From Clostridiaceae bacterium (GTDB taxonomy: Bacteria; Bacillota; Clostridia; DSM-8532), in assembly GCA_012521105.1 (NCBI GenBank), contig JAAYNA010000076.1, positions 1 through 35,102 of the forward strand: a stretch of DNA of 35,102 bases, in the 5' to 3' direction. Of the stretch, positions 1 to 35,102 are shown in pieces. Position numbers and translations under genes: made by a program. The stretch's first letter is position 1. Every line of letters starts with the position of its first letter. The notes below the pieces were generated by a model, which was not told the origin of the DNA, did no database searches, and saw nothing but the letters and a program-made list of their open reading frames with translations.

Positions 1-30
1 TGAAAACCATGAGTTCTCAAGGACTTTTCC

Positions 31-106
31 TGGTGACCCACCGGAGATTCGAACTCCGGACTCCTTGATTAAAAGTCAAGTGCTCTACCGCCTGAGCTAG
101 TGGGTC
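31..106 (-). tRNA. tRNA-Lys (TTT)
   Basis: Read on the minus strand this folds as a complete tRNA. The acceptor 5' strand GACCCAC (100-106) pairs with GTGGGTC (35-41). The anticodon loop is CTTTTAA, giving anticodon TTT. The T loop has GTTCGAA. The discriminator is A and the 3' CCA is encoded (31-33). It is the last of three tRNAs in one minus-strand cluster. Confidence 0.97.
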
Positions 107-112
107 ATATAT

Positions 113-188
113 TGGCTGGGATGGCAGGACTCGAACCTACGCATGCCAGAGTCAAAGTCTGGTGCCTTACCGACTTGGCTACATCCCA
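113..188 (-). tRNA. tRNA-Gln (TTG)
   Basis: Complete cloverleaf on the minus strand. The acceptor 5' strand TGGGATG (182-188) pairs with CATCCCA (117-123). The anticodon stem CCAGA/TCTGG encloses loop CTTTGAC, giving anticodon TTG. The discriminator is G and the CCA is encoded at 113-115. It lies 6 nt upstream of tRNA-Lys, so the two are co-transcribed. Confidence 0.97.
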
Positions 189-251
189 TTGTATAGAAGT
201 CGGAAACCGGAATATTGTTCTCAGCTTCCGCCCTCATTATCTAAGTGCAAA

Positions 252-329
<78 letters not shown>

Positions 330-360
330 GAAGCTTACAGCACAAGCCTTCCGGGCCTTT

Positions 361-386
361 TTGCGTCCCCCTTAAAAAAGACGCAA
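361..386 (-). other. Leader hairpin of the tRNA operon
   Basis: A 7-bp perfect inverted repeat (TTGCGTC at 361-367, GACGCAA at 380-386) lies at the expected transcription start of the tRNA promoter. The leader RNA would therefore begin with a stem. No U-run follows it, so it is not an obvious terminator. It could be a processing signal. Its function is inferred only. Confidence 0.4.
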
Positions 387-390
387 GCTT

Positions 391-419
391 ATTTTAAGAC
401 AGAACTGCACGAATGTCAA
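391..419 (-). promoter_or_regulatory. Promoter of the tRNA-His-Gln-Lys operon
   Basis: Minus strand: TTGACA (414-419), a 17-nt spacer, then TAAAAT (391-396). This is close to the housekeeping sigma consensus and starts about 55 nt upstream of tRNA-His, as expected for a strong stable-RNA promoter. The AT-rich stretch 420-546, between this promoter and the end of the rsmF-like gene, shows no further gene or clear terminator. Confidence 0.8.
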
Positions 420-546
420 GCAAAAAATTATTCCTTTTTCAAATTTTCTAGTCTTTTTTTTAGTAAATACACTATTTTTCCGAGTAAAACAACCTCTTTT
501 TAGTTCACATAATACAGCTACCATGCATCTTTGAGTGATCATCATG

Positions 547-1902
547 TTACCTTGTTTTTCTCCAACCTCTTGGGTACAAATTTTTTAAAATATTATTATT
601 TATTTTGCCCCAACCCAGCGGAAAATTTTCAACTCCTAATAAAATAAAACCTTTTTCGCCTTCAAAAATTAATGTCTCACCTTTAAGATAACGAGTTAAA
701 TCGGATTCATCCAGTGAAAAGGATCGCTTTTTTGTTATATTGTTCCAGTTGAGAGCCATTGCAAAAGCTTGTGAGGGTTCAAATTTTCCGTACACCTCCG
801 CCCCTGCGTATAATCCTGTTTTTACCAGCTTGAGTTTTGCGTTATATTCAAATCCAGAAGGTACTAAATTAAGACGTGGTCCATTAACGTAATAAATACC
901 CTGTGGGTGATTATACAGAATCTGATCACAGAATTCCCGGAAGCTTTTTAAAGGCTCATCGGATTTTGAATTGCTGTCCTGGGGTATAAAATCGCCATAC
1001 CTGCCAAGTAACGCGACAAAATGCCCCTCACCCTTTATTCTGTGAGGCCATAACCGGGCTGTTTTAAGTAGTTCGGCGTTTCCATCGGCCCAGTCGGGAC
1101 GGCCGGGCTCTATTCCCGCTCTTTTGGGAATATCTTTAAGGTACAGGTCAGGATACGTTTTTAAAAAATGGGCAATGTTCTGTTCGTTTTCTTCGGGATT
1201 AAATGTACAGGTGGAATAAACCAAAGTGCCACCTGGGGAAAGCATTCGATAAGCATGGTCAAAAATTTCCCGCTGAAGTTCCTGCATTTCTTCAGCTCTG
1301 TATTTATTCCAGCTCTTTACCGCATCATGGTCTTTGCGAAACATTCCTTCCCCAGAACAGGGTACATCCAGCAGGATTTTATTGAAATAATGTCTGTATA
1401 CCACTGACAGCCTTGATGGCGATTCATTTGTAACAACAGTATTTGTAATGCCGCATAGCTCAATATTTTTAACAAGGGCTTTAATTCTTTTCGGATTTAT
1501 GTCATTAGATAATAAAAAGCCCTGGTTCTTCATACCTGCCGCCAATGCCACCGTTTTACCTCCGGGTGCGGCACACAAGTCCAATACTCTGTCTCCCGGT
1601 TTGGCATTTAATACTTCTGCAGGAAACATTGCACTTGGTTCCTGGATATAATATAAACCAGCGTGGTAATATGGATGCGTACCGGGTCTTGAGTCTTCCT
1701 TAATATAAAACCCGTGTTCCGACCATGGTATGGGCCGGATTTCAAAGGGTGATATTTTATTCCATGTTGGGAGGTCTGTCTTTAAACTGTTTATTCTTAT
1801 TCCTGTAACCCTGTCTTCATTAAGAGACTCTATAAATTCATCAAATTCAGAAGGTGCCATTAAACTTCTGAACCTGTTCTCGAAATCGGATGGAATATGC
1901 AT
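547..1902 (-). CDS. rsmF: RsmF-type 16S rRNA (cytosine-5) methyltransferase
   Basis: A 451-residue NOL1/NOP2/Sun (RsmB/RsmF) family enzyme, expected to place m5C on rRNA with S-adenosylmethionine in the cytoplasm. The SAM-binding motif is DLCAAPGGKT (about residues 108-117). The two family cysteines are present: C182 in motif IV (DVPCSGEG) and C232 in motif VI (YSTCTFNPEE), which attacks C6 of the target cytosine. The N-terminal region and the C-terminal RNA-binding (PUA-like) half match the longer RsmF layout rather than RsmB. The ATG follows TAAGGAG, and a promoter lies at 1956-1984. Family is sure. The exact target nucleotide (the C1407-type site in E. coli) is inferred. Confidence 0.9.
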   Translation of the reverse strand: MHIPSDFENRFRSLMAPSEFDEFIESLNEDRVTGIRINSLKTDLPTWNKISPFEIRPIPWSEHGFYIKEDSRPGTHPYYHAGLYYIQEPSAMFPAEVLNAKPGDRVLDLCAAPGGKTVALAAGMKNQGFLLSNDINPKRIKALVKNIELCGITNTVVTNESPSRLSVVYRHYFNKILLDVPCSGEGMFRKDHDAVKSWNKYRAEEMQELQREIFDHAYRMLSPGGTLVYSTCTFNPEENEQNIAHFLKTYPDLYLKDIPKRAGIEPGRPDWADGNAELLKTARLWPHRIKGEGHFVALLGRYGDFIPQDSNSKSDEPLKSFREFCDQILYNHPQGIYYVNGPRLNLVPSGFEYNAKLKLVKTGLYAGAEVYGKFEPSQAFAMALNWNNITKKRSFSLDESDLTRYLKGETLIFEGEKGFILLGVENFPLGWGKINNNILKNLYPRGWRKTR

Positions 1903-1955
1903 TTAATTTAGCTCCTTAAGGTTTACAAATATATAAATTCAATGTCATAAAAAGC

Positions 1956-1984
1956 AATATAGAAAATTGCCCTGCGGTTTTCAA
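1956..1984 (-). promoter_or_regulatory. Promoter upstream of the rsmF-like gene
   Basis: Minus strand TTGAAA (1979-1984), 17-nt spacer, TATATT (1956-1961), about 55 nt before the rsmF-like ATG. It suggests that rsmF is transcribed separately from the pyrimidine genes just upstream, although no terminator is visible in 1985-2019. Confidence 0.6.
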
Positions 1985-2019
1985 TATCCAATGAATTAAA
2001 TTAATTAACAGTACAACCT

Positions 2020-2913
2020 TCAGTCTTTAAGGTTTAAACCTGAAGGGGTGCCAGAAATATTACAATAGCCTTTTTCTATACATAGTCTTGCCCGGGAGGC
2101 TGTTTTTTCATCACTGTTAAGAGCATTTTTAATGAAATCTGGATTGTCTAAAAAAAAGTCCTCCATAAACCCGTCGGGATCTTCAATATACTTTATTACC
2201 ATTTCGAGCTGTTCCTTATCTATGTATTTTTTGTCATAAGCTTCCTTGAACACATCGCCATCTATACCAACAAGGGCATTGGACTGAACTTCTAGCTTTT
2301 CAAGAAGCTCACTTCCTCCCTGCAGCCTGTCAATAATTACAAAAGAGTATTTCATATTGCCACCTGCATTTTTTATGACTGGAATCCAGGCCCGCTCATA
2401 GCTTGAAGCACTGGTTATTAAATCGGCAATATGCAAAACCTTTGCTCCATTCAAGGAAATAAGCTTTTCAGACTTACGGTTCCGGAAAATATATGCATCC
2501 AAATCTTTAAAGATAGTAATATGGGGTTTTCCAAGAAGTTCAGCGGCTGCAAGCGAGAAAAACCAGTCGCGGCGCTCACCACCCGATATATAGTCATAAT
2601 CGTCGCCGGGTATTGCTTTTTTAATTGTGTCAATAAGCGCATCTATTGTTGACCTGTAAACCCTGTCTTCTTCGTAATTTTTCATGACCAGTTCATACAA
2701 AACACCCGGGCATTCTTCTTTTTTTTCTTTTACCGTATCTATAACCTGCAGCAGGGAATTTGCCTTTTCTTCACCACCATACAGAAAATGGGTATTTATA
2801 TAATAGGGACCTATTTTTCCCGATGTATACCAGAATGGTTGGTTTGCGGGGCAAACACGTATGGCCTTCGTATCAAAAAGTGCTTTAATAAGTTTTTCCT
2901 TAATATTATTCAT
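2020..2913 (-). CDS. Divergent orotate phosphoribosyltransferase-like protein
   Basis: A 297-residue protein related to OPRT (PyrE). The N-terminal WYTSGKIGPYYINTHF (about residues 29-43) resembles the OPRT substrate segment, and RRDWFFSLAAAELLGKP (114-130) resembles the part before the PRPP site. The PRPP loop, normally like VDDVITTGGS, reads IADLITSASS (162-171), so the first acidic residue is alanine and the glycines are lost. It is also longer than usual PyrE (about 190-215 residues), with an insertion at 50-105 and a helical C-terminal extension. Start: ATG after GGAGG. It lies 12 bp downstream of a histidine phosphatase and close to pyrD/pyrK, which supports a pyrimidine link. Whether it still makes OMP is uncertain; it may be a regulatory or altered transferase. 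Confidence 0.65.
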   Translation of the reverse strand: MNNIKEKLIKALFDTKAIRVCPANQPFWYTSGKIGPYYINTHFLYGGEEKANSLLQVIDTVKEKKEECPGVLYELVMKNYEEDRVYRSTIDALIDTIKKAIPGDDYDYISGGERRDWFFSLAAAELLGKPHITIFKDLDAYIFRNRKSEKLISLNGAKVLHIADLITSASSYERAWIPVIKNAGGNMKYSFVIIDRLQGGSELLEKLEVQSNALVGIDGDVFKEAYDKKYIDKEQLEMVIKYIEDPDGFMEDFFLDNPDFIKNALNSDEKTASRARLCIEKGYCNISGTPSGLNLKD

Positions 2914-2925
2914 ACAATACCTCCA

Positions 2926-3606
2926 TTATTCGTCGCCAAAAAATCTGTCCTTGTATTCTTTAAACCACTCCTGATTTTGCAGGGTGCTAGTTTCTTTATC
3001 CAGGTGGCTTGCATCCCCCTCTAAAATCACCTGAAACTGTCCTTGTTCCTCTGTTACAATTGTTACAGCAGTATTATCGCACCAGGGAATTTTTATTATA
3101 TCTTTAAGATGCATCCCCCTGAACCAGCATAAAAGAACTCGGATTGCAGTACCATGGGTTACAATACAGATGTTTTTGCCCCGCTCCAGAGAAAGTATAT
3201 CCTGAACTGCTGTAACAACTCGTTCTTGAAAAGATACCATGCTTTCGCCCTCGGGCATCTGGTGAATGTGTGGCTTTGTTTCCCAGGTGTCATATTCTTC
3301 CGGATAAGCTTTTGCAAGGTCTTCCCATCTCATCCCCTCCCAAAGACCTCCGTTTATTTCTTTCAAATCTTCACGGAGGATTATCGGAAGTCTCTTAATT
3401 CCGGATATATACTCTGCGGTCTCCATAGTTCTTTTTAACACACTGCTATATATAACATCAATTTTGACATCTGAAAGCCTTTCAGCTACCTGCCTGGCCT
3501 GAATATGCCCTCTTTCGGTTATGCTTTCATCAGTCCAGCCATGAAACTCCCTTATTTTATTTCCAACGGCTTCTGCATGCCGAACAATTATCATTGTTGT
3601 TTTCAT
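2926..3606 (-). CDS. Histidine phosphatase family protein (phosphoglycerate mutase-like)
   Basis: A 226-residue branch-1 histidine phosphatase. The catalytic RHG-type motif is RHAEAVGN (His10 becomes phosphorylated), followed by TERGHIQA, ELK-like EINGGLWEG, and the second catalytic histidine in VTHGTAIRVLL. The order and length fit GpmB/CobC/PhoE-like phosphatases. The substrate cannot be told from the sequence. It sits between pyrD and the OPRT-like gene, with 33 bp and 12 bp gaps, so a nucleotide or sugar phosphate substrate is plausible but unproven. The ATG follows AAAGGGTG. Confidence 0.85.
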   Translation of the reverse strand: MKTTMIIVRHAEAVGNKIREFHGWTDESITERGHIQARQVAERLSDVKIDVIYSSVLKRTMETAEYISGIKRLPIILREDLKEINGGLWEGMRWEDLAKAYPEEYDTWETKPHIHQMPEGESMVSFQERVVTAVQDILSLERGKNICIVTHGTAIRVLLCWFRGMHLKDIIKIPWCDNTAVTIVTEEQGQFQVILEGDASHLDKETSTLQNQEWFKEYKDRFFGDE

Positions 3607-3639
3607 CGTTACACCCTTTCTCTCTGCTCTAATAGTAAA

Positions 3640-4548
3640 TTAATCCAATAAAGCTCCGGTAAGCTCTGAAATCTTTTTAAAGCCGTGCTGCTCCATGTAC
3701 TGTTTTATTCCATCAAGAGTTTCAACCCAAACATAGGGATTTACAAAACCTGCAGTTCCGATCATTACAGCAGAAGCACCTGCCAGTATGAATTCAATGG
3801 CATCATCTGCGTCAGAAATACCGCCCATTCCAATCACCGGTATCTTCACCGCTTTTGATACCTGATATACCATGCGTACAGCAACCGGCTTAACCGCCGG
3901 ACCGGAAAGTCCTCCCATAATATTTCCGAGTATTGGTTTCCTTGACTTTATATCTATTGCCATCCCAAGAAGTGTATTTATTAAACTCACAGAATCTGCT
4001 CCCGAATCTTCTGCTGCTTTTGCCATTTCTGTTATATCTGTCACATTAGGAGAGAGCTTAACTATAAGCGGTTTTTTACAAACCTTCCGAACAGCAGACG
4101 TTACTTTGGATATACCTTCGGCGGTACTGCCAAACATAAGGCAGCCTTCTTTCACATTCGGGCATGAAACATTAAGCTCAATTGCATCAATATCAGTATC
4201 TGATAAAATCTCTGCAATACGGCAGTAATCATCAACGGTGTTCCCGGCTATGTTCGCAATTATAGCGGTATCAAACCTTCTTAAAAAAGGTATTTCGTCC
4301 TTGATAAAAGAGTAAACACCCGGGTTTTGAAGTCCAACACTGTTTAAAATGCCCGCAGGAGTTTCTGCAATTCTGGGCGGTTCATTCCCTTTCCTCGGCT
4401 TTAATGTAAGTCCCTTTACAGAAATACCACCCAGCAGGTTCAAATCAAAATATTCACTGAATTCCCTTCCAAAGCCGAAGGTGCCCGAAGCAGCAATTAT
4501 CGGGTTTTTAAGTTTCAATCCGGCAATATTAACAGATAAATCCAACAA
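3640..4548 (-). CDS. pyrD: Dihydroorotate dehydrogenase catalytic subunit (class 1B)
   Basis: A 302-residue FMN enzyme that oxidises dihydroorotate to orotate in pyrimidine synthesis. NPIIAASGTFGFG near the N terminus, NSVGLQNPG (69-77) and ELNVSCPN (124-131, catalytic base Cys129) are class 1B signatures. The C-terminal GMGGISDADDAIEFILAGA is the FMN phosphate region. The neighbouring pyrK supplies the NAD-linked electron-transfer subunit, confirming the 1B type. The start is TTG at 4548, five bases after GGAGG. No ATG lies near the ribosome binding site. Confidence 0.95.
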   Translation of the reverse strand: MLDLSVNIAGLKLKNPIIAASGTFGFGREFSEYFDLNLLGGISVKGLTLKPRKGNEPPRIAETPAGILNSVGLQNPGVYSFIKDEIPFLRRFDTAIIANIAGNTVDDYCRIAEILSDTDIDAIELNVSCPNVKEGCLMFGSTAEGISKVTSAVRKVCKKPLIVKLSPNVTDITEMAKAAEDSGADSVSLINTLLGMAIDIKSRKPILGNIMGGLSGPAVKPVAVRMVYQVSKAVKIPVIGMGGISDADDAIEFILAGASAVMIGTAGFVNPYVWVETLDGIKQYMEQHGFKKISELTGALLD

Positions 4549-4587
4549 TAAATCCTCCCTGATATAATTTTTTCAAAATTTAAATTC

Positions 4588-5361
4588 TCAGAAAACAATT
4601 TTTTCCGCACCGAAAACAGGGCCGTCCCTGCAGATACGTTCATACTCGTAGTCATCATTATGCCTTGTTTTACATGCACATACAAGACAGGCCCCTATAC
4701 CGCAGCCCATGCGCTGTTCCATCGATACTTCGCAGAATATATTCTTTTCAATGCAAACTTCGGCCACTGTTTTCATCATGGGCAGGGGGCCACAGGTATA
4801 AACCCGATCGGGTTTTTCGGTTTCAAGAAAATCCAGGAAAGGTTTTGTAATCAGCCCATTTTCACCAAAGCTGCCGTCATCGGTTGATATAATGAGCCTG
4901 TTTGTAACCTGTTCAAAATCCTTTTGCAATACTATTAAGTCCTTTGTCCTGAACCCAAGAAAAGCAGTTTTATTAACATCAATGCTTTTTTCAAGTAAAA
5001 ACAGCAGCGGGAAAACTCCAATACCCCCGCCAATAACGCAAATCTTCTCACCTTTTTCGGGAAGGGTAAAACCCTTGCCAAGGGGACCCATACAGTCTAT
5101 AGTATCTCCGCTGTTAAGGCAGGACAGAAGCCTCGTGCCCTTCCCACGGATCATATATACAATATCAAAAGTATTCTCTACAGGATTTGTCCGTAAAATG
5201 CTTATAGGCCGTCTTAAAAAGGTATTCAGGCCATCAGAGCACTTAATATTAACAAACTGCCCGGGAACTGCCTTCCCGGAAACTCTTTCAGACTTTAATC
5301 TTAGAAAATAAATATCTTCTGCAAGTTTTTCAGTTTTATCAATGACCACATTAAAACTCAT
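4588..5361 (-). CDS. pyrK: Dihydroorotate dehydrogenase electron transfer subunit
   Basis: A 257-residue iron-sulfur flavoprotein that partners PyrD and passes electrons to NAD+. FAD-binding RRPIS is at 50-54, the NAD-binding region contains CVIGGGIGVFPL (108-119), and TCGPLPMM is at 189-196. Four C-terminal cysteines (220, 225, 228, 244) in the pattern GCGIGACLVC...C hold a [2Fe-2S] cluster. The ATG follows GGAGGATATTT. It is 39 bp upstream of pyrD and only 38 bp downstream of the PHP gene, so it probably belongs to the operon that starts at 8607. Confidence 0.94.
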   Translation of the reverse strand: MSFNVVIDKTEKLAEDIYFLRLKSERVSGKAVPGQFVNIKCSDGLNTFLRRPISILRTNPVENTFDIVYMIRGKGTRLLSCLNSGDTIDCMGPLGKGFTLPEKGEKICVIGGGIGVFPLLFLLEKSIDVNKTAFLGFRTKDLIVLQKDFEQVTNRLIISTDDGSFGENGLITKPFLDFLETEKPDRVYTCGPLPMMKTVAEVCIEKNIFCEVSMEQRMGCGIGACLVCACKTRHNDDYEYERICRDGPVFGAEKIVF

Positions 5362-5399
5362 AAATATCCTCCAGTGTATCTATGTTAAGATAAAAATTT

Positions 5400-6113
5400 T
5401 TAACCCCTTAGCTTCTCCAGAACATCAGTTACACTTAGTCTATCCAGCTCAATAAATGATTCCCTTTCAAGAATCATGCCAAGATCATGGGCATCAGATG
5501 ATGAAATAAAAAATTTATCCGAATATTCGGGGTATTTTTTTAAAAAATCCTCTTTTGAAACACCCCTGGACAACTCTAAAGTATTGAAACATAAGTCGTC
5601 GGGTATTGAACCAAGGTTTGAAATAATGCTATAAGAACCTCTGTCAACATGAGCTGGGACAGGAACACCTCCAATCTCACGGACTAAAGAAGCACAGCTG
5701 TATAAATCAAGTTTTGTTGCTGTTGTTAAAAGATGTTCTACTTTTTTTACCGGTCTGTCCTCGGCATCCATAATCCACTGCGGACCAAAAATATCTTCCC
5801 TGTTTTTGATATTAAGATAGTAACTGTCTAAAACCGACTGCATATAAAAAATACTTTCCAACGATGGGAAATAACAAAGAAGATGGATTTCTTCGCTGGT
5901 TTCAAGCTCAAGCCCCGGCATAAATAAAATACCCGCTTCATCGGCTATTTTAGAGATGGCTTCCAGATTCCCGGTATGGTTATGATCGCATACCGAAATA
6001 ATATCAAGCCCTTTTATTTTCGACATCATAACAATATTACGGGGTGTCATGTCATTACTGGCGCAGGGAGAAAGACAGGAATGAATATGCAGATCCGCTG
6101 CCGCTTTAACCAT
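5400..6113 (-). CDS. PHP-domain metal-dependent phosphoesterase
   Basis: About 237 residues. The PHP N-terminal metal motif is DLHIHSCLSPC (His9, His11), followed by SVCDHNHTGN, a PGLELETSEE segment, PAHVDRG and a C-terminal SSDAHDLG, together giving the usual three-metal histidine/aspartate set. The ATG at 6113 is preferred over the upstream in-frame ATG at 6158, because the upstream one lies inside the preceding gene and would add a residue stretch not typical of PHP proteins; the chosen start overlaps that gene by 8 bp. It forms part of the hydrogenase-like cluster. PHP proteins of this type cleave phosphoesters (nucleotides or small phosphates); the substrate here is unknown. Confidence 0.85.
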   Translation of the reverse strand: MVKAAADLHIHSCLSPCASNDMTPRNIVMMSKIKGLDIISVCDHNHTGNLEAISKIADEAGILFMPGLELETSEEIHLLCYFPSLESIFYMQSVLDSYYLNIKNREDIFGPQWIMDAEDRPVKKVEHLLTTATKLDLYSCASLVREIGGVPVPAHVDRGSYSIISNLGSIPDDLCFNTLELSRGVSKEDFLKKYPEYSDKFFISSSDAHDLGMILERESFIELDRLSVTDVLEKLRG

Positions 6114-6456
6114 CGCCAAACTCCAAATTCTTAGTATAAAAATTAATACAGATTTCATACCCTGTATGCGGGGCCTGAACTATAATAACCCCCTTTTCGA
6201 CGGCTTTATTAATTGTCAGCTCTTCAACCTCGATATTCTCGGGAATAACAATACAGGAGGCATTAGTAAGGCACGCTACAGCTACAATATTAATGTTTGT
6301 ATGCACAGTAACCCAAAGTTCACCGTCTTTTACCCGTGCCATTGCCATGCTCAGCAGATCACAGATATAAACCCCTGTAATTTCAGTCTTATCGGCTTTA
6401 TCGGCACAACTTAATATCTTGTACCCGAAATGTTGTACAAAATCTTTAACTGTCAT
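6106..6456 (-). CDS. DRTGG-domain protein (second copy in cluster)
   Basis: 116 residues, resembling the stand-alone DRTGG domain, a fold also found next to CBS and kinase-type modules. The segment TGVYICDLLSMAMA, then GELWVTVHTNINIVAVA and CIVIPENIEV, follow the pattern of this family, including a conserved DLLS. It is a paralogue of the protein at 8221-8577 (compare SACGADLMSDVMA there). It is translationally coupled to the PHP gene by an 8-bp overlap and follows the hydrogenase-like gene by 20 bp. The molecular role of DRTGG domains is not established; ligand sensing is a reasonable guess. Confidence 0.7.
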   Translation of the reverse strand: MTVKDFVQHFGYKILSCADKADKTEITGVYICDLLSMAMARVKDGELWVTVHTNINIVAVACLTNASCIVIPENIEVEELTINKAVEKGVIIVQAPHTGYEICINFYTKNLEFGDG

Positions 6457-6476
6457 TTAATTTTCTTCCCCCTGAA

Positions 6477-7787
6477 TTAATCTTCTGTTTTTGGTTTGTA
6501 AATATGTTCAAGTGCTTTCATCTGATCTGCCAGATCCGACACCTTTTCTCTTAATTTAAATATACAATCGGTCTCGAATGCAAGTCCCCTAACTATATCC
6601 TCGGCAAGAGAACGACATCTTGGTGAACCGCAGGCGCCGCAATCAAGGCCCGGAAGGCCGTCATTAATCTCTTCCAGCTTCTGCATCTTCATCATGGCTT
6701 TCATCATGTTGTCGTCAAGCTTTAATATGGGTTTATACTCCATATCTTTTGTCCATAACAAATCCTGATAGTCTGCTGCGGTGTTTTCGTAAGAGAAACC
6801 ATTCTTTTTAGCATTACCAATCTGCCATTTAAGGTTTGTTCTGGCAACAAAGGGATTTACAACTGTCAAAGGGCCTCCAAGGCAGCCTTCGGTACAGGAC
6901 AACGCTTCCACAAAGTCCACATCATTGAGCCTGTCTTCAACTATTTCTTCAAATATATCTATAACATTATGTATACCGTGAACCGCAAGAGACCTGGAAG
7001 TTTCGAGGGCATTGCACTCTCCTCCCGAACCTGCCCACCCAACACCGTAGGCTCCCGAAGATACCAGATCACAGTCATAATCCTGCGGTATATTTTTCAT
7101 TTTTTCAAGAAGTTTAATATGTATGTCCTTCATTGAAAAGACACCGCTTACAAATGACTCCTTTTTTTCGTAAGGAGCCTTAACGCTTGTAACTTTCGCA
7201 GCACACGGTGATATAAAAAATACCCCTATTTTGTTTGAGGGAATATTTTTCTCCTTAGATATTGTATGTTTTGCAATCCTTGCGGCAACTTCCATCGGGG
7301 ATTCTATTTTTAACAGATTTTTGATTAAATTAGGAAATCTTACCTGAATTAAGCGGACAACAGCCGGGCACGCCGAGGATATAACAGGCTTTTTTACATT
7401 ATCGGTTTTTATTATCTGCCTAGTTGCATCTGAAACTATCTCTGCTGCTCTTGCTACTTCAAAAACCCAGTCAAAACCAAATCCCAGTAAGCCCCTCAGA
7501 ATTCTTTCCCGTGAAAACTCCTGTCCGAACTGCCCATAAAGTGTTGGTGCCGGTAAAGCTATTTTAAAATGGTATTCACTCATTACAGAAAACGGATCAG
7601 TAACAGCCTTTTTTGCGTGATATGGACACACTCTGATACACTCACCACAGTCTATACAGCGTTCTTTTATAATAGTTGCCTTACCCTTTCTTACCCGTAT
7701 AGCTTCTGTAGGGCAATGTTTAATGCAGTTCGTGCATCCCCTGCATTTTTCCTCCTCGAGTGTAACCGAATGGAAGTAATTGGTCAT
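6477..7787 (-). CDS. [FeFe]-hydrogenase-like iron-sulfur protein (putative sensory type)
   Basis: A 436-residue protein. The N terminus has two 4Fe-4S ferredoxin motifs (Cys 15/18/21/25 and 44/47/50/54). The hydrogenase core keeps all four H-cluster cysteine positions: C140 in SSACPAVV, C195 in SPCAAKV, and C298 and C302 in SCTEGCLGG. The usual TSCCP cysteine that relays protons is alanine (A139), and the L2 and L3 loops are otherwise divergent. A C-terminal Fe-S domain (Cys 383/386/391/408, LDCGACGSPRC) and a short coiled-coil tail follow. Known [FeFe] hydrogenases with this layout and with regulatory neighbours are considered sensory rather than catalytic. The surrounding RsbW-like ATPase and DRTGG genes fit that view. 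H2 sensing itself is inferred. Confidence 0.85.
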   Translation of the reverse strand: MTNYFHSVTLEEEKCRGCTNCIKHCPTEAIRVRKGKATIIKERCIDCGECIRVCPYHAKKAVTDPFSVMSEYHFKIALPAPTLYGQFGQEFSRERILRGLLGFGFDWVFEVARAAEIVSDATRQIIKTDNVKKPVISSACPAVVRLIQVRFPNLIKNLLKIESPMEVAARIAKHTISKEKNIPSNKIGVFFISPCAAKVTSVKAPYEKKESFVSGVFSMKDIHIKLLEKMKNIPQDYDCDLVSSGAYGVGWAGSGGECNALETSRSLAVHGIHNVIDIFEEIVEDRLNDVDFVEALSCTEGCLGGPLTVVNPFVARTNLKWQIGNAKKNGFSYENTAADYQDLLWTKDMEYKPILKLDDNMMKAMMKMQKLEEINDGLPGLDCGACGSPRCRSLAEDIVRGLAFETDCIFKLREKVSDLADQMKALEHIYKPKTED

Positions 7788-7802
7788 ATTACTGTCCTTT
7801 CC

Positions 7803-8228
7803 CTAATACAAATATATTGTTATGTAAACTCTTGTCCCCTTGTTTGGCTCGCTTTCCAGTACAAACTTATCTGAATTTCTTTTAATATTGGATAAACCCA
7901 TTCCTGCGCCAAATCCCATTTCCCGAATCGAGTCGGGCGCCGTGGAATACCCTTCCTTCATAGCAAGTTCAATATCTTCTATTCCTGGTCCCTCGTCAAA
8001 AACAAATATCTCTATTTTGTCCTCAAAAATCTCAACGCGAGCCTTCCCTCCATTCCCATGTATAACAACATTTAATTCAGCTTCATACATGGCAATGGAT
8101 GTTCTTTTAATAATAGTTGGATTTACACCCAATTGGGTTAAAAGTTTACGAACATTGCTTGATGCTTCCCCCGCCAGTGAAAAATCATTGGCTGGAATAT
8201 CATATTCCTTTTTAATAATACTACTCAC
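7803..8228 (-). CDS. RsbW/SpoIIAB-like ATP-binding protein (anti-sigma-type HATPase)
   Basis: A 141-residue GHKL ATPase domain standing alone. The N box is AMYEAELNVVIHGN, G1 is DEGPGIED and G2 is GFGAGMGLSNIKR. This is the layout of anti-sigma factor serine kinases such as RsbW, without any histidine kinase dimerisation domain. It starts with GTG at 8228, overlaps the upstream DRTGG gene by 8 bp and ends 15 bp before the hydrogenase-like gene. No sigma factor or anti-anti-sigma partner is encoded in the window, so its target is unknown. It probably transmits the state of the hydrogenase-like protein. Confidence 0.88.
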   Translation of the reverse strand: MSSIIKKEYDIPANDFSLAGEASSNVRKLLTQLGVNPTIIKRTSIAMYEAELNVVIHGNGGKARVEIFEDKIEIFVFDEGPGIEDIELAMKEGYSTAPDSIREMGFGAGMGLSNIKRNSDKFVLESEPNKGTRVYITIYLY

Positions 8229-8577
8229 ATTCTCTTCCTTTTCCCAGAATTCCGGCTTTATACAAAACCCCGCAAGCAGTAAACATGGTTAAATCTGTTG
8301 ATAAAAGGACAATTCCTTTTTCTTCGGCTAATTCACACATTTCGCTGCTGGGTTTTTTTCCACGTACAAACACAACCGCCTGGATATCCATCATCTCTGC
8401 AGTGCGAATAACCTGGGGATTTACAAGACCTGTAAGGAGCATGGTATTTTCCTTTGAAAAAGCCATAACATCGCTCATTAAATCAGCACCACAAGCAGAC
8501 TTGATGACAATATCCATTTTATCGGTACATGTATGAATTTGGCCTTTAATCAGATCTACAATTTGATTTAATTTCAT
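8221..8577 (-). CDS. DRTGG-domain protein (first gene of the operon)
   Basis: 118 residues from the ATG at 8577, which has GAGGTG placed five bases upstream; an earlier in-frame ATG at 8589 precedes that ribosome binding site and is not used. The sequence CGADLMSDVMAFSKENT, LLTGLVNPQVIRTAEM and GKKPSSEMCELAEEKGI matches the DRTGG family, with the C-terminal LLSTDLTMFTACG typical of it. It is the first gene after a strong promoter (8607-8635). With its paralogue at 6106-6456 it brackets the ATPase and hydrogenase-like genes. Role unknown, probably small-ligand sensing. Confidence 0.75.
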   Translation of the reverse strand: MKLNQIVDLIKGQIHTCTDKMDIVIKSACGADLMSDVMAFSKENTMLLTGLVNPQVIRTAEMMDIQAVVFVRGKKPSSEMCELAEEKGIVLLSTDLTMFTACGVLYKAGILGKGRECE

Positions 8578-8606
8578 ACGACACCTCATTTATAGTCAGT
8601 ACTTTT

Positions 8607-8635
8607 ATTATAGACATACTATAAAAAGGCGTCAA
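8607..8635 (-). promoter_or_regulatory. Promoter of the hydrogenase-like/pyrKD operon
   Basis: Minus strand TTGACG (8630-8635), 17-nt spacer, TATAAT (8607-8612). This is a near-perfect sigma-A promoter, 30 bp before the first gene. No comparable promoter was seen between here and pyrK, so the genes down to at least 4588 are likely one transcript. Confidence 0.85.
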
Positions 8636-8670
8636 TCCATTTTGGGTTACAGTATAGTCTTTGGTTACTA

Positions 8671-8695
8671 AAAAGCCGCCTAAGGTGGCGGCTTT
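8671..8695 (-). terminator. Rho-independent terminator after the DUF1858 gene
   Basis: Minus strand GCCGCC, six-base loop, GGCGGC, then TTTTT. It directly follows the stop codon of the gene at 8699 and separates it from the promoter at 8607-8635. Confidence 0.88.
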
Positions 8696-8698
8696 CGC

Positions 8699-8905
8699 TT
8701 ATTGCTTGTTACTGAGATATTCGTTCAGATCATCTATGAGTTTTTTTGAATCTATCCCATGCACAGCACATGCGTCTTTAATGCTTTCCCCTGAAGCAGA
8801 AGGACAAAACAGACAATGCATTCCATATTTCATAAAAATTGGTGCTGTGCCCTGATCAAGCATAAGCACTTCTCTTATAATCATATCCTCTGTAACTTTA
8901 GCCAT
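8699..8905 (-). CDS. DUF1858 domain-containing protein
   Basis: 68 residues. The start MAKVTEDMIIREVL, then IFMKYGMHCLFCPSA and a short C-terminal helix, match DUF1858, a small domain often found in redox settings. Cys31 and Cys34 form a CxxC pair and Cys46 is also present. Probably a thiol or metal-binding redox partner; no activity can be assigned. ATG follows GGGAGGGATGAG. It is monocistronic, with its own terminator, and is oriented with the hydrogenase-like operon. Confidence 0.85.
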   Translation of the reverse strand: MAKVTEDMIIREVLMLDQGTAPIFMKYGMHCLFCPSASGESIKDACAVHGIDSKKLIDDLNEYLSNKQ

Positions 8906-9302
8906 CTCTCATCCCTCCCAATAAAAATTTATCTGCTTCCAAATAGTTATAATTAATGTCAGTATTTTTCGGCCAGCTAAAAAGAATACTCTTAAATAAT
9001 ATACCCGAAATATTTCAACAGGATAGAAAATTTCTAAAACCATTAAACTTTATTATACTCCAAAGATTAAATATAGTGCAACCTGAAAATATTACTTTGT
9101 ATATGGATGTTAAATTGCCGTTTTATCTCTTTAAAACAGTGGAATAGATTGATTAGCGGGAACTTTTTTTACTGTTGTGGAATAAGCTCCTCGACAACTG
9201 GGATAGAAGCTCACTTTTGAGCCTTGTAATATTGACTGAAACCAAATATTGTGATAATTTTAACATAAACAAACTTTTCTATTCTACGAGGAGGTGCATA
9301 AC
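8906..9302. other. Intergenic region between DUF1858 and the decarboxylase genes
   Basis: 397 bp, AT-rich. It holds the divergent control regions: the plus-strand promoter at 9232-9260 and, presumably, a promoter for the DUF1858 gene near 8940-8990 that is not clear by eye. A small hairpin (GCTC, loop, GAGC) lies at about 9209-9222. A 63-codon ORF at 8956-9147 has no ribosome binding site and is not called. Confidence 0.5.
9232..9260 (+). promoter_or_regulatory. Promoter of the decarboxylase gamma/beta genes
   Basis: TTGACT (9232-9237), 17-nt spacer, TAATTT (9255-9260). It lies about 43 bp upstream of the gamma-subunit ATG. The -10 box is weak, so this is a moderate call. Confidence 0.5.
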
Positions 9303-9665
9303 ATGGACTTGCGTACACTAAATATTGTTCTGGTAGGTATGGTGGTTGTATATGTCGTACTTACTTTATTAATTTTCTGCATAAAAATATACTCAGCAAT
9401 AATCTCAAAGTTCAGCAACAGAAAAAATAACAGCGACAATAATGGCAACCCGGGAAAAGAGGTTGTTGAAACCACCAGTGTTAATTCCAATTCAACTAAT
9501 CATGGTTTAAGCCCAGAACTTATTGCTGTAATTACTGCAGCAATTGCAGCCAGTATGGGCGGTTCAGGTACCGGTTTAAAAGTCAGATCAATTAAACGTA
9601 TTGGACATACTACTCCTATATGGAATGTAGCAGGAAGAAGTGAGTATATTCTTACACGACTATAA
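9303..9665 (+). CDS. Sodium pump decarboxylase gamma subunit (OadG family)
   Basis: 120 residues from the ATG at 9303, eight bases after GGAGG; the GTG at 9294 is too close to that site. One N-terminal membrane segment (IVLVGMVVVYVVLTLLIFCI) is followed by a polar Asn/Ser-rich linker, an Ala-rich helix (ELIAVITAAIAAS) and a C-terminal VRSIKRIG, a layout typical of OadG/MmdD proteins that anchor and assemble the decarboxylase. The beta subunit follows 25 bp downstream. No biotin carrier or carboxyltransferase gene is in the window. Confidence 0.85.
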   Translation: MDLRTLNIVLVGMVVVYVVLTLLIFCIKIYSAIISKFSNRKNNSDNNGNPGKEVVETTSVNSNSTNHGLSPELIAVITAAIAASMGGSGTGLKVRSIKRIGHTTPIWNVAGRSEYILTRL

Positions 9666-9690
9666 AAAATATTAGTTAAAGGAGATTATT

Positions 9691-10878
9691 ATGTGGCAGG
9701 ATTTTGTTAACGCAGTATCAGGTCTTATACAGGAATCAGGCTTTGCAAACATGACACCTTTGCATTTGCTTATGATTGTTATTGCCTGTGTGTTTTTATA
9801 CCTTGCTATAGCCAAGGAATACGAACCCTTACTGCTGGTTCCAATATCCTTTGGTATGCTGGCAGCAAACCTTCCCCTTGGCGAATTAATGCATCCGCAT
9901 CTGTGGGACGCCAATCCTATTGATTACGGAGCCATACTTCAGCAAGGCGGTTTGTTTGATCTGTTGTATCTTGGGGTTAAACTTGGAATATACCCACCAT
10001 TAATATTCCTGGGTATAGGCGTCATGACCGACTTCGGGCCTTTGATTTCAAACCCGAAAAGTTTATTATTAGGAGCTGCAGCCCAGTTCGGAATTTTCGG
10101 AACATATCTGGGAGCTATGGCTCTTGGCAAGTTCACTGAAAAACAGGCGGCTTCAATTGCAATTATTGGTGGGGCAGATGGCCCGACAGCGATATGGCTC
10201 ACCACCAAACTTGCGCCAGAGTTATTAGGGCCTATTGCATTGGCTGCTTATTCATATATGGCTTTGGTTCCGGTGATTCAGCCTCCAATTATGAAGGCTT
10301 TAACCACAAAAAAAGAACGCGAAATTGTTATGGAACAACTGCGTCCTGTTTCCAAAACAGAAAAAATACTCTTCCCTATTGTTGTTACCATTCTTACAGT
10401 TCTAATAATTCCATCAGCTGCTCCGCTTATTGCAATGCTGATGCTCGGGAACCTTTTCAGAGAGTCAGGTGTTGTAGGACGTTTAAGCGAGACTGCTGAG
10501 AATGCATTGATAAATATCATTACCATATTCTTAGGTCTTACAGTGGGCGCTACTGCCAGTGCAGACAAGCTTAGCCAGCCAGGTTTCGGATTGCAGGCTC
10601 TTTTAATTATAGTATTAGGATTAATTGCATTCAGCGTGGGAACTGCAGCTGGTGTACTGTTTGGCAAGATTATGAACTGGTTTTCCGGTGGCAAGGTAAA
10701 CCCATTGATAGGTTCTGCAGGAGTATCTGCTGTACCCATGGCTGCCCGTGTTTCACAGAAGGTAGGCCAGGAAGCTAATCCAGAGAACTTCCTGCTGATG
10801 CATGCTATGGGGCCTAATGTTGCCGGTGTTATAGGCTCGGCCATTGCAGCCGGTGTACTGCTATACATGGTCGGATAA
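9691..10878 (+). CDS. Sodium ion-translocating decarboxylase beta subunit
   Basis: A 395-residue polytopic membrane protein of the OadB/MmdB/GcdB family, the subunit that decarboxylates carboxybiotin and pumps Na+ outward. Family motifs are [12 protein letters not shown], the ion-channel motif [11 protein letters not shown] containing the key aspartate, and the C-terminal [15 protein letters not shown]. About ten hydrophobic segments are visible. Start: ATG after AAAGGAG. The substrate (oxaloacetate, methylmalonyl-CoA or glutaconyl-CoA) depends on an alpha subunit encoded elsewhere. A strong terminator follows 15 bp after the stop. Confidence 0.93.
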
Positions 10879-10893
10879 CAGTAATTTAAAAGT

Positions 10894-10923
10894 AAAGGCA
10901 AGTCATAGTGACTTGCCTTTTTA
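10894..10923 (+). terminator. Rho-independent terminator after the beta subunit gene
   Basis: A perfect 12-bp stem (AAAGGCAAGTCA / TGACTTGCCTTT) with a three-base loop TAG and a T-run. Clear end of the gamma/beta operon. Confidence 0.95.
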
Positions 10924-10956
10924 TCTTAAAATTTTCCAAAAAATCAGCTAATTTAT

Positions 10957-10985
10957 TAGACAGTATCGGAAGATACATATATAAT
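10957..10985 (+). promoter_or_regulatory. Promoter of apgM
   Basis: TAGACA (10957-10962), 17-nt spacer, TATAAT (10980-10985), leaving a leader of about 90 nt. The spacer contains the inverted repeat GTATC-GGAA-GATAC (10963-10976), placed where a regulator could bind. Confidence 0.65.
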
Positions 10986-11080
10986 ATAATAAATATCAGC
11001 TTAAGCAATTTGCATTAAGTTTTAACAGCAAAGGCTTAATGTTGTTTAATTGAAAGGTTTGTTGTGTAAGGTGATTTGAG

Positions 11081-12286
11081 ATGAAATATATTGTTCTTAT
11101 CGGGGATGGTATGTCCGACTATCCTATAGCAGAATTAAATAACAAAACTCCTCTCGAGGCTGCAAATAAACCAAATATGGACTATCTTGCACAAAATGGT
11201 ACCATGGGGCTTGTTAAAACAATACCCAACGGTCTTCAGCCAGGCAGTGATGTGGCAAATCTATCGGTGTTCGGATATGATCCGCGTGTACATTATACAG
11301 GGCGTTCTCCTCTTGAAGCTGTAAGCATGGGAATTTCCCTTGGCGAAAAGGATATTGCCATCAGATGCAACCTGGTCACCCTGTCAGATGAAGAAAACTA
11401 TGAAGACAGGACTATGGTTGATTATAGTTCGGGTGAAATCACTACCGATGAATCCCGTGAACTAATAAAGGCAATAGCAGAAAACCTTAATGACAGCTCA
11501 TTTTCTTTTTATCCGGGTATCAGCTACAGGCATTGTCTTGTTTGGAAAAATGGCAGAATGGATTTGGATCTGACTCCGCCTCATGATATCAGCGGGAAAA
11601 AAATATCAAGCTTTTTGCCCAAAGGCGGCCAAAGCAATGTACTGTTATCACTAATGAAAAAAAGCACAAAAATATTAAAAGAACACCCTGTAAATAAAAG
11701 ACGTATTAAAAACGGCTTAAACCCTGCTACGTCAATCTGGCTTTGGGGACAGGGCAAAAAGCCTTCATTGAATACATTTCATGAGAAGTTTAAGCTTTCG
11801 GGAAGCGTAATATCGGCAGTGGACCTGGTTCGCGGGATAGGGATGCTTGCCGGGCTTAAAACAGTTCATGTTGAAGGTGCTACGGGTAATATTCATACAA
11901 ATTTTAAGGGAAAAGCACTGGCTGCATTAAAGGAACTGGAATCTGGCAGTGATTTTGTTTATATTCATGTTGAAGCACCGGACGAGTGTGGTCATCAAGG
12001 TCTGATTGAAGGCAAGGTTAAAGCAATAGAACTTATAGATTCAGAGCTTCTTGGGCCCTTACTGCAAGGTCTTTCCAAGTGGGACTATTCTATACTTATG
12101 CTCCCCGATCATCCAACACCGCTGTCGATAAAAACCCATTCAAAAGATCCCGTTCCATTTGTAATCTACCGGAAAGCAGAATCAAAGAAAAACAATAATG
12201 AAAGCTATTCCGAGAAAAATGCAGCATCTACAGGAATTTTTGTCGAAGAAGGGCACACACTGATCGAAAGGTTAATAAACCCGTAA
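11081..12286 (+). CDS. apgM: Cofactor-independent phosphoglycerate mutase (ApgM family)
   Basis: A 401-residue alkaline-phosphatase-superfamily enzyme interconverting 3- and 2-phosphoglycerate. MKYIVLIGDGMSDYP carries the first metal aspartate, SDVANLSVFGYDP holds the phosphorylated serine, and YTGRSPLEAVSMGI is characteristic. Metal ligands follow in VHVEAPDECGHQG and MLPDHPTP near the C terminus. Length fits archaeal-type ApgM (about 400 residues), which is shorter than GpmI. The same family includes a proposed homoserine kinase branch, so a different phosphate substrate is possible. ATG follows AAGGTG. It is monocistronic between its own promoter and a terminator. Confidence 0.88.
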   Translation: MKYIVLIGDGMSDYPIAELNNKTPLEAANKPNMDYLAQNGTMGLVKTIPNGLQPGSDVANLSVFGYDPRVHYTGRSPLEAVSMGISLGEKDIAIRCNLVTLSDEENYEDRTMVDYSSGEITTDESRELIKAIAENLNDSSFSFYPGISYRHCLVWKNGRMDLDLTPPHDISGKKISSFLPKGGQSNVLLSLMKKSTKILKEHPVNKRRIKNGLNPATSIWLWGQGKKPSLNTFHEKFKLSGSVISAVDLVRGIGMLAGLKTVHVEGATGNIHTNFKGKALAALKELESGSDFVYIHVEAPDECGHQGLIEGKVKAIELIDSELLGPLLQGLSKWDYSILMLPDHPTPLSIKTHSKDPVPFVIYRKAESKKNNNESYSEKNAASTGIFVEEGHTLIERLINP

Positions 12287-12335
12287 TGGCAGGTAATTTT
12301 GCAAAAAGCAATCTAACATACCTTTTATTTATCAA

Positions 12336-12363
12336 AAAAGCGGTTCAAAATGAACCGCTTTTA
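12336..12363. terminator. Bidirectional terminator between apgM and the PP2C gene
   Basis: A 12-bp stem AAAAGCGGTTCA / TGAACCGCTTTT with an AAA loop, flanked by A-run and T-run. It lies between two convergent genes and serves both. Confidence 0.92.
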
Positions 12364-12372
12364 TAATTAAAC

Positions 12373-13677
12373 CTATTCAACTTCAAGTAGTACTTCCATT
12401 GGAGGAATTTTTATTTTCTGCCCCAGTATGATGGTATCGTAAGGTGCAGGTATATTATTGTATTTACCCAGTTTTTCAACATAGGTATAATTATCTCCGT
12501 AATATTTTCTTGCTATAGATGACAGAGTGTCTCCACTTTGAACAGTGTGCTCTGTTATTTGCACAGGTGCCTCTGTCGGAGTAGGTTCAGGTGTTGCCTC
12601 AGGTGTTATCTCGGGTGTGGGAGTAGGTGTTAACGTAGCAATTGGTGTAGGATCTACCACAATATCATCCGGTTCTATGTTCTTCAATAAATTTTTAATT
12701 ACAAAAAACATAATCAGAATAAGAAGGATGGCTGTCAAAAATACTGCAGCGTAGTATATAATATTTTCATACTTCTTAATATTTCTTTTCTTGTACTTAT
12801 AAGTTGGCGGAGGCACATTTTTTAAAGCCGAAGCCTTCGGTTTCACCGCTTGTTTTTTAACAACATTGGATGCGGACTTTATTCTTTCAATACTCACAAC
12901 CATAGCAGTCATATCATCGCTGCTGCCCTTTTTCATGGCCTCGGTTACTATTCTATAAGCGATATAAGTACTGTCGCTTCGCATTGATAAAATGTCTTCA
13001 ATATACTCTTCACCAAGGGCATTATAAACACCGTCGCTGATTAAAAGAAACTTATCTCCTTCAAACAAATCGATTGGCGATGAATTGAATATATCGGTTT
13101 CATCACCCTTCTCCTGGTATCTATCGTCCAGCTCTTCTTCCCCATCTGATAAAATACCAAGATCGGCCAATTTTTTACGCTTTGTATAGTCTGTAGCTAT
13201 ATGCTTAAAATCACCACCATGACAGTAAAATACATGGCCGGTACCATATGTAGTAACTACAGCTTTTCCATCGGTAAGCAGAAGACCTGCAAAGCCCATT
13301 TGCCTTTCGGGCGCATCTTCCGGTATTTCATTTATATCATGAAAACTTTGAAGATATTTAGCAGTTTCAGTGACCCTTGTGGTAAGTTCTTTTGTTTTAT
13401 AATCAATGTCACCGTCCTGAACAGTTATCTTCTCATGAAATTTTCCTATTTCCCTGAGAATGGAAAAATTTGCTTTCTGCTCATCATCAGAAAATTCCAT
13501 ATGATCAGCAACAGCAAAGAAAAATTCACTTGCACGGTTCTCTATTGATGCCTCCACGTTGTCGATGTGATGCTCGGATAAAAATTTACCGTTCATATAA
13601 AAGTCATCACGGTTCTGTTCCTGTTCGTATCCCTTGCGTGAGTATACACAAGCATTTACTTTCAATAAATCACTCAT
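12373..13677 (-). CDS. Membrane PP2C-like phosphatase with extracytoplasmic LysM domain
   Basis: 434 residues. Residues 1 to about 280 form a PP2C-like (PPM) domain: NRDDFYMNG, FFFAVADHM (57-59 replaces the usual ADG), FLLISDGVYNAL and SSDDMTAMVV. A basic patch (KKRNIKKYEN) precedes one membrane segment (306-328), so the phosphatase faces the cytoplasm. A Thr/Pro/Glu-rich linker (343-372) leads to a LysM peptidoglycan-binding domain (376-425) outside. The loss of the DG glycine and the missing GG leave metal binding in doubt, though acidic residues remain. The start at 13677 follows AAGGA; a longer frame reaching 13752 begins upstream of the promoter at 13721-13749 and is rejected. Likely a wall-sensing or wall-tethered signalling phosphatase (inference). 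Confidence 0.85.
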   Translation of the reverse strand: MSDLLKVNACVYSRKGYEQEQNRDDFYMNGKFLSEHHIDNVEASIENRASEFFFAVADHMEFSDDEQKANFSILREIGKFHEKITVQDGDIDYKTKELTTRVTETAKYLQSFHDINEIPEDAPERQMGFAGLLLTDGKAVVTTYGTGHVFYCHGGDFKHIATDYTKRKKLADLGILSDGEEELDDRYQEKGDETDIFNSSPIDLFEGDKFLLISDGVYNALGEEYIEDILSMRSDSTYIAYRIVTEAMKKGSSDDMTAMVVSIERIKSASNVVKKQAVKPKASALKNVPPPTYKYKKRNIKKYENIIYYAAVFLTAILLILIMFFVIKNLLKNIEPDDIVVDPTPIATLTPTPTPEITPEATPEPTPTEAPVQITEHTVQSGDTLSSIARKYYGDNYTYVEKLGKYNNIPAPYDTIILGQKIKIPPMEVLLEVE

Positions 13678-13720
13678 TTGGAATTTTCCTTCTTTCGACA
13701 AGTTTAGATATTCCTTAATT

Positions 13721-13749
13721 ATAATAACATAAGGATTAACTGGTTTCAA
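13721..13749 (-). promoter_or_regulatory. Promoter of the PP2C-LysM gene
   Basis: Minus strand TTGAAA (13744-13749), 17-nt spacer, TATTAT (13721-13726). The predicted transcript starts near 13714, inside the longer reading frame, which supports the ATG at 13677 as the true start. Confidence 0.65.
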
Positions 13750-13841
13750 CAAAAAACGAGCAGTTAATACAAAGGTATTTAAATATTTTTATAATTCAAT
13801 ATTAATTTTCTTTGCCTGCAGAAATTGGTAAATGAGTAGTT

Positions 13842-13870
13842 AAAAAAACAGGGTGGTATTTTGCCACCCT
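13842..13870 (-). terminator. Terminator after the DUF1540 gene
   Basis: Minus strand AGGGTGG, seven-base loop, CCACCCT, then G and seven T. It begins 11 bp past the stop codon of the gene at 13882. Confidence 0.9.
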
Positions 13871-13881
13871 TAATATGCTTT

Positions 13882-14058
13882 TTATTGCTCCTGTTGCGGG
13901 ATAAATGTTGCACAGTCGGTTTCTTCGCTTGAGTTGGCGTTGCGGGGTTGTACTTCTATCTTTTCTGCAGAACATTTGTCTCCCTGCATATAATAGTAAC
14001 AACTGTTTACTACACACTTAATTCCTTCGTTAGGATAGTTCATTTTTTCAACCTTCAT
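13882..14058 (-). CDS. DUF1540 domain-containing small cysteine protein
   Basis: 58 residues, found by reading the minus strand from an ATG six bases after GGAGGG. The pattern IKCVVNSCYYY, then GDKCSAEKIEV and ETDCATFI, has the four spaced cysteines (15, 20, 29, 49) of DUF1540, a small probably metal-binding domain common in spore-forming Clostridia. It is flanked by its own terminator. The function of DUF1540 is unknown; a spore-related role is often supposed from its distribution. Confidence 0.9.
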   Translation of the reverse strand: MKVEKMNYPNEGIKCVVNSCYYYMQGDKCSAEKIEVQPRNANSSEETDCATFIPQQEQ

Positions 14059-14090
14059 AGCATACCCTCCTTTTATTTTTAAAATTTTCC

Positions 14091-14114
14091 CAAACTTAAA
14101 AGCAAACTTAAAAG
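14091..14114. repeat. Tandem 12-bp direct repeat upstream of the DUF1540 gene
   Basis: CAAACTTAAAAG occurs twice in exact tandem (14091-14102 and 14103-14114), about 35 bp upstream of the DUF1540 start codon. The repeat unit is close to one helical turn, so it may be a regulator binding site or a slippage product. The rest of 14115-14235 is AT-rich with nothing recognisable. Confidence 0.7.
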
Positions 14115-14235
14115 GGAGATGGTTTACATACTTCGTTAAAACAACATTAATATAATCTGCTTGAATATGTTTTTAATACAAAACAAATTTTAGAAAATCA
14201 GCAATCAAGTTCAATAATCAAGTTTTTAACATTCG

Positions 14236-14264
14236 TTGTATTCTTAGAATGTATCCGATATAAT
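14236..14264 (+). promoter_or_regulatory. Promoter of the acyl-CoA synthetase operon
   Basis: TTGTAT (14236-14241), 17-nt spacer, TATAAT (14259-14264), about 65 bp before the ATG at 14329. Confidence 0.65.
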
Positions 14265-14328
14265 ATAATTGCTTAAAATAAATTTTTGATACTTTAATTT
14301 GATTTATCTTTTGGTGGGGTAGTTAATT

Positions 14329-16092
14329 ATGAGCAAAAATAAGTTAAAGTATTTTAACGTAAGGAAAATTGTTGATTTAAGGGATATGGTTAAGCAAACC
14401 ACTGAATTAAACCCCGGTTGTAGTGCATTTACCTTGAAAGATAGTAATGGTAATTTTACATCTATAACTTATGAGAAATTTCTGGAATCTTTAGACGTAT
14501 TTGGAACAGCGCTGCTTGATTTAGGATTAAAAAATACTAAGATAGCTGTGATGAGCGAAAACAGGTACGAATGGTGTCTTACATACCTGGCGGTCGTTAA
14601 CGGGGTTGGTGTTATTGTACCTTTAGACAAAGAGCTTCCCATCAATGAAATGGCTTCCCTGTTATCCCGTTCAGAAGCATCGGCCATCATTACATCTGCA
14701 AGTTACATAGATATCTTTATAAAAATAAAAAAGGATCTGCCTGACTTAAAATACATAATAAGTATGGACTCCATTGACGAAGGTAAAAAAGACGAAATTC
14801 TACTTATGTCTGATTTAATGGAAAAGGGGCAGAATCTTGTTGAATCGGGTAACCGGGAATACATAGATGCTGAAATAAACCCCGAAGAAATGAGCATGCT
14901 TATCTTTACTTCGGGTACAACCGATAAATCAAAAGGAGTAATGTTATCCCACAAGAACATATGCCACGATATAATGGGGGTATCACAATTACTTACTGCT
15001 GACAACCGCGACAGTATTTTGTCGATTCTTCCGCTCCATCATACGTATGAATGCACCGCGGGTTTTCTAACAATGGTTTATCTTGGTGTATCAATAGGAT
15101 TTTGCGAGGGACTGAGGCATATATCAAAAAATCTTCAGGAATATAAACCCAGTATTATCATGTCGGTTCCCCTTATTCTTGAATCGGTATATAACAGAAT
15201 AGAAAAAAAAGCAAGGAAGGAAAATAAATATCTTAAGTTCAGGTTCGGTCTGTTTATTGCTTCTTTGCTTGCGAAACTTGGGTTTAAGGATATTCAAAGG
15301 AAGCTTTTCAATGAGGTGCATGAGAATCTGGGCGGGAATCTAAGGCTTATTATCTCGGGTGCATCGGCACTTAACCCTAAAATCAGCAAAGCATTTCGCG
15401 CAATGGGTTTCAACCTGCTTCAGGGATATGGCCTTACAGAGTGTTCACCGATAGTTACTGTTAACAGGCTTGAAGAATACAAAGATGGCTCGGTTGGCTT
15501 GCCTCTTGCCGGTGTTGAAGTGAAAATTCAAAATCCGGGCAAGGATAAAATAGGTGAGATCCTTGTCAGGGGCGATAATGTTATGCTTGGATATTATAAA
15601 AATGAAGAAGCAACCCGTGAAGTATTAAAGGATGGATGGCTTTACACCGGTGATTACGGTCGAATAGACAGGGATGGATTTCTGTATGTAACAGGCCGGA
15701 AAAAGAACGTAATTGTAACTAAAAACGGCAAGAATATCTATCCCGAGGATATTGAGCTATATCTGAACCAAAGCCCATATATCCTGGAATCGCTTGTATA
15801 TGGAGTTAGCGATCCCGAAGATGGCGAAACCAAAGTTTGTGCCCAGATCGTTCCAAATTCTGAAACAATAGAGGAAGAGCTTGGCAGGTTGCCATCCGAA
15901 GAAGAACTTCATAAAATTATTTTGGCTGAGGTTAAAAAAGTAAATAAAAAGCTGTCTTCATATAAAAGAATTCGGCATTTCGATATAAGAAAAGAAGAGT
16001 TTGAAAAAACCACAACCAAGAAAATAAAAAGATATGTTGAGCTGCTTTCAGTCAACATTTCTAACCTTACAAACAAGCTGAAAATAAAATAG
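14329..16092 (+). CDS. AMP-forming long-chain acyl-CoA synthetase
   Basis: A 587-residue ANL-family ligase. The phosphate-binding P-loop is IFTSGTTDKSKGVMLSH (about 192-208), the adenine motif is LQGYGLTECSPIV, and the hinge motifs are GWLYTGDYGRIDRDGFL and GRKKNVIVTKNGKNIYP. The C-terminal lysine region ends in FEKTTTKKIKRY, where the catalytic lysine of long-chain acyl-CoA synthetases lies. It activates a carboxylic acid with ATP and CoA. The GKNIYPEDIE hinge and overall length fit fatty acyl-CoA ligases; exact chain length is not readable. ATG follows GGTGGGG. The HisJ-like gene starts 15 bp later. Confidence 0.9.
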   Translation: MSKNKLKYFNVRKIVDLRDMVKQTTELNPGCSAFTLKDSNGNFTSITYEKFLESLDVFGTALLDLGLKNTKIAVMSENRYEWCLTYLAVVNGVGVIVPLDKELPINEMASLLSRSEASAIITSASYIDIFIKIKKDLPDLKYIISMDSIDEGKKDEILLMSDLMEKGQNLVESGNREYIDAEINPEEMSMLIFTSGTTDKSKGVMLSHKNICHDIMGVSQLLTADNRDSILSILPLHHTYECTAGFLTMVYLGVSIGFCEGLRHISKNLQEYKPSIIMSVPLILESVYNRIEKKARKENKYLKFRFGLFIASLLAKLGFKDIQRKLFNEVHENLGGNLRLIISGASALNPKISKAFRAMGFNLLQGYGLTECSPIVTVNRLEEYKDGSVGLPLAGVEVKIQNPGKDKIGEILVRGDNVMLGYYKNEEATREVLKDGWLYTGDYGRIDRDGFLYVTGRKKNVIVTKNGKNIYPEDIELYLNQSPYILESLVYGVSDPEDGETKVCAQIVPNSETIEEELGRLPSEEELHKIILAEVKKVNKKLSSYKRIRHFDIRKEEFEKTTTKKIKRYVELLSVNISNLTNKLKIK

Positions 16093-16106
16093 GTAAAGGT
16101 GAAATT

Positions 16107-16934
16107 ATGCTATCAACCTATCATACCCACAGTGTCTTCTGTGATGGAGAAATGATGCCCGAAGACTATGTTGTGGCTGCCATAAAAAAAGGTTTTTCTG
16201 CCATAGGGTTTACATCCCATGCTCCTGTTTTATTTAACACAGACTGGACTATGAAACCCGAAAACCTATGCAAATATATTGACACCATAAAAGGGCTTCA
16301 GGAAAAATACAAAGAACAAATACAGATTTACACCGGTCTTGAAACCGATTTCTACCCAAACAGCAGGAACTTTGGAGATTATCCCGGCATCGACTACACA
16401 ATAGGTTCGGTGCATTTCATATATGACGAAAAAAATGACAGGTATTTGACTGTGGATGGCCCCGCCGGTGAATACAGGGATCTTCTGCATAATGTATTTA
16501 ATGATGATATAAGAGCATTCGTAGAAACGTATTTCGACCGGCTCGGTGAAATGATAAAAATGCAGCCTCCTGATATTGTGGGGCACCTTGATGTAATAAA
16601 GAAGAATAATACCAATAGCCTTTATTTTAACGAAACCGATAAATGGTACCGGAATAAGGTAGAAGAAATATTAAATATTATCAGTAAAACCAATGTAATT
16701 GTAGAAGTCAATACCGGGGGAATTTCCAGGGGATATACCAGTGAGGTATATCCTTCAGAATGGATTCTTAAACTTATCAGGGAAATGGATATTCCTGTAG
16801 TGTTAAATTCCGATGCACATCATCCCGACCTGATTGACTCATATTATACCGAGGCTGTTAAAATATTAAAGAATATTGGCTTTACCCACCAGCGTGTTCT
16901 TTATAACGGTCATTGGCAGAACGTGCTGTTATAG
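16107..16934 (+). CDS. hisJ: HisJ-type histidinol-phosphatase (PHP family)
   Basis: A 275-residue PHP phosphatase. YHTHSVFCDG gives the first two metal histidines (His6, His8). GFTSHAPV, TGLETDFYP, GSVHFIY, DIVGHLDVIKK and LNSDAHHPD supply the rest of the trinuclear metal site in the order seen in HisJ/HisK. The expected reaction is removal of phosphate from histidinol phosphate. No other histidine gene is nearby and it is co-transcribed with an acyl-CoA ligase, so a different phosphoester substrate is possible. ATG follows AAAGGTG. Confidence 0.82.
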   Translation: MLSTYHTHSVFCDGEMMPEDYVVAAIKKGFSAIGFTSHAPVLFNTDWTMKPENLCKYIDTIKGLQEKYKEQIQIYTGLETDFYPNSRNFGDYPGIDYTIGSVHFIYDEKNDRYLTVDGPAGEYRDLLHNVFNDDIRAFVETYFDRLGEMIKMQPPDIVGHLDVIKKNNTNSLYFNETDKWYRNKVEEILNIISKTNVIVEVNTGGISRGYTSEVYPSEWILKLIREMDIPVVLNSDAHHPDLIDSYYTEAVKILKNIGFTHQRVLYNGHWQNVLL

Positions 16935-16935
16935 G

Positions 16936-16963
16936 CGGGCGGACAGAGAGATCCGCCCGTTTA
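16936..16963. terminator. Terminator between the HisJ-like gene and the URO-D family gene
   Basis: An 8-bp stem CGGGCGGA / TCCGCCCG with an eight-base loop and T-rich tail on the plus strand. It lies between two convergent genes and directly abuts the stop codon of the minus-strand gene at 16970. Confidence 0.85.
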
Positions 16964-16969
16964 TTTGTA

Positions 16970-18064
16970 TTAATACCTGCCGTATTCATTTACCGCCCAA
17001 AGGAAAATTTTAATGTTCCCAAAGGATGTACCGGCTGCTATGCTGCCTGCGGTAGTTGCAACAAGTCCCCCATCTTCACCTGCTGCCTCAATATCCCTTT
17101 TGACTGTTTCTATAATTTCTTCGGCACTTCCATTTCGCAGTGTGAAGGGTGGCATTTGTCCGTGAATAACAGCTTTAGGCATAACTTTTCTTATTTCCGC
17201 CGGGTGTATTGTTGGGCCGAAATTTACATTATTAACACCCAGATCATTCAGGATGGGCATTAAATGCCCCATAGCACTGTCTGAATGTTGGTACCTGTAG
17301 TCTTCGGGACCTGGTGCAAACTCCCTGAATACCCTTTCAAGAAATGGTGCACAGAACTGTTCGTATTTATCAGGGGGGAATAAATAACAGTTGTCGTCTG
17401 TAATCCAGTAACCGGGCTTTAATTCAGAGTTTGTAGCTTTCAGCATAGCTTTATGGTATTCAACCATCTTTTCTGTTAAAATCTCAAAAAAAGCCTTCAT
17501 TACATCGGGTTCTTCCATAATGAAGATACATGTATTCTCGGTACCAATTATACTGGTCGCCATTGTTGCAGGGCCCCTGTGTCCCCTGCTGCCATAATCA
17601 AGTTTAATCCCTGCAGCCTTTTCCACACGTTCCTTCTCGGCATACCATTCTTCAGGAAAGGCCTCTTTTTCCATGTCAAGCTTTTCAGCTCTTTTTATTA
17701 ATTTTTTAACATCTTCAATATCCTCAACCGTCGATTCAAGCCATGGTGTTCCACCTTCACTGTATTCCCAGCGGGAACCCATTATAACTTCAAATCTGTT
17801 CGGTGAAGCCTTCATTTCTTCCTTCTCATCAAAATGACGCATTCCAATGGCTTTCTCCATTCTGTCGTTGCACAGCCTGTTCATCATCAGCCTGTATTCT
17901 CTGTCTTTGTAGTAGCGTATTGTCGACTCAACATTCATCTCTTCAAATAAAAAGTGATCATCAAAGGGTAGCTTTACCGGTACACGAGGCTTGTCAGTTG
18001 TAAATGGTTTAAAACATTTTTCATTTTCTGCCCAGAATTTTTTGTAATCCAGCTCATACATCAT
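16970..18064 (-). CDS. Uroporphyrinogen decarboxylase family protein
   Basis: A 364-residue protein of the URO-D superfamily, which includes HemE and the corrinoid methyltransferases MtaA/CmuA. Family features are the DYGSRGHRGPA segment, FIMEEPDVMKAFFEI, ITDDNCYLFPPDKYEQFCAPF, HSDSAMGHLMPIL and VIHGQMPPF. The HemE N-terminal arginine motif (ERPPVWMMRQ-like) is absent, so heme synthesis is unlikely. A clear HxC zinc site is also not visible. Such stand-alone proteins in Clostridia may act on methylated or O-demethylated substrates with a corrinoid protein, none of which is encoded nearby. Start: ATG-ATG after GGGGG. Its stop codon abuts the shared terminator. Confidence 0.82.
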   Translation of the reverse strand: MMYELDYKKFWAENEKCFKPFTTDKPRVPVKLPFDDHFLFEEMNVESTIRYYKDREYRLMMNRLCNDRMEKAIGMRHFDEKEEMKASPNRFEVIMGSRWEYSEGGTPWLESTVEDIEDVKKLIKRAEKLDMEKEAFPEEWYAEKERVEKAAGIKLDYGSRGHRGPATMATSIIGTENTCIFIMEEPDVMKAFFEILTEKMVEYHKAMLKATNSELKPGYWITDDNCYLFPPDKYEQFCAPFLERVFREFAPGPEDYRYQHSDSAMGHLMPILNDLGVNNVNFGPTIHPAEIRKVMPKAVIHGQMPPFTLRNGSAEEIIETVKRDIEAAGEDGGLVATTAGSIAAGTSFGNIKIFLWAVNEYGRY

Positions 18065-18133
18065 CCAATGATCCCCCTTAATTAATAAGCCACCGGAGCG
18101 TGTTTTTTAACGGTCAGTGGCATGTACTGTTAT

Positions 18134-18162
18134 AGTTAAAGGGCAGACAGAGTGGTCCGCCC
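18134..18162 (-). terminator. Terminator after leuS
   Basis: Minus strand GGGCGGAC, six-base loop, GTCTGCCC (one G-T pair), then TTTAACT. It begins right at the leuS stop codon. The T-run is short, so the call is moderate. It closely resembles the terminator at 16936-16963 in the core GGGCGGA. Confidence 0.7.
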
Positions 18163-20607
18163 TTATTTCCTTATTACTATATTGACAAGACGCTTTGGTA
18201 CTACGATTATCTTTACAATTTCCTTATCTTTAAGGTAAACAGCAGCCTTTTCATCTTTTAATGCCGCCTCTTCAACTGTTTTGTTATCTGCATCCTGAGG
18301 AACCTGTATCCTGTATTTAACCTGACCATTTATCTGGACAGCCATTTCAATAGTGTCCTTCACCAGGGCTTTCGGATCGTATGAAGGCCATTTCTGATTA
18401 AATATTGAATACGGGTACCCCATTTGTTCCCACATTTCTTCACAGAAATGCGGAGCAAAGGGTGATAAAAGAATCAATAAATCCCGAATAATACTCTCCA
18501 TCAATTCCCTGTTTTTTACTTCCAGGGCATCATATTTATAAAGAGCGTTTGTAAGCTCCATCAAACGGGCAATTGAAGTATTAAACTGGAATTTTTCTGC
18601 GTCCTCTGTAACGCCTTTTATTGCTGTGTTCTGTACAAAAATCAGTTCTTTTTCATCAGAACCAATGCTATCTGTAGTTTTTTCATCCTTATCATTGATA
18701 AACTTATCTACCAGTCTTTCCACACGGTTAACAAACCTTGCAATGGCTTTAATACCCTCATCGCTCCAGGGGCCTCCCTCTGTATACGCAAACCCAAAAG
18801 CAAGATAAAGCCTGAATACATCCGAACCATACTCTTTTATATAATCATCGGGTGAAATGGTATTCCCCCTGGATTTACTCATTTTGGCACCATCAGGGCC
18901 CAGAATGGTTCCCTGGTGTACAAGGGACTTGAAAGGTTCATCAAAATCCAGATATCCCATATCCCTTAATGCCTTTGTGAAAAACCGTGCGTAAAGCAGG
19001 TGCATGGCTGCATGTTCAGCACCACCCACATATTTATCAACGGGGAGAATTTTATTTATCCACTCCCTGTTAAATGCCTCTTTATCGTTACGGTTGTCCG
19101 GATACCTTAAGAAATACCAGGATGAGCAGACAAAAGTATCAAGTGTGTCCGGATCCCTTTTTGCAGGCTTTCCGCATTCAGGGCATGTGGTATTAATAAA
19201 TGATTCGCATTTCAATAATGGGGACTCACCATCGGGAGTAAACTCCACATCATAGGGCAGTTCTACAGGTAAATCCTCTTCGGGAACGGGTACGATTCCA
19301 CAACTTTCACAATGGATAACAGGAATAGGCGCACCCCAGTAACGCTGTCGTGAAACAAGCCAGTCCCTGAGGCGGTAGTTTACCTTCATTTCTCCCTTAT
19401 TCTCTTTTCCAAGTTTTTTAACTATTTCAATTCTAGCCTGTTCAGAGCTCATTCCTGAAAATTCCTGGCTGTCTACCAGCACCCCGTCTTCTACGAAGGG
19501 GAGTTCGTCAGGCGAACCATCTTTGCTTTTGATAACCCTGCGAATTGGAAGATTGAATTTACTTGCAAATTCGAAATCTCGCTCATCATGCCCGGGTACT
19601 GCCATAACACAGCCGGTACCATAGCCGGCCAGAACATAATCTGAAATCCAGATCGGAACTTTTTCCCCATTTACCGGGTTTATTGCATATCCCCCGGTGA
19701 AAACACCTGTCTTTTCCCTAGCAGTAGACATTCTTTCAATTTCGGTCTGCTTTTTTGCAAATTCCTTATATGCCTCAACCCGCTCCCGATACTCGTCTGT
19801 TGTAACCTCGTCGGTTAATTCACTTTCGGGCGCAAGTACCACATAGGTCACACCGTAAAGGGTATCAGCCCTTGTAGTAAATACCTTAAAAGTTCTGTCA
19901 CTTCCAAAAACTTTAAATTCTATTTCAGCCCCTTCCGAGCGGCCAATCCAGTTTGTTTGAATTTTTTTGGTCTTTTCGGGCCAGTCCAGTTCCGGAATGC
20001 AGTCAAGAAGCTCCTGTGCATAGGCAGTAATTTTAAAGAACCATTGGGTTAAATCCCTTTTAACAACTTCAGTATGACAGCGTTCGCATCCGCCATCTAC
20101 AACCTGTTCATTTGCCAGAACTGTTTTACAACTTGGGCACCAGTTTACCGGGGCATTTTTTCTGTATGCAAGACCATGTTCATACAGCTTTAAGAAAATC
20201 CATTGTGTCCATTTGTAGTATTCGGGTGCACATGTTATAACCTCATAATCCCAATCATATGTTGCTCCCATTTCCTTAAGCTGCATTTTCATTGTTTCTA
20301 TATTTTTATAGGTGGAATCCTTTGGATGTATACCTGTTTTAACTGCATAGTTTTCTGCAGGCAACCCAAAAGCATCAAAACCCATCGGATGGAATACATT
20401 ATAACCTTGAAGCCTCTTCATCCTGGCCCATGAGTCGGTCAGCCCGAAATTGTACCAGTGACCTACATGTAAGTTGGCTCCTGAAGGGTATGAAAACATC
20501 TCCAAGCAATACAGCTTTTTATCCAACTTCTCTTTATCAAATTTATAAAGCTGGGTCTCTTCCCATTTTTTTTGCCACTTTTTGTCTGTTTCAGCTGAAT
20601 ACGCCAT
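18163..20607 (-). CDS. leuS: Leucyl-tRNA synthetase
   Basis: An 814-residue class I aminoacyl-tRNA synthetase charging tRNA-Leu. The HIGH signature is HVGH (47-50) in [14 protein letters not shown], the zinc knuckle has [15 protein letters not shown], the CP1 editing domain includes [13 protein letters not shown] and [10 protein letters not shown], and the KMSKS loop is [11 protein letters not shown]. Length matches bacterial LeuRS. ATG follows AGGAGG. It is 68 bp downstream of rsfS and probably shares its promoter; no T-box leader is present in that short gap. Confidence 0.98.
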
Positions 20608-20675
20608 TTGATACGCCTCCTATTTATACACAGCGCTTCGGTACATAAGCAAACTAAAGCGCATAAACCTTCATT

Positions 20676-21026
20676 CTACTCCGCATTTTTTACCGGAACG
20701 GCTCTGCCATCCTGCCATAGTCGTTCGAGGTTATAAAATTCACGATCTTCTTCATGAAAAATATGAACAACAATATCACCGTAATCTATAAGAACCCATC
20801 TTGCACCATTATAGCCCTCGAGCCGAAGAGGTGCTACCCCTTTTTCCTTTAATTTAACCTCCACCTCATCTGCAAGGGTTTTTATATGGGTCGTGGATGT
20901 ACCGCTGCATATGATAAAATAAGTTGCAATTGTTGTCAATTCCTGAATATCGATAACCCTAATATCCCTGGCCTTCTTCTCCTCCAATGCAGCGACTATT
21001 TCATCATACATTTCACCAATCTCCAT
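20676..21026 (-). CDS. rsfS: Ribosome silencing factor RsfS
   Basis: 116 residues of the RsfS/Iojap family, which binds ribosomal protein L14 and blocks subunit joining in starved cells. VIDIQELTTIATYFIICSGTS, GYNGARWVLIDYGDIVVHIF and FYNLERLW are the family core, and the length is typical. The ATG lies 11 bases after GGAGG, slightly long. It shares an operon with leuS and has a good promoter at 21078-21106. Confidence 0.96.
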   Translation of the reverse strand: MEIGEMYDEIVAALEEKKARDIRVIDIQELTTIATYFIICSGTSTTHIKTLADEVEVKLKEKGVAPLRLEGYNGARWVLIDYGDIVVHIFHEEDREFYNLERLWQDGRAVPVKNAE

Positions 21027-21077
21027 TAATTTTATAACCTCCTGTCACCATTCTTTCATTCACGCTTTTATGTCTTT

Positions 21078-21106
21078 ATGATACCCTTAATAGAAAATGC
21101 TTTCAA
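21078..21106 (-). promoter_or_regulatory. Promoter of rsfS-leuS
   Basis: Minus strand TTGAAA (21101-21106), 17-nt spacer, TATCAT (21078-21083), about 52 bp before the rsfS ATG. Confidence 0.7.
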
Positions 21107-21136
21107 GGGATTTTTTATAGCTGATAACACTGCTAA

Positions 21137-23380
21137 TCAACTAAGTATATAATAGTCTTCGGGCATGTTATTCAAATACTCAGGAAGCTTATCCAGCGTA
21201 TATATGCAAAGCCTGTGCAATGCCCTGCTGCACACTGTATAAAACAGGTTTTCTTCCTCTTTTCCGGTATAGGGATTATCCAGATTCAATACAAAAACCA
21301 CATCAAACTCCAATCCCTTTGACAGGTATGATGGCATTACTGTTATGCCACGCGGGAAAGATGTTTCAGACTTAACAACCAGATTGCAAGCAATGGATTT
21401 AGATAAACATCTGTATATCATTTCTGCTTCCTTACTGTTCCTGGCAATTACAGCTACCGACCTGTAACCTTCGGCAATCATACCATCAATATCTTTTTTT
21501 ATACCATTAATACAATCATCCACAGATTGTATTACCCGAACCAACGGTAATTTCCCGGTTCTGTTTATTAATTCGCTGCCTGTTTCAATGCCTGTAATAT
21601 AATTTACAAACCTTGTAATTTCACGTGTAGAGCGGTAACTTCTGCTTAGTTTTATATGAGATACACTCTGAGTTTTGAAGATATCTGCCAAAGCTTCGGT
21701 GTTTCCAATATTGGCATATGGGTTCAGGCTTTGATTCAAATCGCCCACTACAGTAAAATTACTGGACGGGAATAATTCATGTATAATTTTCATCTGGAGC
21801 GGCGTATAATCCTGAGCTTCGTCCACAACAACATGACGAATATTGTCTTTCTGGGGTATTCCGTATAATTTGCCCTTTAAATACAGTATCGGCGCAAGAT
21901 CTTCATAAAGGATAATCCCCTGTTCTAATTGCTCCAAAGTAAACTTCGACACATCGGAAAGCTCTTCATCTAACATATATGATCCGTCAAACATTTTCCT
22001 GTAGACATCAATAACAGAGATTTTCCCAATAAGCCGTGCCTTTTCACGCAGAGGCTTAAACTGCTTTAAAACAGTCTTAATCGCAATTCTTCTTTTTTCA
22101 TAAGACCTTAAGTCTGCCATTGTCGGGTCTTTTTTCAGTTTTTCATACAATTTACTAATTTGCTTATATTCCTGCTGTTTTATAAGATACAGAACACGGT
22201 TTCTGATTTTTTTCAGCCTTGGTACCATTGGCAGATAGGTGTATTCTCTTTGGAAAAGTGCTCTTTGCTCTTCTCCTGTTATGATCACGTTATTGTTTAC
22301 TTCAATGTCTTCAAATTCCCAAGGTTTTTTATACAGATGCTTTGTATACTCTTCCAGTTTCTTTAAAAACCATATTGATGATTTATACCCGATGGACTTC
22401 AGCCTGATGTTATATTCTTCACTGTTTTTTGCAGTTAGAATATACTCCATCTGCTCATTTAAATCAGTTATCAGCAGACTGGTTTTAAGGAAGCCTTTTG
22501 CAAACGCCATGAAAGTTGTTTGTCTGACATTTTCCTCACCCAGTTCAGGTAAAACTTCCGAAATATAATCATTGAACATGTCATTGGGCGAAAGTATAAC
22601 CACGCTGTCGTTAGAAATGGTGTTTCTGTAGCGGTACAGAAGAAAGGCTACACGGTGAAGGGCTATGGATGTTTTTCCGCTGCCTGCAGGTCCTTCCACT
22701 ATCAGCAACTTATGTCCTTCGTCCCGGATAGCCTTGTTTTGTTCCCGCTGTATGCTGGTAACAATGGTTTTCATTTTCTCATCCTTACTTTGTCCCAGCA
22801 CTTCCTGCAGTATATCATCATCAATTTTTACATCCGAGTCAAACATATATTTTATCTTGCCATTTTCTATTTTAAACTGCCTTTTTAAAACCAGTTCCCC
22901 TTTAATGTAGCCCGAAGGTGTATCAAACCCGGCCCTGCCCGTATCATAATCATAAAACATGCCTGATATCGGGGCTCTCCAATCGTATACAAAAATTTCA
23001 AGGGTTTCTTCATTCTGAACCATTGAAATTCCAATATATATCTGTTCGGGGGCGCGTTCTCCGTCTTCTAAAAAATCTATTCTTGCAAAGTAAGGACTAT
23101 TTTGCATTTTTCGAAGCTGAACTATTCTCTCTGCAGCACTTTTGTATGTTGTTTCAAGATTTCTCATTTCATCAAGATAAAGTTTGGCCTGAACAAGCTG
23201 ATCCATGTCCTGCAGGTCATTTGGTGCGTTCTCTACCTCTTCCCACATATTTTTATATGTCTTACGGATATTATTGACAAAAGACTTTTCTATCGCATGC
23301 ATTTGCTGCAATTGCCGTTCTATTTCATAAAGGGTTCTGTTTAACCGTTTTTCCTCATAAGCCCTTTCTCTGTCCTGCAT
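21137..23380 (-). CDS. helD: HelD-like superfamily 1 helicase (RNA polymerase recycling motor)
   Basis: A 747-residue UvrD/Rep-like ATPase. The N terminus (1-95) is a long coiled coil as in HelD, which enters the RNA polymerase secondary channel. The characteristic linker FARIDFLEDGE and IGISMVQNEE then VYDWRAPISGMFYDYD follow. The Q motif is TSIQREQNKAIR (208-219), Walker A is GPAGSGKT (230-237), Walker B is VVDEAQDYTPLQ, then GDLNQS, LSRSYRST and a C-terminal motif GITVMPSYLSKGLEFDVV (motif V). Known HelD proteins free RNA polymerase stalled on DNA. ATG follows CGGAGGG. It stands alone, 89 bp after the HEAT-like gene. Confidence 0.93.
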   Translation of the reverse strand: MQDRERAYEEKRLNRTLYEIERQLQQMHAIEKSFVNNIRKTYKNMWEEVENAPNDLQDMDQLVQAKLYLDEMRNLETTYKSAAERIVQLRKMQNSPYFARIDFLEDGERAPEQIYIGISMVQNEETLEIFVYDWRAPISGMFYDYDTGRAGFDTPSGYIKGELVLKRQFKIENGKIKYMFDSDVKIDDDILQEVLGQSKDEKMKTIVTSIQREQNKAIRDEGHKLLIVEGPAGSGKTSIALHRVAFLLYRYRNTISNDSVVILSPNDMFNDYISEVLPELGEENVRQTTFMAFAKGFLKTSLLITDLNEQMEYILTAKNSEEYNIRLKSIGYKSSIWFLKKLEEYTKHLYKKPWEFEDIEVNNNVIITGEEQRALFQREYTYLPMVPRLKKIRNRVLYLIKQQEYKQISKLYEKLKKDPTMADLRSYEKRRIAIKTVLKQFKPLREKARLIGKISVIDVYRKMFDGSYMLDEELSDVSKFTLEQLEQGIILYEDLAPILYLKGKLYGIPQKDNIRHVVVDEAQDYTPLQMKIIHELFPSSNFTVVGDLNQSLNPYANIGNTEALADIFKTQSVSHIKLSRSYRSTREITRFVNYITGIETGSELINRTGKLPLVRVIQSVDDCINGIKKDIDGMIAEGYRSVAVIARNSKEAEMIYRCLSKSIACNLVVKSETSFPRGITVMPSYLSKGLEFDVVFVLNLDNPYTGKEEENLFYTVCSRALHRLCIYTLDKLPEYLNNMPEDYYILS

Positions 23381-23469
23381 ACTTTCCCTCCGGATACCTA
23401 ATTTTCAGTCTTTATGGTTTTCTTTTAATTATATGCTAATAAGTTTAGTTTACTCTGAATAAACCAATG

Positions 23470-24333
23470 TTAGAAAGTTCTAATGAATTCTTCAGTTCTT
23501 CCCCCCAGGTTTTGTATGGTACCAACTATTTCATAAAATAAAGTTCTTTCTATATTGGTGTTTCTTTCCAAATATCCTCTCAACATGGGAATAGCCCTTC
23601 CATCATTATATGCGTTCAGACAAATAACAGCCGGCATTTTATCTTCCATTGTCCTGAAAGCCAGCCTAAGCTTACTATATATTCTGTCATCCTTGAAGCT
23701 TGAACCAACAGTTGCCAGCACGTATAACAGCATTTTTTCCACGTTTCCCATGTCTTTTCCCTCAAGGGTTTCAAGTATTGGCTCAATAGTGCAGACACCC
23801 GCATTCTTTAATGCTTCTTCGACATGATCCAATTCATAGCCTTTTTCGTTCATTTTATATGCCAAATCAATCAACGGCCAGACAGAACCTGCCGGCCCAA
23901 GTTTCCCCAGAGCTGATACAGCTGCAATAAAAACAACATCCGTATTTTGATTTATAAGACGGGAATTAACAAGCTCTGCAAGAGTGGAAACAGCCTTATC
24001 ATTAAAACTTCTAAGTTTTTCAGTTAAAATACAAGGTATCTCCTCGTCTGTATTCTCTGCCATGTATAAGAACAGATCATAGACATCTTGAAACTCTTCC
24101 ATATCATTAATTAATTTTGAAGGCGTTAAATTATTCAGTGCTTCAATAGGAGTGTTCGCCCATTTTAACATTACTTTTTCTTTTTCGTCCTGGTATTGCT
24201 TCAACTGCCTGTATAACTCGATTTCCTGTTTTTCAACCGATAGATTTTCCATTTCAGTAGTTATATTATTTTCAAAATGGTTTCTGATTGCCATACAATA
24301 GCTGTCAGCCAGCAATTCCTTCAGATTATGCAT
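23470..24333 (-). CDS. HEAT-like repeat protein of unknown function
   Basis: About 287 residues, all predicted helical. The segments AAVSALGKLGPAGSVWPLID, DHVEEALKNAGVCTIEPILE and NDGRAIPMLRGYLERN have the short paired-helix pattern of HEAT-like repeats. No catalytic motif, signal or membrane segment is visible. The ATG at 24333 is best spaced from GGAGGG; an adjacent ATG at 24336 is equally possible, while the ATG at 24354 precedes the site. Probably a protein-protein scaffold. It precedes helD in the same direction, but a functional link is not shown. Confidence 0.7.
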   Translation of the reverse strand: MHNLKELLADSYCMAIRNHFENNITTEMENLSVEKQEIELYRQLKQYQDEKEKVMLKWANTPIEALNNLTPSKLINDMEEFQDVYDLFLYMAENTDEEIPCILTEKLRSFNDKAVSTLAELVNSRLINQNTDVVFIAAVSALGKLGPAGSVWPLIDLAYKMNEKGYELDHVEEALKNAGVCTIEPILETLEGKDMGNVEKMLLYVLATVGSSFKDDRIYSKLRLAFRTMEDKMPAVICLNAYNDGRAIPMLRGYLERNTNIERTLFYEIVGTIQNLGGRTEEFIRTF

Positions 24334-24471
24334 CATATACCCTCCGCTTAACATTTAAAGTATTGCGTTACAGTTGCGGGTGACAAATACATTCGCCTAT
24401 TGGATAATAAAAGGATTATACCAAAATTACATACCATTTACAAGAAAGGGGTATTGTTCGCCGGCTTAAGA

Positions 24472-25431
24472 TTACTCAACGGGTGTTTGGGTTAATTGGG
24501 CTTCTCTCCCTTTCACGAGAAGCACTGCAACAATAGATAAACACAGAATAATTGTAACAGAAAGTCCCCCCTCAAGGCCGAATGCACCGCCATTGAGCAG
24601 CTTCCCTTCACTTGTGGGAACAAAGGAAAACAGTGATACAATTGTGTCCATACCACTCACTTTTATTCCGAAAATGTTTCCCTGTGCAAAATTCCACATA
24701 GTATGTATGGCGCAGATACCCCATATGTTATTTGTTTTTAATACGTACAATGATGCAAACACCCCAAATAACGTCAGGTTTATAATAGCAAAAACTGTTA
24801 TACCTTTATTTAAAATATGCAATAGCGAAAATAGGATTGAATTGGAAAATACAGCTAAAACAACAGAATTTCTGCTGGCAATTGATATCATTAAATAACC
24901 CCTTAACAATACTTCTTCACCCATTCCCTGAATAATAAACCCGACTAAAAAAGCAAAAAGCAGAGCCAACCCGTTTCCTAGAGTATAACCGTTATATTTC
25001 AAAGTACCTCCTGCCCAGCAAACTAAAACACTGGCACCGAACATTAAAAAACCTATTACAAGCCCAAGTGCATAGTCCAAAAACATATTTTCCCTGGTAA
25101 ACCCCATTGAATACAGGCTGCGTTTTTCTATGAACCTGCAATACAGTATTGCAATTATTGTCATAATTAAGGTACTGAAAAGCATAAGCAAAACAGACTC
25201 CTTATTCATTAGCATCCTGGGGACAGCAGGGTAACTCACCGGCACTTCACCTTTCATAGCTGCTGTAATACCTGCAAATATATTATAAACAGCAAGAGGA
25301 ACTGCCTGCACCATTGATATAACAATAGAAATACCAACAAAAATAAGCAGCTGAAGTGGAAAAGCAGGCTTGAATTCAGCTTTTTTTGCCTCTTCAATAA
25401 TGGGCGGATGGTTTTTAAATACATTAAACAT
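24472..25431 (-). CDS. CPBP family intramembrane glutamic endopeptidase
   Basis: A 319-residue membrane protein with about eight hydrophobic segments. The CAAX-protease/Abi signature is present: the EExxxR motif GMGEEVLLRG (Glu172, Glu173, Arg177), FSLLH (His205) and HTMWNF further on. These residues form the active site of Rce1-type proteases. In bacteria such proteins serve in bacteriocin immunity or membrane signalling; the target here is unknown. ATG follows TAGGAGG. Upstream lies a 250-bp AT-rich gap shared with the divergent VOC gene, with no clear control sites beyond its ribosome binding sites. Confidence 0.9.
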   Translation of the reverse strand: MFNVFKNHPPIIEEAKKAEFKPAFPLQLLIFVGISIVISMVQAVPLAVYNIFAGITAAMKGEVPVSYPAVPRMLMNKESVLLMLFSTLIMTIIAILYCRFIEKRSLYSMGFTRENMFLDYALGLVIGFLMFGASVLVCWAGGTLKYNGYTLGNGLALLFAFLVGFIIQGMGEEVLLRGYLMISIASRNSVVLAVFSNSILFSLLHILNKGITVFAIINLTLFGVFASLYVLKTNNIWGICAIHTMWNFAQGNIFGIKVSGMDTIVSLFSFVPTSEGKLLNGGAFGLEGGLSVTIILCLSIVAVLLVKGREAQLTQTPVE

Positions 25432-25682
25432 AAGGACAACCTCCTAATCTTATTTTGCTTAAATTCTAATTGTTTATATCATACTAACATAAATTTACAT
25501 AAAGTTAAATATTGTACTTGCATGTATTTATGATTTAATACGGTATTTATTTGCAATTTGTTTGTTTCGGCCCAGGAATAAAATAAAGACCTTTTTGTAT
25601 CCAGGTTTTTTTTTACACTGTTTAGTGGTAAAATATATTTATCTGGCTCAAATAAAAATAATTATTCCTGGAGGTTTTATTT

Positions 25683-26060
25683 ATGAAATTTACATTCAAT
25701 CACAACAATATCAATGTTCTAGATCTGGAAAAAAGTATCAGGTTTTATGAAGAAAACCTTGGATTAAAGGAAACACGAAGAGTTGAACCCGATCATGGAG
25801 AATTTATCCTGGTTTTTCTAGGCGACGGTGTCACAAGTCACCGGCTTGAGTTAACATATCTGCGCGACCAAAAGGAACCTTATAATCTGGGTGATAATGA
25901 ATTTCATCTTGCCTTTGAAGTTGACGACTTTCAGGCTGCTTATGAGCTTCATAAAAAGAATGGCGTCATTTGCTATGAAAATAAAGCCATGGGAATATAT
26001 TTTATAAATGACCCCGATGGATACTGGATTGAGATAATACCAAAAAAAGACAGAGAGTAA
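25683..26060 (+). CDS. VOC family protein (glyoxalase I-like)
   Basis: A 125-residue vicinal-oxygen-chelate protein with two beta-alpha-beta-beta-beta modules. The candidate metal ligands sit at the positions used by glyoxalase I: His7, Glu56 (HRLELTYL), His75 (FHLAFEVDD) and Glu117 (GYWIEIIP). Length and the ending DPDGYWIEII match lactoylglutathione lyase relatives, so it may detoxify methylglyoxal. Related isomerases and dioxygenases share the fold. ATG follows CCTGGAGG. It is a single gene. Confidence 0.85.
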   Translation: MKFTFNHNNINVLDLEKSIRFYEENLGLKETRRVEPDHGEFILVFLGDGVTSHRLELTYLRDQKEPYNLGDNEFHLAFEVDDFQAAYELHKKNGVICYENKAMGIYFINDPDGYWIEIIPKKDRE

Positions 26061-26113
26061 ACTGTTGCCAGTGCTCAGGTAGTATTAAGGAAAGTTCTTT
26101 TGGAATAAAAGCA

Positions 26114-26135
26114 GCCCCGCTTTTATTAGCGGGGC
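26114..26135. terminator. Hairpin terminator between VOC and the small membrane gene
   Basis: An 8-bp GC-rich stem GCCCCGCT / AGCGGGGC with a six-base loop. On the minus strand it is followed by TGCTTTTATT and on the plus strand only by ATTAAC. Placed between convergent genes, it fits the minus strand best and probably serves both. Confidence 0.7.
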
Positions 26136-26167
26136 ATTAACATCTGCATAATTCAAAACTAGCATTT

Positions 26168-26284
26168 TCAAATGTATCTGCCCTTAGGACTGAAGATATC
26201 GGGGCAGAAAATTATTATCAATAGAACAATTATAATAATCCATTCCCAGCCTCCAAAAAACCCTTTATCGCAATAATCGCTCAT
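26168..26284 (-). CDS. 38-residue small membrane protein (YjcZ-like)
   Basis: An ORF too short for usual cut-offs, with ATG six bases after GAGGTG. The product begins MSDYCDKGFFGGWEW, then has one strongly hydrophobic helix rich in Ile, and ends in FSPKGRYI. The Gly-Gly followed by a single Ile-rich helix resembles the tiny YjcZ/sporulation membrane proteins common in spore-formers. It starts 48 bp after glgA, so it may be the tail of that transcript, and a hairpin terminator lies downstream. Function unknown. Its ribosome binding site can pair with the upstream TATGCGAAG (see findings). Confidence 0.7.
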   Translation of the reverse strand: MSDYCDKGFFGGWEWIIIIVLLIIIFCPDIFSPKGRYI

Positions 26285-26332
26285 CTATATCACCTCGCAT
26301 ACTTTAGCTGATATATCCTATGCGAAGAACAG

Positions 26333-27787
26333 TTATTTGGTTACCGTAATACCGCATATCCGGTTATAGAGATTACTGTACTCGCGGGCAGACTTATCCC
26401 AGCTGAAATCCTGCTGCATACAGCGTTTCATTATAGCTTTCCATCTGACCTTGTCTTTGTAAACACCCATGGCCCTTATTACCGCATCCTTCATTTCATG
26501 GGCATTGAAATTTGCAAAGGTAAAACCAGTTCCTTCTCCTGTATATTCATTATATGGAATCACGGTATCCTTTAATCCTCCGGTCTCTCTGACAATCGGA
26601 ACGGTTCCGTAGCGCATACTGTATAGTTGCCCTAACCCGCAGGGTTCAAAAAGAGACGGCATAAGGAACATGTCACAGCCTGCGTAGATTTTTTGAGCCA
26701 GCACAGGATCATAGCATATATTGGCCGATATTTTACCCCTGAAGGCTCCCTGAGCCCACAGAAACATATCTTCATACTTTTTTTCGCCCGTTCCAAGTAC
26801 TATTAACTGAAGATCCATTCCCAAAAGCTCAGCAATCATTCTGTCAATTAAATCAAAACCCTTTTGTGCTACAAGTCTTGAAATGATTCCTATCAGAGGA
26901 GTTTCAGGACATATATTAAGTCCTGCTTCTTTTTGCAGCAGTGCTTTGTTTCTTTGCTTATCTTCCATGTTGTTTATTGAAAAAGGTGTATATATTCGTG
27001 CGTCTGTCAACGGGTTGTTTTCTTCATAATCTATCCCATTAAGTATTCCGCAAAGATCCTGCGAGCGTTTTCTGAGGATTCCAAACAGTTTTTCTCCGTA
27101 AAACTCGGTTTTTATCTCTTCCGCATATGTTTTACTGACGGTTGTAATTTTAGTGGAATAAGCTATTCCAGCCTTTAAAAAATTAATATTGTCGTAAAAT
27201 TCAATGCCATCAGGGTTAAAATACTCCCAACTAAGACCAATAATCTCATCCATCATATTTTTGGGAAAAATACCCTGATATTTAAGGTTGTGTATAGTCA
27301 TTACAGTGTGTATATACTGATAGAACCCTTGATTTCTGTAATACCTGTAATGGGCGTCAAGAAGCAGGCTACAAAGTCCTGTTTGCCAGTCGTTGCAATG
27401 AATAATATAAGGCTTAAAGTCGATTATCGGGAGAACTTCCAAAATAGACTTATTAAAAAAAGTGAATCTTTCACCATCATCTATCTGGCCGTAATACCAG
27501 TCACGGTTGAAATAACGCTCATTGTCAATAAAGTAAAACGGAACACCTTCATGTACCAGCTTAAATATACCGCAATATTCTCGCCTCCAGGTGAGATTTA
27601 CATATGTGTACCCCATAAAGGTCATTTTATTTATATACTGCTGCGGTATTTGACTGTATTTTGGCATAACAACACGAATATCAACACCAAGTTTTCTTAA
27701 GGCTTTTGGAAGTGAACCCGCCACATCTGCAAGACCTCCTGTTTTTGCAAATGGAGTTGCCTCGGATACTGCGAACCAGATTTTCAT
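26333..27787 (-). CDS. glgA: Glycogen synthase (ADP-glucose)
   Basis: A 484-residue GT5 enzyme that extends alpha-1,4-glucan with ADP-glucose. The ADP-glucose-binding motif KTGGLADV (15-22) is intact, with the further family elements HCNDWQTGL and TIHNLKYQG in the N-terminal half. The C-terminal half has ISRLVAQKGFDLI, LMPSLFEPCGLGQLYSMRYG and VRETGGLKDTV. Length is normal. ATG follows TAGGAGG. No other glycogen gene (glgC, glgB, glgP) lies in the window. It is divergent from the beta-galactosidase gene. Confidence 0.97.
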   Translation of the reverse strand: MKIWFAVSEATPFAKTGGLADVAGSLPKALRKLGVDIRVVMPKYSQIPQQYINKMTFMGYTYVNLTWRREYCGIFKLVHEGVPFYFIDNERYFNRDWYYGQIDDGERFTFFNKSILEVLPIIDFKPYIIHCNDWQTGLCSLLLDAHYRYYRNQGFYQYIHTVMTIHNLKYQGIFPKNMMDEIIGLSWEYFNPDGIEFYDNINFLKAGIAYSTKITTVSKTYAEEIKTEFYGEKLFGILRKRSQDLCGILNGIDYEENNPLTDARIYTPFSINNMEDKQRNKALLQKEAGLNICPETPLIGIISRLVAQKGFDLIDRMIAELLGMDLQLIVLGTGEKKYEDMFLWAQGAFRGKISANICYDPVLAQKIYAGCDMFLMPSLFEPCGLGQLYSMRYGTVPIVRETGGLKDTVIPYNEYTGEGTGFTFANFNAHEMKDAVIRAMGVYKDKVRWKAIMKRCMQQDFSWDKSAREYSNLYNRICGITVTK

Positions 27788-27890
27788 TTCTAAAACCTCC
27801 TAAAACGTGTACAAGTTTAGTATTCCAGGCTTTTGCGATATTTAAACGGTGGAAATTGCTAATTTAACCTTAACGTAGGTATGTAATCCC

Positions 27891-27919
27891 TTGCGAATTT
27901 TCTTAGGTTGCTATACTAT
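27891..27919 (+). promoter_or_regulatory. Promoter of the beta-galactosidase gene
   Basis: TTGCGA (27891-27896), 17-nt spacer, TACTAT (27914-27919), about 45 bp before the TTG start codon. Confidence 0.6.
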
Positions 27920-27921
27920 AG

Positions 27922-31032
<3,111 letters not shown>

Positions 31033-31050
31033 TTATAACCAAACAGTGTT

Positions 31051-31080
31051 TTGATTTACTGCAATCCAAAAGGTTATAAT
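31051..31080 (+). promoter_or_regulatory. Promoter of the small transcript downstream of lacZ
   Basis: TTGATT (31051-31056), 18-nt spacer, TATAAT (31075-31080), just 18 bp after the lacZ stop. It predicts transcription starting near 31087 and leading only to the small structured unit, with a terminator at 31189-31222. Confidence 0.65.
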
Positions 31081-31087
31081 TAAGATA

Positions 31088-31101
31088 ACGAAGCGCTTCG
31101 T
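31088..31101. promoter_or_regulatory. LacI/CcpA-like operator palindrome
   Basis: The perfect 14-bp palindrome ACGAAGCGCTTCGT contains the core AAGCGCTT common in operators of LacI/GalR regulators and in catabolite-response elements. It lies 8 bp downstream of the TATAAT box, exactly where a repressor would block the small transcript. It could also be the first hairpin of that RNA. Confidence 0.5.
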
Positions 31102-31150
31102 ATCCGCAGCTTCCGGAAGCTGTAATCCTTATTGAAAGGAGTGATCTGTG

Positions 31151-31183
31151 ATGAAGATTGCAATGGAGGTGGCTGTACTTTAA
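31151..31183 (+). CDS. Possible 10-residue peptide ORF
   Basis: ATG at 31151 lies nine bases after AAGGAG (31136-31141) and the frame reads MKIAMEVAVL then stop. The stop codon falls inside the loop of a GGCTGT/ACAGCC hairpin, just before the terminator. Such short frames arise by chance, but the spacing to the ribosome binding site is good. It could be a leader-type peptide. Low confidence. Confidence 0.3.
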   Translation: MKIAMEVAVL

Positions 31184-31188
31184 CAGCC

Positions 31189-31222
31189 AAAGGGTGTACG
31201 GTACCACCGTACACCCTTTTAA
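31189..31222 (+). terminator. Strong terminator of the small transcript
   Basis: A perfect 14-bp stem AAAGGGTGTACGGT / ACCGTACACCCTTT with a three-base ACC loop, ending in TTTT. On the minus strand the stem is followed by T and GGC, so it acts mainly on the plus strand. Confidence 0.9.
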
Positions 31223-31313
31223 AGTCTGTAAGTACATTGAGAAATCTCCTGCCCCTATTTGTCACCATATTCTATTAATTCGTATCGCGTATCATTTATT
31301 ATGCTATTAAATT

Positions 31314-31508
31314 CGTAGCATCTTCTTTCCGGCATCTGTGCTACGTTTGTCCGAGCCTGTAGATTCAGCTCAAGCAAGCCGAAACTCGCAAAAATGCTTT
31401 TGAATCCTGCAGGCAGCATTTTTGCCCAGACAGTCGACTTGCTTATCCTCGCTCGGAGTCACATGTCCAGCCTGCACTCCGCGATGCTGTCTTCAAGGAG
31501 ATGCTACG
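31314..31508 (+). other. Long nested inverted-repeat element, candidate structured RNA or MITE relic
   Basis: 195 bp with no ORF and distinctly higher GC than its flanks. Its two ends pair over 14 bp (CGTAGCATCTTCTT at 31314-31327 with AAGGAGATGCTACG at 31495-31508). Inside, in strict nested order, are GGCATC/GATGCT (31331/31483), GTGC/GCAC (31338/31474), TCCGAGC/GCTCGGA (31350/31451), AAGCAAG/CTTGCTT (31372/31438) and an 11-bp stem GCAAAAATGCT/AGCATTTTTGC (31388/31415). The two non-Watson-Crick pairs are G-U if read from the plus strand and A-C from the minus strand. An outer TGCTAT/ATAGCA pair (31302/31523) extends it. No promoter or terminator of its own is evident. 31223-31313 shows nothing further. 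Confidence 0.55.
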
Positions 31509-31559
31509 TATGATTCAGCTCTATAGCAATTATTAAATTTAAACAACTTCGCGTTATTT

Positions 31560-32678
31560 TTATTGTGTTTCCTCAGACTGATAATTTGCTGTTTTTTCTT
31601 TTGGATTTTTGCTTATTCGGTTTTTTATTTCGGCCCAAACCCATATAAACAACGGAATGATAACCTGAAAAGGTATTGCATAATAATCATATATGTTCAA
31701 AACCCAGTTTTCCATCTCAACTGTATTTTCATAGAGTATAAAGGCAAGATATGTCATGACCAGACCTGTCTGTATTGTGATAAATCTATAATCGGTTAGC
31801 TTGAATATATAAGATATCCCCTTACAGGTAACAAACAGGCATACACTTGCTTTGATAAAGCATGTAATGGCATATGAAACCGAGATTGTACCTTCCATCC
31901 TCTGAAGGAAATTGCCAAGCTGTATCCGGCTAAAAGAAGAATATGAAGGAAAATAGAAATCGTCCTTGACAGGGCCCAGGATAAATGTGTTCACCAGTGT
32001 TAGTGTAATGAGAACAATGCTTGCTGTAATTACTCCTGTCAGAAAAACCTTATATGCTGAACCCCGTTTTTTCAGAGAATAAAAGATTCCCAAAAAAATA
32101 ACCGATTCACCAAAAGGAAAAGTAAATGCAGAAAAGCCGGCTCTGGCGATTTTGGGAAGACCATGGGCAAAATAAGGTTTGATATAGTTAAAATTCATCT
32201 GACTTATCGACAGCACTTCCATGAGTATTAGTATTAAAATTACCACAGGCAATGCATATGTACTGATCCTGCCTATAACTTCGATACCCAATCGCGCTGC
32301 CACTATAATGATTATACTGAAACTAAGCATAATAACTATCAGTGGTGTTTCGGTCAGTGATGTTATCTTCACAAATTCCCCGAAGTTTCTCAGCACCAGT
32401 GCTCCAACATGCAACGAATACCAGGTGTAAATTGCGATAATAACTGCACCAAACACTTTTCCAAACAATAATTCGGCTATTTCAGGCAAATCCCGCCCCT
32501 CGTGCAGGACCTGTATTCTTGCATAAATTAATGCAAAGGGAATGAAATAAATTAACCCTAAAATTCCTGCTATCCAGTTATCATTTTTAACATCAAGGCC
32601 AGATCCAATTACAATGTTACTGCCTAATAAAAATAGAACTGCAATGCATATTGCTTCTTTATCGGTAATTTTAACCAT
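31560..32678 (-). CDS. Germinant receptor B subunit (GerAB/GerKB family permease)
   Basis: A 372-residue integral membrane protein of the spore germination (APC-like) permease family, with about ten membrane segments from MVKITDKEAICIAVLFLLGS onward. The pattern LLGSNIVIGSG in segment 1, FPFGESVIFLG and a late FIWVWAEIKNR end is typical of GerAB/GerKB. It sits in the spore inner membrane and helps bind germinants. ATG follows AGGAAGG, 11 bp after the small D-like gene. It is the last gene of the ger operon; no clear terminator follows. Confidence 0.92.
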   Translation of the reverse strand: MVKITDKEAICIAVLFLLGSNIVIGSGLDVKNDNWIAGILGLIYFIPFALIYARIQVLHEGRDLPEIAELLFGKVFGAVIIAIYTWYSLHVGALVLRNFGEFVKITSLTETPLIVIMLSFSIIIIVAARLGIEVIGRISTYALPVVILILILMEVLSISQMNFNYIKPYFAHGLPKIARAGFSAFTFPFGESVIFLGIFYSLKKRGSAYKVFLTGVITASIVLITLTLVNTFILGPVKDDFYFPSYSSFSRIQLGNFLQRMEGTISVSYAITCFIKASVCLFVTCKGISYIFKLTDYRFITIQTGLVMTYLAFILYENTVEMENWVLNIYDYYAIPFQVIIPLFIWVWAEIKNRISKNPKEKTANYQSEETQ

Positions 32679-32689
32679 TATCTACCTTC

Positions 32690-32899
32690 CTATTTCATAA
32701 ACAAAGAGTATATAATTAATTCAATCGGTTTTAATGGGCTAGGTATTTTCACATTAAAACTTATCAGAAATGCTAACGTAAATGAAATCAAACTCAATCC
32801 TAGGTTAACATAAAATTCCTTCCATCTCTTTTCCTTATACAACGGGACAAATTCATATATGCCCAGTACAACATAACTTAATATAACTATAATGCACAT
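32690..32899 (-). CDS. Small two-helix membrane protein, likely germinant receptor D subunit
   Basis: 69 residues with two hydrophobic segments (about 2-18 and 30-49) joined by a basic loop KEKRWKEF. It lies between gerC and gerB, starting 11 bp after gerC with GGGAGAA as its ribosome binding site. Size, two-helix form and position match the D subunits described for germinant receptor operons of Bacillus. The sequence itself is poorly conserved in that group, so the call rests on context. Confidence 0.7.
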   Translation of the reverse strand: MCIIVILSYVVLGIYEFVPLYKEKRWKEFYVNLGLSLISFTLAFLISFNVKIPSPLKPIELIIYSLFMK

Positions 32900-32910
32900 T
32901 TTATTCTCCC

Positions 32911-34032
32911 TTATTCAAATTGCTTGTATATAAATGATGTATTCACTATCTCAACTTTAACTGCAATATTAACCTTAATATTGGTAAACTCCTCCTCGTA
33001 ATTGTCTTTTATTTCATCCCATTTTTTAGGATCATTTTCATATATTTTTTGTCCAAAACCAAAAATATCTGCCCGCAAGTTCCTTGCCTTATCAATTACG
33101 TTTTCAAGCTTATCCTTCAACTGCGCTTCACTTAAGCTTTGAATATCATCAAAAATAACTAAATTACTGAATTCAACATTGCAGGTTACTTCATCAATAG
33201 CTGCCTTTGTTTCCACAGTTATATCTACTGTAATCCGGTCTCCATCAGTTTGCGTTTTGATTTTTGTATTATTCCTCAAAATTTCAAGTGAAATAAGAGC
33301 CGGATCTTTTTTTGTTACCATAACACCTCCCTTTATTTCATTTTTTATAAATAGCATGGCTTTTGTTTCATCTCCATTCAGGTAGCCTGCTAGCTTGGTT
33401 TTTTGGAAAACAGCAGCTCCGCTGATAATAGGTATGGTTTTATCTTCTGAAGTCAATAGAGTTACCACAGGCAGCGTAGGTGATATTTCCGATTTCAGTT
33501 CCTGGCTGAGTATATAAAGGGTTGTTGGAGGGCTCTCTGATAGAAATTGACTGTTCTCAAGGCTCTGAGCTAATGATGTGGATATATCCCTTCCAATGGT
33601 TTTATTAGCATGAAGAATTTCTTTAGCACTACATCCCTTAGCTATAATAATATAAAGATCACTCCTTGCTTCTGCATCCTGCCGGAAAAATCTAATTACC
33701 TGGGTTATATTCTCACCGGCAATTTCCTCACTGATAACCAAAACCCTGATATGTCCCCAATAGCCTCTCTTCCCCCCTATCGAAATAAGCTTTCTTACAG
33801 CATCAAACACCGTTTCACCTTCAATTGACAAAACCTTTGTTGATACTTGTGTCTCCTTTCCATCACTAACATCCAGCAATTCTACCGTAAGCATATAATT
33901 ATTTGTTAAGCCCTTATCAAGTGCGGCTCCAATAACAATGGCCATTTCATTTACTTCCCTGTAATTCCAGCATGAAGTCAATGTAAACAGTATAAATACC
34001 AAAGCAGGAAAAAGAATTAATTTTCTTCTCAA
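32911..34032 (-). CDS. Germinant receptor C subunit (Ger(x)C lipoprotein)
   Basis: A 373-residue spore germination lipoprotein. The N terminus has a basic start, a hydrophobic stretch and the lipobox LTSC with lipidated Cys21, followed by WNYREVNEMAIVIGAALDKG, the classic Ger(x)C opening. ISIGGKRGYWGHIRVLVISEE and the C-terminal GFGQKIYENDPKKWDEI are further family elements. The start is TTG at 34032, six bases after the gerA stop, with AGAGGA as ribosome binding site. Confidence 0.93.
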   Translation of the reverse strand: MRRKLILFPALVFILFTLTSCWNYREVNEMAIVIGAALDKGLTNNYMLTVELLDVSDGKETQVSTKVLSIEGETVFDAVRKLISIGGKRGYWGHIRVLVISEEIAGENITQVIRFFRQDAEARSDLYIIIAKGCSAKEILHANKTIGRDISTSLAQSLENSQFLSESPPTTLYILSQELKSEISPTLPVVTLLTSEDKTIPIISGAAVFQKTKLAGYLNGDETKAMLFIKNEIKGGVMVTKKDPALISLEILRNNTKIKTQTDGDRITVDITVETKAAIDEVTCNVEFSNLVIFDDIQSLSEAQLKDKLENVIDKARNLRADIFGFGQKIYENDPKKWDEIKDNYEEEFTNIKVNIAVKVEIVNTSFIYKQFE

Positions 34033-34038
34033 ATCCTC

Positions 34039-35102
34039 TCATCTCCTGTTGTGCCTTGAAATTTGCCTAATCAGGTTTTTTGCACCAATTATTTTAGGCC
34101 TGAGGGTCATTGACCACCAGGGGGCACGTATCCAGGAATCCTGCCCATCATGGTCTTTAAATCTCGTGATAGACATCATATAAGGAACTCCAAAGGAGCG
34201 TATTGACATCAGATGAAGAAAAATCAGTATAATTCCAATAAAATAACCATATAAGCCCATAAAGGAAGAGAGAACCAATAAGAATAATCTGAGCAAAACA
34301 ACACTTTCTATTAGCGTGGGCAGTACAAGAGTTGTAATACCGCTAATAGCTGTTATAATAATAACAGGTGCACTTACAAGTTGTGCCTCTACGGCAGCCT
34401 GACCAAGCACCAGTGTGCCAACAATATTAACGGTCTGCCCCACAGCAGAGGGCATTCTTGCTCCGGCTTCGCGCAATACATCAAAGATAATCAGCATAAT
34501 AATCAGCGACAGTGAAGTAGGAAGCGGCACTCCTTCAAGAGATGCTGATAATGTAATCAAAAGCTGGGTAGGTATCATTTCCTGATGGTATGTCACTAAA
34601 GCCAGATAAACAGCAGGAATGCTTATGGTGGCAATTGAAGCTGTTGTACGTAAAAACCTGTTGAAGCTTCCAAAAATAAAATGATCATAATAATCCTCGC
34701 TTACCTGAATATTTTCTATAAAAATATGTGGTACTGTCAGTACAAACGGGCTTCCATCCACAATAACGGCAATTCTTCCTTCAAGCATTCTTGCAACAAC
34801 CACATCGGGTCTTTCTGTGTACCCTATAGTTGGAAATGTCGATAGTGGTGAATCCTCGATTAATTCCTGAATATAACCCGAATCCAAAATACCATCTATA
34901 TCTATTCTGTTAAGTCTTTGCTCCAGTTCCACCAAAACACTTTCAAGGGCGACGCCCTCAATATAAGTTATGCAAACAGTTGTATTTGTCTGCTTTCCTA
35001 ACTGCAAAAATTTGAACTTAAGGTTTGGATTTTTTATTCTTCTCCTGATAAGAGAAATGTTGGATATTATATGCTCTGTAAAACCTTCCCTTGGTCCGCG
35101 AA
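34039..35102 (-). CDS. Germinant receptor A subunit (GerA/GerKA family), 5' end cut by window
   Basis: The frame is open to the window edge, giving about 354 residues of the C-terminal part of a protein usually around 450-550 long. The first visible residues GPREGFTEHIISNISLIRRR are a GerA family signature lying well inside the protein, so the TTG at 35007 is not a start. IVDGSPFVLTVPHIFIEN, the four to five membrane segments after it and AGARMPSAVGQTVNIVGTLV also match. It forms the germinant-sensing complex with B, C and D. The start and the operon promoter lie outside the window. Confidence 0.95.
   Translation of the reverse strand, partial: RGPREGFTEHIISNISLIRRRIKNPNLKFKFLQLGKQTNTTVCITYIEGVALESVLVELEQRLNRIDIDGILDSGYIQELIEDSPLSTFPTIGYTERPDVVVARMLEGRIAVIVDGSPFVLTVPHIFIENIQVSEDYYDHFIFGSFNRFLRTTASIATISIPAVYLALVTYHQEMIPTQLLITLSASLEGVPLPTSLSLIIMLIIFDVLREAGARMPSAVGQTVNIVGTLVLGQAAVEAQLVSAPVIIITAISGITTLVLPTLIESVVLLRLFLLVLSSFMGLYGYFIGIILIFLHLMSIRSFGVPYMMSITRFKDHDGQDSWIRAPWWSMTLRPKIIGAKNLIRQISRHNRR

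What the first reader, a model, noticed from the sequence alone, without database searches (positions are those of the whole stretch)
31314..31508. Six-helix nested structure of about 195 nt between lacZ and gerB
The two halves of this non-coding stretch pair through six helices of 14, 6, 4, 7, 7 and 11 bp in strict nested order. The two wobbles (31324/31498 and 31331/31488) are G-U only if the RNA is read from the plus strand. I do not recognise any known RNA class. It could be a new structured RNA, the RNA-like end of an IS200/IS605 type element, or a MITE.
Basis: seen in the sequence. Interest (0 to 1): 0.75.

Follow-up and report, generated by a model that had tools for sequence, protein, structure and literature searches.

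The report
Mobile palindromic repeat with conserved core
The folded stretch is one copy of an undescribed family of small, mobile, hairpin-shaped DNA repeats scattered between the genes of several groups of Clostridia; its inner core has kept its shape and its loop letters while almost every paired letter changed, which is unusual for such elements.

Summary
In detail: 31314-31508 folds into a nested imperfect hairpin (z -4.45 on +, -2.99 on -; no shuffle as good), with helices close to those listed. It is not a single-locus RNA. It is one copy of a dispersed palindromic repeat. Covariance model R1 counted about 10 copies in its own genome, 54 in a same-genus genome, and 14-48 in five others of the family. 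Twenty-five genomes of the family have none. The core also occurs in another order: 30 copies in one genome, 16 in another. There the stems differ in sequence but the internal-loop letters are kept. Covariation is very strong: 175 cells changed on both sides against 58 +/- 6 in shuffles. Wobble-type mispairs are strand-symmetric (21 G-U to 21 A-C), copies are intergenic in both orientations, and presence/absence is seen at matching loci. In one genome copies carry terminal inverted repeats and exact 8-9 bp target duplications. I therefore read it as a non-autonomous, MITE-like DNA element, not a strand-specific RNA. No transposase partner was found; Y1 (IS200/REP) and UPF0236 partners were tested and not met. 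Unusual point: the core is conserved across orders while the ends are exchanged between lineages.

The parts
31302..31528 (.). largest extent of the palindromic element seen in this copy (outermost pair TGCTAT/ATAGCA)
   Evidence: sequence; flanks shared with copy C184 of the same genome over query 1-70 and 169-231 of 31300-31530
31314..31327 (+). outer arm, left (14 bp with 31495-31508, one wobble)
   Evidence: fold
31495..31508 (+). outer arm, right
   Evidence: fold
31330..31356 (+). left middle arm: helices 31330-31336, 31343-31346, 31350-31356
   Evidence: fold
31451..31489 (+). right middle arm: partners 31451-31457, 31463-31466, 31483-31489
   Evidence: fold
31364..31371 (+). conserved internal-loop motif TTCAGCTC (left side)
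   Evidence: conserved across orders in alignment A4
31443..31457 (+). conserved internal-loop motif TTATCCTCGCTCGGA (right side)
   Evidence: conserved across orders in A4; in this copy GCTCGGA also pairs with TCCGAGC 31350-31356
31372..31382 (+). core helix, left side (with 31434-31444, C-A mismatch at 31379/31437)
   Evidence: 8 of 9 pairs of this helix covary in A4
31434..31444 (+). core helix, right side
31382..31389 (+). second conserved internal-loop motif AAACTCGC
   Evidence: A4
31424..31434 (+). second conserved internal-loop motif GCCCAGACAGT (family consensus GCTCAAACAGT)
   Evidence: A4
31388..31425 (+). apical hairpin (11 bp 31388-31398/31415-31425); loop letters and stem length vary between genomes
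31339..31493 (+). match to covariance model R1 (118.4 bits; this copy was in the training alignment)

Best explanation
It is a copy of a non-autonomous, MITE-like palindromic DNA element of Clostridia. Shown: multi-copy, dispersed, intergenic, patchy between close relatives, present in some species and absent in others at matching gene gaps, deeply covarying helices, and in one genome terminal inverted repeats with exact 8-9 bp target duplications. Inferred: copies move when a transposase encoded elsewhere acts on the ends, and different lineages have acquired different ends. Inferred and weaker: the imperfect-hairpin core is kept because a protein recognises it as folded DNA (cruciform or single strand during replication) with its unpaired loop letters, either for the element's spread or for its maintenance.
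For: Copies: own genome 10 with R1, G001 54, G021 48, G018 42, G020 25, G019 15, G022 14; 25 other genomes of the family zero. Another order: G435 30, G422 16. Intergenic context of 75 sites in the family: 31 co-directional, 21 opposite, 19 divergent, 4 convergent. Presence/absence in both directions between G001 and the own genome (L172/L231). G435: 12-bp end motif at 112 sites against 2 control; exact 8-9 bp flanking repeats in 6 of 13 copies scored, shuffles mean 0.55, maximum 4 of 2000. Covariation 23 of 31 pairs; 175 cells against 58.3 +/- 5.8 shuffled. Mispairs 21 G-U: 21 A-C in the wide alignment and 23: 26 in a strand-neutral alignment, against 18: 0 in tRNA stems of the same DNA.
Against: No autonomous element or transposase with matching ends was found. 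Target duplications are shown only in G435; at the window copy the flanks (ATTTATTA / ATTATTAA) are not a clean duplication. In an ordinary MITE the ends are conserved and the interior drifts; here it is the reverse across genera. In G001 all 13 co-directional copies point the same way as the genes, which a purely neutral DNA element would not predict. A narrower alignment gave 34 G-U to 16 A-C in the core.
Confidence: 0.68

Rival explanations
1. A structured RNA family (cis-element or sRNA) that happens to be amplified: the transcript folds into the hairpin and its conserved internal loops bind a protein or ligand.
For: Compensatory changes in 23 of 31 pairs with loop letters kept across two orders. 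Slightly better folding z-scores on + in most copies tested. In G001 13 of 13 co-directional copies share the gene direction. Core mispairs 34 G-U: 16 A-C in the narrow alignment.
Against: 21: 21 mispairs in the wide alignment, which was even fitted to + strand pairing. Both orientations equally frequent outside G001 (18 same: 21 opposite in the family; 6: 9 in the other order). In the G001 copies printed, promoter-like sequences (read by eye) lie between element and gene, so the element would not be in that gene's leader. No Rfam family matches.
Confidence: 0.17
2. A REP/BIME or IS200/IS605-derived element mobilised by a Y1 (RAYT/TnpA) transposase as single-stranded DNA.
For: Hairpin-bearing ends, tandem arrays in G001, intergenic location, one Y1 gene in G000 and in G018.
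Against: No Y1 transposase in G001, G019, G020, G022, which carry 54, 15, 25 and 14 copies; no element copy in the loci around the Y1 genes found. The 8-9 bp duplications in G435 do not fit Y1 insertion, which makes none (established knowledge).
Confidence: 0.06
3. The core alone is the mobile unit and inserts into the centre of other small palindromes (hairpin-targeting), so that unrelated outer palindromes carry the same core.
For: Same core inside different outer palindromes in each lineage. G435 and G018 also have the small outer palindromes without a core. Nesting with a second palindromic family occurs in both orders, module 1 in 2 and 2 in 1.
Against: Empty small palindromes can equally be internal deletion products: 129-bp intermediates exist, and one 34-bp unit has its own 8-bp duplication. 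No core-only insertion junction was captured.
Confidence: 0.09

Closest known systems
bcr1 and related stem-loop repeats of the Bacillus cereus group (PMC2267715 and references in it)
   Same: About 150-170 bp, dispersed, predicted common secondary structure, reported mobile-element traits.
   Different: Different bacteria and no shared sequence was tested. Described as specific to one species group, whereas the core here spans two orders with stems rewritten.
MITEs (bacterial miniature inverted-repeat elements in general)
   Same: Short, non-coding, terminal inverted repeats and target duplications (shown in G435), intergenic, patchy.
   Different: Ends differ between lineages while the interior is conserved; no parent transposase known.
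REP/BIME repeats with RAYT (PMC3733652)
   Same: Palindromic, intergenic, can be tandem.
   Different: REPs are 20-40 bp with tagged ends; this element is about 200 bp and the Y1 partner is missing in several high-copy genomes.
Double-hairpin elements of mitochondrial genomes (PMC4478555)
   Same: Mobile palindromes.
   Different: Unrelated genomes, smaller; resemblance of form only, not tested.

Membership tests
MITE | short non-coding element in many dispersed copies | tested here: met
MITE | terminal inverted repeats conserved among copies of one genome | tested here: met
   G435: GGGYGCATTTTM 112 sites against 2 control; g3 genomes GAACTATTGTACAATAACG
MITE | target-site duplication | tested here: met
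   G435 only, 8-9 bp exact in 6 of 13 copies scored; not shown for the window copy
MITE | ends match an autonomous transposon | tested here: inconclusive
   Y1 and UPF0236 tested without match; no pair of ends in the listed G435 sites clearly flanks a transposase; other transposase families not searched
MITE | presence/absence at matching loci | tested here: met
   L172 and L231, both directions
Structured RNA | covarying helices | tested here: met
Structured RNA | strand-specific wobble excess | tested here: not met
   21 G-U: 21 A-C, tRNA control 18: 0; narrow alignment 34: 16
Structured RNA | match to a described family (Rfam 15) | tested here: not met
Structured RNA | transcription | not testable with these tools
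   no RNA-seq available
REP/BIME or IS200/IS605 derivative | Y1 transposase in the genome | tested here: not met
   absent in G001, G019, G020, G022
bcr1 | sequence relation to bcr1 | not tested
   no bcr1 sequence was compared

The most novel reading that the evidence does not exclude
A conserved, folded core (about 130-160 nt with two fixed internal loops) is a selfish or functional module in its own right, recognised as folded nucleic acid by an unknown protein, and it repeatedly changes vehicles by acquiring different transposon ends in different Clostridia.
Probability: 0.3. Interest if true: 0.8.

Novelty: new variant of a known kind. Interest (0 to 1): 0.52.

Why it matters
Small bacterial palindromic repeats are usually genus-bound and known by their ends. 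Here the inner fold is shared across orders through full compensatory change while the ends are swapped. That points to an unknown factor that reads the fold. The family is abundant (up to 54 copies per genome) and has no Rfam entry. It can mislead RNA-discovery pipelines, because palindromic DNA repeats can covary like an RNA; the G-U to A-C balance is a cheap way to tell the two apart.

Tried and rejected
Rfam at gathering and permissive thresholds, on the window and on distant copies: nothing over the element. Phage and plasmid collections and viral contigs: no match. Y1 transposase and UPF0236/ISLre2 as partners: not supported. Search for an ORF-bearing relative through the G435 end motif: only 34, 129 and 233-245 bp units. 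IS110 bridge RNA was considered because of the two internal loops and rejected: the loops here are fixed across genomes, and G435 copies have inverted ends and duplications. Genes beside low-copy elements (argS, trmD, prfA, DHH phosphatase, GTP cyclohydrolase) share nothing. Literature search by sequence and by concept: no description found.

Full report
OBSERVATION. The stretch between lacZ (27949-31032, +, GH2 beta-galactosidase) and a spore germination permease gene (31560-32678, -) folds as described. RNA folding of 31290-31540 gives -75.7 kcal/mol on + (z -4.45) and -76.2 on - (z -2.99), with 0 of 200 shuffles as good; as DNA z -3.70. The helices are 14, 7, 4, 7, 7 and 11 bp. The two wobbles exist, but the same copy also has a C-A mismatch (31379/31437) that would be a wobble on the other strand, so the strand argument fails already here.

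IT IS A REPEAT FAMILY. The own genome (G000, 3.38 Mb, the window is contig C96) holds diverged and partial relatives. A same-genus genome, G001, has dozens, including tandem arrays with about 225 bp spacing. A covariance model of the core (R1, 160 positions, 31 pairs) counts 10, 54, 48, 42, 25, 15 and 14 copies in G000, G001, G021, G018, G020, G019 and G022, and none in 25 other genomes of the family, two of them in the same genus. A class-wide sample found one hit outside the family (G397). The order of that genome has 7 of 58 genomes with matches, G435 with 30 and G422 with 16.

ANATOMY. Consensus of the core: AGAGC-helix-TTCAGCTCGGG-helix(GCAA..)-AAACTCGC-apical hairpin-GCTCAAACAGT-helix(..TTGC)-TTATCCTCGCTCGGA-helix-GCTCT. 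Internal-loop columns vary less than paired columns (0.52 against 0.69 bits of entropy; apical loop 1.27). In the other order the stems have other letters, the apical hairpin shrinks to CTCGCTTCGCTC in G422, and the loops are kept. In G022 an extra pair of hairpins is inserted in the left arm without destroying the rest.

COVARIATION. In alignment A4 (36 sequences, both orders) 93.5% of cells pair, 23 of 31 pairs have a change on both sides, and 175 cells are changed on both sides against 58.3 +/- 5.8 in shuffles; slid controls pair 31-43%. A4 was fitted to the model, but the MAFFT alignment A2 gives the same direction (55 against 17.5 +/- 3.6).

RNA OR DNA. If one transcript were selected, G-U should greatly exceed A-C in the helices. 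In tRNA stems from the same DNA it is 18: 0 (12 tRNAs). Here it is 21: 21 in A4, 23: 26 in a strand-neutral arm-to-arm alignment and 20: 20 in the outer arms, but 34: 16 in the core of A2. The balance speaks for DNA-level symmetry, with some room for a weak + bias. Orientation to genes: outside G001 it is balanced (18: 21 in the family; 6: 9 in the other order). In G001 it is 13: 0 with the genes, with promoter-like sequences (read by eye) between element and gene. I cannot explain the G001 bias. In the family, convergent gaps are avoided (4 convergent, 19 divergent; background gaps 28 and 18); the window copy is one of the four convergent ones. In the other order this is not seen (4 convergent, 3 divergent).

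MOBILITY. At matching gene neighbourhoods of G001 and the own genome, each has a copy where the other has none (L172 and L231); flanks are too diverged to read exact junctions. In G435 the copies start GGG(C/T)GCATTTT and end with its complement. Exact flanking repeats of 8-9 bp are seen in 6 of 13 copies scored (for example GGATTTTTT, TACATATAG, ATACCCACC); shuffled pairings give 0.55 on average, mostly true pairs kept by chance, and at most 4. The end motif occurs at 112 sites against 2 in control; besides full units of 233-245 bp there are 129-bp deletion forms and 34-bp units made of one end hairpin closed by the other end's last bases, one of them with an 8-bp duplication.

PARTNER. Y1 transposases are absent from several high-copy genomes, the UPF0236 gene of G435 lacks these ends, and neighbours of low-copy elements are housekeeping genes. 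The mobiliser is unknown.

THE ODD POINT. Ends are lineage-specific: GGGCGCATTTTC in G435, GAACTATTGTACAATAACG in g3, GATATCGTGCAATGC in G001, GCTAGGTTNATTAGGT in G422, TTCGTAGCATCTTC in the window's subfamily. The core is common. In ordinary MITEs the reverse holds. Either the core is recognised by something, or the family is old and ends have been replaced several times; these are not exclusive.

VERDICT. Mobile palindromic DNA element, confidence 0.68 for the reading as stated; the role of the core is inference. Nothing in Rfam or the papers searched describes it. New variant of a known kind.

Noticed in passing
L112-L142 (G018-G020), L039/L253/L257/L266 (own genome): A second palindromic family (arms AAACACCCGAACCAGGACCCGC / GCGGGTGGTTCGGGTGTTTT, inner GGTCTCCATATCCCGGGT) nests with this one in both orders: module 1 inside 2 and 2 inside 1; a third (TTAACGGGTCGAGGCATTGCTGCCGCGTTCC) sits in its right arm.
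   Followed up: partly
L099, L108, L096, L097 (G001): Tandem arrays of the element, about 225 bp apart, with partial ends of neighbouring units flanking nearly every G001 copy.
   Followed up: partly
L315-L343 (G435): Many 34-bp palindromes GGGCGCATTTTATTTTTATGAAGAAAATGCGCCC that equal one end of the full element; one has its own 8-bp duplication.
   Followed up: partly
L148-L151 (G022): Copies carry an extra 80-nt double hairpin (GGCGTTTTTAACGC.. and TAGTGCATTTTGCAAAGCAAAAGCACTA) inside the left arm.
   Followed up: no
L228, L231, L039 (own genome): Another repeat with GGGGACGGTTCTT(TTG) near copies, resembling REPs seen in other bacteria (from memory, not tested).
   Followed up: no
window 31190-31222: GC-rich hairpin AAGGGTGTACGGTACCACCGTACACCCTTTT after lacZ, a likely terminator.
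   Followed up: no
L273:1166-1315 (-): Rfam match to TwoAYGGAY RNA (47.8 bits, above gathering) 190 nt from the G115 copy, not overlapping it.
   Followed up: no
G001 copies, L167-L186: All 13 co-directional copies point with the genes and lie just upstream of promoter-like sequences; unexplained.
   Followed up: partly
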